From contig CABJBK010000008.1 in the NCBI GenBank assembly GCA_902363825.1, positions 1-64,000 on the forward strand: a DNA stretch of 64,000 bases. The letters run 5' to 3'. The notes below the pieces were generated by a model. That model was not told the DNA's origin, did no database searches, and was given only the letters and a program-made list of their open reading frames with translations. Position 1 is the stretch's first letter. Each line of letters starts with the position of its first letter. Made by a program: the position numbers and the translations under genes. Shown piece after piece: positions 1-64,000 of this stretch. This stretch comes from Lachnospiraceae bacterium (GTDB lineage: Bacteria > Bacillota > Clostridia > Lachnospirales > Lachnospiraceae).

Positions 1-50
1 TTGAATCGCGTTCTTTGAATTATTCTCTTACGAATCTTTCAAGGTTATTT

Positions 51-75
51 CACTGTTCAGTTTTCAATGTCCTTT
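51..75 (-). promoter_or_regulatory. boxA-like leader of a presumed rRNA operon lying left of the window
   Basis: Read on the minus strand, positions 55-72 give a segment with the core TTGAAAACTGAAC, resembling the boxA-type leader that precedes 16S rRNA in Firmicutes. It lies downstream of three tandem strong promoters that all point toward position 1. The 16S gene itself is not in the window, so assignment to an rRNA operon is inference from promoter architecture plus this leader; a strong tRNA or other stable RNA operon would look similar. Confidence 0.5.
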
Positions 76-104
76 TATTTGTGCTCTCTTGCGACAGCTT
101 ATTC

Positions 105-133
105 ATTTTATCAAAATGTTTTCGCTGTGTCAA
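105..133 (-). promoter_or_regulatory. Tandem promoter, proximal copy (presumed rrn)
   Basis: Minus-strand TTGACA (128-133) and TAAAAT (105-110) separated by exactly 17 bases. It is the copy nearest to the boxA-like leader, and its -10 lies 72 bases from that of the middle promoter. Confidence 0.7.
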
Positions 134-176
134 GGACTTTTTTATTTTATTTTCTGTCGTTGACAGAGCAATAAAT

Positions 177-205
177 ACTATAACACGCAGATTCTGTAAT
201 GTCAA
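177..205 (-). promoter_or_regulatory. Tandem promoter, middle copy (presumed rrn)
   Basis: Minus-strand TTGACA (200-205), 17-base spacer, TATAGT (177-182). A near-consensus housekeeping sigma promoter pointing leftward. Its -10 is 71 bases from the distal one. Confidence 0.7.
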
Positions 206-247
206 TACCATCTTTGTGTTTTTGCTTTCCTCACGGTCAGCTTGTAT

Positions 248-276
248 ATACTACCATCTTATGTCTGCCCTGTCAA
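248..276 (-). promoter_or_regulatory. Tandem promoter, distal copy (presumed rrn)
   Basis: Minus-strand TTGACA (271-276), 17-base spacer, TAGTAT (248-253). First of three evenly spaced promoters. Between it and the radA stop (277-358) I see only a weak AT hairpin at 322-338 without a T-run, not a convincing terminator. Confidence 0.65.
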
Positions 277-358
277 CCACATTTCTACATCTTTTTTAAA
301 AAAAGTTTTTATCTCCGTTTTATTCAAATTGTTTGAATTGTTCACTCAACTTGCACTT

Positions 359-1720
359 TTACTTGGATACCAGCCGGAGCGCATCTTTTACGCTCTCCAC
401 GCCCTCTAACCGGATGCCTTCCACCGGCTGCATATTCTGCAAAGACACTTTTGGCAGAATACATCTGGTAAAGCCCAGCTTTTTTGCTTCCGCCACACGC
501 TGTTCCGCCATGCTGACCGCACGCACTTCCCCACTTAAGCCCACCTCTCCAAAACATATAGTTTTGTCGTCAATAGCGATTTCTTTGTAGCTGGATACCA
601 GTGCCAGTACGATGCCAAGGTCGATAGCCGGCTCGTTCATCCGGATCCCGCCTGCAATATTGACATAGGCATCACAGGCGGACATCTGCAAGCCCACCCG
701 TTTTTCCAGCACCGCCATCAGCAGATTGACTCGGTTATAATCTGTGCCCGCCGCTGTTCTCCGCGGAATTCCCAAATTGCTGTGGCACACCAGTGCCTGT
801 ACCTCGATCAGGATCGGACGCGTCCCCTCCATCGAGCATGCCACCACAGATCCGGAGGCGTCCTTCGGTCTTCCGTTTAACATATACTCGGATGGATTTT
901 CCACCTCGTGCAGACCATCCTGGCGCATTTCGAATACACCGATCTCATTCGTGGAACCGAAACGGTTTTTTACGCCACGCAGGATACGATAGGAAGCATG
1001 CCTGTCTCCCTCGAAATAAAGCACCGTATCTACCATATGTTCCAGCACGCGCGGTCCTGCAACAACGCCCTCTTTTGTCACATGTCCTACAATAAATATC
1101 GCTATGTCCATCCCCTTTGCAATCTGCATCAGTGTCCCCGTGGATTCGCGCACCTGGGAGACGCTCCCCGGTGCAGAGGATACGGTCTCGTTATACATGG
1201 TCTGTATGGAATCTATGACCACGATCTCCGGCTTTTCTTTTTTTATGATCTCATGGATCGTATCCAGATTTGTCTCGCAGAGCAAAGACAGGCTTTCCGA
1301 AAATTCCCCGATGCGTTCCGCACGGATCTTGATCTGCTGCAGCGACTCCTCTCCCGATATATAGAGCACCCGCTTACGCTGTCTGGAAAGATTTTTGCAC
1401 ACCTGCAAAAGCAGGGTTGATTTTCCGATCCCCGGGTCTCCGCCAACCAGAACCAGCGAGCCTTTTACAATGCCGCCTCCAAGCACTCGGTCCAGTTCCT
1501 CAATGTCTGTGGTAATGCGCATCTCTTCCCGGGTCTCGATCTGCGAAAGCGTGGACACGGTCACTTCATTTGCCGCACGCTTTCTTGCCGGCGAGTTTTT
1601 TTCCACTTTTTCTTCCACGAAGGTATTCCATGCATGACACCCCGGGCATTGCCCCATCCATTTTGCCGATTCATATCCGCATTCCTGGCAGAAAAATACG
1701 GATGTTTTTCCTTTTGCCAT
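359..1720 (-). CDS. radA: DNA repair protein RadA
   Basis: RadA/Sms, a RecA-like ATPase that promotes branch migration of recombination intermediates. Seen: an N-terminal four-cysteine zinc finger (CQECG then CPGC, about residues 11-28), Walker A GGDPGIGKST around residue 95, the RadA signature KNRFGSTNE near residue 250, and a C-terminal Lon-protease-like domain with GGIRMNEPAIDLG. At 453 residues it has the usual family length. The frame is open upstream to 1795, but that extension runs through an intrinsic terminator, whereas the ATG at 1720 has GGAGGA a few bases ahead and yields the canonical MAKGK start. It is followed by the leftward promoters of the presumed rRNA operon. Confidence 0.97.
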   Translation of the reverse strand: MAKGKTSVFFCQECGYESAKWMGQCPGCHAWNTFVEEKVEKNSPARKRAANEVTVSTLSQIETREEMRITTDIEELDRVLGGGIVKGSLVLVGGDPGIGKSTLLLQVCKNLSRQRKRVLYISGEESLQQIKIRAERIGEFSESLSLLCETNLDTIHEIIKKEKPEIVVIDSIQTMYNETVSSAPGSVSQVRESTGTLMQIAKGMDIAIFIVGHVTKEGVVAGPRVLEHMVDTVLYFEGDRHASYRILRGVKNRFGSTNEIGVFEMRQDGLHEVENPSEYMLNGRPKDASGSVVACSMEGTRPILIEVQALVCHSNLGIPRRTAAGTDYNRVNLLMAVLEKRVGLQMSACDAYVNIAGGIRMNEPAIDLGIVLALVSSYKEIAIDDKTICFGEVGLSGEVRAVSMAEQRVAEAKKLGFTRCILPKVSLQNMQPVEGIRLEGVESVKDALRLVSK

Positions 1721-1757
1721 CTGACTCCTCCTCACTTTGTATCTGCCCTGTAACATG

Positions 1758-1802
1758 AAAAAAGAGCGCATCAGAAGTCTGTCGCTTTCTTCCATGCGCT
1801 CT
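1758..1802 (-). terminator. Intrinsic terminator after the small conserved gene, just ahead of radA
   Basis: On the minus strand AGAGCGCAT (1794-1802) pairs with ATGCGCTCT (1763-1771), followed by a run of six T. The stem lies between the stop at 1843 and the radA start at 1720, so radA is either read through it or starts from an unseen promoter. Confidence 0.75.
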
Positions 1803-1842
1803 CTGTCTTTTTTAATTTTATCACTGCGGATCCCGCAACCGC

Positions 1843-2256
1843 TTATGCACGGACTACCGCTACTTTTACCGGTTTTTCCGGATCGAGTTCTACACTGATG
1901 GTCAGTTTGCCACCCAGATTTGTCTTCATCTGACCTGCCGAAACTCCTTCCACGGAAACCTGATAATCTTTTTCTTCTTCCAGCCCAAGGGTAATCTCTG
2001 CGTCTTCAGTGCCCTCTACCTGAAATGTCATTCCGTCTTCTGTCACAGAAAGCTCTGTCACAGCAGTTCCCGGTACAGATTCATAAACAAATATTCCATT
2101 GCGTTCCAGCTTGGTGATCTCACGGAACGTCTTTACTTTATATAAATCTCCGTCATGTTCAAAATTGTCCAGTTTTGCCTTTGCATCCAAGGAATAATCT
2201 CCAAAACTTATCGTTCCGTTTGCCTCTGTACGGATCAGCTCTTTAATTACAGCCAT
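1843..2256 (-). CDS. Conserved small hypothetical protein of Lachnospiraceae
   Basis: A 137-residue soluble protein with no signal peptide or membrane segment, opening MAVIKELIRTEANGTISFG. It is rich in short beta-strand-like stretches and acidic residues and resembles a family common in Lachnospiraceae, sometimes labelled endosialidase in databases. I see no glycosidase motif to support that label, so no function is assigned. A strong ribosome site (AGGAGG) lies about 8 bases before the ATG. The upstream gap holds a TATAAT-like -10 around 2330 and a small AGAAC/GTTCT hairpin. It lies between clpC and radA, both stress or repair genes, but has its own terminator. Confidence 0.85.
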   Translation of the reverse strand: MAVIKELIRTEANGTISFGDYSLDAKAKLDNFEHDGDLYKVKTFREITKLERNGIFVYESVPGTAVTELSVTEDGMTFQVEGTEDAEITLGLEEEKDYQVSVEGVSAGQMKTNLGGKLTISVELDPEKPVKVAVVRA

Positions 2257-2373
2257 TTCTTTATCCTCCTGTCAGTATGTGCGGCTCTCTCCACCACACC
2301 AGAACTTTTTGTTCTGTGCTATATTATATAATACCGGTAGCTATTTTTCCAGCTAATTTCTATAAAATTACTA

Positions 2374-4827
2374 TTAATTTTTTACGGTAAAATGCACCTC
2401 ATCTTTGCGTATTCCTGCATCCACCACGTCTCCGCCTTTGATATTTCCGGACAGTATCTCCTCTGCCAGTGTATCCTCGATCTTGGTCTGGATCATGCGC
2501 CGGAGCGGACGTGCCCCGTACTTCGGATCATATGCTTTTTCCACGATATATTTTTTCACGGAATCGCGGATATTTAATGTAATATCCATCTGTTCCTTGC
2601 AGCGTTTCACCAGTGACCTTGTCATTAATGTGACGATCTGTTTCATGTCATCCTTATTCAGCGTACGGAACACGATGATATCATCAATACGGTTTAAAAA
2701 TTCCGGCTTAAAGATCCGTTTTACCTCTTCCATCACGCCGTTTTTCATGCGCTCATAGGTATGTTTTTCACTCTCCGCCGATGCAAACCCGAGATTTTTC
2801 GGCTCCACGATCGACTGCGCACCCGCATTGGATGTCATGATGATGATCGTATTTTTAAAGTCTACTTTTCTGCCCTGCGCATCGGTAATATGGCCGTCAT
2901 CGAGCACCTGGAGCAGTACGTTAAACACATCCGGATGCGCCTTTTCGATCTCATCAAAGAGAATGACAGAATATGGATTTCTGCGCACTTTTTCACTGAG
3001 CTGTCCACCCTCTTCATATCCCACATATCCAGGCGGTGAGCCGATCATTTTGGAGACACTGTGCTTTTCCATATATTCGGACATATCAACGCGGATCATC
3101 GCGCTCTCGTCGCCAAACATAGCTTCCGCCAGTGCCTTGGATATCTCTGTTTTTCCGACGCCTGTCGGGCCTAAAAACAGGAAAGATCCGATCGGTCTGC
3201 CCGCATCCTTCAAGCCGACACGTCCCCGCCGCACTGCCCGTGCGACCGCGCTCACGGCTTCTTCCTGTCCCACCACGCGTTTGTGGAGTGTTTTTTCCAG
3301 TTTTTTCAGGCGGGCTGCCTCATCTTCTGTCAGCTTGCTCACCGGAATTTTTGTCCACTCTGCCACAACTGCCGCAATCTGGTTTTCTCCAACGGTAAGC
3401 TGCTTTCGATTGGCATCTTTATGATATTTCTTTACTGCTTTTTCGTATTTTTTTTCTAACTCTTCTTTTTCACACTTGATCTCTGACGCGTGTTCAAATT
3501 CCTGGCGAATCAGTGCCTGTTCCAGTTCCTGTTCCAATGACCGGATCTTTGTCTCATAACCGGAAATCTGCTCCGGTGTCTTAAATCCGGTCAGACGCAC
3601 CCGCGCTGCCGCTTCATCCATAAGATCGATCGCCTTATCCGGCAGGAAACGGTCATTGATATAGCGTGTGGATAGCGTTACTGCCGCCGCAATGCCCTCA
3701 TCTGTGATCGTAACATGATGATGTGCCTCATACTGCGGGCGCAGTCCTTTTAAGATCCGAACGGTCTGCTCCGCAGAAGGTTCCTCAATATTGACCGGCT
3801 GGAAACGGCGCTCCAGTGCTGCGTCTTTTTCAATGTATTTGCGGTATTCTTCGATCGTGGTCGCACCGATCAGCTGGATCTCTCCGCGTGCAAGAGACGG
3901 TTTTAAAATATTAGACGCGTCGATCGCGCCTTCCGCTCCTCCGGCTCCAATGATCGTATGCAGTTCATCTAAAAAGAGCAGGATATTGCCCGCCAGGATC
4001 ACCTCGCGGATCACGCGCTTGATCCGTTCCTCAAACTCTCCACGGTATTTTGATCCCGCTACCATTCCGGAGAGATCTAAGGTCACCACGCGTTTTCCGG
4101 CAACCGTCTCCGGCACCAGCCCGGACGCGATGCGCTCTGCCAGTCCTTCTGCGATCGCGGTTTTTCCGACACCCGGTTCCCCGATCAGGCACGGATTGTT
4201 TTTTCCTCTGCGGCTCAGTATCTGGATCACACGGTCGATCTCTTTTTCTCTGCCTATTACAGGATCCAGTTCTCCATTTGCCGCCATACGGGTAAGATCG
4301 CGGGAATACTGATCCAGTGTCGGTGTCAGTTCCGCATTGGCACGTTTTCCGTTCTTCGTTCCCTGAAGTTCCTCTTTGTACTGATTCGGATCTTCTCCCA
4401 TTGCGATCAGTATCTCAACAAACAGCTTGGACAGATTTACCCCCAGTGTATTGAGAAGACGCACCGCCGCGCAGTCCGTCTCCTTGATCAGTGCGATCAG
4501 GAGGTGTTCCGTCCCAACTTCCCTGCAATGAAAACGCTCGGCTTCTTTATCCGCGTTTTCTAAAACTTTTTCTGTTCTCGGGGAATATCCGTCCGGGTCT
4601 AACACCGCAACAGAAGCTGACGGTGCGATCAGATCCTCGATCAGTTCCGTCAGCTTTTCCTCCTCTATTCCTGCATCCAATAATACTTTTGCGGCAACAC
4701 CAGTCCGCTCCCGCAGCAGCCCGACCAGAATATGTTCCGTTCCAATATAGTTATGGTGCATGACTTTTGATGTTTTCGCAGCAAGGTCCATTGCCTTTTT
4801 TGCTTTTTTTGTATATGGCTTTTGCAT
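2374..4827 (-). CDS. clpC: ATP-dependent Clp protease ATP-binding subunit ClpC
   Basis: Class I Hsp100 unfoldase that feeds proteins to ClpP. At 817 residues it matches ClpC. Seen in order: N-terminal Clp_N repeats (about 1-145), first AAA+ module with [14 protein letters not shown] and the [15 protein letters not shown]alker B region, a short coiled M-domain (about 420-490) as in ClpC rather than ClpB, second AAA+ module with [14 protein letters not shown], and a C-terminal small domain. The ATG is preceded by GGAGG. It follows the GntR gene by 13 bases and so is probably co-transcribed with it. The usual ctsR-mcsA-mcsB partners are absent, so CtsR/McsB-type control is replaced or located elsewhere. 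Confidence 0.96.
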
Positions 4828-4840
4828 AAGTCATCCTCCA

Positions 4841-5209
4841 TTAATAAAAATTGTCGTAAATTTCATCTATCAGATCATGGATTTCCTGTCTTGAAATATT
4901 TTTACACCTGGCTCTCGCAAGCACCATCCGCAGCGCCTCCCCGGTCTCCTCAAGTGCCCGGATCCGGTCTGCATCCAGTGCGATCACCGCGCCGGTACGT
5001 TTACTCAACGTCAGAAATCCCTCCTCACGCAGCATGCTGTACGCTTTATTTACCGTATGCATATTGATCCCGACCGTATCCGCGAGCTGCCGCACCGACG
5101 GAAGCGTATCTCCCTCATGCAGCTGTCTGGTTGCAATTCCCATGATCACCTGATTGCGCAGCTGCATATAAAAAGCCTCATCGCTTTCAAAATCTATTTC
5201 CAGAACCAT
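4841..5209 (-). CDS. GntR family (YtrA-type) transcriptional regulator
   Basis: Short 122-residue regulator with an N-terminal winged helix: LHEGDTLPSVRQLADTVGIN, then HTVNKAYSMLREEGFL, typical of GntR proteins. The C-terminal part is only about 45 residues, as in the YtrA subfamily, too short for a FadR or UTRA effector domain. YtrA-type regulators often control ABC transporters or membrane-stress genes. Here it sits between the cadherin-like membrane protein (11 bases upstream) and clpC (13 bases downstream), so autoregulation of this three-gene unit is plausible but inferred. Confidence 0.9.
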   Translation of the reverse strand: MVLEIDFESDEAFYMQLRNQVIMGIATRQLHEGDTLPSVRQLADTVGINMHTVNKAYSMLREEGFLTLSKRTGAVIALDADRIRALEETGEALRMVLARARCKNISRQEIHDLIDEIYDNFY

Positions 5210-5220
5210 ATCTTTTCTTC

Positions 5221-6393
5221 CTATAAGTCATTGAAATCAATAACTTCCAGTTTATCCTCCGTACTTTCTCTTCTGCCGTGTTTTTTTCTGGAAGAACGCT
5301 CTCTTTTTCTTGTTTCCGGTTCCTCCTGTTCAAACTCTTCATCATAAGCCGTGTCATAATCTTCTTCCGGTTCGTCCTCTTCGTAATCTACCTCGTCCTC
5401 ATATGCCTCGTCTTCGTCATAGTCTTCTTCGTAGTCTTCCTCTACGTCGTAGTCCTCGTCGTCTTCGTAATCGTCATCATCCGCTTCTGCATCGTCGTCT
5501 GCATCTTCTTCGCCGTAATCTTCTTCATTTTCTATTTCATCTGTCTCTTCCGGCTCATTTCCACGATCTTCGGCTTCTTCGTAGTCCTCCTCATAGTCTT
5601 CCCCGTAATCCTCGTCGTAGCCATCTTCTGCATAATCATCTTCTTCATATCCATTCTCTTCGTAGTCATCATCATCGAAGAGATTATCCTCTTCCTGATC
5701 TTTTCTTCTGCGCCAGAACAGGATCAGACAGATGACCGCAAGTGCGACACACGCTCCCGTCAACCCATAGATTTTGCTCTGATCATGCTTTTTTAACTCC
5801 TCATATTTGTCATGCAGACTGTCATATTTTTCTTTCAACGCCTCATACTGTTCCGCAGGTGTACTGTCAGACTCCATCTGCTCATCCGACGAATCTATGC
5901 CATCCGCTACCGGCACGGACTCTTCTGTTTCCGCGATCGGTACCACGTCTGTTTCATCCCCGGTACCGGTTCCGTCAAGATCTCCGCCCGCCACGCCTGC
6001 CGCATTGGCAGTTTCTCTGGTCACTGTGATCTTATAGGTCGCCGCTGACCCGTTCTCCGCTGTCACCACGATACTGATCAGATTCTCACCCTCAGAAAGA
6101 TTGGTATTCCCGCTGATCGAAGTGATCGATGCTTTCGCATTCGTCGTCCGTGCCGACACTTCTACTTCTGTCACATCGTTTGGTACGGTTGCTGTATATT
6201 TTGTTACTCCCGCCTGTAATGCCGGTGAGATCTGTCCTTCCGACAAAGACAGGGAGGAGAGGGAATTATCATCGGATGCCGCTGCCTGTCCATTCTCCGA
6301 TGTCACTGCTGTCGCATGCACCGTCACCGGCTGTCCACTGCAAAGTATCGTTCCCGCCATCATTATGATTACTATTTTCTTTATGTGCTTCAT
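5221..6393 (-). CDS. Cadherin-like domain membrane protein with long acidic tail
   Basis: A 390-residue protein. Layout: signal peptide (MKHIKKIVIIMMAGTILCSG), a cadherin-like beta-sandwich domain about residues 45-125 (VTKYTATVPNDVTEVEV and ATYKITVTRE are typical), a Ser/Thr/Asp linker, a short coiled coil (about 183-203), one transmembrane helix (about 208-226) ending in WRRRK, then roughly 135 residues almost entirely Asp, Glu and Tyr, and a basic patch before the C-terminus. The topology places the sandwich outside and the acidic tail in the cytoplasm. Function is unknown. It is first in a unit with the GntR gene and clpC, suggesting an envelope-sensing or anchoring role, which is inference only. 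Confidence 0.88.
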   Translation of the reverse strand: MKHIKKIVIIMMAGTILCSGQPVTVHATAVTSENGQAAASDDNSLSSLSLSEGQISPALQAGVTKYTATVPNDVTEVEVSARTTNAKASITSISGNTNLSEGENLISIVVTAENGSAATYKITVTRETANAAGVAGGDLDGTGTGDETDVVPIAETEESVPVADGIDSSDEQMESDSTPAEQYEALKEKYDSLHDKYEELKKHDQSKIYGLTGACVALAVICLILFWRRRKDQEEDNLFDDDDYEENGYEEDDYAEDGYDEDYGEDYEEDYEEAEDRGNEPEETDEIENEEDYGEEDADDDAEADDDDYEDDEDYDVEEDYEEDYDEDEAYEDEVDYEEDEPEEDYDTAYDEEFEQEEPETRKRERSSRKKHGRRESTEDKLEVIDFNDL

Positions 6394-6476
6394 CTTATCT
6401 CCTACGCTCCTGCGCCATATCTATGGCTTTCGTATATCCGCGGGCAGCCATTTTCCATCCGCCTACAGTTAGTCTT

Positions 6477-6505
6477 ATTATAGGAAATAATGCATAACCA
6501 GTCAA
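6477..6505 (-). promoter_or_regulatory. Promoter of the cadherin-like protein - GntR - clpC unit
   Basis: Minus-strand TTGACT (6500-6505), 17-base spacer, TATAAT (6477-6482), about 85 bases before the ATG at 6393, whose ribosome site is TAGGAGA. A consensus -10 of this quality suggests steady expression. I see no CtsR-type operator. Confidence 0.72.
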
Positions 6506-6530
6506 CCTTAATCTGTCGATAAATCCAGGC

Positions 6531-6890
6531 TCACCCATCCGCCTGTTTTCCCTGCTGCCATGCCAGCGCCGCTTCCGGCACACAGGCGCGGTCATCGATA
6601 TAGATATCCGCAAATATTTTCCGCGCATTGCTTCCGTAGCGCATTTTGATTTCATCTAAATTATCATTGACCGCGTCAAAAGCCAGCCCTTGTCTTCCGC
6701 ACCACAGCACCGCTTCCAAGAGCAGCTCGCCGCAGCGGCAGGTCCAGAGGATCAGCCTGCTCCCGTTTTCTTTTTCCCCGGCCAGCCACCGGATCAGCCC
6801 CCGGTTGGGTGCTCCAATCCCCGGATAGCAGTCCGCACAGAGTGTCCCGTCAAAATCTACGGCAATGATCGGCTTTCTCTTTTCTTCCAT
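6531..6890 (-). CDS. Small HAD-like phosphatase-fold protein
   Basis: A 119-residue protein with the haloacid dehalogenase motif I, IIAVDFDGTL (about residues 9-18), motif II-like LILWTCR (about 46-52), and a late acidic motif IFADIYIDDRA (about 92-102). It has no cap domain and is close in size to the small HAD-like hydrolases also seen in phages. Substrate is unknown. The ATG follows directly on the T-run of a terminator hairpin, and its likely ribosome site (AAAGGGAG) is inside the 3' arm of that hairpin, so translation may depend on whether the hairpin forms. No conserved neighbour points to a pathway. Confidence 0.8.
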   Translation of the reverse strand: MEEKRKPIIAVDFDGTLCADCYPGIGAPNRGLIRWLAGEKENGSRLILWTCRCGELLLEAVLWCGRQGLAFDAVNDNLDEIKMRYGSNARKIFADIYIDDRACVPEAALAWQQGKQADG

Positions 6891-6952
6891 AAAAAAACAC
6901 GCTCCCTTTCCACCTGACTTTGTGATAGATCAAGTGTAAAGGAAAACGTGTT
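6891..6952 (-). terminator. Terminator after the EFR1 gene, abutting the HAD-like start codon
   Basis: On the minus strand AACACG (6947-6952) pairs with CGTGTT (6896-6901), extended by a TTTTCC/GGAAAG segment and followed by seven T that end at the base before the HAD-like ATG. The loop is long (about 30 bases), which weakens the case, but the T-run position is typical. Confidence 0.5.
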
Positions 6953-7012
6953 CCATATGTGGTACATATGTTATGTAAATTGGCATTCCGCTTAAAGCTG
7001 CATTTTCTCCGG

Positions 7013-7813
7013 TCAGAGAAATTTTTCAATGCATATCTGTTCCACCACTTCTTTGCCGATCAGGGTGATCGCCTGTGCGGGGCAGGCACTGATACACCGA
7101 TAGCACATCGTACAGTTTCCTTTCTGATGCGGAATCTTCCCGTTCATAAAAAGATTTTCCCTCGGACAACATGCCGCGCACTGCCCGCAGCCCATGCATT
7201 TTTTCGTATCGATCTTAAGCGCGTTTTTATATTTTTGTGCCGCATTCCAAAAATACAGCCGCTGTCCGAACAGTCCGAGCAGGTGGGAAAAAACTCCAAG
7301 TCCCTGCCTCGGCATTTTTCCCTGTTTGATCCTCTCCGCCGTCCGCCGCACCTTTTCTCCTGCCGCCGCGACGATCTGTCTGTTTTCTTTCTCGGGTTTG
7401 ATCAGCGTCTTTACGTCCGCGACAGAATCAGGCATCCGGATATGTACGCCTCCTGTGACCACCGCGCCGTATTTTTTCAGCAGACGTGCCGCCACACCTG
7501 TTCCGTCTCCGGAAAATAAACCCATGGTCGCCACGAGAAATACCTGTTTTCCACGCCAGCATTCACGGTTTTGTTCGATAAAAACACGGACAATATCCGG
7601 CAGATTGCTGTATTGGATCGGATAGGCAAGGATCAGCGCTTCGTGGGAACGGAGCACTTCTACCGCTTCCTTTTTCTCTATCGGACAGGGTATCTCCTTC
7701 CTCCCCAGGCTGTCCGACAGAAGCGACACGCAGTATCTGGTATTTCCGGTTCCACTGAAATAAAGCACGCCCCAGTCGGTCTTTTCTCTCTCATTTTTAT
7801 GCTTCTGTCCCAC
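7013..7813 (-). CDS. EFR1-type protein: flavodoxin domain fused to 2[4Fe-4S] ferredoxin
   Basis: An electron-transfer protein of about 266 residues. The N-terminal half is a flavodoxin-like FMN domain (VLYFSGTGNTRYCVSLL is the phosphate-binding loop, with a later YPIQYSNLP). The C-terminal part carries two cluster motifs, CMGCGQCAACCP and CTMCYRCISACP. I chose the GTG at 7813 because AAGGGAG lies six bases ahead of it; an in-frame ATG at 7831 has a poorer site. Either start overlaps the end of the FMN-binding gene, implying translational coupling. Together with that gene and the TetR gene it forms a small redox unit. Electron donor and acceptor are unknown. Confidence 0.88.
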   Translation of the reverse strand: MGQKHKNEREKTDWGVLYFSGTGNTRYCVSLLSDSLGRKEIPCPIEKKEAVEVLRSHEALILAYPIQYSNLPDIVRVFIEQNRECWRGKQVFLVATMGLFSGDGTGVAARLLKKYGAVVTGGVHIRMPDSVADVKTLIKPEKENRQIVAAAGEKVRRTAERIKQGKMPRQGLGVFSHLLGLFGQRLYFWNAAQKYKNALKIDTKKCMGCGQCAACCPRENLFMNGKIPHQKGNCTMCYRCISACPAQAITLIGKEVVEQICIEKFL

Positions 7814-8207
7814 TGTCCGCTCCCTTCTCAAGCGCCCGCTCGATTGCCTGTAAGATCACCAGGCTGGAATTGGTGGCCCCGCTCACCGTTTCAACATCCG
7901 TTGTCTGCTCCGTCAAAACCTCATCCACTACTTTTTCTGCCCTTTTTCCCCGGCCATTTTTGTGCTCTACCAATACGATATCCACGATTTTTTCCTCTTT
8001 TACCGTAACCTTTACACGCGCACGGACAAATCCGGCATCGCTTTCCCCCTCATAGGTTCCGTCCGAAACTCCCTCTGCCGTCATATCTGTGATCTCTATG
8101 TTATCTACTGTGTTTTTGTAGGACAGGAAGCTGGCATAATACGTTACGCCGCCACTGACTGCCACCAGAAGAATTACCGCCGCGATCTTATTTTTCCATG
8201 ATCTCAT
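7797..8207 (-). CDS. FMN-binding domain protein, membrane anchored
   Basis: A 136-residue protein with an N-terminal signal anchor (KIAAVILLVAVSGGVTYYA) and one FMN-binding domain of the RnfG/NqrC C-terminal type. The motif TVSGATNSS near residue 108 is the flavinylation signature in which Thr receives FMN covalently from ApbE; the more usual preceding Asp is replaced by Glu or Thr here. Topology puts the flavin on the outer face, as in extracellular flavin-based electron-transfer systems. It lies 20 bases after the TetR gene and overlaps the EFR1 gene, so the pair may move electrons across the membrane. No apbE gene is in the window. Confidence 0.88.
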   Translation of the reverse strand: MRSWKNKIAAVILLVAVSGGVTYYASFLSYKNTVDNIEITDMTAEGVSDGTYEGESDAGFVRARVKVTVKEEKIVDIVLVEHKNGRGKRAEKVVDEVLTEQTTDVETVSGATNSSLVILQAIERALEKGADSGTEA

Positions 8208-8227
8208 TTTTTCTCTCCTTTTCCTCT

Positions 8228-8866
8228 CTATGCCAAAATCGATTCTAACAGCAGCGAAAACGCGTAATCCATATAAGCCTCCCGGCTCATGTTCATCCGT
8301 CGTTTCAAATACTGCTCTTTCTGTCCGGAGAAGCGTATGATCTCACTGATCCCCGACCAGAAAAACATTGCGGTAAGAACCGGATCCATTCCTTTTTTCA
8401 GCACGCTTTCCTGTTCTCCTTTTTTTAACAGAACGATCACTTCCTCGTTCAGCGCCTCCCCTGTCTCATAGATCTGCCACCGGACATCCGGCGCATCCGG
8501 TTTTTCCTGCCCTTCGGGCAGTTCGATCTTTTCTAACATGCAGGAAAAGTAGATCGGATACTTTTTCTCGTAATCTGCCATCGCTTTGCAGACCGCATGA
8601 TAATTGTCCCGGAATTTCCCTTCCTTTTCAATATTTTCCTTTAAAAGAGAAAGAAGCTGCTCCATCTGCTCTAACAGGATCGTCTGCAAAATCTCCTCCT
8701 TACTCTTAAAATAAACATACAGGGTTGACTTGCTGCAGTCCGCCTCTTTTGCGATGTCATCTACCGTTGTCTTTTCTATGCCCCTGCTCTCAAACAGAGC
8801 TCTGGCGGACTGTATGATATTTTCCCGGTTGAATCTTGTCAACGATTCTTTTTTCTTTCCTGGCAT
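8228..8866 (-). CDS. TetR family transcriptional regulator
   Basis: A 212-residue regulator with an N-terminal helix-turn-helix (RENIIQSARALFESRGIEKT then VDDIAKEADCSKSTLYVYFK, about residues 14-55) and a longer alpha-helical ligand domain. First gene of the unit with the FMN-binding and EFR1 genes (20-base gap), so it likely represses its own operon. The promoter just upstream overlaps two ACGATA direct repeats (about 8892-8909), possible operator half-sites. The ligand cannot be predicted. Confidence 0.92.
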   Translation of the reverse strand: MPGKKKESLTRFNRENIIQSARALFESRGIEKTTVDDIAKEADCSKSTLYVYFKSKEEILQTILLEQMEQLLSLLKENIEKEGKFRDNYHAVCKAMADYEKKYPIYFSCMLEKIELPEGQEKPDAPDVRWQIYETGEALNEEVIVLLKKGEQESVLKKGMDPVLTAMFFWSGISEIIRFSGQKEQYLKRRMNMSREAYMDYAFSLLLESILA

Positions 8867-8902
8867 TTTCTTCTCTCCCTTTTTCGCACTATCGTTTCGT
8901 TT

Positions 8903-8931
8903 ATCGTACTATAAGTTCGATTTATTGTCAA
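8903..8931 (-). promoter_or_regulatory. Promoter of the TetR - FMN-binding - EFR1 unit
   Basis: Minus-strand TTGACA (8926-8931), 17-base spacer, TACGAT (8903-8908). The motif ACGATA recurs twice around the -10 and start site, a candidate TetR binding region. The adjacent stretch 8932-9012 shows nothing recognisable. Confidence 0.68.
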
Positions 8932-9012
8932 ATTATTTTTTTAAGGGCGGAAACACTCGTCATCACGGGGACGGAATGCGCTTTGTGCATCCATTTGCCT
9001 TATCACCACTGC

Positions 9013-9075
9013 AAAAAGAGCGCCCTGCCTGGTGCTCCCGAAAAAACGGGATGCATCAGACCTGACGCTCTTTTT
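9013..9075 (-). terminator. Long intrinsic terminator after aspartate kinase
   Basis: Minus strand: AAAAAGAGCG (9066-9075) pairs with CGCTCTTTTT (9013-9022), with an inner TCCCG/CGGGA stem and imperfect pairing between. The flanking A and T runs make it usable in both directions, although the only gene ending here is aspartate kinase at 9097. Confidence 0.72.
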
Positions 9076-9096
9076 GATATTCGCTTCGATTATTTT

Positions 9097-10416
9097 TTAT
9101 AACTGTGTTACTACAAAGATGTCATAAATTGCTTTTAACGCAGTCTCAAAATCGCTGTTCTTTACACCGATGATGATATTAAGCTCACTGGAACCCTGAT
9201 CGATCATCTTTACATTGACGTTCACATGCGCAAGCGCGGAGAAGATTCTTCCGGCTGTTCCTCTGGTGGAACGCATACCACGTCCTACGACCGCGATCAG
9301 CGCAAGACCCGGCTCAAGGTCGATGACATCCGGCTCTGCAAGCTTATGGATCGTGGAAAGAACCTCCTGTTCCTTGCCTTCAAATTCTTCCTGATGTACA
9401 AAAACGGTCATAGTATCAATACCGGACGGCATATGTTCGATCGAGATTCCGCTCTCCTCAAATGCCTGAAGCACTTTGCGGCAGAAACCGATCTCGGAGT
9501 TCATCATGTCCTTGTCCACATTGATCGCTACAAAACCTTTTTTACCAGCCACACCGGTGATCGTATATTCCGGCTGACGGCAGGTGCTCTCTACGATAAG
9601 TGTACCGTCGTCTTCCGGTGCGTTGGTATTGCGGATATTGATCGGAATACCCGCTTTTCTTACCGGGAAGATCGCGTCTTCATGCAGTACGGACGCTCCC
9701 ATGTAGGAAAGCTCTCTCAGCTCACGGTAAGTAATGACCTTGATTGTTTTCGGATTGTCGATAATACGCGGATCTGCTACAAGCACACCCGATACATCGG
9801 TCCAGTTTTCATACAGATCCGCATCTACTGCCTTTGCGACAATCGAACCTGTAATATCAGAACCGCCACGGGAGAACGTAACTACTTTTCCGTCCTCAGT
9901 TGCCCCGTAAAATCCCGGGATCACCGCACGTTCTACTTTTTTGAGGCGCGCAGACAGCACTTCATCTGTCTTGTCTGCCATAAAATTGCCATTTTCATCA
10001 AAGAAGATGACTTCTGCTGCATCAATAAACTCATAGCCCAGGTAGTCTGCCATGACGATACCGTTTAAATATTCTCCACGGGATGCGGCATAATCTTTTC
10101 CTGCTTTGTTTTTAAAGTTCTCTTCAATCGTCTTGAACTGTTCATCCAGGGATGTCTTCAAAGAAAGTCCGTTAATGATCGAATCATATCTTTCCTTGAT
10201 CTTTTTTAACGGAATACGGAAATCTTCATCTGCCTCAGCTAATGCATAGCACTGATAAAGCATATCCGTTACTTTTGTATCCTTCGCGTTTCTTTTTCCC
10301 GGCGCACTCGGTACCACATATCTGCGGTTTTCATCTGCCCGGATGATGTTTCCGACCTTTGCGAACTGTGTCGCGCTTGCCAGAGAGCTTCCACCAAATT
10401 TTACTACCTTAATCAT
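9097..10416 (-). CDS. lysC: Aspartate kinase
   Basis: Phosphorylates aspartate, the first step to lysine, threonine, methionine and diaminopimelate. Seen: N-terminal KFGGSSLA (residues 4-11) of the amino acid kinase fold, the substrate region VTFSRGGSDITGS around 180, and a C-terminal pair of ACT domains (ITGVAGKKGFVAINVD and LALIAVVGRGM) for feedback control. Length 439 is normal for the monofunctional class. The ATG is preceded by GGAGG and a good promoter. Which amino acid inhibits it cannot be read from the sequence. Confidence 0.95.
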   Translation of the reverse strand: MIKVVKFGGSSLASATQFAKVGNIIRADENRRYVVPSAPGKRNAKDTKVTDMLYQCYALAEADEDFRIPLKKIKERYDSIINGLSLKTSLDEQFKTIEENFKNKAGKDYAASRGEYLNGIVMADYLGYEFIDAAEVIFFDENGNFMADKTDEVLSARLKKVERAVIPGFYGATEDGKVVTFSRGGSDITGSIVAKAVDADLYENWTDVSGVLVADPRIIDNPKTIKVITYRELRELSYMGASVLHEDAIFPVRKAGIPINIRNTNAPEDDGTLIVESTCRQPEYTITGVAGKKGFVAINVDKDMMNSEIGFCRKVLQAFEESGISIEHMPSGIDTMTVFVHQEEFEGKEQEVLSTIHKLAEPDVIDLEPGLALIAVVGRGMRSTRGTAGRIFSALAHVNVNVKMIDQGSSELNIIIGVKNSDFETALKAIYDIFVVTQL

Positions 10417-10454
10417 CTTCTCTATCCTCCACTTTAAATGCCCATATAGTAACT

Positions 10455-10483
10455 AATATAATACTGCTTCTGCGATATGTCCA
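10455..10483 (-). promoter_or_regulatory. Promoter of aspartate kinase
   Basis: Minus-strand TGGACA (10478-10483), 17-base spacer, TATATT (10455-10460), about 35 bases ahead of the ATG at 10416. The leader is too short for a lysine riboswitch, and none is visible. Confidence 0.6.
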
Positions 10484-10490
10484 GATTTTT

Positions 10491-11444
10491 TTATACACCT
10501 TCAAGATCAAATTGCGGGATAAAACTCTCTTCCGCCGTTCCGCCCTCCTGTATAAAAGCATTCGAGATCCCGCGCTCTATCGCGAAATCAATGATCTGCT
10601 CATATTCTTCGTCTGAGATCTTCCGGTTTAATTCCGGGAAAGAGGAAAGCCCTTTAAGCGGCGTGAACTGGTTCATGATACTGATGTAGATCTCTTCCCC
10701 GTAAGTGTCAAGCAGGTATGCGATCACCCGTCTGGAGTCATCCGCGCATCCGGGCAAAAGGAGATGTCTTACGATCACACCTTTTTTCATCAGGATCTCC
10801 GCGTCTTCGTCGCAGCGGTCATTATATTCTTCGGCAAAAATGTGTCTCTGCCCGCCGCTTACCGCAAATTCCGGTTTTCCGGTCTGACGCACCATCTCCC
10901 GGATCGCCGCCTGCGCCGTTACAAAGTAATCCGGCGCATGGGAATATTTCGCGCTCAGCTTTTCATCCACATATTTCAGATCCGGCAGATAGATATCCAC
11001 AAGTCCTTCTAATCTTTTTATCGTATCCACATTCTCATAACTGCTCGTATTATACACAACCGGTATGCCAAGTCCCCTGTCCTTTGCCCGCCGGAGTGCC
11101 CGCACAACCTGTGGCACAAACTGCCCTGCCGTTACGAGATTGATGTTGTTTGCCTTTTTTTCCTGCAATTCCAAAAAGATCTCCGCCAGCCGTTCTTCGG
11201 TGATCTCTTTTCCCACCGTTCCGTTCGCGATGTTTCCGTTCTGGCAGAATACGCAGTGCAGCGCGCAGCCGCAAAAAAAGACCGCACCTGATCCCGCCTT
11301 CCCGGAGATACAGGGTTCTTCCCACATATGAAGCGCCGCCCGCGCCACTTTTACGCGATCCGTTTCTCCACATATGCCGCGTTCGCCCGCGCTTCTGTCC
11401 ACCTTACATGCCCTCGGACACAGATCACATGCCATGTTTTTCAC
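10491..11444 (-). CDS. Radical SAM protein, PflA-like (AmmeMemoRadiSam-type activase relative)
   Basis: A 317-residue radical SAM enzyme. The N-terminal CDLCPRACKVDR carries an extra cysteine cluster. The radical SAM motif appears as CGCALHCVFCQN (CxxxCxxC, about residues 53-64), ahead of a TIM-barrel core with VVYNTSSYE and an IYLPDLKYVDEK segment. This is the YfkAB/PflX-like group annotated as pyruvate formate-lyase-activating-enzyme-like, but no glycyl radical enzyme is adjacent, so the substrate is unknown. The start is GTG at 11444 with GAGGAAGG ahead. It is divergently arranged with the phosphofructokinase gene. Confidence 0.88.
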   Translation of the reverse strand: MKNMACDLCPRACKVDRSAGERGICGETDRVKVARAALHMWEEPCISGKAGSGAVFFCGCALHCVFCQNGNIANGTVGKEITEERLAEIFLELQEKKANNINLVTAGQFVPQVVRALRRAKDRGLGIPVVYNTSSYENVDTIKRLEGLVDIYLPDLKYVDEKLSAKYSHAPDYFVTAQAAIREMVRQTGKPEFAVSGGQRHIFAEEYNDRCDEDAEILMKKGVIVRHLLLPGCADDSRRVIAYLLDTYGEEIYISIMNQFTPLKGLSSFPELNRKISDEEYEQIIDFAIERGISNAFIQEGGTAEESFIPQFDLEGV

Positions 11445-11475
11445 GATCCCTTCCTCATTTTTTTCTGTCGCAGTC

Positions 11476-11504
11476 TTGCCATTTTCTTTTTTATCTTATA
11501 TCAT
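11476..11504 (+). promoter_or_regulatory. Promoter of the PPi-type phosphofructokinase
   Basis: TTGCCA (11476-11481), 17-base spacer, TATCAT (11499-11504), about 47 bases before the ATG at 11551. Confidence 0.6.
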
Positions 11505-11550
11505 AGGAAACGTATCTTTACAATATGATTTTTATCCAAAGGAGTTTTTT

Positions 11551-12813
11551 ATGAGTACAATGCAGCATGAAAGAAATTGCATGGTAGCCCAGTCCGGCGG
11601 TCCGACCGTTGCGATCAACGCAAGTCTTGCCGGCGTGATAAGCGGGGTTACAAAATCCAGTCAATATGATACCGTATACGGTTCCATCAATGGGATTCTC
11701 GGTATTTTACATGATAATATCATGAATCTCAGTGAGCTTGTCAAAAAGCAGCCGGATGCACTTTCTACGCTGACCCATACACCGGCTATGTATCTTGGCT
11801 CCTGCCGTTTTAAACTGCCGGATTTTCTGGATGACGATTCCGCCTATATTTATATTTTTCAGCAGTTCGAGGCGTTAAATATCAAAGCCTTTTTCTATAT
11901 CGGCGGCAACGATTCCATGGATACTGTTTTAAAATTATCAAACTACGCGAAAAAGATCGGAAGTGACATCCGTATCATCGGCATTCCAAAAACCATCGAC
12001 AACGATCTGATGGAAACCGACCATACCCCGGGATTTGGTTCCGCTGCAAAATACATCGCCTCCTCTATTCTTGAGATCGCGCACGACACCTTTATCTATG
12101 CGGTAAAAAGTGTCACGATCGTTGAGATCATGGGACGGGATGCCGGATGGCTCACCGCTGCATCCGCGCTTGCGAGAAATGAATATTCCACTGCTCCACA
12201 CTTAATCTACCTGCCGGAAGTGGCTTTCGACAAGGACGCTTTCCTTCGCGATGTAAAAAAACTGCTTGAGACCACAAACAATGTCATTGTCGCGATCTCG
12301 GAGGGCATCCATGACGCCGACGGCAATTATATCAGTGCATCGGAAAGTTCCACAGACACCTTCGGCCACAGCCAGTTAAGCGGTGCCGGAAAATGTCTGG
12401 AATATATGATCAAGGAAAACATCCATGTCAAGGTGCGTTCTGTCGAAGTAAATGTGTTACAGCGCTGCGCTTCCCACCTTTCTTCCAAGACTGACCTCGA
12501 TGAATCTTTCCTGCTCGGAGAAAAGGCAGTTGCCTGTGCCGAGGAAGGGCTCACCGCTTCCATGGTCACACTGAAACGTACGTCCAATACCCCGTATCAG
12601 GTATCCTACGGCCACGCCCGGATCGAATCGATCGCAAACGAAGCGAAATCCGTTCCGACCGAGTGGATCTCCGAAGCCGGAAACGACATCAGAGAACCTT
12701 TACTGGACTATCTGCGTCCGCTGATCCAGGGAGAAGTTCCGGTCACATATAAAAACGGGCTTCCTGTGTACATGAATGTTTCACATCTGTCCAACAGTAA
12801 GCCCTTAAACTAA
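11551..12813 (+). CDS. pfp: Diphosphate-type 6-phosphofructokinase
   Basis: Phosphofructokinase family A, 420 residues. The loop GIPKTIDNDL (about residues 144-153) has Lys where ATP enzymes have Gly, which is characteristic of pyrophosphate-dependent enzymes. The nucleotide site reads GGNDSMDT rather than GGDDS or GGDG; Asn here is uncommon, so phosphoryl donor use should be called PPi-like rather than proven. Near the N-terminus is VAQSGGPTVAINASL. The frame opens at 11374, but the ATG at 11551 has AAAGGAG seven bases ahead, fits the family start and lies downstream of the promoter. Confidence 0.92.
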   Translation: MSTMQHERNCMVAQSGGPTVAINASLAGVISGVTKSSQYDTVYGSINGILGILHDNIMNLSELVKKQPDALSTLTHTPAMYLGSCRFKLPDFLDDDSAYIYIFQQFEALNIKAFFYIGGNDSMDTVLKLSNYAKKIGSDIRIIGIPKTIDNDLMETDHTPGFGSAAKYIASSILEIAHDTFIYAVKSVTIVEIMGRDAGWLTAASALARNEYSTAPHLIYLPEVAFDKDAFLRDVKKLLETTNNVIVAISEGIHDADGNYISASESSTDTFGHSQLSGAGKCLEYMIKENIHVKVRSVEVNVLQRCASHLSSKTDLDESFLLGEKAVACAEEGLTASMVTLKRTSNTPYQVSYGHARIESIANEAKSVPTEWISEAGNDIREPLLDYLRPLIQGEVPVTYKNGLPVYMNVSHLSNSKPLN

Positions 12814-12827
12814 ATTTGCAGGTTTGT

Positions 12828-13748
12828 CTAAGCTTCGCCCCGCCGTAATATGGTCAGGAATTCTTCCACCTCATGCCAGGCTTTTTTGGACTCCGGCATC
12901 ATCCGAAGTCCCATCTGGAACACATGGAACATTCCTTCATATACGGCGAGGCGTACTTTTACGCCCGCTTTTTTTGCTTTGTTTGCAACATCGACTGCAT
13001 CACTGAGCAGCATTTCATACGATCCGACCTGAATCAGCATCGGCGGGAAATCGTGAAATTTCCCGAACAACGGCGAGATATAAGGATTCTTCGGATCCGC
13101 ATCCCCAATATAATCTTTATTATAGATCATACTGTCCTTCGTCTTTCCAAACAGCGGATCCCGCTCAAAATTTATGACATAGGAATCTCCGCTCTGCGTC
13201 AGGTCTGTCCACGGAGACATCGCGACGATCCCACACGGCAGCTTCCGCTTCCGCTGGCGCAGTAAAAAGCAGAGGGACATGACCAGCCCTCCGCCTGCCG
13301 AGTCACCCGCCAGGATAATATCTTTCTCCGCATATCCCTGGGCGAGCAGCCAGTCAAACGCGGCAAGCGCATCTTCTAACGCCGCCGGAAACGGATGCTC
13401 CGGCGCAACACGGTAATCCGGCGTAAGCACACTGATATTTCCGCCAAGCTCGGAATATACCACGCCAAACGTCCGGTAAGCATTCCGCATTCCCGCGATA
13501 TAGCCGCCCCCGTGAAGCTGCAGCACCACTTTCTCACGGTTATTTTCCTCCGGTACCAGCCAGTCCATCGTAAAATCTTTCATTTGTATTTCCGTCCACG
13601 AAAAACCTTCCGGGCAGCGCCAGCGCGGCTCCACGTTCACGAGCTTTTTCCGCAGGTCTCCATTTTTTATCTTTTTTCCAATGAGCAGATCCGATGAGAA
13701 ATGCGCGATCAGCTCACGGATCATTTTTCCCTGTATACTGGATTCCAT
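12828..13748 (-). CDS. Alpha/beta hydrolase, HSL-type esterase
   Basis: A 306-residue hydrolase of the hormone-sensitive-lipase family. Seen: oxyanion-hole motif HGGG (in LQLHGGGYIAG), nucleophile elbow GDSAGGG, a late Asp in the MLLSDAVD segment and catalytic His in FHVFQMG. There is no signal peptide, so it is cytoplasmic. It lies four bases after the DUF6320 gene, which itself overlaps the condensation-type acyltransferase gene. The three are therefore one transcription unit that could make and trim an acyl ester. The substrate is unknown. Confidence 0.9.
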   Translation of the reverse strand: MESSIQGKMIRELIAHFSSDLLIGKKIKNGDLRKKLVNVEPRWRCPEGFSWTEIQMKDFTMDWLVPEENNREKVVLQLHGGGYIAGMRNAYRTFGVVYSELGGNISVLTPDYRVAPEHPFPAALEDALAAFDWLLAQGYAEKDIILAGDSAGGGLVMSLCFLLRQRKRKLPCGIVAMSPWTDLTQSGDSYVINFERDPLFGKTKDSMIYNKDYIGDADPKNPYISPLFGKFHDFPPMLIQVGSYEMLLSDAVDVANKAKKAGVKVRLAVYEGMFHVFQMGLRMMPESKKAWHEVEEFLTILRRGEA

Positions 13749-13752
13749 CTAT

Positions 13753-14418
13753 TTACCTCACATGAAATCTTCTTTTTAATTCCGCAGATGCTCTTCTTCC
13801 GCCTATGATCAGTGTCCCGACAAATAAAAATACCGATGCCGCAAGTGCGATCAGGCTGACGAACGGTTCCGTCAGAATGCCTAATTCATAAAACAGAAAC
13901 GGCAGCAGACTGAGTACGATCATGACGAGCTGAAATAAAATATAGCTCTGCCAGTTCCTGCTGTTTACGATCATGAGTACCACGATCGCGACATCGAGCA
14001 GAATGATCCCGGATGGCAGCACATAATTAAACGACCAGCCGTTGTAGCCGAGTGCCCAGTCGATCAGGATCAAAAGGAGTACCCCGAAGATCGTCTGTAT
14101 GATCATCTTTGCCTTGTAGCCCGCATTATGCAGGATCGCGAAGCGCATCGTAAGATAGGCATACGCGAACGCGCCTCCCGTGATCGCCGACCAGTAAATA
14201 CCATGAAAATTCGTAAAATTCAAATATACAAGCAATGCCTCCACCAGAAGCGCCGCAAACAGATAGATCCTCGTCACCAGATCGATCTTACGGTCTTTGT
14301 GCCTGATGTTCGGATAGCGGTTTTTCTGCTCCGTCACATCATCTAAGACACAGCCGCACAGCGGACAGACGGAAACATTATCCCTTATTTCTACTTTGCA
14401 CTGATTACATCTAGCCAT
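13753..14418 (-). CDS. DUF6320-type membrane protein with zinc ribbon
   Basis: A 221-residue protein opening with a four-cysteine zinc ribbon (CNQCKVEIRDNVSVCPLCGC, about residues 4-23) followed by a linker and about six hydrophobic helices (for example LFAALLVEALLVYLNF and IFGVLLLILIDWALG), ending in a basic tail. It matches my recollection of the DUF6320 family, which has no known function. The start codon overlaps the end of the acyltransferase gene by eight bases and the esterase gene follows after four, so a joint role in an acylated product is likely. Confidence 0.82.
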   Translation of the reverse strand: MARCNQCKVEIRDNVSVCPLCGCVLDDVTEQKNRYPNIRHKDRKIDLVTRIYLFAALLVEALLVYLNFTNFHGIYWSAITGGAFAYAYLTMRFAILHNAGYKAKMIIQTIFGVLLLILIDWALGYNGWSFNYVLPSGIILLDVAIVVLMIVNSRNWQSYILFQLVMIVLSLLPFLFYELGILTEPFVSLIALAASVFLFVGTLIIGGRRASAELKRRFHVR

Positions 14419-15727
14419 AATACACCCCGTTACTTTCTATGACAATATCGATCCCTTCCTGCTGTAACAGCCGGAAAAATCCACGCTGTACGGAAACATC
14501 CCGCAGGACGGAACTGAAGGTATACACCAACGTATCCTTGTAGGAGCAGATCGTCCCTTTTAAGTACTGTCCCTTGGAAACGGAAATGAATGCCTGAAAT
14601 CCCTCTATATACGGCTCATACTCCTCCTTCACCGACAGATTTCCGATGTTGGAAACGGTGATCGTGTTTGCCAGTGCGGATATCGTGTATACATAACGCA
14701 TGGCGATATTTTTAAGTACCAGCGGAACCGCCCGCGCGATCAGATGCTTTTCATTGGATACGTTATAGGAAAACAGTTCCTCTAAATGCTCCTTATTGAT
14801 CTGCCCGCGCAGACTTGCCTTTACGATCTCAAGCACCTCCGGAAACGTATAGGATTCTTTTTCCGGAGCAAACTCTGCCGACACCATGACAAAGAAATTC
14901 TTCGTCGTGACGGAATTAAAATACGGGCGCAGATTGACCGGCACTGCCACACGGATCGGCCGTTTTCCCGGCACTCCGTGCATATCCTCCATGTAAATGC
15001 TGTAGGCGGTCGCAGCGACCAGAAACTCATTGATGCTCACGCCATACCGGTGCGCCGCCTCTTTTAACTGGGAAACGCTCATAAATCCGTGCATGACACC
15101 AAATTCGCCTTTTTTTAATTTTTCCCCTTTGATCAGATGCGCCCGCTCGCTCTTATAGCCCTTCGCATGGCTCTTTTTGTAATTCTTTAAAAAGCTGTCT
15201 TCCCGGTTTAAGGAAGTCTCACTGCTTAACGAATCCCCGACACGCGCTTTCAACTCCGGATGCGCCAGTCTCAGATACTGATATGTCAGTTCTTTGATAA
15301 AATTGATCCCGCCCATCCCGTCCGTCAGCACATGGAATACCTCGAGATTGATGCGGTTATCATAATAAGTAACCCGGAACATATAGCTGCGGTTTTTATT
15401 CTGAACGATGAAACGGCAGGGATAATCATCTTCCTTGCGCACCTTCGGCGCGCGTTTGCCGTTCTCCTCAAAATAATACCAAAATACCCCCTGGCGCAGC
15501 CGGACATTAAAACCGCCGAATTTCGGCAGGATAATATCAAGCGCTTCCTGTAATTTCTGCGGATTGATCTCCTCTTTTAACGTGACACTGATCCGATAGA
15601 CGTTCGTCATATCCTCTCCTGCGATGACCGGGAAGAGATTTGCCGTATTGTCCAGTTTATCCCACTTAATATCCCGCTCGCTGAAATAGCCGCCCGCAGT
15701 ATGTTTTTTTTCTGCTTTATTTTTCAT
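14411..15727 (-). CDS. Condensation-fold acyltransferase (alcohol acetyltransferase-like)
   Basis: A 438-residue protein of the chloramphenicol acetyltransferase/condensation superfamily. The catalytic HxxxDG motif is present as HVLTDGMGG (about residues 130-138), preceded by the RVTYYDNRINLEVF strand, with a solvent-channel-like stretch AVPVNLRPYFNSVT later. No peptide synthetase modules are nearby, so a stand-alone acyltransferase or wax-ester-like enzyme is the better guess. I chose the ATG at 15727 (GGGAGA ahead); the longer frame would run through a terminator. It starts a three-gene unit with DUF6320 and the esterase. Confidence 0.87.
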   Translation of the reverse strand: MKNKAEKKHTAGGYFSERDIKWDKLDNTANLFPVIAGEDMTNVYRISVTLKEEINPQKLQEALDIILPKFGGFNVRLRQGVFWYYFEENGKRAPKVRKEDDYPCRFIVQNKNRSYMFRVTYYDNRINLEVFHVLTDGMGGINFIKELTYQYLRLAHPELKARVGDSLSSETSLNREDSFLKNYKKSHAKGYKSERAHLIKGEKLKKGEFGVMHGFMSVSQLKEAAHRYGVSINEFLVAATAYSIYMEDMHGVPGKRPIRVAVPVNLRPYFNSVTTKNFFVMVSAEFAPEKESYTFPEVLEIVKASLRGQINKEHLEELFSYNVSNEKHLIARAVPLVLKNIAMRYVYTISALANTITVSNIGNLSVKEEYEPYIEGFQAFISVSKGQYLKGTICSYKDTLVYTFSSVLRDVSVQRGFFRLLQQEGIDIVIESNGVYYG

Positions 15728-15736
15728 CTTATCTCC

Positions 15737-15770
15737 CAAAAAACGGCACCAGGAAAACACTCCTGGTGCC
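15737..15770 (-). terminator. Strong terminator directly upstream of the acyltransferase gene
   Basis: Minus strand GGCACCAGGA (15761-15770) pairs with TCCTGGTGCC (15745-15754), followed by six T. It ends the small acidic membrane protein gene. The next gene has its ribosome site immediately after the T-run and its ATG ten bases later, leaving no room for a promoter between. Confidence 0.88.
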
Positions 15771-15797
15771 ATTTATACTCTGTCTTTCCAGATCGGA

Positions 15798-16085
15798 TTA
15801 GTCCTCTGTCATCTCATCCTCTGACACATCATCATCATCGTCAAAGAAATCGTCATCATCCAGGTCATCGAAATCATCTTCAAAATCATCCAGATAATCC
15901 GGTGCAAAGAAACGGTAGATTCCATAAGCTGCTGCCGCGATAGCCGCGATCACACCGATCACTGCAAAGACGCAGAGTACTTTGGATTTTTTCTTTTCCT
16001 CTTCTGCTTCTTTTTTATTCAGAAGCTCGTTTACTTTTACAACATTTGCATTTAACAACTCTTTTAATTCGTCCATCTTGTTCAT
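15798..16085 (-). CDS. Small membrane protein with acidic tail
   Basis: A 95-residue protein: a charged N-terminal helix (NANVVKVNELLNKKEAEEEK), one transmembrane helix (VLCVFAVIGVIAAIAAAAYG, about residues 36-55), then a C-terminal stretch made almost entirely of Asp, Glu and Phe. The architecture echoes the much longer acidic-tailed protein at 5221-6393, though I see no sequence homology beyond composition. Ribosome site AAGGAG lies ahead of the first ATG; a second in-frame Met three codons on is possible. Function unknown. Confidence 0.82.
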   Translation of the reverse strand: MNKMDELKELLNANVVKVNELLNKKEAEEEKKKSKVLCVFAVIGVIAAIAAAAYGIYRFFAPDYLDDFEDDFDDLDDDDFFDDDDDVSEDEMTED

Positions 16086-16145
16086 AGTTCCCGCTCCTTT
16101 ATTCGTAATCTCTATCTGATTTTGTTACTATATTTGATACAGTAA

Positions 16146-16154
16146 TTATAACAT
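16146..16154 (-). promoter_or_regulatory. Extended -10 promoter of the small acidic membrane protein
   Basis: Minus-strand TGTTATAAT, an extended -10, about 60 bases before the ATG at 16085. No good -35 is seen at 17 bases, as is common for extended -10 promoters. Confidence 0.5.
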
Positions 16155-16200
16155 ATCTTTTCCACTACGCCTATAAAAAATTACAGATTTCATATTTTTT

Positions 16201-18441
16201 TTATATCTTCTTTAATTTTGCAAATGCAGCAAACATTTTCTTTACACCCGCAGTCTGAAAGTCAACGGTCACCTCATAATCCCTGCCGCCTTCCACGATC
16301 TGTGTCACGACGCCCTCTCCGAATTTCATGTGTTTTACCGTATCTCCCACCTGGTAATCCAGCGTGATCTTTCCGGTTGACGCACTCGCGAACGCGCGCG
16401 ACGGTGCGGACTGCTGCTGCAATGCCATCGGTTTTGCGCGGAACGCGCTCTTTGCCTTCGCGAACTCCGCCCTGCGGCTGTTTTGTTCTTCTTCCTGATT
16501 TTTTCTCTCCGGCGCAACCGTTCCCGCCAAAAGCTCAGACGGAATCTCTTTTACAAAACGGGACACCCTGTTATACTGCGTTTCTCCGCGGATCATCCGC
16601 GAGCGGGCACAGGTAACCGCCAGATTTTCTTTTGCCCTTGTGATCCCGACGTAGCACAGTCTTCTCTCTTCCTCGATCTCCTCGGTCGGATTGTCGGACG
16701 CGATCGACATATAGCTCGGAAACAGCCCGTCTTCCATACCGGCAAGGTAGACCTGTGGAAATTCCAGGCCTTTTGCGCTGTGGAGTGTCATTAAGACCAC
16801 ATAATCGCTGTCCTCATCCAGAGAATCGATATCCGCTACCAGAGCCACTTCCTCCAAAAATCCGCTCAACGTCGGATTTTCCTCGCTCTGTTCATAGGTA
16901 ACGACCTTGGTTAAAAGTTCATCGATATTTTCGATACGCGCCTTTGCCTCGTCCGTATCTTCCGCTTCCAGCTCACGCACATAGCCGGTCTCCTCTATGA
17001 TATCCTGCAGGATCTGGGATACGGTAAAGTATTCCAGCTTCGAGCGCATTGCCTGGATGAATGTCACAAACGGTTTGATCTTTGCCGCGCTTCGTCCAAG
17101 GGACGGTATGTCATCCGCCATCTTTAACGCGGTATAAAAACTGATCTCTTTTTCATAGGCGAAATCCTGCACACGGGTCAGTGTGGTCGCGCCAATCCCT
17201 CTCTTTGGCACGTTGATGATACGGCGGACTGCCAGATCATCCTGCGCGTTATCGATCGTCTTTAAGTAAGCGAGCAGATCCTTGATCTCTTTTCTCGCAT
17301 AGAAGTTTACGCCGCCCACGATCTTGTACGGAATGTTGGATACGATAAACCGTTCCTCGAACAGACGGGACTGTGCATTGGTACGGTAGAGTACCGCGCA
17401 GTCGCGATAACGGTATTTTCCGGTGCGCACTTTTTTTGCGATATCCATTGCGATATAGTCCGCCTCCTCGTATGCGGTATCAAACTGATGGAAATCGATC
17501 TTGTCGCCGACCGGGTTCTCGGTCCAGAGCACTTTTTCTTTCCGCCCGACGTTGTTTCTGATCACGCCGTTTGCCGCGTTTAAGATATTTGAAGTGGAAC
17601 GGTAATTCTGCTCCAGCTTGATCACCGCCGCATCCGGAAATTCCTTCTCAAAGTTTAAGATGTTATGTATGTTCGCGCCACGGAATTTGTAGATGGACTG
17701 ATCGTCATCACCCACCACGCAAAGATTGTGGTATTTGCGCGCCAGCAGACGGATCAGCTCAAACTGCGCCGTATTCGTATCCTGATACTCATCCACCATA
17801 ATGTAGCGGAACTTTTCATTATAGTAGTCAAGCACTTCCGCATCCGTTTTAAAGAGCTCCACGGTCTTTACGATCAGGTCATCAAAATCCAGGGCATTGT
17901 TGCTCCGCAGTGCCGCCTGGTACTCCTGATAAACGGTCGCCTGCCGCTGTTTTGTGTAATCGCCCTGCGCCTGAAGGGAAAACGTGATCGGATCGATCAG
18001 TTCGTCCTTCGCATGGGAGATCACATTCAAAAACATGCGTTCCTTATAGATCTTTGTATCGATCTGAAGCCGCTTGCAGATGTCTTTCATCAACGTCTTC
18101 TGATCGTCCGCATCGTAGATGGTAAAATTCGTGGAAAATCCGATGTGGTCGATAAAACGGCGGAGAATGCGGACACAGGTTGAATGGAAGGTAGAAACCC
18201 AGATACTCTCCGATCCGTATCCGACCATCTCGTCAATACGCTCGCGCATCTCTCCCGCAGCCTTATTCGTGAAGGTGATCGCCATGATATTGTAAGGGTT
18301 TACCCCCTTTTCCTCGATCAGATACGCCGTGCGGTGTGTCAGCACCCTCGTCTTTCCACTGCCCGCGCCGGCAAGTATTAAAAGTGGGCCCTCCGTGTGC
18401 AGCACCGCTTCCTGCTGTTTTTCATTCATCCCTTCGTACAT
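16201..18441 (-). CDS. pcrA: ATP-dependent DNA helicase PcrA (UvrD/Rep family)
   Basis: Superfamily 1 3'-5' helicase for repair and clearing of replication conflicts. Seen: N-terminal MNEKQQEAV, Walker A GAGSGKTRVL (about residues 25-34), TFTNKAAGEM, Walker B VDEYQDTN, GDDDQSIYKFRGA, QNYRSTSNIL, and the late LMTLHSAKGLEF and VGITRAKE motifs. The C-terminal end has an Ala/Gln-rich linker then a small domain (VGDTVKHMKFGEGVV) typical of PcrA, which contacts RNA polymerase. At 746 residues it is complete. It is divergent from the DUF1836 gene. Confidence 0.96.
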   Translation of the reverse strand: MYEGMNEKQQEAVLHTEGPLLILAGAGSGKTRVLTHRTAYLIEEKGVNPYNIMAITFTNKAAGEMRERIDEMVGYGSESIWVSTFHSTCVRILRRFIDHIGFSTNFTIYDADDQKTLMKDICKRLQIDTKIYKERMFLNVISHAKDELIDPITFSLQAQGDYTKQRQATVYQEYQAALRSNNALDFDDLIVKTVELFKTDAEVLDYYNEKFRYIMVDEYQDTNTAQFELIRLLARKYHNLCVVGDDDQSIYKFRGANIHNILNFEKEFPDAAVIKLEQNYRSTSNILNAANGVIRNNVGRKEKVLWTENPVGDKIDFHQFDTAYEEADYIAMDIAKKVRTGKYRYRDCAVLYRTNAQSRLFEERFIVSNIPYKIVGGVNFYARKEIKDLLAYLKTIDNAQDDLAVRRIINVPKRGIGATTLTRVQDFAYEKEISFYTALKMADDIPSLGRSAAKIKPFVTFIQAMRSKLEYFTVSQILQDIIEETGYVRELEAEDTDEAKARIENIDELLTKVVTYEQSEENPTLSGFLEEVALVADIDSLDEDSDYVVLMTLHSAKGLEFPQVYLAGMEDGLFPSYMSIASDNPTEEIEEERRLCYVGITRAKENLAVTCARSRMIRGETQYNRVSRFVKEIPSELLAGTVAPERKNQEEEQNSRRAEFAKAKSAFRAKPMALQQQSAPSRAFASASTGKITLDYQVGDTVKHMKFGEGVVTQIVEGGRDYEVTVDFQTAGVKKMFAAFAKLKKI

Positions 18442-18527
18442 CTTTTCCGTTCCCTTTCCTGCTGCAATTTATTTCTCAGATAACCCTATCATGCAGTGGT
18501 TTTTTTGTCAAACCAAATATTTATGTC

Positions 18528-18556
18528 TTGTCATATGGTTTTTAATACTATATAAT
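18528..18556 (+). promoter_or_regulatory. Promoter of the DUF1836 gene
   Basis: TTGTCA (18528-18533), 17-base spacer, TATAAT (18551-18556), only about 20 bases before the ATG at 18576, giving a very short leader. Confidence 0.7.
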
Positions 18557-18575
18557 AGAACACGAGGTGAAAATT

Positions 18576-19223
18576 ATGACAATCGACACAAAAGATTTCT
18601 TGAACAGTATTTTAGCCAGTTTGTCAAGAATTGATTATGTAAAACCGGAAGATCTTCCGAATATAGACTTATATATGGATCAGGTCACTACTTTTATGGA
18701 TTCCCAGCTTGCCTCCGCGAAACGCTATCCGGAAGACAAGGTGCTAACAAAAACCATGATCAACAATTACGCCAAGAACAATCTGCTGCCGCCGCCGGTA
18801 AAAAAGAAATATACCAAGGAGCATGTTCTGACGCTGATCTTTATCTACTATTTTAAGAACATTTTAAGTATCAGCGATCTGCAGCGTATTTTAAATCCCA
18901 TCACGGAAAAACATTTTGCTTCGGATTCCGATCTCGGACTGGAAGACATCTATTCCGAAGTGTTCAGCCTGGAACACGATGAGGTTTCGCATCTCGCCAA
19001 GGATATCACGAGGATCTTTAACGTCAGCTTTGATACCTTTGCCGACGCGCCGGAGGATGAAAAAGAATTTCTTCATACTTTCTCGTTTATCTGTATGTTA
19101 AGTTTTGATGTGTTTGTGAAAAAAATGATGATTGAAAAGATCATAGACGAACTTCCAAAGAACGATCCGAGAGAAAAGGAAAAAGCAGAAAAGAAAGAGA
19201 AAAAGCAAAAGAGAACTGAGTGA
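18576..19223 (+). CDS. DUF1836 domain protein, putative regulator
   Basis: A 215-residue protein matching DUF1836, found in Firmicutes and built around a MerR/HTH-like segment (KVLTKTMINNYAKNNLLPPP, followed by KKKYTKEHVLTLIFIYYFKN). It has no membrane helix and a Lys/Glu-rich C-terminus. A regulatory role is assumed from the fold, not demonstrated. The ATG at 18576 has GAGGTGA ahead; a GTG at 18567 lies inside that site and is unlikely. Its stop codon lies in the loop of a terminator hairpin shared with the convergent YerC gene. Confidence 0.82.
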   Translation: MTIDTKDFLNSILASLSRIDYVKPEDLPNIDLYMDQVTTFMDSQLASAKRYPEDKVLTKTMINNYAKNNLLPPPVKKKYTKEHVLTLIFIYYFKNILSISDLQRILNPITEKHFASDSDLGLEDIYSEVFSLEHDEVSHLAKDITRIFNVSFDTFADAPEDEKEFLHTFSFICMLSFDVFVKKMMIEKIIDELPKNDPREKEKAEKKEKKQKRTE

Positions 19224-19240
19224 TCAGTTCTCTTCTTTTT
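19203..19240. terminator. Bidirectional terminator formed by two abutting gene ends
   Basis: AGAGAACTGA (19210-19219) pairs with TCAGTTCTCT (19224-19233). The DUF1836 stop (19221-19223) is the loop, and the YerC stop (19224-19226 on the minus strand) is the first triplet of the other arm. Pyrimidine-rich tracts follow in both directions, so both genes can terminate here with zero intergenic bases. Confidence 0.72.
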
Positions 19241-19547
19241 CTTCTTTCTCTTCCTCTTCATTCACTTTTGTACGCGCAAACACCATATCATATCCGTCAT
19301 TGCCATAGTTAAGAGAACGGTTGACACGGCTGATCGTAGCCGTAGACGCGCCGGTCTTCTCCGCGATATCGAGATAGGTCTTCTGCGCCCGCAGCATTCT
19401 CGCCACTTCATAACGCTGCGACAGGGAAAGCAGTTCGTTTACCGTACAAACATCTTCAAAAAACGTATAACATTCTTCTTTATTCTGAAGTGTCAAGATC
19501 GCATCAAACAGATGATCTACTGCTTCCGTCCTGATTTTTTTACTCAT
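19224..19547 (-). CDS. YerC/YecD family TrpR-related protein
   Basis: A 107-residue protein of the TrpR/YerC family. Seen: YTFFEDVCTVNELLSLSQRY, then a TrpR-type helix-turn-helix ARMLRAQKTYLDIAEKTGAS followed by TATISRVNRSLNYG. In Firmicutes these proteins are encoded near pcrA or ligase genes, and pcrA is two genes away here. The target is unknown and there is no proof it binds tryptophan. The ATG at 19547 is preceded by GAAAGGAAG; the frame extending to 19607 covers a leader hairpin. The C-terminal tail is Glu/Lys-rich. Confidence 0.88.
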   Translation of the reverse strand: MSKKIRTEAVDHLFDAILTLQNKEECYTFFEDVCTVNELLSLSQRYEVARMLRAQKTYLDIAEKTGASTATISRVNRSLNYGNDGYDMVFARTKVNEEEEKEEKEEN

Positions 19548-19591
19548 ATATGATTCTTCCTTTCTTATGTTCACTTTCCTTATTTTTCCCG

Positions 19592-19618
19592 AAAAAAAGC
19601 AGAACATTTCTCTCTGCT
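19592..19618 (-). terminator. Leader terminator/attenuator ahead of YerC
   Basis: Minus strand AGCAGA (19613-19618) pairs with TCTGCT (19598-19603), then a seven-T run. An overlapping alternative pairing AGAACA/TGTTCT uses part of the same bases, so two mutually exclusive folds exist. It lies between the promoter (19631-19659) and the gene, not after any gene. Confidence 0.45.
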
Positions 19619-19630
19619 CTGTTCTTCTTC

Positions 19631-19659
19631 ATTTTATCATATTAAAGCATGAACGTAAA
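19631..19659 (-). promoter_or_regulatory. Promoter of YerC-like gene
   Basis: Minus-strand TTTACG (19654-19659), 17-base spacer, TAAAAT (19631-19636). Confidence 0.55.
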
Positions 19660-19677
19660 CACTCTTTTTTGGGTACT

Positions 19678-19706
19678 TTCACACTTTTTTTCTTTCCTCA
19701 TAAAAT
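19678..19706 (+). promoter_or_regulatory. Promoter of the NMT1-like lipoprotein gene
   Basis: TTCACA (19678-19683), 17-base spacer, TAAAAT (19701-19706), 25 bases before the ATG. The leader is too short for a riboswitch. Confidence 0.5.
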
Positions 19707-19730
19707 GTAAAAAACGATAAGGATCTTTTC

Positions 19731-20744
19731 ATGACAAAAAAATTTTTCTTCTGTCTGCTTCCCGCATTGTTTCTTTTTTCCATCGGTCTTTTCGGATGCG
19801 CGAACCATCGGGAAAATGCCACGCTCACACCCGTTACGCTAAATGAAGTCGCCCATTCTGTTTTTTACGCCCCGCTTTATGTCTCGATGGAAAACGGCTA
19901 TTTCAAAGAGGAAGACATCGGCCTTTCACTTGTGACCGGTTTCGGTGCCGACAAGACGATGACCGCCGTGCTCTCGGGTGAGGCTGACATCGGCTTTATG
20001 GGCCCGGAAACGACGGTCTATGCCGCAAGCGAGGGGGCTTCCGACACTATAGTCAATTTTGCGCAGCTGACACAGCGCGCCGGAAATTTTCTCGTTGCCC
20101 GCGCGCCATCTGATACATTTTCCTGGGATGACGTCAAAGGCAAAACCGTACTCGGCGGGCGAAAAGGTGGGATGCCGGAAATGGTCTTTGAGTATGTGTT
20201 ACGGCAAAACGGCATCGATCCCGCGGCGGATCTTGTCATCGACCAGGGCATTGACTTTGGTTCCACTGCCGCTGCGTTTTCCGGCGGGAACGGCGACTAC
20301 ACCGTAGAATTCGAGCCGTCCGCGACTGCATTGGAACGGGAAGGCGCCGGATACGTTGTCGCCTCGCTCGGCGTGGATTCCGGCTATGTCCCTTATACCG
20401 CGTTTTCCGCGAAAAAAAGCTATTTAAACGGAAACCATGATACGGTTCAGGCATTTACCAACGCACTGCAAAAAGGCATGCTCTATGTCTCGACACATTC
20501 CCCGGAAGAGATTGCGGCTGTGATCGCTCCACAGTTCCCGGATACCGACGCGGAAACGCTCTCTTCCATCATTTCCCGCTATAAAAAGCAGGATACCTGG
20601 AAAAGTGACCTCATCTTTTCTGCCGACAGTTACGACCTTTTGCTTACCATCTTATCTGACGCAGGCGAACTTTCCGAAAAACCGGATTACCGTGTGCTGG
20701 TACGCACCGACTTTGCGGAGGAAGCAGCTTCCTCCATGAAATAA
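19731..20744 (+). CDS. ABC transporter substrate-binding lipoprotein, NMT1/SsuA/ThiY-like
   Basis: A 337-residue periplasmic-binding-fold protein. The signal peptide ends in lipobox LFGC (Cys about residue 23). The mature part starts with a typical NMT1 segment (LNEVAHSVFYAPLYVSMENG, then GYFKEEDIGLSLV), followed by VLSGEADIGFMGPE. Family members bind thiamine precursors, aliphatic sulfonates, nitrate or taurine. No permease or ATPase gene is adjacent, which is unusual; the next gene is an ECF S-component. A pyrimidine or thiamine-precursor ligand is one option, but I see no TPP riboswitch. The ribosome site is AAGGA. Confidence 0.88.
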   Translation: MTKKFFFCLLPALFLFSIGLFGCANHRENATLTPVTLNEVAHSVFYAPLYVSMENGYFKEEDIGLSLVTGFGADKTMTAVLSGEADIGFMGPETTVYAASEGASDTIVNFAQLTQRAGNFLVARAPSDTFSWDDVKGKTVLGGRKGGMPEMVFEYVLRQNGIDPAADLVIDQGIDFGSTAAAFSGGNGDYTVEFEPSATALEREGAGYVVASLGVDSGYVPYTAFSAKKSYLNGNHDTVQAFTNALQKGMLYVSTHSPEEIAAVIAPQFPDTDAETLSSIISRYKKQDTWKSDLIFSADSYDLLLTILSDAGELSEKPDYRVLVRTDFAEEAASSMK

Positions 20745-20750
20745 GCAACA

Positions 20751-20782
20751 AAACTGGTACGGTCAAATTTTATCAAACTGGT
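20751..20782. repeat. AAACTGGT direct repeats upstream of the ECF S-component
   Basis: AAACTGGT occurs at 20751-20758 and again at 20775-20782, 24 bases apart (about two helical turns plus), in the gap between the lipoprotein and S-component genes. Such spacing suits paired regulator sites. No regulator is identified. Confidence 0.4.
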
Positions 20783-20848
20783 TATTTCCTTCAATCCACT
20801 AATCTCATATACTCATAAGGATTTACGAAAAGAAAAGAGGATTTTATT

Positions 20849-21442
20849 ATGAGAAATGAGAAGCTGTTAAAAATGGTAATGACTGCACTTATGGCAGCCT
20901 TATCCTATGTTGTATTCACCTTTTTACAGATCAAGATCACCCTTCCGGGCGGCGATGCCACTTCCATCCATCTTGGAAACGCAGTCTGTGTCCTGGGCGC
21001 CCTTTTACTTGGCGGTGTACTCGGCGGACTTGGCGGTGCGATTGGAATGACGATCGGTGACCTCTTAGATCCGGTCTACATCATCTACGCGCCAAAGACT
21101 TTTATCTTAAAGTTCTGCATTGGTCTGATCACCGGAATCATTGCACATCGCTGTGGTAAGATCACAAAGACCAATGACCGCAAGAAGATCTTTAAATGGA
21201 CACTGCTCGCATCCATCTGCGGACTGGGCTTTAATGTGATCTTTGATCCGCTGTTCGGTTATTTCTATAAACGTGTCCTGCTTGGTAAGGCAGCCGCAGA
21301 AGTCGTATTGACCTGGAATATCGCCGCTACTTCCATCAACGCGGTACTTTCCGTTATCGTTTCTGTCATTGTTTATATGGCACTTTATCCGGTTTTAAAG
21401 AAATCCGGTCTTTTCCCTGCTGTCGGAAAAGAAGAAAATTAA
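20849..21442 (+). CDS. ECF transporter S component
   Basis: A 197-residue integral membrane protein with about six helices. It has the S-component signature near the N-terminus (LMAALSYVVFTFLQIKITLP then IHLGNAVCVLGALLLGGVLG), close to the ECF riboflavin/pantothenate-type family. S components capture a vitamin and dock onto a shared EcfA/A'/T module, which is not in the window. The substrate cannot be assigned: no FMN, TPP or cobalamin riboswitch is visible upstream. GAGG before the ATG supports the start. It is followed by a strong terminator. Confidence 0.87.
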   Translation: MRNEKLLKMVMTALMAALSYVVFTFLQIKITLPGGDATSIHLGNAVCVLGALLLGGVLGGLGGAIGMTIGDLLDPVYIIYAPKTFILKFCIGLITGIIAHRCGKITKTNDRKKIFKWTLLASICGLGFNVIFDPLFGYFYKRVLLGKAAAEVVLTWNIAATSINAVLSVIVSVIVYMALYPVLKKSGLFPAVGKEEN

Positions 21443-21469
21443 ATTGAAAGACAATAAAGTTTCCAATGA

Positions 21470-21505
21470 AAAACGCCCGGAGCCATCAGGTTCCGGGCGC
21501 TTTTT
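21470..21505. terminator. Strong terminator between the S-component and ABC-type ATPase genes
   Basis: CGCCCGGA (21474-21481) pairs with TCCGGGCG (21492-21499), followed by CTTTTT on the plus strand and preceded by AAA. It serves the S-component gene and probably also the convergent ATPase gene ending at 21516. Confidence 0.85.
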
Positions 21506-21515
21506 ATACCGCTTT

Positions 21516-23174
21516 TTATATTCCCCGATACCGGAGCAGTGCCGCAAGCACCTCCTGCTTTCTCGGCATCACAGGCGCGCCCGCCCCGTAATAAGCCGGG
21601 ATCACCGAGGCAAATCCCGTTTTTTCGATCTGCTGGTACAAAAGCTCCGTCAGTTCTAAGGCATTTTTTCTGCCATCCGCATAATTTGTGATCGCGTACT
21701 GCACAAAATATGCGATCGCAGCCGCCTGTCCCTCATCGTTTAACTGCTCCAAATCTCTTAGGATGACTTCTTCCTTATCAAAAGAAACACTCTCTTTTCC
21801 AAACGCACGCACTTTCTCAATCTGCTTTCTTTTCATCTTATGATGCAGGCATTCCTTCTTTTCCACCCGGATGCCCTCATAGGAATCCGCGATCTCCTTC
21901 GCACGGACAGTCACATCTTTCGCTTCATATTCATCCATCTGGATCACGCAGTCTGCCGCCGAAAGATACGCGCCGGAACTTCCGACCACAAGGATCGTTG
22001 AAATCCCGTGATCCTCATACAGACTGCGCACACAGCTAAGATACGGTGTGATCGGTTCTTTTTCCGCCGCTACGAGCATTGCCATCTTGTGGTCGCGCAC
22101 CATAAAGTTTGTTGCCGATGTATCTTCATCGATCAGAAGCACCCGTGCCCCGCTCTCTAACGCTTCGACGGTCTGCGCCGCCTGCGAGGTACTGCCGCTT
22201 GCGTTCTCCGTACTAAAATGTCCGGTATCCTCGCGGTTTGGAAGGTTATTGATGAACATGGAAATATCCTCGTCGTGGATACATCTTCCCTCTTCCGCAC
22301 GCAGCTTCACCGCCGATGCATCCGTGATAACATACTCTCTGCCGTCTCCCGCGATATGGTTATAAACCCCGTTCTGGATCGCTTTTAAGAGTGTTGACTT
22401 TCCATGATAGCCGCCGCCCGCGATCAGCGTGACGCCTTCCTTTATCCCCATGCCGCGCACCGTTCCCGCATGCGGCAGATTGAGTGTGACCGCCAGATCC
22501 TCCGGGGAGACAAACGGCACTGCTCCCTTTAACGGCAGATCCGACACACCGCTCTCACGCGGCAGGATCGCTCCATCCGCCACAAATGCCACAAGTTTTT
22601 TCTCCACAAGCGCTTCCCGGATCTTTTGCTGGTCATCCGCAAGTTCCACCGCGCGTTTTAATTTGTTTTGATCGATGTTTGCGTAACAAAACACCTCTTT
22701 TGCCATCGCCGGAAACATCAGAAAAAAGATCTTTTCCAGTTCTCCTGCCGCGATCGAGCGACCGAAAGCCGGAAAGCCCACTTCAAGCCTTACTTCGATC
22801 TGTTCTTCCGAAAGCACGACCGCCACACGCTCCATCACTTCCTGTCCGGCTCTGCACGCAAGCACCAGTCCGCTCTTTCCCGAACCGCTCCTGCCGCCAC
22901 GGTTCTTTCTTAAAAATCGGTGCAGATTCCGCAGGATGTCATCCTCCGCCGCGTTCTTACGCCATTTCGTGTCAAAGACTTCTTTTGGAAAATTATTCTT
23001 GTTGCTGATCAAGAGCCGCACGCGGGATGGTGTGGCAAACGGATCTCCCTGTACATGATCCACCGCGAGCACATACCCGGGCATCCGGTAGATCCCTTTT
23101 ACTTCCTTATATGCCTTGTAACTTTTATGATCGATCTGACGCAGCAGATTTTTTAATTCTTCTCCTGTCTTCAT
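21516..23174 (-). CDS. ABC-type ATPase domain protein (COG3044-like P-loop protein)
   Basis: A 552-residue soluble protein with one ABC-like ATPase module in its middle: Walker A GGGYHGKSTLLKAIQNGVY (about residues 250-268), a signature-like SGSTSQAA region, and Walker B RVLLIDEDTSATNFM. It matches the COG3044 family of predicted ATPases, which lack transmembrane domains and have no established function. The N-terminal third carries a conserved fold with DVQGDPFATPSRVR-like residues (VDHVQGDPFATPSRVRLLI). It is a single gene between two strong boundaries. TAAGGAG precedes the ATG. Confidence 0.87.
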   Translation of the reverse strand: MKTGEELKNLLRQIDHKSYKAYKEVKGIYRMPGYVLAVDHVQGDPFATPSRVRLLISNKNNFPKEVFDTKWRKNAAEDDILRNLHRFLRKNRGGRSGSGKSGLVLACRAGQEVMERVAVVLSEEQIEVRLEVGFPAFGRSIAAGELEKIFFLMFPAMAKEVFCYANIDQNKLKRAVELADDQQKIREALVEKKLVAFVADGAILPRESGVSDLPLKGAVPFVSPEDLAVTLNLPHAGTVRGMGIKEGVTLIAGGGYHGKSTLLKAIQNGVYNHIAGDGREYVITDASAVKLRAEEGRCIHDEDISMFINNLPNREDTGHFSTENASGSTSQAAQTVEALESGARVLLIDEDTSATNFMVRDHKMAMLVAAEKEPITPYLSCVRSLYEDHGISTILVVGSSGAYLSAADCVIQMDEYEAKDVTVRAKEIADSYEGIRVEKKECLHHKMKRKQIEKVRAFGKESVSFDKEEVILRDLEQLNDEGQAAAIAYFVQYAITNYADGRKNALELTELLYQQIEKTGFASVIPAYYGAGAPVMPRKQEVLAALLRYRGI

Positions 23175-23318
23175 GATTTTGTCTCCTTACATTTATTCAA
23201 CCGTTATTGTAGCACTTTCCTCCCGAAAAAACTATGTGCTTTTCTTCTCGTGGCTCTTATGCTATACTTTTATCTGTTCCATTTGAATCGACAATTCAGA
23301 AAACACGAGGTATTTCAT

Positions 23319-24116
23319 ATGCATAATGAATTATTGAAGATCGGAAGCATTACGATCTACGGTTACGGTCTTATGATCGCTATCGGTATCCTCGCTGCCT
23401 ATCTGGTGGCAGAGTACCGCGCAAAAAGAAAGGGACTTGACAGCGAACCGGTTTTTTCCATCATGATCTGCGCTGTGGTCTGCGGGTTCGCCGGTGCGAA
23501 GCTTTTATATTACATCACGATCTTAGATGAGATCATAAAGGATCCGCATGTTCTTGTCACGGATCTTGCAGACGGTTTTGTCGTGTACGGCGGTATCATT
23601 GCCGGAATCTTATGCACGGCTCTTTTCTGCCGGATCAAAAAGCTCTCCTTTTTATCCTATATGGATCTGATCCTTCCGTCTGTCGCGCTTGCGCAGGGAT
23701 TTGGACGCATCGGCTGTTTTCTCGCCGGCTGCTGCTACGGTGTGGAGACAGACAGTGCCTTTTCCGTCACGTTCCACGATTCCGCATATGCGCCAAACGG
23801 CGTTGCGCTGTTCCCATCCCAGCTTGTGTCCAGCGGTCTTGATTTTATTCATTTCGCGGTTCTCTGCGTGGTCGCGAAAAAAAATAAGACGCCCGGACGA
23901 ATCGGCGCCTTATATCTTATCTTTTACAGTATCGGAAGATTCTGTATTGAATTTTTCCGTGGTGATCTGCTCCGCGGAAGCGTTGGTACGCTTTCCACGT
24001 CACAGTTCATTTCCATCTTTGTTGCGATCGCGGGAGCCATTATGTACGGCGTCCTCTCGTTACACAAAGCTGAAAATACCGACACTGACCACACCCATGA
24101 TGATGCCGGCAAGTAA
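23319..24116 (+). CDS. lgt: Prolipoprotein diacylglyceryl transferase
   Basis: Transfers diacylglycerol from phosphatidylglycerol to the lipobox cysteine of prelipoproteins at the membrane. The 265-residue polytopic protein has GYGLMIAIGILAAYLVA at the first helix and the Lgt signature around GFGRIGCFLAGCCYG (about residues 127-141), with the later FRGDLLRG. The ATG at 23319 is taken because CGAGG lies ahead and it gives the family start HNELLKIGSITIYGYG. The last 57 bases overlap the convergent exporter gene. An extended -10 TGCTATACT lies at about 23260. Confidence 0.94.
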   Translation: MHNELLKIGSITIYGYGLMIAIGILAAYLVAEYRAKRKGLDSEPVFSIMICAVVCGFAGAKLLYYITILDEIIKDPHVLVTDLADGFVVYGGIIAGILCTALFCRIKKLSFLSYMDLILPSVALAQGFGRIGCFLAGCCYGVETDSAFSVTFHDSAYAPNGVALFPSQLVSSGLDFIHFAVLCVVAKKNKTPGRIGALYLIFYSIGRFCIEFFRGDLLRGSVGTLSTSQFISIFVAIAGAIMYGVLSLHKAENTDTDHTHDDAGK

Positions 24117-24524
24117 TACGCCGAGCATAACAGCCAGTATGCTGGATTTAAAATCCATATCCAGTATGCTGGCGGCCAGTGTGCCAGTCCATGCTCCGGT
24201 TCCCGGAACCGGGATTCCCACAAAGAGCAGTAACGCAACAAACAATCCGCGTCCTGCCTTTTCCTGCAGTTTCTTTCCGCCCTTCTCGCCTTTTTCCAGG
24301 CAAAATGTAAAGAATTTCCCAATAAGCGGCTTATCTTTTCCCCATTCGAGGACTTTTCTCGCAAACAGATAGATCACCGGTACCGGAAGCATATTTCCGA
24401 GGATACAGATGATATAAGACTGTAACAGCGGAAGATGAAATCCCTGTGAAATCGGGATCGCGCCTCTTAACTCAATGAGTGGCACCATGGAAACAAAAAA
24501 TATGGTGAGATATTGTTTTAACAT
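24060..24524 (-). CDS. Small multidrug export family membrane protein
   Basis: A 154-residue protein of the COG2426 small multidrug export family: LIELRGAIPISQGFHLPLLQ near the N-terminus, then about four hydrophobic helices, including LFVALLLFVGIPVPGTGAWT and a C-terminal SSILAVMLGVLLAGIIMG. The transport function is only a database name; substrates are not known. It follows hisC on the same strand by about 38 bases and its 3' end overlaps lgt by 57 bases in the opposite direction. Confidence 0.85.
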   Translation of the reverse strand: MLKQYLTIFFVSMVPLIELRGAIPISQGFHLPLLQSYIICILGNMLPVPVIYLFARKVLEWGKDKPLIGKFFTFCLEKGEKGGKKLQEKAGRGLFVALLLFVGIPVPGTGAWTGTLAASILDMDFKSSILAVMLGVLLAGIIMGVVSVGIFSFV

Positions 24525-24562
24525 TCGAAATCCTTTCTATTCACTTTCAGTTTGATTTGCAG

Positions 24563-25624
24563 CTATTTTTTCAAATATTCACGCAGAAACGACAATAACG
24601 TATCCATCTGCGCATCCGTTCCGATCGTGATCCGCAGATACTCCCGGATACGCTCCGGTTTGTCAAAATGCCGGACAATGATCCCTTCTTTTCTGAGATC
24701 CGCAAACAGCTGTACCATCGATATTTCCGGATGTGTCACAAACAGGAAATTGCTCATGGAATCTTCAAACACAAATCCGAGTGCCTTTAATTCCACTTTT
24801 ACCCGCTCTCTCGTCGCGATCACATGCTGTACGGTCTTTTCGAAATACTCCCTGTCTTTTACCGCCGGAACTCCGAGCGCGATCGCCGGTGCGTTCATCG
24901 TATAAGAATTAAACGAGTATTTGACATCATTTAAATACCGGATCAGCTTTTCGTTTGCCATTGCGTAACCAATACGCGCTCCTGCCATGGAACGTGACTT
25001 TGAAAAAGTCTGTACAATGACCACATTATCATATTTTTCAATAAATGGCAATGCGGATCTTCCTCCGAAATCAATATATGCCTCATCCACAATGACAATG
25101 ACATCCTGATTGTGTTTTATGATATCCTCAATGTCCTCTAAAGACTGCAGCACACCGGTCGGCGCATTCGGGTTCGGGAATATGACACCGCCGTTGTCCC
25201 TGTAGTAATCTTCTTTGCGGATATGCAGATTTTCATCGAGCGGCTGCACTTCATACGGGATGCGCAGCATGTCTGCCCACACATCATAAAAGGAATAGGT
25301 GATATCCGGAAACAGGATCGGCTTTTTGCTGTTGAAAAATGTCAGAAACAGCATTGCAAGCACATCATCCGAGCCGACACCGACAAAGACCTGGCTGCTC
25401 TTTAATCCGTAGTACTCCGCAAGCGCATCCACCAGCTCTTTCACTGCCGGATCCGGATACAGTTTTAATTTCTCGATATCAAATGCTTTCCATGCTTCTT
25501 CCACCCCCGGTGCCGGCGGATATGGATTTTCATTGGTGTTTAATTTGATCAGATTTTCTATTTTCGGCTGCTCGCCCGGTGTATACGGAACGACCTTCCG
25601 CACATTATCTTCCCAGCTTTTCAT
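24563..25624 (-). CDS. hisC: Histidinol-phosphate aminotransferase
   Basis: PLP enzyme of histidine synthesis, 353 residues. Seen: KLNTNENPYPPAPGV at the start, VGVGSDDVLAML, the substrate-binding FPNPNAPTG, VDEAYIDFGG, and the PLP lysine in FSKSRSMAGARIGYA. There are no other his genes nearby. It lies 18 bases downstream of a second aminotransferase gene, and both may be co-transcribed from 26904. Broad specificity for aromatic amino acids is known for such enzymes, so the pairing could also reflect a general transaminase role. Confidence 0.93.
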   Translation of the reverse strand: MKSWEDNVRKVVPYTPGEQPKIENLIKLNTNENPYPPAPGVEEAWKAFDIEKLKLYPDPAVKELVDALAEYYGLKSSQVFVGVGSDDVLAMLFLTFFNSKKPILFPDITYSFYDVWADMLRIPYEVQPLDENLHIRKEDYYRDNGGVIFPNPNAPTGVLQSLEDIEDIIKHNQDVIVIVDEAYIDFGGRSALPFIEKYDNVVIVQTFSKSRSMAGARIGYAMANEKLIRYLNDVKYSFNSYTMNAPAIALGVPAVKDREYFEKTVQHVIATRERVKVELKALGFVFEDSMSNFLFVTHPEISMVQLFADLRKEGIIVRHFDKPERIREYLRITIGTDAQMDTLLSFLREYLKK

Positions 25625-25642
25625 ACTTTTTTCTCCTCATTT

Positions 25643-26839
25643 TTATTTTCCACTCAACTGATACTCCTCTGCCAGCTTTTCAAACGCCGGCAGGGAACGC
25701 TCGATCGTATCATAAGACACACAATAGGCGATCCGCACATAACCCGGCCAGCAGAATGCGCCGCCCTTTACAAGGATCAGATGGTATTTCTTTGCCTGTT
25801 CCACAAAACGGTCCTCGTCCTCATCCGGGGATTTCACCCACATGTAAAACGCGCCCTCCGGCTTAATGCAGGTATAGCCGTATCCGGTCAGTGCCTCGTA
25901 GAGTCTGGTACGGTTTTTATCGTAATATGCCACATCGGTCTTTTCTTCCAGGCATTCCGCCACCGCAAGCTGTATCAGAGACGGTGCGTTGACAAAACCA
26001 AGCGTCCGGTTGGACACATTGATGCCCGCGATCACGGTGTCTGCGTCTGCCACCTCATTCGGAACGACCACATAACCAATACGCTCACCCGGCAGGGACA
26101 GTGACTTGCTGAAAGAATAACCGACAATCGTATTTTCATAATATTTTGTCAGGAAATTTTCTTTCTGTCCGTCATACACCAGTTCACGGTATGGTTCATC
26201 GGAAACCAGATAAATTTCCTTTTTATACGCTTTTTGTTTCTCTTTTAAAATGTCCGCGATCGCTTTTAAGGTCGCGTCACTGTAAACCACACCGGTCGGA
26301 TTGTTTGGCGTGTTGATGATGACCGCCTTGGTCTTTTCGGTAAATTTTGCCGCGAAATCGCCAAGATCCGGCTGGAATGTCTCCGGATCCGGATGTACCG
26401 CAACGGTCTTTGCGTCAAAATTCGCCGCATAGCTGTTGTACTCTCCGAAATACGGGGCAAATACTAAAACCTCATCCCCCGGATCCAGGATCGTCTTAAA
26501 TATGATATTGAGACCGCCGGCCGCACCGACTGTCATAATAATGTTATGGAAATCAAAATGGGTATCAAATCGATGATTTAAATTGTCCGCCACTGCCTGA
26601 CGCACGTCTTCATAGCCGGAGTTGTCCATGTAGCCATGCACAAACATCGGGTCTTTCTCGTCTAAGATCCGCTTGATCGCTTCCTTTACCGCTTCCGGAG
26701 CCGGAGTCGCCGGATTTCCGAGACTGAAATCATAAACATTCTCTGCGCCGTATTTTTTTGCCATCTCTTTTCCTTCCGTAAACATGGCACGGATCACAGA
26801 GCTTCCTTCCAGTGCTTTTTTGATTTTTTTTGATACCAT
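25643..26839 (-). CDS. Class I/II pyridoxal-phosphate aminotransferase (aspartate type)
   Basis: A 398-residue fold-type I aminotransferase. Seen: YDFSLGNPATPAP near the N-terminus, VGAAGGLNIIFKTILDPGDE, INTPNNPTGVVYS, LVSDEPYRELVYDG with the PLP-contacting Asp and Tyr, and the PLP lysine in GYSFSKSLSLPGERIGYV. It groups with aspartate or branched/aromatic aminotransferases of clostridia; the exact amino acid is not readable. It has a good promoter and ribosome site (GAAGGAAAG) and leads a unit with hisC and the exporter. Confidence 0.9.
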   Translation of the reverse strand: MVSKKIKKALEGSSVIRAMFTEGKEMAKKYGAENVYDFSLGNPATPAPEAVKEAIKRILDEKDPMFVHGYMDNSGYEDVRQAVADNLNHRFDTHFDFHNIIMTVGAAGGLNIIFKTILDPGDEVLVFAPYFGEYNSYAANFDAKTVAVHPDPETFQPDLGDFAAKFTEKTKAVIINTPNNPTGVVYSDATLKAIADILKEKQKAYKKEIYLVSDEPYRELVYDGQKENFLTKYYENTIVGYSFSKSLSLPGERIGYVVVPNEVADADTVIAGINVSNRTLGFVNAPSLIQLAVAECLEEKTDVAYYDKNRTRLYEALTGYGYTCIKPEGAFYMWVKSPDEDEDRFVEQAKKYHLILVKGGAFCWPGYVRIAYCVSYDTIERSLPAFEKLAEEYQLSGK

Positions 26840-26875
26840 TTTCTTTCCTTCTTTCTGAATAAATTTACATTTTTT

Positions 26876-26904
26876 ACTTTACTATATTTATGTGCAAAAG
26901 TCAA
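26876..26904 (-). promoter_or_regulatory. Promoter of the aminotransferase - hisC unit
   Basis: Minus-strand TTGACT (26899-26904), 17-base spacer, TAAAGT (26876-26881), with its -35 overlapping the T-run of the galT terminator. Confidence 0.65.
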
Positions 26905-26948
26905 AAAAACAGGATTCCCGCCACTCCAAAACGGCAATCCTGCTTTTT
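26902..26948 (-). terminator. Terminator after galT
   Basis: Minus strand CAGGATTGCCG (26932-26942) pairs with CGGGAATCCTG (26910-26920) with one mismatch, followed by seven T. Confidence 0.8.
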
Positions 26949-26968
26949 ATCGCTTTTTCCCTGTATTT

Positions 26969-28504
26969 TTATTTCTGATTTACGGCATCCACGAAACGGC
27001 AGAACGCGTCTCTGCCCTCTTTGGTGCATTTGTATACACCGGCATCTTTTAAGACTTCATTGAACACCAGACCGATCTCGGTACGGATGATCTCTGTGAT
27101 GTTGTCCTTGTTTACCTCATCATATTTCGGCAGAAATTCCTCTACCCAGTCCGCATGCTTCGCAAGCGTCTCATCCGCGCGAAGATCCTTTTTCTCAAGG
27201 ATGGCGGTCTCAAGCGCTGCCATTTCATCTTTCAGACGCGCCGGCAGTACGGCAAGACCCATAACCTCGATCAGACCGATATTTTCTTTTTTGATATGAT
27301 GCAGCTTTGCGTGCGGATGATATACGCCAAGCGGATGTTCCTCGGTCGTGATGTTGTTGCGCAGCACCAGATCCAGTTCGAAATTCTCTCCGCGTTTGCG
27401 CGCGATCGGTGTGATCGTGTTGTGCGGCTCTCCGTCGGTCTCCGCGAATACAAATGCCGCTTCATCCGTATAGCCACGCCATGCAAGCAGGATCTTATCC
27501 GCAAGGTCGATCAGACGATCCTTATCTTTTCCGGAAATACGGATCACGGACATCGGCCATTTTACGATGCCTGCCTTCACATCCTCGTAACCTTTAAAAG
27601 TCAGCTCTTTTTCCACCGGTGCCTTTGCCATCGCAAATTCATAATGGCCGCCCTGGAAATGGTCATGGCTTAAAATGGATCCGCCGACGATCGGAAGGTC
27701 TGCGTTCGAACCAACAAAATAATGCGGGAACTGTGTCACGAAATCCAGAAGTTTTCCGAAAGTTGCGCGCTCGATCTTCATCGGTGTGTGTTTGGAATTG
27801 AATACGATGCAGTGCTCATTGTAATATACATACGGAGAATACTGGAAAAACCAGTCACTGTTGCTGATCGTCACCGGGATAATGCGGTGGTTCTGGCGCG
27901 CCGGATGATTGACACGTCCTGCGTAGCCCTCATTTTCCTTGCACAGCAGACATTTCGGATAACCGCTCTGCTTTGCCAGCTTCGCTGCTGCGATCGCCTT
28001 CGGATCCTTTTCCGGCTTGGATAAATTGATCGTAATGTCAAGTGTTCCAAATTCTGTATCCGCAGTCCATTTTAAATCCTTTTTGATCCGGTATCTGCGG
28101 ATGTAGTTGCTGTCACAGCTCAGTTTATAGAAGTAATCGGTCGCGTCCTGCGCAGACTGACGATGGTAGAGCCCTTTAAATTTTGTCACAACCTCGCCCG
28201 GTCTTGCGACAAGCAGTCCCATGATCTTCGTATCGAACAGATCCCGGTAAACAATACTGTTTTCTGCCATAATGCCATTCTCATACGCGTAATCCGTCAT
28301 ATCGTTTAAGATCGCTTCAAGTGCATCCTCCGCGTCTTCCTGTGTCTTTATAGTTGTCTGATGCGCTTCTGCGACCGCGTCCTCTAATTCATCCAGTCCG
28401 AACAGCTCCAAAAGCCGGTTTATGGTATAACGCGTATCCTGCGGATCGATCAGCCCGGTCACAAGTGCATAATCTGTCAAATCCAATATTCTTTCCTGAA
28501 TCAT
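26969..28504 (-). CDS. galT: UDP-glucose--hexose-1-phosphate uridylyltransferase, family 2
   Basis: Leloir pathway enzyme exchanging galactose-1-phosphate with UDP-glucose. At 511 residues it belongs to the long Firmicute family 2, unrelated in length to the short E. coli type. Seen: LVARPGEVVTKFKGLYHRQS, CLLCKENEGYAGR with Cys residues, NEHCIVFNSKHTPM, and the catalytic-type GSILSHDHFQGG with its His pair. The ATG at 28504 has AGGAGG seven bases ahead; the frame extends to 28579 but overlaps the promoter. galK and galE are not adjacent. It lies downstream of the LacI gene and near the two beta-galactosidases. Confidence 0.94.
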   Translation of the reverse strand: MIQERILDLTDYALVTGLIDPQDTRYTINRLLELFGLDELEDAVAEAHQTTIKTQEDAEDALEAILNDMTDYAYENGIMAENSIVYRDLFDTKIMGLLVARPGEVVTKFKGLYHRQSAQDATDYFYKLSCDSNYIRRYRIKKDLKWTADTEFGTLDITINLSKPEKDPKAIAAAKLAKQSGYPKCLLCKENEGYAGRVNHPARQNHRIIPVTISNSDWFFQYSPYVYYNEHCIVFNSKHTPMKIERATFGKLLDFVTQFPHYFVGSNADLPIVGGSILSHDHFQGGHYEFAMAKAPVEKELTFKGYEDVKAGIVKWPMSVIRISGKDKDRLIDLADKILLAWRGYTDEAAFVFAETDGEPHNTITPIARKRGENFELDLVLRNNITTEEHPLGVYHPHAKLHHIKKENIGLIEVMGLAVLPARLKDEMAALETAILEKKDLRADETLAKHADWVEEFLPKYDEVNKDNITEIIRTEIGLVFNEVLKDAGVYKCTKEGRDAFCRFVDAVNQK

Positions 28505-28578
28505 TTTTTCTTCCTCCTGCCTGTTTTTGCCATCCTCCTCCAATCCCTTCCGGATTGGCTGTTTCCTATCTGTTTTCA

Positions 28579-28606
28579 ATTATAACAGCGTATTTTTCCT
28601 TTTCAA
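28579..28606 (-). promoter_or_regulatory. Promoter of galT
   Basis: Minus-strand TTGAAA (28601-28606), 16-base spacer, extended TGTTATAAT (-10 at 28579-28584). Confidence 0.65.
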
Positions 28607-28621
28607 CCGCTTCCCGTTATA

Positions 28622-28653
28622 CTGCAACATAGTTTTAACAACATGCAACATTT
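28622..28653 (-). repeat. ATGTTGCA direct repeats upstream of the galT promoter
   Basis: On the minus strand ATGTTGCA appears twice about 21 bases apart (two helical turns), directly upstream of the galT -35. This is the layout expected for activator half-sites on one helix face. The binding protein is unknown. Confidence 0.4.
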
Positions 28654-28685
28654 TTACATAAATCAGATGCCATACCGGCTCTTTT

Positions 28686-28696
28686 GCGCAATCGGT
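28686..28696. promoter_or_regulatory. Candidate LacI-family operator upstream of galT
   Basis: GCGCAATCGGT, identical over 11 bases to the site at the GH42 start (29821-29831). It lies between the end of the LacI gene and the galT promoter, about 80 bases upstream of that promoter. Confidence 0.5.
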
Positions 28697-28704
28697 AAAC
28701 CTTT

Positions 28705-29718
28705 TTATTTGGTTGACTCACGCAGACGCACTTCGTAACCGAGCAGTGTCTTTTTCTGTACCTTCTGTCCCTCTATCATATCGAGGAGCGTCCGGCATAC
28801 CAGCATTCCGAGTTCCTTTGCGTCAAAGTCCAGCGAGGTGATCGACGGATCGTGTGTCTCCAGCATGGAACTGTTATAAAACGACGCCACACGGATCTGA
28901 TCCGGCACCGAGATTCCCTCTCTGCGCAGCTTGTAAAGCACTTCCATACAGATCGCGTCATCCATACAGACGATACAGTCCACCTCACGCTTGATGATGT
29001 CATCAAGCTTTCCGTCCAGCAGCACCGGATTATCCAGGTTCATGTAGATCAGGCTCTCATCCACCGCAGTTCCGCTGTCAGCAAACGCATCTTTAAATCC
29101 CATCAGACGGCTCTGCGTAACGACATGCTCCTCATTTCCTCCGATCAGCGCGATCTTTTTCATCCGCTTCATCAAAAGGATCGATGTGAGCTCCCGGCAT
29201 GCGGCGCGGTGATCGTTATCCACCTGGACCACGCCTTTATAGTTGGAAGATCCCGTAACCACAAACGGGATATTTTTCTCCTGTAAGTATTCTACCTGCA
29301 CGTCATCCATAAAGCTGCGCAACAGGATTACACCATCTACCTTGCGGTTGCGCACGATCCGCTCTAACTTTGTGACATCCGCGTTATTACAGACGGTGAG
29401 CAGCATATCATAATCAAAAGAAGACGCGATCTCCTGTATCCCCATGATACAGTTCTGAAAAAACGGCAGATCGATCAGCTCGTAATCTCCCGGCATGACC
29501 ACTGCAAGGTTGTAGGTCTTGTTCTGCGCAAGGCTTTTCGCGATCACATTCGGCGTGTAATTGTGCGCGTCAATGTACTTTAATACCCGCTCTCTGGTTT
29601 CACTTCCGATCCTTCCCTTTCCCGATATTGCGCGCGAAACGGTCGTTTTGGAAACACCGAGCGCGTCCGCGATGTCCGCGATCGTAAGTGTCTTATTTTC
29701 TTCCTGACTCTCTCCCAC
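28705..29718 (-). CDS. LacI family transcriptional regulator
   Basis: A 337-residue repressor. N-terminal LacI helix-turn-helix and hinge: TIADIADALGVSKTTVSRAI (about residues 11-30) and NYTPNVIAKSLA (about 53-64). A periplasmic-binding-like sugar domain follows (LAVVMPGDYE, VDGVILLRSFM, VDNDHRAACRELT). The start is GTG at 29718 with AAGGGGG ahead. The gene is divergent from the GH42 beta-galactosidase and followed by galT. A shared motif at both places suggests it controls both; the inducer is probably a galactoside, which is inference from context. Confidence 0.93.
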   Translation of the reverse strand: MGESQEENKTLTIADIADALGVSKTTVSRAISGKGRIGSETRERVLKYIDAHNYTPNVIAKSLAQNKTYNLAVVMPGDYELIDLPFFQNCIMGIQEIASSFDYDMLLTVCNNADVTKLERIVRNRKVDGVILLRSFMDDVQVEYLQEKNIPFVVTGSSNYKGVVQVDNDHRAACRELTSILLMKRMKKIALIGGNEEHVVTQSRLMGFKDAFADSGTAVDESLIYMNLDNPVLLDGKLDDIIKREVDCIVCMDDAICMEVLYKLRREGISVPDQIRVASFYNSSMLETHDPSITSLDFDAKELGMLVCRTLLDMIEGQKVQKKTLLGYEVRLRESTK

Positions 29719-29787
29719 TTTTCGTTCCCCCTTAAGCTTTCAGTTTTTTCCATTTTTCAACAGATCCGCTTATTTTTCACATTGTTC

Positions 29788-29816
29788 TTTACACTTTGTG
29801 TTCCTCATGTTATACT
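29788..29816 (+). promoter_or_regulatory. Promoter of the GH42 beta-galactosidase
   Basis: TTTACA (29788-29793), 17-base spacer, TATACT with extended TGT (29811-29816). The candidate LacI operator sits directly at the expected start site. Confidence 0.72.
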
Positions 29817-29820
29817 TTTA

Positions 29821-29836
29821 GCGCAATCGGTTGTTC
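29821..29836 (+). promoter_or_regulatory. Candidate LacI-family operator at the GH42 start site
   Basis: GCGCAATCGGTTGTTC, with an imperfect palindrome CAA-TCGG-TTG and a central CG as is usual for LacI-family operators. Its position at about +1 fits repression by blocking initiation. The 11-base core repeats at 28686-28696. Confidence 0.58.
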
Positions 29837-29924
29837 TACTGTAAATTTAGCAGTTTTTTCAAAAAACGTCAACCAATTTGCAGGATTTTCGTAAATTTTA
29901 TTTTTTTAAGGGGGAATTTACACT

Positions 29925-31925
29925 ATGGATCATCTTTTATTCGGGGCAGCCTACTATGACGAATATATGCCCTTTGACCGCATTGAAACGGATATGCAGA
30001 TGATGAAAAAGGCGAACATGAATGTGATCCGCATTGCCGAATCAACCTGGAGCACCTTAGAGCCGCAGGACGGCGTTTTTGACTTCACGCACCTCGACCG
30101 TATGTTAGATGCCGCGGAAAAATATGACATGCATGTCATCATCGGCACACCGACCTACGCCATTCCGTCGTGGCTCGCGAAGAAATCCGATACCATTCTC
30201 GCCGTCACAAAGGACGGCCCGTCACTTTACGGACACCGGCAGAATATGGATATCACCGATCCGACTTATTTAAAATATGCCGAGCGCATCATTCGCACGC
30301 TGATGGAGCACATCAAAGACCGCTCCTGTATCATCGGCTACCAGCTCGACAATGAGACCAAGCACTACGGGACAGCCGGAAAGCACGCCCAGGAACTGTT
30401 TGTCTCCTATCTGAAAGAGCAGTTTCCAGACCTTTCCGCCTTCAACCTGGAATTCGGTCTGGATTACTGGAGCAACCGTGTGAATGACTGGTCCGACTTT
30501 CCGGATATCCGCGGCACGATCAACGACTCTCTCGCTGCCGAATATGAGAAATTCAGCCGTAAGCTTGTCACGGATTTCTTAACATGGCAGTCCGATCTCG
30601 TGCGCGAATACAAAAAAGAGGATCAATTCATCACCCAGAATTTTGACTTTGAGTGGCACGACTATTCCTATGGCTTACAGCCGGATGTCAACCAGTTCGA
30701 GGCGGCAAAATGCATGGATATCGCAGGCTGTGATATCTATCATCCGTCCCAGGACGATCTGACCGGCGCTGAGATCAACTTCTGCGGCAGCATCGCAAGA
30801 GGTTTGAAAAAATCCAACTACCTGATCCTTGAGACCGAAGCACAAGGAAATCTGGAATGGCTCCCTTATCCGGGGCAGCTTCGCATGCAGGCATACAGCC
30901 ATCTGTCCTGCGGCGCGGACAGCGTGATGTACTGGCACTGGCATTCGATCCACAACTCACTGGAAAGTTACTGGAAAGGTGTGCTCTCACACGACTTTTC
31001 CGAAAATCCGACTTACCTTGAGGCATGCAGGCTCGGTGCCGAAATGAAAACCTACGGCTCTCATCTGCTCCACTTAAAGAAAACAAACCGCGCGGCGATC
31101 CTCGTAAGCAACGAGGCGCTGACCGGTCTTCGCATGTTCCCGTTCAAAGGACGCGAAAACAGTTCCTACAACGATGCCGCGCGCTGGCTTGCCGATTCTT
31201 TGTACCGCTTAAACATCGAATTTGATATTTTAAATCCTGCGGATACTGATTTTTCCGGCTACGACCTGCTTGTTGTTCCGGCTCTTTATGCGGCGGAAGA
31301 ATCTGTTCTTTCACGCATGAACGACTATGTCAGAAACGGCGGTCATCTGATCGTAAGCACAAGAAGCGGATTTTCCAACGAGCACCTGAAGATCTATCCG
31401 GATATGCAGCCACATGGTCTGACCGACTGCTGCGGCATGCATTACAGCCAGTTCACCGCGCCAAAGAACGTTGCTTTAAAAGGAAACGGCGCGCTTTCCG
31501 GCATCAGTGGAACCGCAAGGGACTGGATCGAGCTTGTGACACCGGATACCGCAGAAACACTGCTCTCCTATGACCATCCTTACTGGGGTGCATATTCCGC
31601 AGTCACCTGCAACCATTACGGAAAAGGACTTGCCTGCTACATCGGATGCTTTTTCGAGGATGACACACTCGATGCCCTGGTCGCTTTCTTCGCGAAGGAA
31701 GCCGGGCTTTCCCTCCCTGCTTTCCGTTTCCCGCTTATTTTGCATGAGGGAACAAACGAAAACGGGAAAAAGATCCGGTACTTTTTCAATTACTCCGGCA
31801 GGGAAGCTTCTTTTACCTATGATGCGCCGGACGGCATCTCTCTGTTAGAGGAAAAGCCGATCGCACAGGGAAGTCAGATCACCCTTGCGCCATGGGATTT
31901 TAAGATCATAGAACAACAGGCTTAA
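29925..31925 (+). CDS. Beta-galactosidase, glycoside hydrolase family 42
   Basis: A 666-residue intracellular GH42 enzyme (no signal peptide). Seen: GAAYYDEYMPFDRIETDMQM at the start, the TIM-barrel acid/base Glu in QLDNETKHYG (about residues 141-150), a zinc-free barrel, the nucleophile Glu in LILETEAQG (about 308), a trimerisation domain (LVVPALYAAEE) and a C-terminal beta domain. GH42 enzymes usually act on galacto-oligosaccharides or arabinogalactan-derived galactosides. Ribosome site AAGGGGGA. Controlled from a promoter with a candidate LacI operator. Convergent with the GH2 gene. Confidence 0.95.
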   Translation: MDHLLFGAAYYDEYMPFDRIETDMQMMKKANMNVIRIAESTWSTLEPQDGVFDFTHLDRMLDAAEKYDMHVIIGTPTYAIPSWLAKKSDTILAVTKDGPSLYGHRQNMDITDPTYLKYAERIIRTLMEHIKDRSCIIGYQLDNETKHYGTAGKHAQELFVSYLKEQFPDLSAFNLEFGLDYWSNRVNDWSDFPDIRGTINDSLAAEYEKFSRKLVTDFLTWQSDLVREYKKEDQFITQNFDFEWHDYSYGLQPDVNQFEAAKCMDIAGCDIYHPSQDDLTGAEINFCGSIARGLKKSNYLILETEAQGNLEWLPYPGQLRMQAYSHLSCGADSVMYWHWHSIHNSLESYWKGVLSHDFSENPTYLEACRLGAEMKTYGSHLLHLKKTNRAAILVSNEALTGLRMFPFKGRENSSYNDAARWLADSLYRLNIEFDILNPADTDFSGYDLLVVPALYAAEESVLSRMNDYVRNGGHLIVSTRSGFSNEHLKIYPDMQPHGLTDCCGMHYSQFTAPKNVALKGNGALSGISGTARDWIELVTPDTAETLLSYDHPYWGAYSAVTCNHYGKGLACYIGCFFEDDTLDALVAFFAKEAGLSLPAFRFPLILHEGTNENGKKIRYFFNYSGREASFTYDAPDGISLLEEKPIAQGSQITLAPWDFKIIEQQA

Positions 31926-31954
31926 CAGAAACGGGATACGTTCCTCGTCGCCAT

Positions 31955-32082
31955 TAAAATAAAGTGTGCGCTTACCGCACACTTTCGCGCGCGAGCGGTA
32001 TGTTCAACATAAACTTCATCTCCGCGAGCTGCGCATCCCCGCGGAGCGTTTTTAAATCATAGGAAGGAATTTCCTATGATTC
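31955..32082 (-). repeat. 128-bp perfect repeat element, copy 1
   Basis: Identical at all 128 positions to 61254-61381 and in the same orientation. It contains three hairpins: AATCATAGGAA with its complement (32055-32081), CTCCGCG with CGCGGAG (32020-32046), and AAGTGTGCG with CGCACACTT (31962-31984), the last followed on the minus strand by TTTATTTT like an intrinsic terminator. On the minus strand the element starts right after the T-run of the GH2 terminator. One minus frame is open for 33 codons (31972-32073), containing MKFMLNIPLARESVR and stopping inside the terminator-like loop. I do not recognise the family. Confidence 0.9.
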
Positions 32083-32086
32083 AAAA

Positions 32087-32137
32087 TAAGAGCCCTGCAC
32101 CGGCTGATCGTTTTCAGCCGTGCAGGAGCTCTCTTTT
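32087..32137. terminator. Bidirectional terminator between GH42 and GH2 genes
   Basis: A long stem: CCTGCACCGGCTGA against TCAGCCG-TGCAGG with a small bulge, flanked by AGAG/CTCT, followed by seven T on the plus strand and TTATTTT on the minus strand. It can end both convergent genes; the repeat element is inserted on the GH42 side. Confidence 0.8.
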
Positions 32138-32144
32138 TTTCTGC

Positions 32145-35249
<3,105 letters not shown>

Positions 35250-35257
35250 TCATCCTT

Positions 35258-36073
35258 TTACTTCACTGCACCGGTAATACCTTCTGCGAAGGATTTCTGC
35301 AGACAGAAGAAGATCACCGCTGTCGGCAGTGTACAGATCAGTACGGCAAGCATCAGCATACCATAATCTGTGACATAGCCCTGTGTCAGGTTGGCAACAA
35401 CCATCGGCATTGTCATACTCTTTTCATCGGTCATGATTACCTTTGGCCACAGATAACTGTTCCATGCGTTCATGAACGTGATCGTCATTGCCGCTGCGTA
35501 AGTGGACTTCATCGTCGGAATGAACATCTGGAAAAAGATGCGCAGTTCCGACAATCCGTCAATTCTTGCCGCCTCGATAATATCATGCGGGAAAGAACGC
35601 GCGCTCTGGCGGAACATCATGATAAGGAACGGTGTTGACAGGGTCGGAAGAATAAATCCGATCGTGGAATTCAGCCATCCCGCTTTGGAAAACATCTGGA
35701 ACAACGGAATCAACGTTGCTACAAACGGAACCATCATGGCAAGGAGAATGATGTTCATCACGATATCTTTTCCTTTGTCATGGAAGATTTCAAATCCATA
35801 GCCTGCCAGAGAGCAGATAACCAGAGATACCAGTGTCAGAATGACCGCATATTTGAATGAATTTCCAAGCGCTCTTCCGATATTCTGGGAATTCACCAGG
35901 TTTTTAAAGTTCTCGATCAGATATGTGCCCGGGATCAGGCGTCCGCGTGTGACATCCACGCTCTTGTTCGTAGCCGCCGATACCATCCAGTATAATGGAA
36001 AAACGGATATAAAGGACACAATACATAAGAATACATACATTGAGATTTTTTTACCTTTAGTCACGTTTGTCAC
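35258..36073 (-). CDS. Sugar ABC transporter permease (MalG/LacG type)
   Basis: A 271-residue inner-membrane permease with six predicted helices and the EAA loop IEAARIDGLSELRIFFQMFI (about residues 171-190) that docks the ATPase. N-terminal IVSFISVFPLYWMVSAATN is typical of the MalG half. Its start overlaps the end of the partner permease gene by 17 bases. The shared MsmK-like ATPase is not in the window, as is common for carbohydrate importers in this family of bacteria. Context (GH2 next, GH42 nearby) suggests a galactoside. Confidence 0.93.
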   Translation of the reverse strand: MTNVTKGKKISMYVFLCIVSFISVFPLYWMVSAATNKSVDVTRGRLIPGTYLIENFKNLVNSQNIGRALGNSFKYAVILTLVSLVICSLAGYGFEIFHDKGKDIVMNIILLAMMVPFVATLIPLFQMFSKAGWLNSTIGFILPTLSTPFLIMMFRQSARSFPHDIIEAARIDGLSELRIFFQMFIPTMKSTYAAAMTITFMNAWNSYLWPKVIMTDEKSMTMPMVVANLTQGYVTDYGMLMLAVLICTLPTAVIFFCLQKSFAEGITGAVK

Positions 36074-36950
36074 CTACTTTCATCTGAATAAATGCCAGAA
36101 TAGCAACCAGTATCAGGATAAAGAATGACATTGCAGCTGCGTATCCGAAATTCGGCACATATTTAAAGGACATATTGTAAATGTAATGAGACATTGTGAT
36201 CGAAGCGTTTGCAGGACCACCGTCTGTCAAGTTTACGGATTCATCGAACAGCTGCAGGGTACCATTGGTAGACATGATCGCTGTAAGAAGGATCGTCGGT
36301 TTTAAGAGCGGTGCGGTGATCTTAAAGAAGGTCTGCACCGGAGAAGCTCCGTCGATCTTTGCCGCTTCATATACGGAATATTCAATGTTCTGCAGTCCGG
36401 ACAGATAAAATACCATGTTGTATCCTGTCCATCTCCAGAGGAGACCCAGGATAATGACGATCTTTGCGCTGATTGGATGTGTCAGGAAAGAATATGGCGC
36501 ATCTAAAATACCGATCTTTACCAGAAACAGATTGATGATACCGTTGTTTGCAAACAGTGTACGGAAAATGGTCGCATATGCTACCAGTGATGTCGCACAC
36601 GGCAAAAAGATCATCGTACGGAACAATCCTTTGAATCTTAAGTTCCGGTTGTTTAAGATCGAAGCTAAGATCAGTGCCAGGATCAACATGATCGGCACCT
36701 GAATGATCAGGTAGAAAAATGTATTTTTAACGGACTGCATAAATACAGTGTCCTTGAACATTCGTGTGTAATTCGAAATGCCGCAGGGTTTCATTGCAGC
36801 CCCTACGCCAGTCTGGAAAGACAAAATGAATGCCTTTACCATGGGCACAAAACTCATTACCAGAATCAGTAATGCCGCCGGTGTTAAGAATGCCCATCCG
36901 GTCAGGTTATTTCTTTTATCCAATGACATTTTTTTTGATGGCTTACTCAA
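36057..36950 (-). CDS. Sugar ABC transporter permease (MalF/LacF type)
   Basis: A 297-residue permease: opening FLTPAALLILVMSFVPMVKA, five further helices, and the EAA loop YEAAKIDGASPVQTFFKITA. I take the TTG at 36950, since AAAGGAGG lies eight bases ahead; the frame is open from an ATG at 36980 that has no good ribosome site, and an ATG at 36929 is another option. A strong hairpin separates it from the binding-protein gene upstream. Overlaps the second permease. Confidence 0.9.
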   Translation of the reverse strand: MSKPSKKMSLDKRNNLTGWAFLTPAALLILVMSFVPMVKAFILSFQTGVGAAMKPCGISNYTRMFKDTVFMQSVKNTFFYLIIQVPIMLILALILASILNNRNLRFKGLFRTMIFLPCATSLVAYATIFRTLFANNGIINLFLVKIGILDAPYSFLTHPISAKIVIILGLLWRWTGYNMVFYLSGLQNIEYSVYEAAKIDGASPVQTFFKITAPLLKPTILLTAIMSTNGTLQLFDESVNLTDGGPANASITMSHYIYNMSFKYVPNFGYAAAMSFFILILVAILAFIQMKVGDKRD

Positions 36951-36991
36951 GGAAACTCCCTCCTTTTTGCGTCTTCGCATGTTGTTTTGGA

Positions 36992-37028
36992 AGAAAAAGG
37001 GAGAACAGCCGGTTAGAACCGTTCTCCC
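36992..37028 (-). terminator. Attenuating terminator between binding protein and permeases
   Basis: Minus strand GGGAGAAC (37021-37028) pairs with GTTCTCCC (36999-37006), then TTTTTCTT. In sugar ABC operons such a hairpin lets the binding protein be made in excess over the permeases. Confidence 0.75.
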
Positions 37029-37043
37029 CTTCTGATATCAGTA

Positions 37044-38384
37044 TTACTGACCCATATTAAAGTTTACTGTGTCTTCTGCTGTCTGAAGTTCGGTATCAAT
37101 GTCAGAGCCTGCGATCACGTTTGTAATAGCGGTAGCAACTGCGTCACGAGCTTCATAGTAGTAAACGCCTGTAATGTTAGACGGTACTTTTGTAGCGAAA
37201 TCTACGATCTTGGCAGATACTGCATCGCCGCCGAAGAAATCGTTCGGCTGTGCATATGCATCAGAGTCACCAGCCGGTGCCCATGTTGCGATCGCGCCAC
37301 AGGAAAGGATGTTATCATAAAGTTCTGTGCTTCCTGCAAATGTGCTTGCCAGGAAATCATATGCAAGGTCTTTGTTCTTGCAGTTTGCTGTTACAGCCCA
37401 GGATGATCCACCATTGTTTGAATAGTTGGTAGCGTCTTTCGCGTCAACCAGTCTTGGCATATTGGTGATCGCCCAGTTACCGGACTGATCTTCTGCTGTC
37501 TGAATGGAAGCCATGATCCAGCATCCGTTGATGGTTCCTGCAACATCACCGTTTGTGATGGAACCAACATATTCATCCCAGCTGTTTACTTCGATCAGCA
37601 CGCCGCTGTCTTTCATTTCTTTATAAGTTTCAGCAACTTCTTTTAATACATCGTTATTTACGATATTCGCTGTTCCGTCCTCATTAAAAAGAGAAGATCC
37701 GGCGGACTGAAGCATCATCATGATCAGATCACACTCGCCAGCCTGCATGGAAATCAACGGCTTGCCGGTTGCTTCGAGTACTTTCTTTCCGTTTTCAATG
37801 TACTGATCCCATGTGATATCTGTGAAATCATCTACCGTAAGTCCGGCCTGCTCTAAGAGATCGGTACGATAGCATCCGACAACTGCACCGTTATCAAACG
37901 GAACACCATAGTTCTTGCCATCTACTACAGAGTATGCTGTTTTTCCTTCTGCAAACTGTGAAAAATCAATTCCGCTGTCTGTAAGATCTGTAAACGCATC
38001 CGGATAGCTGATTACGTTTTTCTGGAACGCGTTATCCTGCATCAACAGGATATCCGGTAATGTACTTAAATCTCCGGAAGTAGCTGCTGTCGTAAGTTTT
38101 GTCTGGACATCCTCCCAAGGTGTCTCAACTACATTTACGGTAACATCCGGATGATCTTTCTGATATACCTTTGCAGCCTCGTTCATTGCGAAAATATTGA
38201 ACGCCGGATCCCAGCACCACACGGTAAGTGTGTTCTCATCGCTGCCTGCTGCCGCAGATTCGGTAGATCCAGAAGCTGAATCTCCGCTTGTGCCTGTGGA
38301 GCCTGAACTGCCTGAGCTTCCGCAGGCTACCATAGAAACTGCCATTGCTGATACCAGCATAAGTGATACGATCTTCTTTTTCAT
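37044..38384 (-). CDS. Sugar ABC transporter substrate-binding lipoprotein
   Basis: A 446-residue extracellular solute-binding protein of the MalE-like cluster. Lipobox VACG (Cys about residue 22) follows a hydrophobic signal, then a Ser/Gly/Thr linker. The mature part includes LTVWCWDPAFNIFAMNEAAK and ISMQAGECDLIMMML. Tryptophan near the N-terminus (VWCWD) is typical for sugar stacking. Ribosome site TGGGAGG. First structural gene downstream of the AraC regulator; ligand probably a galacto-oligosaccharide by context. Confidence 0.93.
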   Translation of the reverse strand: MKKKIVSLMLVSAMAVSMVACGSSGSSGSTGTSGDSASGSTESAAAGSDENTLTVWCWDPAFNIFAMNEAAKVYQKDHPDVTVNVVETPWEDVQTKLTTAATSGDLSTLPDILLMQDNAFQKNVISYPDAFTDLTDSGIDFSQFAEGKTAYSVVDGKNYGVPFDNGAVVGCYRTDLLEQAGLTVDDFTDITWDQYIENGKKVLEATGKPLISMQAGECDLIMMMLQSAGSSLFNEDGTANIVNNDVLKEVAETYKEMKDSGVLIEVNSWDEYVGSITNGDVAGTINGCWIMASIQTAEDQSGNWAITNMPRLVDAKDATNYSNNGGSSWAVTANCKNKDLAYDFLASTFAGSTELYDNILSCGAIATWAPAGDSDAYAQPNDFFGGDAVSAKIVDFATKVPSNITGVYYYEARDAVATAITNVIAGSDIDTELQTAEDTVNFNMGQ

Positions 38385-38582
38385 AGTGTTTTCCTCCCAA
38401 TGTGTTTATTTACAATGACGACAGTTTGAAATCACCCCTGTTTTTTGTTTGTGTATTTTGTACACTTTATTTCTTTCTGTCTTTCATTATATATGCATTA
38501 TACCAAATCGTCTCCTGTTGTAGGGTGTAGAATCATCTGTAAAACATGCATATTCAACCATGTTGTAAAATAAATGCATTTT
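38385..38582 (-). promoter_or_regulatory. Regulatory gap ahead of the binding-protein gene
   Basis: A 198-base gap with two TATAAT-like boxes near 38498 and 38510 (the first as extended TTTGGTATAAT) and no good -35, as expected for an activator-dependent promoter. Upstream of these are two TTTTACA direct repeats (around 38543 and 38567), possible AraC half-sites. Confidence 0.45.
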
Positions 38583-39518
38583 TTACCATCCTTTTTCGGC
38601 AGAAATATGAAAAGAAAGCAGTTTGCTCTCGTAATTTTCGGGATTTTTCTTCCATTGGTAAGGCGTTGTCCCAACGATCCGCTTAAAATTACGATTAAAG
38701 GTGGAAGTTGTTGCAAATCCGACTTTCATTGCGATCTCATCCATTGAATCGTTCGTCTTTTTCATCAGTTCACACGCCATCTGTACCCGTATCATGTTGA
38801 TATAATCCACCGGTGTCATATGCATATATTCCACAAACAGCCTGCGGAAATGCGTTTCACTCATATTGCATTTCTCCGCAAGCATTTCAATTCGTATACT
38901 CTCCTTATATCCGGTACTGATATAATCAAGCGCGTTCTTGATCTGGGAAACTCCCGGTCTTCTTGCCTCAAAAAGTTCCTCCGGCTTATCGCAGTTTAAC
39001 CGGGCAATCTCAAGCAGGAGAGCTGTCGTAAGCGCATTCACCGTATCCGTATAAAATTCCCGCTTTCCACGCATCTCCTCCATGATCGTGAGCACGATCG
39101 TAACAAGCTGCGGATAATCCCTTGCCCGCAGTCCATGCGCTTTCCGATTGATCAGGCGAAGTAACTTATTCTGATATAATTCATTATCCGGATACATGTT
39201 CCGAAGTATCGTCTCCGGATCAAAATACAGATACTCCCAGTAACTTTTCCGCCCGTCTTCACTGTCTGTCGTATGCGGATAATTCTTCGGTATCACGCAT
39301 AATGTTTCCGGCTCATACGCCAGTGTATCCTCATCCAGCGTTACTGTTCCCCTGCCGTCCCTGCAATATCCGATCTCCATCATATTATGGAAATGCAGAT
39401 GCGTGACTCCACTTCCGTAGTCACGGATCCACTCTTCTCCTAACAGTGCCATAACATATTCTTTTTGCGGAATATCATAATAGCGCAGTTCGATTGTCTC
39501 TTTCTTTTTTCTTCCCAT
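38583..39518 (-). CDS. AraC family transcriptional regulator
   Basis: A 311-residue regulator: N-terminal cupin-like sugar domain (VTHLHFHNMMEIGYCRDG, then VIPKNYPHT) and C-terminal double helix-turn-helix (IRIEMLAEKCNMSETHFRRL and SMDEIAMKVGFATTSTFNRN, then FKRIVGTTPYQWKK). The ATG at 39518 has GGAGAAGG ahead; the frame to 39605 would start within the promoter. It is upstream of and co-oriented with the ABC importer and GH2 genes, so it is the likely activator of that unit. Confidence 0.93.
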   Translation of the reverse strand: MGRKKKETIELRYYDIPQKEYVMALLGEEWIRDYGSGVTHLHFHNMMEIGYCRDGRGTVTLDEDTLAYEPETLCVIPKNYPHTTDSEDGRKSYWEYLYFDPETILRNMYPDNELYQNKLLRLINRKAHGLRARDYPQLVTIVLTIMEEMRGKREFYTDTVNALTTALLLEIARLNCDKPEELFEARRPGVSQIKNALDYISTGYKESIRIEMLAEKCNMSETHFRRLFVEYMHMTPVDYINMIRVQMACELMKKTNDSMDEIAMKVGFATTSTFNRNFKRIVGTTPYQWKKNPENYESKLLSFHISAEKGW

Positions 39519-39567
39519 TGTCCTTCTCCTGTATGTCTCTAAAATGTGCTCTTTGTATCCTGATATT

Positions 39568-39596
39568 AGTATAATTTCTTCTGTCCGACTTGTCAA
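39568..39596 (-). promoter_or_regulatory. Promoter of the AraC regulator
   Basis: Minus-strand TTGACA (39591-39596), 17-base spacer, TATACT (39568-39573). Confidence 0.72.
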
Positions 39597-39644
39597 TGTG
39601 CCCAATTTTCTGATAATTTTTCTTCATTTATCCGGCATATAGTC

Positions 39645-39693
39645 AAAAAACGGGCGCCGCCGGATATCCATCTCTGCTATCCGGCAGCGCCCG
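39645..39693 (-). terminator. Strong terminator after the L,D-transpeptidase
   Basis: Minus strand CGGGCGCTGCCGGATA (39678-39693) pairs with TATCCGGCGGCGCCCG (39651-39666) with one mismatch, followed by six T. Confidence 0.9.
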
Positions 39694-39727
39694 CGTCATG
39701 CGTTTTGCTGTTCTTACTGTTTTTGAT

Positions 39728-41356
39728 TTACTGCTGCTGTCCGCCTTCCTGAAGCGCTGACAGTGCTGCCTCATCCGCAACAAAGGTCTCATAGTTGGTG
39801 ACTTTTGCCTTATCCTCATCCGAAAGCGCATTATACTGGCTGCGGATCGTTGCCATGATCGTCGCGCTCTCCAGTGTCACCGGTCCGATGCTGTCGATTT
39901 CGGAAATGATCGTTTCCGGTGTTACCTGCGGTGCTGACACATCCGGTGTCGGCTCTGTCTGGAACACCAGTACCGCGTCCCCGACTTCGATATTTTCATA
40001 GATCGTCTTTGCCGCGCTGACCGGAAGATTGATACAGCCGTGTGATCCTCCGCGCAGGTAGATCTGTCCGCCGAAAGAACTTCTCCAGGTCGCGTCATGC
40101 ATTCCAACACCACCGTTAAACGGCATCCAGTAATTTACAAAGGATTCATAGTCTTCCCCGCGCAGGGTACGGTTCGTCTCCCTGCTGTTGACAAAATACG
40201 CGCCGGTCGGCGTATCATGATCCGCCGCAACTTTTCCCGATACAAAATCAGAACTTACCACAAGCGCTCCGTTTTTATAGAAGTATAAATGCTGTGTGGT
40301 CAGATTGATCTCCACATAGGTATTGCCGTAGTCGTTCGCCCCATGGCTGTTGGCACGCTGTGAGTACTCCGGCTCACGTTCCACGGACTGACCGCTTTTT
40401 ATATCCGCCAAAAGCTGTTCGCGCTCTGCCGCCTGGTCGATCTTCCATCCGTAGCTTCCGCCCGGAACTGTCACCGTTCCGCCGCCCGTCATCGTAAGCG
40501 TTTTATCCTGTCCTGCTGTATTGTGGGATGCCGCAAGCTCTTTTACATAAGAAGCAAGCTTATCTTCATCCACACTGACCGTCATATCATCCGAAACTGT
40601 AAACCAGTCAGTGATCTCTGACGCGTCAAGCTCTTCTTTTTCATCTCCGAAGTCGTAGGTGATCTTTGCGCCCGCGTACTGATTTAAGGTATCTGCCGCA
40701 GCTTTGATCTGCTCATCATCCTCTGTGATCTCCGGATCTATGTAACAACCGCTGTCCTCTAAGGATATGTCCTCATTCAGATTGGTGATCGCGTTATTTA
40801 CCGCCTCTTTCAGTGCGTCCGCGTTGATGGTCGTTCCGTATTCCGCCGGGATCACTGTGTAGCCATCTTCCCTGGAATACTCTGAGATCTTTGCGTTTTC
40901 CGGTGCCACCTGCGTGTCACTGTCCATGCAGTCCAGATCGTTCATAACCTTCGCCAGTTCATCCTCATCATAGGATATCATCGTATCCATACTGTACTCT
41001 GAATCCTTAAATAAAGAAGCGATCCATCCAAACGGATTCTGCTTCTTTAAGCATTCCTCCAGACTGCCGTCGAACTGCGGTGTGACCGATATGTCTTTTC
41101 CGCTTATCGTCTCTGTCTTTCCATCCCGTTCCTCTATGGAAAGTGTATAGCCATCGATTCCGTTCCTTATCTTATCTTCCACGTCAGAAACGGTCGCACA
41201 GGAACTGTCCATGCCGTTGATCTTTGTATGGAACAAAAAATGGCTGTGAAAATAAAAAGCAAACGCCAGATAGATCACTGCAAGCACGCCGATCACGATG
41301 CCAGCCACGATCAGGACAATCTGCTTTTTCCCTCTTTTCTGTTTTTCTTTTTTCAT
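39728..41356 (-). CDS. L,D-transpeptidase, YkuD family
   Basis: A 542-residue cell-wall cross-linking enzyme. Layout: basic start and one N-terminal membrane anchor (IVLIVAGIVIGVLAVIYLAF), a peptidoglycan-binding domain of the type found N-terminal to YkuD (about residues 50-310), the YkuD catalytic domain with VEINLTTQHLYFYKNG and the active-site HGCINLP (Cys about residue 438), and a C-terminal tail of about 80 residues not needed for catalysis. It makes 3-3 cross-links and confers tolerance to beta-lactams in related species. It has its own promoter and terminator. Confidence 0.94.
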   Translation of the reverse strand: MKKEKQKRGKKQIVLIVAGIVIGVLAVIYLAFAFYFHSHFLFHTKINGMDSSCATVSDVEDKIRNGIDGYTLSIEERDGKTETISGKDISVTPQFDGSLEECLKKQNPFGWIASLFKDSEYSMDTMISYDEDELAKVMNDLDCMDSDTQVAPENAKISEYSREDGYTVIPAEYGTTINADALKEAVNNAITNLNEDISLEDSGCYIDPEITEDDEQIKAAADTLNQYAGAKITYDFGDEKEELDASEITDWFTVSDDMTVSVDEDKLASYVKELAASHNTAGQDKTLTMTGGGTVTVPGGSYGWKIDQAAEREQLLADIKSGQSVEREPEYSQRANSHGANDYGNTYVEINLTTQHLYFYKNGALVVSSDFVSGKVAADHDTPTGAYFVNSRETNRTLRGEDYESFVNYWMPFNGGVGMHDATWRSSFGGQIYLRGGSHGCINLPVSAAKTIYENIEVGDAVLVFQTEPTPDVSAPQVTPETIISEIDSIGPVTLESATIMATIRSQYNALSDEDKAKVTNYETFVADEAALSALQEGGQQQ

Positions 41357-41403
41357 AATTTCTGCCTCTTTTTTCTTTCATCTTATATACTCAAACATTC
41401 TTT

Positions 41404-41433
41404 ATCATATAATCTTTCCAAATCTATTGTCAA
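41404..41433 (-). promoter_or_regulatory. Promoter of the L,D-transpeptidase
   Basis: Minus-strand TTGACA (41428-41433), 18-base spacer, TATGAT (41404-41409). Confidence 0.6.
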
Positions 41434-41489
41434 TGTTTTCCGGTAATTGTAATATTTTCTTAAAATTTCTTAAAATAATTTGAAAAGAA

Positions 41490-41518
41490 TTGTTCTTTCT
41501 ATTTTCTTATGCTATAAT
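41490..41518 (+). promoter_or_regulatory. Promoter of the PAP2 phosphatase
   Basis: TTGTTC (41490-41495), 17-base spacer, TATAAT with extended TGC (41513-41518). Confidence 0.65.
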
Positions 41519-41562
41519 CCCACATTAGATACGATTCGATTGTAGAAAAGGACTGGTGTTTT

Positions 41563-42243
41563 ATGAAAACCTTATCAAAAGAACGGTTTATGGCATGGTT
41601 TCAGAAATATAAGCACGGACTGCTTTTACTCTATTTTCTGATTTATCTGCCATGGTTTCAGTACCTGGAAAAAAAGGTGACGGTTCATTTTAACGTCATC
41701 CATATGGCGATCGACGATTATATTCCATTTATCGAATTTTTCGTCATCCCCTATTTTTTATGGTTTTTTTACATTGCGTTCGCGATGGCGTATTTCTTTT
41801 TACACAGTACCACAGACTGGTATAAGCTGTGCGCGTTTCTGTTTACCGGAATGACTGTTTTTCTGATCTTTTCCACGATCTATCCAAACGGTCAGTATCT
41901 GCGCCCGACTACGTTTGCCAGAGACAATATCTGTGTGGATCTGGTAAAATGGCTGTATGCGACGGATACTCCCACCAATCTTTTTCCGAGCATTCATGTT
42001 TACAATTCGCTCGGCGTACATATTGCCATTATAAACAGTGAATGTTTCAAAAACAAAAAGGGCGTTCGCAGGCTGTCCTTTGTACTGATGGCAAGCATTA
42101 TCCTTGCTACCATGTTTTTAAAACAGCATTCGGTCTTTGACGTGATCACCGCTTTTGTGCTCGCCGCAGTCGCGCACTCCGTGATCTACGGTCACGCTTT
42201 CCAGAAAGCGGAGGATCAGGTGCTGCAGGAACAGCTTCCTTAA
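41563..42243 (+). CDS. PAP2 superfamily membrane phosphatase
   Basis: A 226-residue polytopic protein with about six helices. The three phosphatase motifs are recognisable: a C1-like region ending in QYLRPTTFA, C2 PSIH (in NLFPSIHVYNS, about residues 140-150), and C3-like QHSVFDVITA (about 187-196) with the catalytic His and Asp. Likely a lipid phosphatase for undecaprenyl pyrophosphate or phosphatidate; substrate not determinable. Its ATG has AAAGGAC ahead. Flanked by a perfect terminator. Confidence 0.87.
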   Translation: MKTLSKERFMAWFQKYKHGLLLLYFLIYLPWFQYLEKKVTVHFNVIHMAIDDYIPFIEFFVIPYFLWFFYIAFAMAYFFLHSTTDWYKLCAFLFTGMTVFLIFSTIYPNGQYLRPTTFARDNICVDLVKWLYATDTPTNLFPSIHVYNSLGVHIAIINSECFKNKKGVRRLSFVLMASIILATMFLKQHSVFDVITAFVLAAVAHSVIYGHAFQKAEDQVLQEQLP

Positions 42244-42255
42244 TCTCAATAATCC

Positions 42256-42292
42256 AAACGGGATATTCCAGATCGGAATATCCCGTTTTTTT
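42256..42292. terminator. Perfect terminator between PAP2 and nadE genes
   Basis: ACGGGATATTCC (42258-42269) pairs completely with GGAATATCCCGT (42275-42286) around a five-base loop, followed by T on the plus strand and preceded by AAA, so it may serve both convergent genes. Confidence 0.92.
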
Positions 42293-42297
42293 ACGTC

Positions 42298-44214
42298 CTA
42301 TTCTTCTAACGCTTCCAGTTCTCTCTGCCAGGCTGCCGCTGCCGCGTCACTCGGCATTCTGAGATCCCCGCGCGGGGATACCGCAACCGTACCGACTTTC
42401 GGTCCGTCCGGCAGACAGGAGCGTTTAAACTGCTGCGCAAAGAACCTGCGGTAAAATGTCTTCAACCACTTTAGAATTGTCTCTTTCTCATATACCCCGT
42501 CAAACGCGATCTTCGCCAGGCGGTAGATCTTGGACGGCGTATAGCCGAAACGCAGGATATAATAGAGATAAAAATCATGCAGTTCATAAGGCCCTACGAT
42601 ATCTTCTGTCTTCTGCGCAATCTTGCCATCCTCCGGAGGCAGCAATTCCGGGCTGACCGGCGTATCCAACACGTCAAGGAGCACTTCTTTTAATTCCTCA
42701 TCTCCGCAGACATCCGCGTAATAGGAAACCAGATGGCGCACCAGCGTCTTCGGCACCGAGGCGTTGACCCCGTACATGGACATATGATCGCCGTTGTAAG
42801 TCGCCCATCCAAGCGCAAGCTCTGACATATCTCCGGTTCCGATGACCATGCCGCCGTTTTTATTCGCGATGTCCATTAAGATCTGTGTCCGTTCTCTCGC
42901 CTGTCCGTTCTCATAAGTAACATCATGGACGGTCTCGTCCTGCCCGATGTCCCGGAAGTGGACGCGCACGGCATCCGCGATAGGAATCTCCCGGAATTCC
43001 GCGCCCAGACACCGGATCAGCTTCACCGCATTCTCATAGGTCCGGTCCGTTGTTCCAAATCCCGGCATCGTGACCGCTGTGATCTGTCCACGTTCCAGTC
43101 CAAGCAGGTCAAACGCGCGCACTGTGACAAGAAGCGCCAGTGTGGAATCCAGCCCGCCGGAAATGCCTACGACCGCGTTTTTGCAGTGTGTATGCTCCAG
43201 ACGTTTCTTTAATCCCATCGACTGGATGGAAAGGATCTCCTCACACCGTCTGTCTCTGTCCAACTTGCTGCCCGGCACAAACGGAGCCGGATCGATGAAA
43301 CGTGTCAGTGTGGTCTCCTCGGATTTCAAATGGAATATCTGATTTACATAATTCCCGCTTTTCTGTCCAAACGTTGTCATTTTACGGCGCTCTGCATTCA
43401 GGCGGAAGATATCAAACTCTGAATAGACCGTCTCATTGGCAAAACGCTTCGCTTCCTTTAATACCGTGCCGTTTTCCGCGATAATGTTGTGCCCGGAATA
43501 AACCACATCCTGCGTGGACTCCCCGTCTCCGGCACTCGCGTATACATACCCACACAAAAGCCTTGCGGACTGCCCTGCGACCAGCGCCGTGCGGTAACGG
43601 TCTTTTCCGGTCGTCTCATCACTCGCCGAAAGATTTACGATCACATTCGCTCCCGCAAGCGCATGTGCGATACTCGGCGGCTGCGGTGTCCACAGATCCT
43701 CACAGATCTCTGCCGCCACACGAAGCTCCGGCATCTGGTCACAGCAAAAGATCTGATCGGTTCCGATCGGAAGACGAAGCTCCGGTAAAAACTGTGTTTC
43801 CTCTACCTGCTTCATCCCTCTCGCGAAATGGCGCGCCTCATAAAATTCACCGTAATTCGGAATGCAGGTCTTTGGCACCAGTCCGAGGATTTTCCCGTGA
43901 TTGATCGCAGCTGCCACATTGTAGAGTTTTCCAAGATGTTCATACGGCAGACCGACAAAAAGAAGCGCATCGAGCTCCTTTGTCTGTTCCGCGACCGCGA
44001 TCAGCGCTGTTTTTGCCTCACGCAGTAAAGTCTCCTGCAAAAACAGATCGCCACAGCTGTATGCTGTAATGCAAAGTTCCGGAAATACAATAATCTTCGC
44101 GCCGTTTTTCGCCGCATCCTTTGCGAGCGCGACGATTTTTTTCGCATTCTCCGCCGGGTCAGCGACCGTCACCTTCGGTGTCACCGCCGCGACCCTGATA
44201 AATCCCTGTCTCAC
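42298..44214 (-). CDS. nadE: Glutamine-dependent NAD+ synthase
   Basis: A 638-residue two-domain enzyme of NAD synthesis. The N-terminal nitrilase-type glutaminase has Glu in FPELCITAYSCGDLF, Lys in VPKTCIPNYGEF, and catalytic Cys in AAEICEDLW. The C-terminal ATP pyrophosphatase domain has the P-loop GISGGLDSTLALL and GTGDMSELALGW. The glutaminase lets it use glutamine rather than only ammonia. Its start overlaps the end of hslO by four bases (ATGA), so the two are translationally coupled. Confidence 0.96.
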   Translation of the reverse strand: MRQGFIRVAAVTPKVTVADPAENAKKIVALAKDAAKNGAKIIVFPELCITAYSCGDLFLQETLLREAKTALIAVAEQTKELDALLFVGLPYEHLGKLYNVAAAINHGKILGLVPKTCIPNYGEFYEARHFARGMKQVEETQFLPELRLPIGTDQIFCCDQMPELRVAAEICEDLWTPQPPSIAHALAGANVIVNLSASDETTGKDRYRTALVAGQSARLLCGYVYASAGDGESTQDVVYSGHNIIAENGTVLKEAKRFANETVYSEFDIFRLNAERRKMTTFGQKSGNYVNQIFHLKSEETTLTRFIDPAPFVPGSKLDRDRRCEEILSIQSMGLKKRLEHTHCKNAVVGISGGLDSTLALLVTVRAFDLLGLERGQITAVTMPGFGTTDRTYENAVKLIRCLGAEFREIPIADAVRVHFRDIGQDETVHDVTYENGQARERTQILMDIANKNGGMVIGTGDMSELALGWATYNGDHMSMYGVNASVPKTLVRHLVSYYADVCGDEELKEVLLDVLDTPVSPELLPPEDGKIAQKTEDIVGPYELHDFYLYYILRFGYTPSKIYRLAKIAFDGVYEKETILKWLKTFYRRFFAQQFKRSCLPDGPKVGTVAVSPRGDLRMPSDAAAAAWQRELEALEE

Positions 44215-45080
44215 TTTCCAATCTCCTTTAATTCGTCTATATCGAAGGTATAATGCGTATTACAGAAGTCGCAGTTTACCTCGATCGGTTTTCCATCTTT
44301 TATAATTTCATCCAGTTCCGCCCTGCTTATGCTTGCAAGCGCCTTTGTCACACGCTCTTTGGAACATCCGCAGTAAAAGCGCACCGGCATGTTTTCTGTG
44401 ATCTCAAGGCCAAGATCCCCAAGCAGCTTTTGTAAGATCATCTCCGGATTGTATCCCTGTGCCAAAAGGCTTGTCACGGAAGTAACCTCCGCCACCTTTT
44501 TTTCCAGTTTTTCGATGACTTCTTCCTCCGCAAACGGCATAAGCTGGATGATGAATCCGCCCGCCTGTTCTACGGTATTTTCCTTATTCATCAAAACACC
44601 AAGCCCTACGGCTGACGGCACCTGCTCTGACACTGCAAAATAATAGGTCAGATCCTCCGCGATCTCACCGGTCTGCAGCGCGGTCTGTCCGATATAAGGC
44701 TCCTTTAATCCCATATCCTTGATCACACTCATATTTCCCGCTCCGATCGCGCCTGCGACATCGAGCTTGCCGAGCGCATTCGCCGGAAGTACCACATCCG
44801 GGACAAACGGATAACCCTTGACATTTCCGGCCGCGTCTGCCGTAACTGTCATCCCGCGCATCGGACCGTCCCCGTTGACACGGATCGTAAGAAGATCCTT
44901 TTCCCCTTTCATCATGCTTCCCATCATAACCGCGCCGGACATCAGTCTTCCCAGTGCCGCTGTGACGATTGGGCTTGTATTGTGGCGTTTTCTCGCCTCC
45001 TCCACAAGTTCTTTGGAGGTGACGGCAAAAGCACGGATCTGTCCTTCTGCCGCTGTTGCTCTTATCATATAATCTGCCAT
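44211..45080 (-). CDS. hslO: Redox-regulated chaperone Hsp33
   Basis: A 289-residue holdase activated by oxidation. N-terminal domain starts MIRATAAEGQIRAFAVTS; the C-terminal zinc switch has CGC (in FYCGCSKERV, about residues 236-245) and CDFC (in VNCDFCNTHY, about 269-278), the four conserved cysteines. Full length. It is first in the hslO-nadE unit and reads from a promoter that mirrors the promoter of the divergent membrane protein. Confidence 0.95.
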   Translation of the reverse strand: MADYMIRATAAEGQIRAFAVTSKELVEEARKRHNTSPIVTAALGRLMSGAVMMGSMMKGEKDLLTIRVNGDGPMRGMTVTADAAGNVKGYPFVPDVVLPANALGKLDVAGAIGAGNMSVIKDMGLKEPYIGQTALQTGEIAEDLTYYFAVSEQVPSAVGLGVLMNKENTVEQAGGFIIQLMPFAEEEVIEKLEKKVAEVTSVTSLLAQGYNPEMILQKLLGDLGLEITENMPVRFYCGCSKERVTKALASISRAELDEIIKDGKPIEVNCDFCNTHYTFDIDELKEIGK

Positions 45081-45128
45081 TTTATTTCTCTCTTTCCTGA
45101 AATTTCTTCTTTTCCATCGTTTCTACTT

Positions 45129-45157
45129 ATACTACCAACTTTCCCCCCGAAAATCAA
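45129..45157 (-). promoter_or_regulatory. Promoter of hslO-nadE
   Basis: Minus-strand TTGATT (45152-45157), 17-base spacer, TAGTAT (45129-45134). Confidence 0.62.
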
Positions 45158-45169
45158 GCCGCATCCGCC

Positions 45170-45198
45170 TTGATTATTTTCTGTAAAAACCGTATACT
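45170..45198 (+). promoter_or_regulatory. Promoter of the divergent membrane protein
   Basis: TTGATT (45170-45175), 17-base spacer, TATACT (45193-45198). Its -35 and that of hslO form an inverted repeat, AATCAAG/CTTGATT, with ten bases between. Confidence 0.62.
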
Positions 45199-45247
45199 TA
45201 AAGCTGCGACAACTTTTCGCATTATTTTACCTTTCGGAGGAATCACG

Positions 45248-46288
45248 TTGGAAAATTACGAACATCATATTACGAAAAGCATACGTTCTTTATATAAAAA
45301 GCGGCTTCCCGCACCATTAATCTATCTTGCGCTGCTTATCTTTATCTGGTTTTATTTTAATATTTCATCGGTTGTATTTCCTTTAAAAACAGGAACTTCC
45401 GATTCTTTTGAGCTGCTTTATGACAGGCATCATCATTACATTCAGACCACACTGTCCGAGTTGTATTTTACCGGCTACACCCAGTCTGAATTCGGGCACA
45501 ACAGCGGCTATTACTACTACACCCTGCGTGACGGCGAATGCCTGATCGTGCTCTTATCGCCTTCCACCTGTGAAGAAGGTCTTCCGGAGATCAAAGAGGC
45601 TACCGTGACCGCGCGCATCTTACGCGGCACTTCCTCTTATGAGCGTCTGTTAGACCATCTGTCCGATGACCTCAGCTGGACCGATGACGGCATCCGCGTA
45701 GAACTTTCCGATTACTATCTGAGTGAGCCGGATTTCAAACCGGTCACCAACAATATCCTTTTAATCTTTCTGGCACTCAGCGGGTTATACGCAGCCTTCA
45801 GCGCACTCAGTTTCCTGCTTTATCTGGCAGTTCCGTATCTTGCGCCTCCCTGCCGCAGCCTTGCCCCATTCGGCCGGCCAAAGGATCTGCTCGCGCTTGC
45901 CGAGGAGGAGCTTGCGACACTGCCGCAGCTCGCAACCGAGGATATGTTTATCACGGAGCACTTTTTTATCGAGACTTCAAACTATGGGATTGCCATTGTA
46001 CCGATCAAAGAGATCGTCTGGATCTACAAACATTCAACGCTGCACAAGGTTTTCTGGTACCACTTTAGTATATCCTATACGCTGCATATTACCGCAAACC
46101 ATCATGTATACATTCAGTGTCCGAAAAACATCAAGTCCGACATCGACGGTATCATCGACTATCTTGCGGAAGCAAATCACGATATCTTAGTCGGGTTTAA
46201 CGAAGAGAACCGCAGGAAAGTCCAGAAGATCCAGGGAAATCCCCTGCAGATGGAAAAATTTATCGCGCTCTTAAAAAAGAAATTCTAA
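45248..46288 (+). CDS. Membrane protein of unknown function (possibly DUF6709-like)
   Basis: A 346-residue protein with two membrane regions: one near the N-terminus (LIYLALLIFIWFYFNISSVV) and a pair around residues 174-205 (NILLIFLALSGLYAAFSALS and FLLYLAVPYLA). Between them is a soluble domain of about 110 residues, and after them a cytoplasmic domain of about 140 residues with a predicted PH-like strand pattern (IAIVPIKEIVWIYKH). I recall similar Lachnospiraceae proteins annotated as DUF6709 but am not sure. The start is TTG at 45248 with GGAGG ahead; no ATG fits. Function unknown. Confidence 0.78.
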   Translation: MENYEHHITKSIRSLYKKRLPAPLIYLALLIFIWFYFNISSVVFPLKTGTSDSFELLYDRHHHYIQTTLSELYFTGYTQSEFGHNSGYYYYTLRDGECLIVLLSPSTCEEGLPEIKEATVTARILRGTSSYERLLDHLSDDLSWTDDGIRVELSDYYLSEPDFKPVTNNILLIFLALSGLYAAFSALSFLLYLAVPYLAPPCRSLAPFGRPKDLLALAEEELATLPQLATEDMFITEHFFIETSNYGIAIVPIKEIVWIYKHSTLHKVFWYHFSISYTLHITANHHVYIQCPKNIKSDIDGIIDYLAEANHDILVGFNEENRRKVQKIQGNPLQMEKFIALLKKKF

Positions 46289-46296
46289 ACTAAACC

Positions 46297-46333
46297 AAAA
46301 CGGGATGCACCTTACTTCGTGCATCCCGTTTTC
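46297..46333. terminator. Perfect terminator between the membrane protein and DUF1002 genes
   Basis: CGGGATGCAC (46301-46310) pairs with GTGCATCCCG (46319-46328), with A and T runs on both sides, so it works in both directions. Confidence 0.88.
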
Positions 46334-46347
46334 TGCTTCCAGGCGTT

Positions 46348-47289
46348 CTATCCGAACAGATTCTGGAAGAAATCTGAAATTGCCTTCCAGAGGTTCGCAA
46401 AAAATGTTCCGATCTGCGATCCGCTGTCTGTCACCGATGTCAGACTGTCCAGCAGCTTCTGCGCTTTGTTGATCGTATCCGCGTCCAGATTCAGTTTGCT
46501 CAGTTTTAAGAGCAGATCCACGATCTGCGCCTTCTCTTCATCCGTCAGGGAAATGTCATATTCCTCACACGCGGCATCCACCGCATCCTGTATCCCCTCT
46601 TCATCATCCAGCCCATTTTCTACCATCTGCTGCTTTAAGTACGCGATCAGGCTCTCCAGATCCTCACCATCCACATTCGATATGCTGTCCTCCAGCCGTC
46701 CGGTCACGACCAGCTCGTTGAGCGCGCCATCGATGATGTCCTCCGGGATTTCCTGTCCGGTCATCTCGGAATAAGCTTTAAAGATTCCGACCAGTGCCGC
46801 CGTACCGGAAATGGAGGTCGGTCCCGCCACTACGATGTCCGCATCCGTGATCCCCGCAGTCGCGCAGGCGTTCTGATACATTCCCTCGGTACAAAACGAA
46901 ATATTCTTCGTCTGGATATCCAGTCCGCTTCCACTGTCCTTCTTTACGATCACCACCGAAGAGAGGGATCTCGATCCGATCTCGCTTGACGCGATATAGG
47001 AATCCAGATACGAATGTTCCTCACTGTTTGTAACATATACGACATCATACTGATCTAACTGTGACGCGTCCACGCCCATCAAAGAAAGCACGGTTGCCTT
47101 CTGATCTTCCGTCAGATCCGCTCCCAGAGACAGATAGGGTTTATCTGCCGCCGTGATCTGTGACGTGCTCTCTCCGGCATCCTGCTGCTCGATCGTTCCG
47201 GTCACGGTACCTGCTCCCACCGTAACCGAAGATGAAAGCATCGCTGCCGCGAGCAGTGCGCCGACCAGTGGTTTTACGATTTTTTTCAT
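46348..47289 (-). CDS. DUF1002 domain secreted protein
   Basis: A 313-residue secreted protein of the DUF1002 (YpuA-like) family. Signal peptide MKKIVKPLVGALLAAAMLSS, then SLGADLTEDQKATVLSLMGV, a VVYVTNSEEHSYLDSYI segment and the conserved GPTSISGTAALVGIFKAYS; the C-terminal third is helical and acidic. Function of the family is unknown, though it is widespread in endospore formers. The ATG at 47289 has AAGGAGG ahead; upstream reading to 47424 overlaps the promoter and the next gene. Lacks a lipobox or wall anchor, so it is probably released. Confidence 0.9.
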   Translation of the reverse strand: MKKIVKPLVGALLAAAMLSSSVTVGAGTVTGTIEQQDAGESTSQITAADKPYLSLGADLTEDQKATVLSLMGVDASQLDQYDVVYVTNSEEHSYLDSYIASSEIGSRSLSSVVIVKKDSGSGLDIQTKNISFCTEGMYQNACATAGITDADIVVAGPTSISGTAALVGIFKAYSEMTGQEIPEDIIDGALNELVVTGRLEDSISNVDGEDLESLIAYLKQQMVENGLDDEEGIQDAVDAACEEYDISLTDEEKAQIVDLLLKLSKLNLDADTINKAQKLLDSLTSVTDSGSQIGTFFANLWKAISDFFQNLFG

Positions 47290-47328
47290 ATTGTTCCTCC
47301 TTGGATACTGCCCCATTCTCCGTAAGAT

Positions 47329-47357
47329 ATTGTGCCACAAACCTTTTTCTTTGTCAA
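47329..47357 (-). promoter_or_regulatory. Promoter of the DUF1002 gene
   Basis: Minus-strand TTGACA (47352-47357), 17-base spacer, CACAAT (47329-47334). The -35 sits six bases past the stop codon of the upstream hydrolase. Confidence 0.62.
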
Positions 47358-47362
47358 AATTT

Positions 47363-48298
47363 CTAAAGCCGCGCCTCCAGCCAGTCCGCGATATCGCGGT
47401 AAACGGTCTCTTTGTCCGTCTCATTTAATATCTCATGCCGGTCGTTCTCATAAAGTTTGCAGCTGGTATCCAAAATACCCGCTTCCTGATATTTTTTGTA
47501 TACATACTGCACGCCCTCTCCCAGATTTCCGACCGGATCATCCTTGCCGGAAACCAGAAACAGAGGAAGCGTTTTCGGGATCTTTGCGATATTCTCCGGC
47601 CGGTTGTCAAAATAGACTGCCTCAAACAGCCCGAGATACGCGTTATTGGAAAACGTAAACGTACATCTCGGATCCGAATAGTATGCCTTTACGATCTTTT
47701 CATCCTTCGTAAGCCAGCTGTTCCCCGCGTCTGCACCGGTCAGATCATAGCGGTGATACGGCTTTCCAAACGTCAGTTTACGCACAAGGTCACTGTGATA
47801 ATCCCATCCGTGTATTTTTGCCGATGCCGTCACCGCGCGGATCGCGATCTTCACCTGGCTGTCCGGAATATAACCGGTTCCCATGATGACCGCCCCGGCA
47901 AGCCCCGTTCCATAAATCGACAGGTATTTGCGCAGCATATAAGACCCCATGCTGTGCCCGAGCATAAAATAGGGAAGCCCCGGATGCTCCTTCGCGGTCA
48001 GCGACCGCAGTGTGTTCATATCCGCAATGACCGTATCACTCGGCTGGTCGGCAAAATATCCCCAGTCTTTTTCTGTCTCCACCGACGCTCCGTGTCCCAG
48101 ATGGTCATGTCCCACCACAAGGAAGCCAAGAGACGCCAGATACGAGGCAAAGGCGTCATACCGGTCAATATACTCGATCATGCCGTGCGTGATCTGCAGA
48201 ACTGCCCGGTACTCTGCGGTATCCGGCAGCCAGCGCACTGCATGGATCTGTGTCTTTCCATTTTTCGATAAAAACGTAAATTCTTCTTTGGTTGGCAT
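47363..48298 (-). CDS. Alpha/beta hydrolase, monoacylglycerol lipase/lysophospholipase type
   Basis: A 311-residue serine hydrolase of the Hydrolase_4 group: oxyanion region ITHGMIEYIDRY (about residues 33-44), GHDHLGHG, nucleophile elbow GHSMGSYM (Ser about 116), late Asp in VSGKDDPVGN and His in NDRHEILNE. There is no signal peptide, so it is cytoplasmic. The substrate may be a monoglyceride or lysophospholipid, inferred only from family. Own promoter upstream. Confidence 0.9.
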   Translation of the reverse strand: MPTKEEFTFLSKNGKTQIHAVRWLPDTAEYRAVLQITHGMIEYIDRYDAFASYLASLGFLVVGHDHLGHGASVETEKDWGYFADQPSDTVIADMNTLRSLTAKEHPGLPYFMLGHSMGSYMLRKYLSIYGTGLAGAVIMGTGYIPDSQVKIAIRAVTASAKIHGWDYHSDLVRKLTFGKPYHRYDLTGADAGNSWLTKDEKIVKAYYSDPRCTFTFSNNAYLGLFEAVYFDNRPENIAKIPKTLPLFLVSGKDDPVGNLGEGVQYVYKKYQEAGILDTSCKLYENDRHEILNETDKETVYRDIADWLEARL

Positions 48299-48339
48299 TT
48301 CATGATCCCCCTGTTATCCATTCGTATGATTGTTTTTTT

Positions 48340-48368
48340 ATTTTACAATCTTTTTTCTGCGGCGGCAA
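48340..48368 (-). promoter_or_regulatory. Promoter of the alpha/beta hydrolase
   Basis: Minus-strand TTGCCG (48363-48368), 17-base spacer, TAAAAT (48340-48345), in the gap after recJ. Confidence 0.55.
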
Positions 48369-48406
48369 TCCCGCATCGGCAGATTTTATAGTAATTTCAT
48401 AATCGT

Positions 48407-50170
48407 TTAACGGTATTTCTGCACCACGATCTGAATGCTGCGCTCCCCGTTATATTCGTTGATCTTCGGATAGTAGACAAAGGACATCGCAACCTTGCTG
48501 CCTCTGCCCGCCTTTAAGCGCTCTGTTTCCTGTTCGCCGTACTTTTCAAGCACATACGAAAAAAAGTCCTCCGGATCGCCAAAATGAACCGCCTGCATCC
48601 ATCTGCCGTCCTCCATGACAAGCGACAGGCGCAGGACATTCGCGTTTTTTCCGACCACGCGCGCACTGTGTACCAGAATATTTCTGGCGGCGAAAACCGG
48701 CTTTGTGTTTTCCTTTCCGAACGGTTCCAACAGATTGAGCTGCCCAATCAGGCGTTCCGTGATATAACATAGCGGCATGGCAATGTCGATGTTTACAACC
48801 GGAGCAAAATCCGCCTCGGTGAGTGTACAGTTTGCATTCATGCGCCTCACAAATTCCGGGATATTTTCCTTTGGCAGTGACAGTCCTGCCGCCATCGGAT
48901 GCCCGCCGAATTTTGTGAACAGATCCTTGCACTTTGTCATTTCCTCATACATGGAATACGCTTCGATCGAACGCCCGGAGCCTTTGACGCCATCCTCCGC
49001 ATCGGTAAGGACGAACACCGGATGATTGTAACGCTCGCGGATCCTGCCCGCAATGATCCCCGCAAGACTCTCGTGGCAGTCCGGCAGATAAATGATCATG
49101 ACCTTCTGCCGGTCGATCCCATCCGCCCCGATCTTTTCACATGCGGCTTCCACGCCCTGGTGCGTCATATCCTTGCGGCTCTCATTCAGTGCGATCAGAT
49201 CCGACGCGTACGCAGACGCTGTCTTTTCATCCTCCGCAAGCAGTAATTCCAGGGAGCGCTTCGCCGTGTCGAGACGTCCGCTCGCATTGATGCAGGGTCC
49301 GAGCACAAAACCGATATGGTAGGATTTTACTTCTTCGGGTCTTAAATTGTTCTGTAAGATCAGCGCCCGCATCCCCGGACTTTTCGTGTGATGCAGCTTT
49401 TCCAGACCGAGACGCACGATCAGACGGTTTTCTCCGGTCAGATCTACCACATCCCCGACGGTCGCAAACGCCGCGTTTTCCAGAAATTCATCCGCCTCTT
49501 CCACCGGTATTCCACAGGTCTCATATAACACCTGGATAAATTTCCACGCGATCGCCGCGCCACAGAGCATTTTGTACGGGTACGCACAGTCCGGCTGATG
49601 CGGATTGACGATCGCGTCCGCTTCGCTCTTTAAGTAATGGCGTTCCCCGTCCGTCTCCTCAAACGGGATGTCATGGTGATCGGTCACAACAACGGTCATG
49701 CCCTCCTTTTTCGCGTAGGCGATGGCATCGAGCGCCGCGATGCCGTTGTCACAGGTTAAGATCGTATCGACCCCGTCCTCCTTCGCCCGGAGGATCAGGT
49801 GCTCATTGATCCCATATCCGTCCTTCATGCGATCCGGTATTTTTACACTGGCACACGCGCCCACACGCCGCAGTCCTTTTAGCAATATGTACGTTGCACT
49901 GACACCGTCAATATCATAGTCCCCGATGATGCGGATCTGCTTTCCCTGTTTGATCTTATCGGTGATAATGGATACTGCTTTTTCCATGTCACGCATCTTT
50001 CGCGGATCATGCAGTCCCTCCGTTCCTCCGTACAGATAGGATCTGATCTCGTCCATCTCGGTCACATCCCGGTTCCGGATCAGCCGCGCGATCACCGGAT
50101 CGATCGAAAATGTCTCTCCGATCTTCGCGAAATCAGCTCCTTTCCGGATCTCTATCCAGCGCTCATTCAT
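48407..50170 (-). CDS. recJ: Single-stranded-DNA-specific exonuclease RecJ
   Basis: 5'-3' exonuclease of recombination and mismatch repair, 587 residues. DHH phosphoesterase motifs: RIIGDYDIDGVSAT (about residues 69-82), VVVTDHHDIPFE (the DHH triad, about 155-166), followed by the DHHA1 region with FGGHPMAAGLSL and an OB-like C-terminal domain. The ATG at 50170 overlaps the truA stop by eight bases (translational coupling); a longer frame to 50278 lies within truA and is rejected. No terminator is evident after it. Confidence 0.94.
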   Translation of the reverse strand: MNERWIEIRKGADFAKIGETFSIDPVIARLIRNRDVTEMDEIRSYLYGGTEGLHDPRKMRDMEKAVSIITDKIKQGKQIRIIGDYDIDGVSATYILLKGLRRVGACASVKIPDRMKDGYGINEHLILRAKEDGVDTILTCDNGIAALDAIAYAKKEGMTVVVTDHHDIPFEETDGERHYLKSEADAIVNPHQPDCAYPYKMLCGAAIAWKFIQVLYETCGIPVEEADEFLENAAFATVGDVVDLTGENRLIVRLGLEKLHHTKSPGMRALILQNNLRPEEVKSYHIGFVLGPCINASGRLDTAKRSLELLLAEDEKTASAYASDLIALNESRKDMTHQGVEAACEKIGADGIDRQKVMIIYLPDCHESLAGIIAGRIRERYNHPVFVLTDAEDGVKGSGRSIEAYSMYEEMTKCKDLFTKFGGHPMAAGLSLPKENIPEFVRRMNANCTLTEADFAPVVNIDIAMPLCYITERLIGQLNLLEPFGKENTKPVFAARNILVHSARVVGKNANVLRLSLVMEDGRWMQAVHFGDPEDFFSYVLEKYGEQETERLKAGRGSKVAMSFVYYPKINEYNGERSIQIVVQKYR

Positions 50171-50903
50171 AATCCACCCCGACCAGTGCCAGTCCACGCG
50201 GGGAGATCGTATACCCTGCCTGCTCTCTGTCTCTGCTTTCGAGTGCCTCGCCCACGGATTCCACGCTCCGTTTTCCAAGCCCCACTTCTACCAGTGTTCC
50301 GACGATGATCCGTACCATGTTCTGCAGAAAGCCATTTCCGGTGATCGTAATCTCCACCTGTTCTTCCTTCTTCCCGATCGTGATCGCCATGACATTGCGC
50401 ACCGTGGATTTTTTTATCTTCCGGTTTCCGCAGAACGCGAGAAAGTCATGTGTCCCAATGAGTAACTTCGATGCCTCCCGCATCTTCGCAAGATCCAGTT
50501 CCTCCGGGATCACTTCCACCCATTTGCGCAAAAACACGTCCGCCTTTGGCGCATTCCAGATCGTATAGCGGTAGGTCTTTTTTACCGCATGGTAACGGCT
50601 GTGGAAACGGAGCGGTACCTCCTCGATCGCTAGCACCCGGATATCCTCCGGCAGATATTCGTTTAAATAGGTAAAGATCTCCTCTTTATCAAAATGTTCT
50701 TCCAGTTTAAAATCCGCCGTCTGTGCCAGCGCATGCACCCCCGCGTCCGTCCTTCCGGATCCATGTATTTCCACGGGATGTCCTGCCATGCGCTCCAAAA
50801 CAGCCTCCAGCTTCCCCTGTATCGTCATATCCGTATTTTTCTGCGTCTGCCAGCCTTTATAGCGGCTTCCGTCATATTGCAGAATGATCTTGTAATTTTT
50901 CAT
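50163..50903 (-). CDS. truA: tRNA pseudouridine(38-40) synthase TruA
   Basis: Modifies uridines 38-40 of the tRNA anticodon arm. 246 residues. Seen: N-terminal LQYDGSRYKGWQ, the catalytic Asp in GSGRTDAGVHALAQ (about residues 52-65), FHSRYHAVKKTYRY, and the C-terminal GNGFLQNMVRIIVGTLVEVG. Extended -10 TGCTATAAT lies upstream near 50965. It is coupled to recJ by an overlapping start. Confidence 0.95.
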   Translation of the reverse strand: MKNYKIILQYDGSRYKGWQTQKNTDMTIQGKLEAVLERMAGHPVEIHGSGRTDAGVHALAQTADFKLEEHFDKEEIFTYLNEYLPEDIRVLAIEEVPLRFHSRYHAVKKTYRYTIWNAPKADVFLRKWVEVIPEELDLAKMREASKLLIGTHDFLAFCGNRKIKKSTVRNVMAITIGKKEEQVEITITGNGFLQNMVRIIVGTLVEVGLGKRSVESVGEALESRDREQAGYTISPRGLALVGVDYE

Positions 50904-50999
50904 TTCTATTTCCTCTTGTCTTCGTTCTTTCCTGTCCTGCTATGATCTCCAATGAAATTGATTATAGCACCAAAACGCATTTTCCGCCACCGGCAGCGG

Positions 51000-51025
51000 A
51001 AAAACGTGTGCCGGCCCCGCACACG
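51000..51025 (-). terminator. Terminator after the SleC-like gene
   Basis: Minus strand CGTGTGC (51019-51025) pairs with GCACACG (51005-51011), followed by TTTTTCC. A second hairpin (TTTTCCGC/GCGGAAAA) lies next to it at about 50980-51004. Confidence 0.72.
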
Positions 51026-51041
51026 CCGTTCCACCTGTCTG

Positions 51042-52310
51042 CTATACCAGTTCCGCGATCCTCGAAACCCCGACATAGATCTCCGAGATTCGAAACCAGG
51101 TCGGGAAATCCACCACTCCGGTCACCGGAAGTCCGAATACCGACTGAAAGACCTCCACTGCGCGCGCAGTTCCGGGTCCATAGACACCGTCCACCGCAAC
51201 GGTCGGAATCGCCGGATAATTCTGCGAGATCCGGTTCAACTGTTCCTGGATCGTGCGCACCTTGGTGCCGGTCGATCCGATCTCCAGATTATAACCCGGC
51301 CAGGAAGACGGAATTCCTGAAATCTCCTCTGCCACATTGATATACATATTATTTCCATAATAATAGCGCAGGATCTCGATCGCAGAATAGTTCTGGTCGC
51401 CAAGATATTTGCTGCCCCACTGCGTCATCCATCCGCTGCAGGTCACACGCTCTCCGTCGCAGTACTGTGTCAGGATCGGCTGTCTGACATTCGGTCTGGA
51501 CAGATAATTTTCAAACATCTCATCCACCACGCGCGATATATTGGAATAAATATTTCTGCCATATACAAATTTGTGGTCATAGGCAGTCGAAGATGTGATC
51601 GTATAGTTATAGCCTTTGTTGCGGTACCACTCCGTATACACGCGGTTTAGCGTAAACGACATGATCGCAAGGATGTTGGCCCGAAGCGTCGCATCCGGCC
51701 AGGTCGCATAGATCTCACTCGACGCTACATTTTTAATGTAATCCCGGTATCTGACGTAATAGTCCCTTGCCGTTGAATCCTCCGGCGCTCCGTCATGCAC
51801 GATGATGTATTCCGGGATCACCACCCGGCTTAACACGATCTCTCCGCTCTCGGTCACCGGCTTGATCTCCGCTTCCGCGATCTTTGCCGGATAATCCCCG
51901 TAAAGTGTATTTGCCGGGATCACGATATTGTCGATCGGATCGCCGCTTGCCTGCTCCGGCTCCAACTGTACCTCCTGCAGCGCCGTTTCCTCCGGCAGCA
52001 CCGCGACACCGGAAATATCGATCGGCCGGAATCCATCCGCCTCCACCTGCACCGTATACTGGGAATAGGGCTGGCTTTCTGACGGCTCCATGGAATATTC
52101 TAACGGCGGCGCATTGACCGTAAGGACTTCTGTCTGCCCCGAAATATCTGTCTGCATCTCCTCTACGACCGCTCCCGGCTCTCCGGTATAGGAGATCCTG
52201 ACTCTTGCTCCCGGTATCGGACGAAATCCGGTTCTTGTCGTTACTGCGATCTGCAGTCTTCCCTTATCGACCGCATTGTTCTGCAAATAGCGTAAATTAG
52301 TTTCTGGCAT
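51042..52310 (-). CDS. sleC: Spore cortex-lytic enzyme, SleC-like
   Basis: A 422-residue protein. The N-terminal half holds carboxypeptidase-regulatory-like beta modules (LQIAVTTRTGFRPIPGARVR and VQVEADGFRPIDISGVAVL). It is followed by a SpoIID-like segment (YIKNVASSEIYATWPDATLR, then NILAIMSFTLNRVYTEWYR) and ends with a peptidoglycan-binding domain (GSTGTKVRTIQEQLN, VDGVYGPGTARAVEVFQ). This order resembles clostridial SleC, which hydrolyses spore cortex after proteolytic activation. No signal peptide, as in SleC precursors packaged in the spore. The assignment implies a sporulating host; generic wall hydrolase is the alternative. Own terminator. Confidence 0.8.
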   Translation of the reverse strand: MPETNLRYLQNNAVDKGRLQIAVTTRTGFRPIPGARVRISYTGEPGAVVEEMQTDISGQTEVLTVNAPPLEYSMEPSESQPYSQYTVQVEADGFRPIDISGVAVLPEETALQEVQLEPEQASGDPIDNIVIPANTLYGDYPAKIAEAEIKPVTESGEIVLSRVVIPEYIIVHDGAPEDSTARDYYVRYRDYIKNVASSEIYATWPDATLRANILAIMSFTLNRVYTEWYRNKGYNYTITSSTAYDHKFVYGRNIYSNISRVVDEMFENYLSRPNVRQPILTQYCDGERVTCSGWMTQWGSKYLGDQNYSAIEILRYYYGNNMYINVAEEISGIPSSWPGYNLEIGSTGTKVRTIQEQLNRISQNYPAIPTVAVDGVYGPGTARAVEVFQSVFGLPVTGVVDFPTWFRISEIYVGVSRIAELV

Positions 52311-52352
52311 AAGAACCTCTTATTTCTCATTCCATATATGATATGTAAAAAG

Positions 52353-52405
52353 CAAAAAAGATGTGCTATGCCGCCGCTTATCGTGCAGACATAACACATC
52401 TTTTT
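52353..52405 (-). terminator. Strong terminator after ilvE
   Basis: Minus strand AAAAAGATGTGTTATG pairs with CATAGCACATCTTTTTT (one wobble and a mismatch), ending in six T. Stem arms are 52354-52370 and 52390-52405. Confidence 0.82.
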
Positions 52406-52430
52406 GTTTCTTTGGAGTTTTTGGTCGATT

Positions 52431-53495
52431 TTATTCTACGATCTGTGTCCAGCCATATTTATCTTCCAGCTTGCCCCACTGGATGCCGGTTAAGGTATCA
52501 TACAGTTTCTGTGTCAGCTCACCGATCTCAAAGTTGTTGATCGTGACAACATCATCTTTGTAACGAAGCTCGCCTACCGGGGAGATAACGGCTGCTGTAC
52601 CGGTACCGAATACTTCTTCCAGTGTACCGTCATGTCCTGCTTTCATCAGGTCATCTACTGCAAGATGTGTTTCGTTTACCTTGTATCCCCAGTCTCTTAA
52701 AATATGGATCATGGAATCTCTGGTTACACCCGGAAGAACGGTTCCTTCGATCGGAGCGGTGTAGATCTCTCCACCGATCTTGAACATGATGTTCATGGTT
52801 CCTACTTCCTCTACATATTTACGATGCTCACCGTCAAGCCAGAGTACCTGAGCATATCCCATCTTTTCTGCCTTTACCTGTCCTAAAATGGAGCCTGCGT
52901 AGTTACCACCGCATTTGGTAAATCCAGTACCACCTTTTACGGCACGAACCAGTTCGTCCTCTACTAAGATCTTAACCGGATTTAAGCCTGCTGCGTAATA
53001 AGCGCCTACCGGGCAGCAGATGATCATAAATTTGTAAGAAGATGCCATATGTACTCCGAGTGCTGCTTCTGTAGCAAACATAAACGGTCTGATATATAAG
53101 GAAGTATTCGGCTTGGACGGAACCCAGTCAGCTTCCTGTTTTACCAGCGCGCGTACTGCTTCTACGAACATATCTTCCGGGAATGCCGGCATACAGAGTC
53201 TTGCGTTGGAATTAATCATTCTTCTCGCATTCATTTCCGGACGGAACAGCTGGATCTTGCCGTCCTCTCTGCGGTATGCCTTTAATCCTTCAAATGTCTC
53301 CTGTGCGTAATGAAGTGTTACACAGGCAGGATCTAATTCAACCGGTCCCTGCGGTACGATTCTCGCGTCGTGCCATCCTTCATCCTTTGTCCAGTCCATG
53401 ACAAACATGTAATCTGTCATATACTTACCAAAGCCAAGGTTATTCTGATCTGGTTTCTCCTTTAATACTTCTCTTTTTTCAAATCTGATATCCAT
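52431..53495 (-). CDS. ilvE: Branched-chain amino acid aminotransferase
   Basis: Fold-type IV PLP enzyme, last step of valine, leucine and isoleucine synthesis, 354 residues. Seen: TLHYAQETFEGLKAYRRED (about residues 61-79), YIRPFMFATEAALGV, the PLP lysine region VRAVKGGTGFTKCGGNYAGS (about 184-203), LPGVTRDSMI and the late EVFGTGTAAVISPVGEL. It belongs to the group II BCATs. Strong GGAGG before the ATG. No T-box leader is present; the leader only has a small hairpin. Confidence 0.95.
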   Translation of the reverse strand: MDIRFEKREVLKEKPDQNNLGFGKYMTDYMFVMDWTKDEGWHDARIVPQGPVELDPACVTLHYAQETFEGLKAYRREDGKIQLFRPEMNARRMINSNARLCMPAFPEDMFVEAVRALVKQEADWVPSKPNTSLYIRPFMFATEAALGVHMASSYKFMIICCPVGAYYAAGLNPVKILVEDELVRAVKGGTGFTKCGGNYAGSILGQVKAEKMGYAQVLWLDGEHRKYVEEVGTMNIMFKIGGEIYTAPIEGTVLPGVTRDSMIHILRDWGYKVNETHLAVDDLMKAGHDGTLEEVFGTGTAAVISPVGELRYKDDVVTINNFEIGELTQKLYDTLTGIQWGKLEDKYGWTQIVE

Positions 53496-53559
53496 AATCT
53501 ATCGACCTCCAAAATTTTTTTGCCGATTTGTTTTTTGCATCAGCAAATCCTTGCCATTC

Positions 53560-53588
53560 ATTATTATACTTTTTTTCTTCTCTGTCAA
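53560..53588 (-). promoter_or_regulatory. Promoter of ilvE
   Basis: Minus-strand TTGACA (53583-53588), 17-base spacer, AATAAT (53560-53565). A TATAAT box lies 14 bases from the same -35 and may be used instead. The stretch 53589-53710 shows no recognisable feature. Confidence 0.5.
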
Positions 53589-53710
53589 GATTATTCCCAG
53601 GGCTTATGCGGTACATGCTTTAAAGTTATGGTTTTGTCTGTTTCCATAAGGAAAATTCATGTTTCATCCTTGCCGTTCCAGAGACGTGATGCTTTCCTCA
53701 TCGCTAGTAC

Positions 53711-53743
53711 ACAAAACAGAGGCAGGATAACTCCTGCCTCTGT
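53711..53743 (-). terminator. Perfect terminator after pyk
   Basis: Minus strand ACAGAGGCAGGA (53732-53743) pairs completely with TCCTGCCTCTGT (53716-53727) around a four-base loop, followed by TTTTG. Confidence 0.88.
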
Positions 53744-53782
53744 AAAATATATCGTCTCTATACCAACGATCGTCGATCGACC

Positions 53783-55198
53783 TTAAACATTCTGTACTTT
53801 TAACATGTTTGTAGTACCGGACATTCCGATCGGTACACCGGAAGTGATAACTACGGTATCACCCTTCTGTAAACCTTTTTCTTTTGCAGCAACTGCTACT
53901 GCTTCATCAAACAGGTCGAATACTTCTTTCTGCTCATCTAACAGAAGCGGAGTAACGCCCCATGCAAGGTTCAGCTGACGGCATACTTTCTCATCCATTG
54001 CACATGCTACGATGTCGCAATCCGGTTTGTAACGGGATACCATCTTTGCGGAACGGCCAGACTTGGTAACGCTGATGATTGCCTTTGCTTTTAAGTCAAG
54101 CGCTGTAGTACAGGTAGCGTGGCAGATAGCGTCTGTAACATCCGGGTTTGCTTTTCTGTCATTTTCGAAGAAACGTCTTCTGTAATTGATATCTTTTTCT
54201 GTACGCTCTGCGATCTTAACCATGGTCTTTAATGCTTCTACCGGATATGCACCTGCAGCGGTCTCGCCGGAAAGCATGATCGCAACAGTACCGTCATAGA
54301 TAGCGTTTGCAACGTCAGTTGCTTCTGCTCTGGTAGGTCTCGGGTTCTTGATCATGGAGTCAAGCATCTGTGTTGCGGTAACAACGATCTTTCCTGCCTG
54401 ATTTGCTTTCTTGATCAGGTTCTTCTGAACAACCGGAACTTCTTCACAAGGAATTTCAACACCCATGTCACCTCTGGCAACCATGATACCGTCTGCTGCC
54501 TCTAAGATGCCGTCGATGTTACGAACACCCTGCTCGTTCTCGATCTTTGCGATGATCTGGATCTTCTCGCCGCCGTGTGCTTTTAACAGATCACGGATCG
54601 CGATAACGTCTGCTGCTTCACGTACGAAAGAAGCTGCGATGAAGTCTACGTCATTCTCAGCGCCCCAGATAAGGTCTGCCTTATCTTTTTCGCTTAAGTA
54701 ATCCATAGAAAGGTCTGTTCCAGGAACATTTACACCCTTGTGGTTGGAAACCGGTCCACCGTTCATTACGGTACATACGATGTCATCACCGGATACTTCT
54801 TTTACTTCAAGTCCGATCAGACCGTCATCTAACAGGATGGAAGATCCCGGCTTAACGTCTTTCGGAAGCTGTTTGTATGTGATGGAAACTTCTTTTTCTG
54901 TTCCAAGGATATCTCTTGCGGTCAGGGTGAATTCCTGTCCTTCTTTTAATTCTACTCTGCCTGCTTCAAAGTCACCAAGACGGATTTCCGGTCCCTTTGT
55001 GTCAAGCAGCGCTGCAACCGGCAGACCAAGTTCTTTGGAGTATTTTCTTAAACTCTTTAATCTTCCGCCGTGCTCATCGAAATCACCATGGGAAAAGTTC
55101 ATTCTTGCAACATTCATACCGGCTTCGATCAACTTCTTTAAAGTATCACCCTTTTCCGTAGATGGTCCCATTGTACAGATAATTTTTGTCTTGCGCAT
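53783..55198 (-). CDS. pyk: Pyruvate kinase
   Basis: Final ATP-yielding step of glycolysis. 471 residues. Seen: IICTMGPSTEKGDTLKKLIE, GMNVARMNFSHGD, LLDTKGPEIRLG, the active-site lysine in IIAKIENEQGV and MVARGDMGVEI, then TATQMLDSMIKNPRPTRAEA and a C-terminal regulatory domain (ISVTKSGRSAKMVSRYKP, residues about 375-392). It lacks the additional PEP-utiliser domain found in some Firmicute enzymes. Own promoter and terminator, so it is a single-gene unit between ilvE and ilvN. Codon use is biased as in highly expressed genes. Confidence 0.97.
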   Translation of the reverse strand: MRKTKIICTMGPSTEKGDTLKKLIEAGMNVARMNFSHGDFDEHGGRLKSLRKYSKELGLPVAALLDTKGPEIRLGDFEAGRVELKEGQEFTLTARDILGTEKEVSITYKQLPKDVKPGSSILLDDGLIGLEVKEVSGDDIVCTVMNGGPVSNHKGVNVPGTDLSMDYLSEKDKADLIWGAENDVDFIAASFVREAADVIAIRDLLKAHGGEKIQIIAKIENEQGVRNIDGILEAADGIMVARGDMGVEIPCEEVPVVQKNLIKKANQAGKIVVTATQMLDSMIKNPRPTRAEATDVANAIYDGTVAIMLSGETAAGAYPVEALKTMVKIAERTEKDINYRRRFFENDRKANPDVTDAICHATCTTALDLKAKAIISVTKSGRSAKMVSRYKPDCDIVACAMDEKVCRQLNLAWGVTPLLLDEQKEVFDLFDEAVAVAAKEKGLQKGDTVVITSGVPIGMSGTTNMLKVQNV

Positions 55199-55313
55199 AC
55201 AGTTGTTCCTCCTATAATTTTACAATAATTTATACAATAATTTTTTATGAAGTAAAGATTTTTCGGTATTTTGCCCATACAAGCCCCGAAAACCCTTTGT
55301 TTTTCACCCGAGT

Positions 55314-55342
55314 ATAGTAGCACAAAGTTTTGATCTCTGCAA
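55314..55342 (-). promoter_or_regulatory. Promoter of pyk
   Basis: Minus-strand TTGCAG (55337-55342), 17-base spacer, extended TGCTACTAT (-10 at 55314-55319). A second candidate, TTGACA with an 18-base spacer and TAATCT, lies just upstream at about 55348-55378 and overlaps the end of ilvN. Confidence 0.6.
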
Positions 55343-55372
55343 GCACAGATTACAGTTTTTTTACAATTTTTG

Positions 55373-55870
55373 TCAACGGCAGGATGTGCTGATCGACTCG
55401 ATCGCGACTGCCCCTCCCCGGACGACTTCTATCCTTTTATATTTTTCCTTTAAAAGCGCAATTAATTCATTATTTCTGCGCTCCGTCAGTTTGCACTCCA
55501 AAAGGACGCTGTCACTGCCGATATCTTCCACCTGCACGCCGAATACCTGCGCGATCTGGAAGATCTCCGCTTTCTGCTCCACATTGCAGCCGAGCACCTT
55601 CGCGAACAGGATCTCTTTCATGTGGATCGGCACATTGGTGAGGTCGATCACCTTTATGACTTCCACCATGCTGTTTAACTGCTTTTTGATCTGTTCAAAG
55701 GTAATGTCATCACTGGACACCCCGATCGTCATGCGCGAGATCGTCTCATCCTCCGTGGTTCCTACCGTAAGACTCTGCAGATTGTAGGATTTCCCGGAAA
55801 AGAGCCCGGAAACTTTTGCCAGTACACCGACTTCATTTTCTACATATAACGCGATCCATCTGTTCTTCAT
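55373..55870 (-). CDS. ilvN: Acetolactate synthase small subunit
   Basis: Regulatory subunit giving valine feedback inhibition. 165 residues: N-terminal ACT domain (ALYVENEVGVLAKVSGLFSG, ISRMTIGVSSD) and C-terminal partner domain (EILFAKVLGCN, then ALLKEKYKRIEVVRGGAVAI). It follows ilvB by 11 bases and ends the unit. The stop overlaps promoter elements for pyk; no strong hairpin terminator lies after it. Confidence 0.95.
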   Translation of the reverse strand: MKNRWIALYVENEVGVLAKVSGLFSGKSYNLQSLTVGTTEDETISRMTIGVSSDDITFEQIKKQLNSMVEVIKVIDLTNVPIHMKEILFAKVLGCNVEQKAEIFQIAQVFGVQVEDIGSDSVLLECKLTERRNNELIALLKEKYKRIEVVRGGAVAIESISTSCR

Positions 55871-55881
55871 TTCCGTCCCTC

Positions 55882-57603
55882 CTATTTTAAGATCATCTCA
55901 CTCATCGGATTTCCGCTCTTTACCATCGGCAGAACGATCTCATCCGAAGCGATCATAAACTCGATAATGACCGGCGCGTCCTTATGTGTCATTGCTTCAT
56001 CCAACGCAGGTGCGATCTCATCCGCGTTCGTGACACGGATCCCGTACGCCCCGTAGCTCTCCGCAAGTTTTACAAAATCCGGTTCATACGGCGGGCACGC
56101 GGGATTCGGTCCCTTGCAGTTCGCCGGACAGCTCTTTCTTTTTCTGAGGCAGGTGATCTCATAACGTTTTCCGTAGAAAAGCTGCTGCATCTGGCGCACC
56201 ATTCCAAGATAATGGTTATTAAACAGACATACAATGACCGGCACTTCCTCGGTCACCGCCGTCGCAAGCTCCTGGATATTCATCTGCATCCCGCCATCCC
56301 CGGAAATACAGATGACCGGCTGATCCGGATTTCCTATCTTCGCCCCGATCGCCGCCGGGAAACCGAATCCCATCGTTCCAAGTCCTCCCGAGGTGATGAG
56401 CTGTTTGTTTTCGTTCATTTCCAGATACTGCGTCGCCCACATCTGATGCTGACCGACATCGGTCACAAAAATTCCTTCATGGAATTTCGCATTGAGTGCT
56501 TCAAGGATCATCTGCGGTGTCATCCCGGCATCCCGGCGCATCGCAAGCGGTTTTTCCTTTTCCCACTTTCCGATCCGCTCTCTCCATGCGGCTGTGTCTT
56601 TTTCTTCCGCCCATTCGATCAGTTTTTCGAGTGCGCTGTTCGCGTCGGCTACGATCGGCACGTCTACAACCACATTTCGCGAAATAGACGCCGTATCGAT
56701 GTCAATGTGGATGATCTTTGCCTTAGGCGCAAATTCGTTCAGATCGCCGGTAATACGGTCGTTAAAACGGGTTCCTATGGAAAAGAGCACGTCACATTCG
56801 CTGACCGCTTTGTTGGAAGCGTATTTTCCGTGCATGCCGCAGTTTCCGATATAGAGCGGATGATCGGTCGGCAGGGAGCCTTTTCCCATGATCGTCGTAA
56901 CGACCGGGATCTGCATTTTTTCCGCGAATGTTCTTAAATTCTTCCCCGCGCCCGCGATATTGACGCCGCCGCCGGCAAGGATCAGCGGTTTTTCCGCGCC
57001 CTTTAACAGTTTGTACGCCTTCTTTAACTGACCGACATGCGCACCGGTATTAATCTTATAGCCCCGGATGTCCACATGTGCCGGATAATCCGCAGGTCCC
57101 GGCTGCACCTGGATGTCTTTTGGGATATCTACCAGAACCGGCCCCGGCTTTCCGCTTGACGCGATCTGAAACGCCATTTTTATGATGCGCCCGAGGTCTT
57201 CTCTCCGTCTTACGGTCACGCCGTACTTTGTGATACTGCGTGTCATCCCGACAATATCCACTTCCTGGAACGCGTCATTTCCGATCAGGTTGAGCGGCAC
57301 CTGTCCGGTAAAGCATACGAGCGGAATACTGTCATAATGCGCGTCCGCGATCCCGGTGATCGTGTTCGTCGCTCCCGGTCCGCTCGTCACAAGGCAGACG
57401 CCGACCTTTCCGGTGGATCTCGCATAGCCCTCCGCTTCGTGGATCAGCGCCTGTTCATGGCGCGGGAGGACGACATGGATATCTTCCTGTCTGTATAATT
57501 CATCCAACAGGTCTGTCACCATTCCGCCCGGATAACCGAAGACGGTATCGACACCCTCTTCCTGCAATGCCTTTACAAATAATTTTCTGCCTGTGATATC
57601 CAC
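55882..57603 (-). CDS. ilvB: Acetolactate synthase large subunit
   Basis: ThDP/FAD enzyme condensing pyruvate to acetolactate, entry to valine, leucine and isoleucine. 573 residues. Seen: VFGYPGGMVTDLLDELYRQ, the ThDP glutamate in HVVLPRHEQALIHEAEGYAR, GVCLVTSGPGATNTITGIAD, the FAD region PVVTTIMGKGSLP, and the ThDP-Mg motif ISGDGGMQMNIQELATAV with NNHYLG. An insert after this motif has several cysteines (EITCLRKRKSCPANCKGPNP, about residues 494-513), which is unusual for the core family and may bind metal. Follows the AEC transporter by 25 bases. Confidence 0.96.
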   Translation of the reverse strand: MDITGRKLFVKALQEEGVDTVFGYPGGMVTDLLDELYRQEDIHVVLPRHEQALIHEAEGYARSTGKVGVCLVTSGPGATNTITGIADAHYDSIPLVCFTGQVPLNLIGNDAFQEVDIVGMTRSITKYGVTVRRREDLGRIIKMAFQIASSGKPGPVLVDIPKDIQVQPGPADYPAHVDIRGYKINTGAHVGQLKKAYKLLKGAEKPLILAGGGVNIAGAGKNLRTFAEKMQIPVVTTIMGKGSLPTDHPLYIGNCGMHGKYASNKAVSECDVLFSIGTRFNDRITGDLNEFAPKAKIIHIDIDTASISRNVVVDVPIVADANSALEKLIEWAEEKDTAAWRERIGKWEKEKPLAMRRDAGMTPQMILEALNAKFHEGIFVTDVGQHQMWATQYLEMNENKQLITSGGLGTMGFGFPAAIGAKIGNPDQPVICISGDGGMQMNIQELATAVTEEVPVIVCLFNNHYLGMVRQMQQLFYGKRYEITCLRKRKSCPANCKGPNPACPPYEPDFVKLAESYGAYGIRVTNADEIAPALDEAMTHKDAPVIIEFMIASDEIVLPMVKSGNPMSEMILK

Positions 57604-57628
57604 AAAAATCCTCCTCCTTTTTCTCTTT

Positions 57629-58582
57629 TTAACCGATCAGTCCAGTACATTTCAACAGATAGATCCAGCCTGTAAGCGTAAACGACGCAAGCAGTGTCGT
57701 CGTCACAACGATACTCGCCGTCAGCACTCCGTCGTTTTTCATATTTTTTGCCATTATGTAGCAGCTCGGTGTGGTCGGTGCCGCAAGCATGATCAGGATC
57801 CCGATGATCTTTTCCCCGGTAAATCCCATTGCCGCCGCGATTGGAAGAAACACTGCCGTCTGCGCAACCAGTTTGATAAAGGATGCCGCAAGTGTCGGTT
57901 TGATCTTTGCAAGCGCCTTGCGTCCCTCAAAGCCGGCTCCCATCGTGACCAGCGCAAGCGGTGTCGCCATGCGCGCCACGTTGTCCACCGTGCGGTCAAC
58001 GATCGTCGGGAAATGTACGCCGAGCAGCGATACCACAAGCCCGAGGAAAATACCGATGATGATCGGATTTTTTAAGATGTTGATCCCAGCCTGTTTGATC
58101 TTTCCCGCGCCCTGTCTTCCATCTTCCTCATTTGCCTCAAATGTCAGAACTAACACCGAGTAGATATTATAAAGTGGAACTGCTCCTACGATCATGAGCG
58201 GTCCCATCGCCGAACTTCCATAAATATTTTCGATAAACGCCATTCCCATGACGGCGGCACTTCCACGGAAAGACGCCTGTACAAACGCTCCCCGCATACT
58301 TTTATCTTTTAAAAACAGCTTTGCCCCTGCCCAGACCGTCCAAAAGCAGATCGTGCTCACGATCGCGCAGAACAGAACGTATTTTAAGTCAAATACCGCC
58401 TTGATGTCCACGGTCGATATATCCCGGAACAGCATAAAGGGAAGCGTGACCTTAAAGTTAAACCGGTTCGCCACCGTGACAAAGTTGTCATCCAACATGC
58501 CGATCTGTTTTAAAAAATACCCCAGCACCATGACTAAAAAAATCGGCATGGTCACATTGATGCTGTAAATAAAATTTTCCAT
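57629..58582 (-). CDS. AEC family transporter
   Basis: A 317-residue auxin-efflux-carrier-family membrane protein with about ten helices in two repeats; N-terminal VTMPIFLVMVLGYFLKQIGM and later NPIIIGIFLGLVVSLLGVHF are typical. Bacterial members export or import organic acids such as malonate or malate, but the substrate here is not known. It lies between dfrA and ilvB in a minus-strand run of small gaps, probably one transcript from the thyA promoter. Confidence 0.9.
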   Translation of the reverse strand: MENFIYSINVTMPIFLVMVLGYFLKQIGMLDDNFVTVANRFNFKVTLPFMLFRDISTVDIKAVFDLKYVLFCAIVSTICFWTVWAGAKLFLKDKSMRGAFVQASFRGSAAVMGMAFIENIYGSSAMGPLMIVGAVPLYNIYSVLVLTFEANEEDGRQGAGKIKQAGINILKNPIIIGIFLGLVVSLLGVHFPTIVDRTVDNVARMATPLALVTMGAGFEGRKALAKIKPTLAASFIKLVAQTAVFLPIAAAMGFTGEKIIGILIMLAAPTTPSCYIMAKNMKNDGVLTASIVVTTTLLASFTLTGWIYLLKCTGLIG

Positions 58583-58620
58583 TTTTACCCTTCTTATCTT
58601 ATCCTGGTACTGCCCGTTTT

Positions 58621-59112
58621 TTACGCGTTTTTCTCGTAAATGAGAAAGAAATACTCAAGGTCAAAGCAGGTGTGCTCCTCACTCTCCGCCGTGATCTTCC
58701 ATTCCTCTTTCTCATCGAGATTCGGGAAATACGCGTCTGCGGTATACGCATACTCGATCTTTGTGATATACGCCTTGTCGCATTCGTCCAGAAGCTGGCG
58801 GTAGATGCTCTCCCCGCCGATCACAAAAATATCTTCGCTGTCATATTTTTTTAATTCTTCCCGCAGTTCGTCCTCGCTATGTACCACGATCGCGCCCTCT
58901 GCCTGGTAGGACGGATTTTTAGTCAATACGATATTGGTACGGTTCTTTAAAGGCTTCTTGCCCGGAAAACTCTCTAACGTCTTTCTTCCCATCACGACAA
59001 CTTTTCCGGTTGTCGTCTGACGGAAGAACTTCATATCCTCCGGTATGCTTGTAAGCAGTTTATTCTGATAGCCGATCGCCCAGTTTTTGTCTACCGCTGC
59101 AATTAAATTCAT
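58621..59112 (-). CDS. dfrA: Dihydrofolate reductase
   Basis: Regenerates tetrahydrofolate after thymidylate synthesis. 163 residues. Seen: MNLIAAVDKNWAIGYQNKLL, the PEDMKFFRQTT active-site segment (acidic residue about 27), VVMGRKTLESFPGKKPLKNR, and FVIGGESIYRQLLDECDKAY. Normal length. It follows thyA by 12 bases, the classical coupled pair. Confidence 0.96.
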   Translation of the reverse strand: MNLIAAVDKNWAIGYQNKLLTSIPEDMKFFRQTTTGKVVVMGRKTLESFPGKKPLKNRTNIVLTKNPSYQAEGAIVVHSEDELREELKKYDSEDIFVIGGESIYRQLLDECDKAYITKIEYAYTADAYFPNLDEKEEWKITAESEEHTCFDLEYFFLIYEKNA

Positions 59113-59124
59113 CTGTTTTTCCTC

Positions 59125-59973
59125 CTATACCGCAACCGGAATATTTTTGATCTGTGGTCCGGTCACATAGTCATCTAACCGCACATCATCCGGTGTAAAC
59201 TGATAAAAATCTGTAATCTCCGGATTCAGCCAGAATTTCGGCGCCGGATGCGTCTCTCTTGTGATCAGCTCCTCCACAAGCGGAATATGTCTGTCATAAA
59301 TATGCGCGTCCGCGATGACATGAACCAGTTCTCCTACCTGCATGCCGCACACCTGTGCCAGCATATGGACCAAAACCGCATACTGGCAGACATTCCAGTT
59401 GTTTGCGGTCAGGATATCCTGGGAACGCTGGTTTAAGATCGCGTTTAAGGTCAGTTTCTCCTCGCCTTTTTTCTGCGTGACATTAAAGGTCATACTGTAC
59501 GCACACGGATAAAGATTCATTTCATGCAGATCCGCATGTACATAGATATTGGTCAGAATACGGCGGCTGAACGGGTTGTTTTTGAGGTCATAGATCACGC
59601 GGTCCACCTGATCCATCATTCCCTCTTTATAGGCATGCTTTACGCCCATCTGATAGCCGTACGCCTTTCCGATCGAACCGTTCTCATCTGCCCACTCATC
59701 CCAGACATGACTGTTCAGGTCATGGATATTGTTCGATTTTTTCTGCCAGATCCAGAGCATTTCATCCGTACAGCTCTTGATCGCCGTTTTCCGCAGCGTG
59801 ATCGCCGGAAATTCTTTGGAAAGATCATAGCGGTTCACCACGCCGAATTTTTTGATCGTATAGGCACTGCTGCCGTCCTCCCAGTGCGGGCGTACCTTTT
59901 CTCCCTCGGTACTCACACCGTTTGCCAGTATATCCCTGCACATATCGATAAAGATCTGATCTGCTAAACTCAT
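59125..59973 (-). CDS. thyA: Thymidylate synthase
   Basis: Methylates dUMP with methylene-tetrahydrofolate. 282 residues. Seen: VSTEGEKVRPHWEDG near the N-terminus, IWQKKSNNIHDLNSHVWDEW, the catalytic Cys in NLYPCAYSMTFNVTQ (about residue 161), and LNQRSQDILTANNWNVCQYA with the nucleotide-binding Asn. It groups with the ThyA fold, though shorter in the N-terminal part than the E. coli enzyme alignment. The ATG at 59973 has AAGGAG ahead; upstream reading to 60054 overlaps the promoter. Confidence 0.95.
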   Translation of the reverse strand: MSLADQIFIDMCRDILANGVSTEGEKVRPHWEDGSSAYTIKKFGVVNRYDLSKEFPAITLRKTAIKSCTDEMLWIWQKKSNNIHDLNSHVWDEWADENGSIGKAYGYQMGVKHAYKEGMMDQVDRVIYDLKNNPFSRRILTNIYVHADLHEMNLYPCAYSMTFNVTQKKGEEKLTLNAILNQRSQDILTANNWNVCQYAVLVHMLAQVCGMQVGELVHVIADAHIYDRHIPLVEELITRETHPAPKFWLNPEITDFYQFTPDDVRLDDYVTGPQIKNIPVAV

Positions 59974-60010
59974 TTGCTTCTCCTTTTTTGCATTCACCTG
60001 TAATGCTATT

Positions 60011-60039
60011 AGTTTATTATTTTTTGCCCGCTTATTCAA
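60011..60039 (-). promoter_or_regulatory. Promoter of the thyA - dfrA - AEC - ilvB - ilvN run
   Basis: Minus-strand TTGAAT (60034-60039), 17-base spacer, TAAACT (60011-60016), 38 bases before the thyA ATG. Confidence 0.55.
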
Positions 60040-60056
60040 GTGTATTTTTCCCACTA

Positions 60057-60740
60057 TCAGTCTTTTAACATTTCCTCAAGCAGTCCCTCAAATGTATCGC
60101 GTTCCATGTGGTTTGCCGTGAGATAGTAGTAAATCCCATCTTTCTCAAACGCCGCGTAAAAGCAGTTTTCTTTTCCGTTTTCCCCAAGATATACTTCTTT
60201 TTTGTCCACCCGTGACGCTTCTTTTAAGAGTTCCTTTGGTGCCTGCTGACCGGATGCGGATACCTCAAGCGCGACCAGATTGCCGTCCACTTCATAATTC
60301 AGGGTCGCCGTTTTGTCGTCCGTATCCGAAACTTCTCCCTTCTTTAATGTTCCGCCCGGGATCAGGTTTTTAAAATCCAGCCCTAACGTCTGTCCGCATT
60401 TTTCCAGTGAAGTTTCCGTCTCCTGATCCGGCATTCCGAATCCACGGAAATTCTGCTCCTCGATCTGCTGATAGTGGATCTCATCTCCCGCGGGATAAAC
60501 CTGCACCAGCACTGCGATCGCCGCCGCTGCCGCTACTGCCGTCATTCCCGCCGTCATGATCTTTCCAAACGGCTTTTTCTTCTTTTTTTGCACTTCCGCC
60601 GCCTGCGGCATCCTAGTTACCTTCGCCGCCTCCTGCGTCTGTGCCTTCCGCGCTTCTTCTGCCTTTACTTTTTTTATCGTATCTGCGATCAAGGATTCGG
60701 GAGCATGCTGATGATCCACATATTTTTTATATTCTTCCAT
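60057..60740 (-). CDS. Anti-sigma factor-like membrane protein
   Basis: A protein of about 227 residues: short cytoplasmic N-terminus with a helix (PESLIADTIKKVKAEEARKA), Lys-rich segment, one transmembrane helix (GKIMTAGMTAVAAAAAIAVL, about residues 59-78), and an extracytoplasmic domain ending YLTANHMERDTFEGLLEEML. It lacks the zinc-binding HxxxCxxC of ZAS anti-sigma factors. It overlaps the sigma gene by about 14-20 bases, the usual sigma/anti-sigma layout. The ATG at 60740 is favoured over 60746, which would sit only three bases from GGAGG. Confidence 0.84.
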   Translation of the reverse strand: MEEYKKYVDHQHAPESLIADTIKKVKAEEARKAQTQEAAKVTRMPQAAEVQKKKKKPFGKIMTAGMTAVAAAAAIAVLVQVYPAGDEIHYQQIEEQNFRGFGMPDQETETSLEKCGQTLGLDFKNLIPGGTLKKGEVSDTDDKTATLNYEVDGNLVALEVSASGQQAPKELLKEASRVDKKEVYLGENGKENCFYAAFEKDGIYYYLTANHMERDTFEGLLEEMLKD

Positions 60741-61233
60741 TCCCATATTCCTCCTTTAATTTTTCGCCAAGCAGTTTCCTGCCTCTCGACAGCCAGGTCT
60801 TTACTGTTGCCTCCTTGGTATCCAGTATCCCGGCAATGTCCTTTACCGTCAGCTGCTCATAATAAAACAGGTGTATGACATCACGGTATTTGTCCGGAAG
60901 TTCCCTTACCGCTTCATAAACATCCGAAAAATCTTCCTGTTCCTCCGGTTCTTCCATCAGCATTGCGTCCTCATATGACGCCCGTTTCCGGTTCCACGCC
61001 GTCGTCGCGACGCTTTTGCACTGATTGATCGTTACCCGTATCAGCCACGCCTTTAAATGTTCCTCACTTATAATACTTTCCTGATGCGATACGAGTTTCA
61101 AAAAAACGGTCTGAAATACATCTTCCGCCGTTTCTTTATTATTGGTATTCAAACATGCCAGCCGATACACCATATCCGCGTATGTACGGACTGCTGCCTC
61201 GGTATCCACCACATAACTATCCGCTCTCTCCAT
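60727..61233 (-). CDS. RNA polymerase ECF sigma factor
   Basis: A 168-residue extracytoplasmic-function sigma factor. Region 2 includes VYRLACLNTNNKETAEDVFQ and LKAWLIRVTINQCKS; region 4 includes LPDKYRDVIHLFYYEQLTVK and GILDTKEATVKTWLSRGRKL. The ATG at 61233 with AAGGGAA ahead is taken; the frame extends into the repeat element. No clear promoter lies between it and the 128-bp repeat (20 bases upstream), so its promoter must lie within or beyond the repeat. The partner anti-sigma gene overlaps its end. Confidence 0.92.
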   Translation of the reverse strand: MERADSYVVDTEAAVRTYADMVYRLACLNTNNKETAEDVFQTVFLKLVSHQESIISEEHLKAWLIRVTINQCKSVATTAWNRKRASYEDAMLMEEPEEQEDFSDVYEAVRELPDKYRDVIHLFYYEQLTVKDIAGILDTKEATVKTWLSRGRKLLGEKLKEEYGNGRI

Positions 61234-61253
61234 GTGTATTCGTTCCCTTCTAG

Positions 61254-61381
61254 TAAAATAAAGTGTGCGCTTACCGCACACTTTCGCGCGCGAGCGGTAT
61301 GTTCAACATAAACTTCATCTCCGCGAGCTGCGCATCCCCGCGGAGCGTTTTTAAATCATAGGAAGGAATTTCCTATGATTC
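61254..61381 (-). repeat. 128-bp perfect repeat element, copy 2
   Basis: Identical over all 128 positions and in the same orientation to 31955-32082. On the minus strand it begins at the base after the T-run of the clostripain terminator and ends 20 bases before the sigma-factor start codon. The same three hairpins and the same 33-codon open frame (61271-61372) are present. Confidence 0.9.
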
Positions 61382-61414
61382 GAAAAATATGCCTGCCGGA
61401 CGGCAGACATATTT
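61382..61414 (-). terminator. Terminator after the clostripain-family gene
   Basis: Minus strand AAATATG-CTGCCG pairs with CGGCAG-CATATTT around a short loop (61385-61414), followed by a T-run (ATATTTTTC). The repeat element starts immediately after. Confidence 0.75.
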
Positions 61415-61446
61415 ATCTTAACATAACCATATATGCAAAAGCAATT

Positions 61447-63450
61447 TTATTTCTCAATGTAAACCGGATTCGTGTAATACTGATTGCCCTGCGTATCCGT
61501 AATACGGAACAGACAGCAGTAATTGCTTACTTCGTCCGGCTCCTGCATGGAGATATCATAGTCATCGGATAACGTGATCCATGCTCCGGTTCCGGAGTTT
61601 AGTTCCCACTCGGAGAACGGTGTTACACTTCCGTCTTCGTTGAACTGGATCTCTCTTGCGAACAGATACGGGCACACGCCATCTCCTTCATTTAATACGA
61701 CCTGGTTTTTCTGCGGGAACAATGTGGAATCCGTATCGATCTCACTGTAAAATCCGATCACTTCTCCGTCCGGATGCTCCGCGTCCACACGCACATGCGC
61801 ATAAACATTCTCCGGAAGGTCGGCATCTTTTCTCCAGAGCATCAGCGGGATCTCATATTTTTTATAGTCCTCGCCGCTCTCGATCTCAAGCGCGCAGCAG
61901 GCGACCGAGCCGCCCTCGGCATCATTTAAGAAAAAGCGTTTTCCATCAAAGTTAGTATAGAGCTTATCATCATCCGACAGGGAAACATCGCTGGATAACA
62001 TCCACAGGATGTAGGTTCCCTCATAGCCATCGTCTTCCATCCACAGCTGATAGTCCGCATGACCAAGATTCTCGACCTGATCTTCCCGCAGCTGTACATA
62101 ATACTCGCCCGGAGCTGTAACATCTTCTTCCGGCGCAGTATCTTCCACATGCCAGTCCGTGATCGGGTCACCGGAAAGTGTTGCCGTAAAGTTTCTTACA
62201 AATCCGATGTAATTGTCACTGAATCCAATGTCTCCATAAATATCCAGCCACTCGTCTACATAGTCTTTGTTCTCATACGGAAAATAGATCGCCATTCCGT
62301 GTGTCATCGGGACATTGGACACCTGTTCCACCACACAGTCATCGATCGCTGCTTTCAGTTCCGCGGATTCTTCCGGGTACAACGTCTCCATTTTATCGGA
62401 CAGATCATAGAGATCCACCGTATCGTAAAATGTATCTTCGCTTACTTTACCAAATGATTTTGCCTGATCCCTGATCTTTGCGATCTTTGAATATCCGCCG
62501 TCTTTTAATTCCTGTTCCGCCGACAGGACAAATGCATCCAGTTTTTCTTTTACCGCATCCGTCTTGGTAAGATCCATGCAGGAGAGCGTGTAATCCGGCA
62601 CATAGCGGTAATTATCCTCATAATAGCTGCTGTACGCGTCTAATACGCAGCTTGCGGCATCTCTTCCGTCATAATATCCATAATCCGTCATCTGACGCAG
62701 GAACGAATAATCCCATCCGTCTCCGGCTTCCATCTCCTCCGACGCGATCATGTAATCCGAATAATCGGAAAGTACATCCGCCACCTCGATCATTCCCATC
62801 AGGCAGGCATCAAATCCGATCCACTCAAATTTCTGTCCGTCCGCTGCCATGTCGGTACTGCCGAGCGCTTCGTCTAACTCCCGCATCGACAGTGCGTCGT
62901 AGCCATAGTTTTCATCCGCGCCGTAACCGAGGATCGCTCCACCGCCATGATTCCACAGCACCATGCTGTAATCATCCGCCGAATAAGACTGGTAAGCAAA
63001 ATCCACAAAGCCGGAAAGTGTCTGCGGATCTGCCATATCCCGATCCCCGAGGGATGCCACCTGATCGAGTCCATCCTCTGTCAGTTCAAATATCGCGCAC
63101 TCACCATCCGGGATATCCGGGTTCCACCAGGAATCCGTTCCCCCGGTGCATATTAAAACTTTTAAATCATCATCATCAAAACCGCATTGCTGCATCTCTT
63201 CAATATCGGCACTCGCAAGTCCGGAACCGGATTCCAGATTGGAACCGACCATGTAGACCATAAGTACCTCTTTCGCGTCTCCCCCCGCGATTGCGGAGAC
63301 ATCCGGCGCGTCTTCACTTGTTTCCTGTTTTTCCAGTCCCTGAAATCCATGCTCTGTTTTCTGCACGGACGCTTTTTGATCTATTCTGCCACAACCGGAA
63401 GCAACTACTCCCAGACATAAAAGCAGTGCCATGATTTTTTTTTTCTTCAT
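61447..63450 (-). CDS. Clostripain-family (C11) cysteine peptidase lipoprotein
   Basis: A 667-residue lipoprotein: signal with lipobox VASGC (Cys about residue 19), then a caspase-like C11 fold. Catalytic His is in MVLWNHGGGAILGYG (about residue 168) and Cys in WIGFDACLMGMIEVADVL (about 218). About 300 residues follow with beta-rich segments (DYQLWMEDDGYEGTYILWML). Family members cleave after Arg or Lys and often auto-activate. Whether this one is a protease or an adhesion-like relative is not decidable by eye. The ATG at 63450 has AAGGGAG ahead; reading to 63546 extends into a structured leader. Promoter with palindrome upstream. Confidence 0.92.
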   Translation of the reverse strand: MKKKKIMALLLCLGVVASGCGRIDQKASVQKTEHGFQGLEKQETSEDAPDVSAIAGGDAKEVLMVYMVGSNLESGSGLASADIEEMQQCGFDDDDLKVLICTGGTDSWWNPDIPDGECAIFELTEDGLDQVASLGDRDMADPQTLSGFVDFAYQSYSADDYSMVLWNHGGGAILGYGADENYGYDALSMRELDEALGSTDMAADGQKFEWIGFDACLMGMIEVADVLSDYSDYMIASEEMEAGDGWDYSFLRQMTDYGYYDGRDAASCVLDAYSSYYEDNYRYVPDYTLSCMDLTKTDAVKEKLDAFVLSAEQELKDGGYSKIAKIRDQAKSFGKVSEDTFYDTVDLYDLSDKMETLYPEESAELKAAIDDCVVEQVSNVPMTHGMAIYFPYENKDYVDEWLDIYGDIGFSDNYIGFVRNFTATLSGDPITDWHVEDTAPEEDVTAPGEYYVQLREDQVENLGHADYQLWMEDDGYEGTYILWMLSSDVSLSDDDKLYTNFDGKRFFLNDAEGGSVACCALEIESGEDYKKYEIPLMLWRKDADLPENVYAHVRVDAEHPDGEVIGFYSEIDTDSTLFPQKNQVVLNEGDGVCPYLFAREIQFNEDGSVTPFSEWELNSGTGAWITLSDDYDISMQEPDEVSNYCCLFRITDTQGNQYYTNPVYIEK

Positions 63451-63612
63451 CTCATTCTCCCTTACTGTTTTTCTCTTCCCATGCTTTTTAAGATGGTCCG
63501 GCGATGACATATCCGCCGGACAGTCTGCATGAGAAGGCATAAGCATGCGTATGCACAGTCCTATTTTTATAGCTTTCTAATTTTTCATAACAACATTCCC
63601 GTGATTGCAATC
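63451..63612 (-). promoter_or_regulatory. Structured 5' leader of the clostripain-family gene
   Basis: A leader of about 160 bases between promoter and ATG. It contains a perfect 8-base-pair hairpin GTCCGGCG/CGCCGGAC (63496-63521) and a near-palindrome with GCATAAGCATGCGTATGC (63538-63555). No known riboswitch class was recognised. Confidence 0.5.
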
Positions 63613-63614
63613 AC
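63601..63614. promoter_or_regulatory. Perfect palindrome at the clostripain start site (operator candidate)
   Basis: GTGATTGCAATCAC, a perfect 14-base palindrome, lies just downstream of the -10 (63620-63625) and so covers the expected start. This is a typical position for a repressor. The regulator is unknown. Confidence 0.6.
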
Positions 63615-63619
63615 CTATA

Positions 63620-63648
63620 ATACTACCTGACTTTCGGAAAGGTTTCAA
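63620..63648 (-). promoter_or_regulatory. Promoter of the clostripain-family gene
   Basis: Minus-strand TTGAAA (63643-63648), 17-base spacer, TAGTAT (63620-63625). Confidence 0.62.
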
Positions 63649-63656
63649 AAAAATAA

Positions 63657-63698
63657 AAAAAGCAGCGGATTTTTTTTCGATCCTCCGCTGCTTTTTTA
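63657..63698 (-). terminator. Terminator after purD
   Basis: Minus strand AGCAGCGGA (63684-63692) pairs with TCCGCTGCT (63661-63669), followed by a long T-run. Confidence 0.88.
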
Positions 63699-63718
63699 AA
63701 TCTTATCCTTTTTATGGA

Positions 63719-64000
63719 TTATTTCACTTCATCGATCGCTTTTCCGATGTCATGGCGCATATACTTGTTCGCGAAATCCACCCACTCTGTGGCAGCATAA
63801 GCATTGGCTCTCGCCTCTTTTAAGGTGGCGCCCTTTGCCGTCACGCCGAGCACACGTCCGCCGTTTGTGACGATCTTTCCGTTTTCATCAAATTTGGTTC
63901 CGGCATGGAAACAGTAATAACCGTCTTTTCCGTCAAAGTTTTCCAGTCCTTTGATCTCAAATCCTTTTTCGTAGGATACCGGATATCCGTCTGACGCAAG
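63719..64000 (-). CDS. purD: Phosphoribosylamine--glycine ligase, C-terminal part
   Basis: The last 93 codons and stop of PurD, second step of purine synthesis, cut by the window end. Seen: SDGYPVSYEKGFEIKGLEN, the VFHAGT-like segment CFHAGTKF, NGGRVLGVTAKGATLKEA and a closing RHDIGKAIDEVK. These match the ATP-grasp C-terminal domain. The gene continues past 64000. It is followed by a strong terminator, so it ends its operon. Confidence 0.93.
   Translation of the reverse strand, partial: LASDGYPVSYEKGFEIKGLENFDGKDGYYCFHAGTKFDENGKIVTNGGRVLGVTAKGATLKEARANAYAATEWVDFANKYMRHDIGKAIDEVK

Follow-up and report, generated by a model that had tools for sequence, protein, structure and literature searches.

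Group IIC introns insert directly behind intrinsic terminators, beside a T-rich target, as described in PMC7161350 and PMC8919778, and the latter also argues that sites behind terminators are of low cost to the host. Terminator-like sequence is carried by the small repeat SPRITE, and small repeats such as SPRITE and BOX insert into one another (PMC10969869). A betaproteobacterial repeat provides a further parallel to the element described below (PMC3110155).

Here, we describe a short repeat that occurs twice in a stretch of 64,000 nucleotides from a Lachnospiraceae bacterium (assembly GCA_902363825.1, contig CABJBK010000008.1, positions 1 to 64,000), referred to as the window. Like group IIC introns, the element sits behind intrinsic terminators in the sense orientation, but with only about 130 nt it is too short to encode a reverse transcriptase and it lacks GTGYG, the start motif of group II introns. 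In a scan of the window and 26 further loci, no Rfam intron family with its domain V core reaches the gathering score, and around copy 1 no Rfam intron family is found up to E = 1. Nor does any Rfam family cover the element at gathering score in these loci; one sub-threshold match, to the opposite strand, overlaps copy 1 at its 5′ end (23.5 bits versus a gathering score of 47 bits). IS200/IS605- and RAYT-type elements have end hairpins and insert in an orientation-specific manner at a short target, and the element resembles IS200/IS605 derivatives (PATEs) and REP/RAYT systems in its near-end hairpins and orientation-specific insertion beside a short target. However, no partner with element-like ends is present in the loci read (18 transposase loci, three IS605 copies and two RAYT-like loci). 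The element is likewise short, dispersed, mostly intergenic and folded, as are SPRITE, BOX, RUP and MITEs (PMC10969869), whereas it differs from MITEs in having no terminal inverted repeats, and its fixed orientation behind terminators may set it apart as well. Literature searches found no description of this element family among the titles and abstract starts listed for open-access papers, so it may have been described elsewhere.

Anatomy of the repeat

The sequence-only reading of the window described two identical 128-base copies in one orientation, 29 kb apart, each beginning right after an intrinsic terminator on the minus strand and closing with its own terminator-like hairpin, with flanks that differ abruptly outside the match. 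Each of these points held: the copies agree at 128 of 128 bases and, when extended, at 131 of 132, they face the same way at a distance of 29,299 bases, and their flanks are unlike each other beyond the match (Table 1). On the minus strand, the target terminator of copy 1 reads GAGCTCCTGCACGGCTGA-AAACGA-TCAGCCGGTGCAGGGCTC-TTATTTT and that of copy 2 ATATGTCTGCC-GTCC-GGCAGGCATAT-TTTTC, each followed by the element, and the 3′ end of both copies is formed by the hairpin AAAGTGTGCG/CGCACACTTT and the tail ATTTTA. Copy 1 has the GH2 beta-galactosidase gene on one side and a convergent GH42 gene on the other, and copy 2 is flanked by a clostripain-family gene on one side and, on the other, by a gene for a sigma-70-like protein that starts 26 nt after hairpin 4. 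The pair is the sole direct-repeat family reported in the window (direct-repeat search, seed 14, minimum 30 nt). The window also contains an inverted pair of 31 nt at 33846-33876 and 42548-42578, 81% complementary and 8.7 kb apart.

Table 1. Positions of the element copies, their parts and their target terminators in the window, and of second-subtype copies elsewhere.
Feature	Position	Strand	Remarks and basis
Element copy 1	31955..32082	minus (sense)	match to copy 2 extends to 32086 with one mismatch
Element copy 2	61254..61381	minus (sense)	match extends to 61385 with one mismatch
Intrinsic terminator behind GH2 beta-galactosidase gene, target of copy 1	32090..32131	minus	tail TTATTTT at 32083-32089
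Terminator behind clostripain-family gene, target of copy 2	61387..61412	minus	tail TTTTC precedes element
Hairpin 1, copy 1	32054..32082	minus	GAATCATAGGAA/TTCCTATGATTT; both arms co-vary across the family
Hairpin 1, copy 2	61353..61381	minus	sequence identical to copy 1
A5 tract, copy 1	32049..32053	minus	pairs with target T-tract in most family copies, prolonging hairpin 1
A5 tract, copy 2	61348..61352	minus	sequence
Core CGCTCCGCGGGGATGCGCA, copy 1	32030..32048	minus	sequence, fold, family alignment
Core, copy 2	61329..61347	minus	sequence
Hairpin 4, terminator-like, copy 1	31961..31985	minus	tail ATTTTA at 31955-31960
Hairpin 4, terminator-like, copy 2	61260..61284	minus	tail ATTTTA at 61254-61259
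Second-subtype copies, G004:C1	L311 18500-18638; L313 10118-10263; L330 6905-7043 and 18249-18387; others

Read in the sense direction, the order is target T-tract, hairpin 1, A5-6 tract, core, bulged stem, hairpin 4 and tail, and four hairpins are obtained from the family-wide comparison where three had been claimed from the window. Hairpin 1 is AT-rich and almost perfect, and at its foot the target T-tract pairs with the A5-6 tract of the element. The core is CGCTCCGCG-GGATG, in its family form CGCTCC-GCGR-GGA(T)GCG; the stem behind it is topped by a small hairpin and interrupted on one side by a bulge of roughly ten bases, and tails such as TTTGTTC or ATTTTA close the element. Core variants exist within the family, and the invariance of the core is partly due to construction, as most copies were collected with the exact core pattern. 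A second subtype in G004:C1 has the same core, a long branched first hairpin starting TTTATCTCAGTC and the end GTTCGACTTGAA.

The window repeat folds with an energy 4.5 standard deviations below that of dinucleotide shuffles, and none of 200 shuffles is as stable. Among the 178 copies collected, 163 have a clear hairpin 1, and in 133 of these the stem continues through the A-tract; the A5 tract of copy 1 is unpaired in the minimum free energy (MFE) fold of the 128 bases alone, from which the target was left out. For the seven pairs inside the A-tract, 1087 of 1141 cells show Watson-Crick pairing, compared with a permuted mean of 639 and maximum of 695, and the pair adjoining the A-tract is A-T (93) or G-C (39) more often than G-T (9) or A-C (8), with 14 other combinations (Fisher test on the first four classes). 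RNAalifold predicts 30 pairs from an alignment of 27 diverse copies (A1), 18 of them changed on both sides. The three stems sought behind the core, taken together, lie above the 95th percentile of shuffles in all 27 sequences, their full pairing being given by construction. Single MFE folds scatter around the common structure, and in the window subfamily, whose core folds differently, part of CGCTCCGCGGGGATGCGCA can also pair with CTCGCGGAG downstream. In 109 of 163 copies, the 3′ end is formed by a hairpin followed by a T-rich tail. Since both strands fold about equally well (the sense strand is more stable in 52 of 86 copies), structure alone cannot tell folded RNA from DNA, and the other proposal of the sequence-only reading, a family of structured small RNAs, is neither favoured nor disfavoured by it. 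The ends of the copies in genome G006, ATGTAATAGG... and ...TTTGTTC, are not inverted repeats, in line with the absence of terminal inverted repeats noted earlier for the window. Two further ideas on hairpin 1 were dropped: its likeness to an Xer-type recombination site, because the spacer length varies freely, and a snap-back origin, because no inverted loop occurs among the G006 copies.

A Lachnospiraceae family positioned behind terminators

The element represents a family of about 125-140 nt in Lachnospiraceae. The covariance model R1, built together with A1 from the same 27 copies, has a match in 123 of the 200 Lachnospiraceae genomes sampled, with 16 candidates scored in each, and the copies are not confined to the two in the window, nor are other strains devoid of the element, which were the findings that, according to the sequence-only reading, would speak against mobility. 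In a phylum-wide sample, 5 of 199 genomes match, two of which are Lachnospiraceae and three weak: G004, the centre of the sample, G228, which is common to both samples, G564 with four weak matches, and two genomes with one marginal match each. All of 15 carrier genomes, picked for already holding a copy, match R1, with 27-149 matches each among the best 150 or fewer candidates scored. G006 has at least 75 places at E <= 4.1e-32, of which those at contig ends may represent one copy twice. Match numbers exceed copy numbers, as R1 also scores hairpin 1 on the opposite strand.

The core pattern AAAAACGCTCCGCGNGGATG occurs in at least 120 stretches of genome contigs, with titles naming Lachnospiraceae, genera of that family or wider Clostridia. 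In viral contigs the core pattern has 0 stretches, 14 phage records were matched in a sensitive search, every one a human faecal scaffold, and a plasmid search gave no match to the element. One of the 14, record MT835478.1 (L010), deposited as a bacteriophage, is 94-98% identical over long stretches to a Lachnospiraceae metagenome-assembly contig (L024, L237-L238), and may be bacterial chromosome, judging from this likeness.

Of 162 copies, 117 have a strong hairpin abutting the T-tract on its 5′ side, versus 40 of 715 control T-tracts from the same loci, coding ones included (odds ratio 44), the copies in these counts being related and not independent and the stems having been picked as the best for each copy; with the control restricted to T-tracts outside long open frames, a strong hairpin precedes 56 of 381. 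The hairpin threshold is missed by 45 of the 162 copies, four of which have no T-tract. Insertion the other way round is rare: where hairpin 4 is present and the flanks are long enough (108 copies), a terminator precedes the 5′ side in 70, whereas an opposite-strand terminator abuts the 3′ side in four. In 97 of 109 copies, element and upstream gene share a strand, at a median distance of 96 nt for these, and of 130 copies with enough flank, 15 lie inside mechanically called open reading frames and six have no called neighbour. In tandem arrangements, copies are located directly behind the tail TTTGTTC of another copy.

Terminators of regulatory leaders are also occupied. The leader of a threonyl-tRNA synthetase gene (product assigned by domains) was compared across the G004 genus, in eight genomes. 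The site just after the leader's terminator holds one element in G004 and in G017; G022 has two there, G016 a possible remnant, G018 and G019 none and G021 another sequence, and the contig of G020 ends at the site. Rfam identifies this leader as a T-box in G017 and G021, and also places T-boxes before the element in L332 and L058. Two leaders, those of G004 (L335) and L326, score under the Rfam T-box threshold; by motif, we take both to be T-boxes. A T-box motif search was positive for 2 of 156 copies. Riboswitches (cobalamin or TPP) are found close before the element in L006, L013 and L052 among 16 loci scanned, and in L013 the element lies between two TPP riboswitches. In such a position, the terminator-like hairpin of the element would separate the riboswitch from its gene. 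In 9 of 105 copies, hairpin 4 is followed within 40 nt by a start codon that has a Shine-Dalgarno-like motif (including window copy 2 at 61233-61260, and copies in L059, L266 and L054), and a start codon this close leaves little room for a promoter behind the element.

Probable mobility and candidate mechanisms

Comparisons within and between genomes give information on how the copies arose. The G006 set comprises 58 matches, some of them at overlapping loci and so counted twice: 47 come within 8 bases of both consensus ends, six lack the 5′ end, three the 3′ end and two both, with some of the losses at contig ends. Copies reaching both ends are about 95-100% identical to the consensus, and most stop at the same bases with unrelated flanks. 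Between G006 and G012 (metagenome assemblies, two rumen genomes), orthologous stretches are mostly 65-78% alike (one 86%), whereas element copies are mostly 95-99% alike (some 89-93%). Similarly, two copies in L061 agree with the G006 consensus at 97% and 95% of bases, whereas longer gene stretches there are 67-72% identical to G006.

Two orthologous sites carry the element in both G006 and G012. At one of them, the two genomes have different terminators but agree in the first 59 bases of the element; we tentatively read this as repeated use of one site, although it could also reflect vertical inheritance under constraint. In a species represented by two sources, three orthologous sites are occupied in both, and at a fourth a truncated copy faces a different, unalignable terminator without the element; of 22 copies in this species with a readable 3′ end, 12 have the tail TTTGTTC and 10 have others. 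No clean empty site was readable at base resolution in the pairs compared, and no insertion of the element family was present among the indels of the syntenic pair G124/G412. In G412, a different palindromic repeat, ACTATTCAGTAGCC...CAGTTAC, is present at about 8187-8325 of L217 (G412:C45 108187-108325) but not in G124; a repeat of GAAGAGTTTA on its two sides is likely a target duplication, and related sequences are found at other G124/G412 indels.

Multi-copy dispersal, sharp boundaries, position and orientation behind terminators, nesting, and hairpins kept despite sequence change are all directly visible in the sequences compared. Dispersed copies, their placement, tandems and copies more alike than genes uphold the earlier proposal of a terminator-targeting non-autonomous mobile element, and we consider it probable that the repeat is such an element of Lachnospiraceae, inserting mostly one way round directly behind the T-tracts of intrinsic terminators. 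The element would insert as a folded single strand, its A-tract at the foot of hairpin 1 pairing with the target T-tract, and an enzyme would be supplied in trans. The fixed orientation behind the T-tract, together with a usual tail (TTTGTTC) that does not resemble this tract, suggests a strand-specific reaction, presumably without target duplication. Against the latter, the element tail resembles the target tail in three copies (L242, L248 and L252), a likeness that could represent a short duplication. The T-tract/A-tract pairing suggests a guide, a role that we infer rather than read off, because both tracts are nearly invariant. By bringing its own terminator, the element would provide a possible next target, and insertions should cost the host little because the positions following a terminator are not part of genes and are expected to see little transcription.

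How such an element might be moved can be approached from several sides. Within the mobile reading, a palindrome-bearing IS200/IS605- or RAYT-type derivative, moved as single-stranded DNA by a Y1 transposase with the A-tract guiding it to the T-tract, is a possible mechanism that we put forward tentatively. It would fit the lack of terminal inverted repeats and of a clear target duplication, the hairpins near both ends and the orientation-specific insertion 3′ of a short T-rich target, and Y1 proteins are encoded in 13 of 15 carrier genomes. However, no Y1 protein was found in G006 and G013, both match-rich metagenome assemblies, the ends of the three IS605 copies of G004 and the flanks of the two RAYT-like genes of G002 are unlike the element, and two of the 18 transposase loci have a clear R1 match nearby and one a weak match, while at the two transposase loci read the element match is not at the transposon end. 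An autonomous partner with matching ends was absent from all loci read, copies without the 3′ hairpin included, and the genes shared behind such copies amount to one orthologous set (L017/L061) and one weak match (L021/L070). A PD-(D/E)XK nuclease gene adjoins one copy in L304, with one further relative in L235. It is rather doubtful, though conceivable, that the family represents a new class of mobile elements that find intrinsic terminators by base pairing, as folded RNA or single-stranded DNA with the A-tract as guide and an enzyme not known as a transposase.

Another mechanism within the mobile reading, a bacterial analogue of SINEs with the target choice of group IIC introns, seems unlikely. 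In this retroelement, an RNA ending at the element's own terminator would be copied into DNA behind terminators by a reverse transcriptase acting in trans. The element agrees in target, orientation and position with what PMC7161350 and PMC8919778 report for group IIC introns, and the 109 of 163 copies that close with a hairpin and T-rich tail resemble a terminated RNA. On the other hand, the reverse transcriptase domain RVT_1 is present in 9 of 20 carrier genomes and missing in 11, including the isolates G002 and G005 with 58 and 105 R1 matches (both strands counted); 5′ losses (six) hardly outnumber 3′ losses (three) among the 58 matches of the G006 set, some of them at contig ends; and the two strands fold about equally well.

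We regard it as very unlikely that the repeat is not mobile and that selection instead maintains it behind many genes as a functional regulatory RNA or a double terminator. Hairpins that are kept while the sequence changes, copies behind T-box and riboswitch terminators, and the 9 of 105 copies, window copy 2 among them, that end close to a start codon would agree with such a regulator, but near-identical copies behind unrelated genes, tandem nesting, truncated copies and a likeness of copies between lineages that greatly exceeds the likeness of genes would not be expected of one that is vertically kept. A segmental duplication, or gene conversion, confined to the window, to which the near identity of the two copies might point, has practically no probability given the occurrence of the family in 123 of the 200 Lachnospiraceae genomes, and the differing flanks agree with the earlier judgement that no neighbouring genes were duplicated.

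If mobile, as we think probable, the element would be a small and abundant one that shares the safe harbour of group IIC introns although it carries no reverse transcriptase. In common gut bacteria, genes, T-boxes and riboswitches gain a terminator-like hairpin from it, which may reshape the gene expression of its hosts, and the question of how a hairpin element finds terminators could be approached here in a tractable system.
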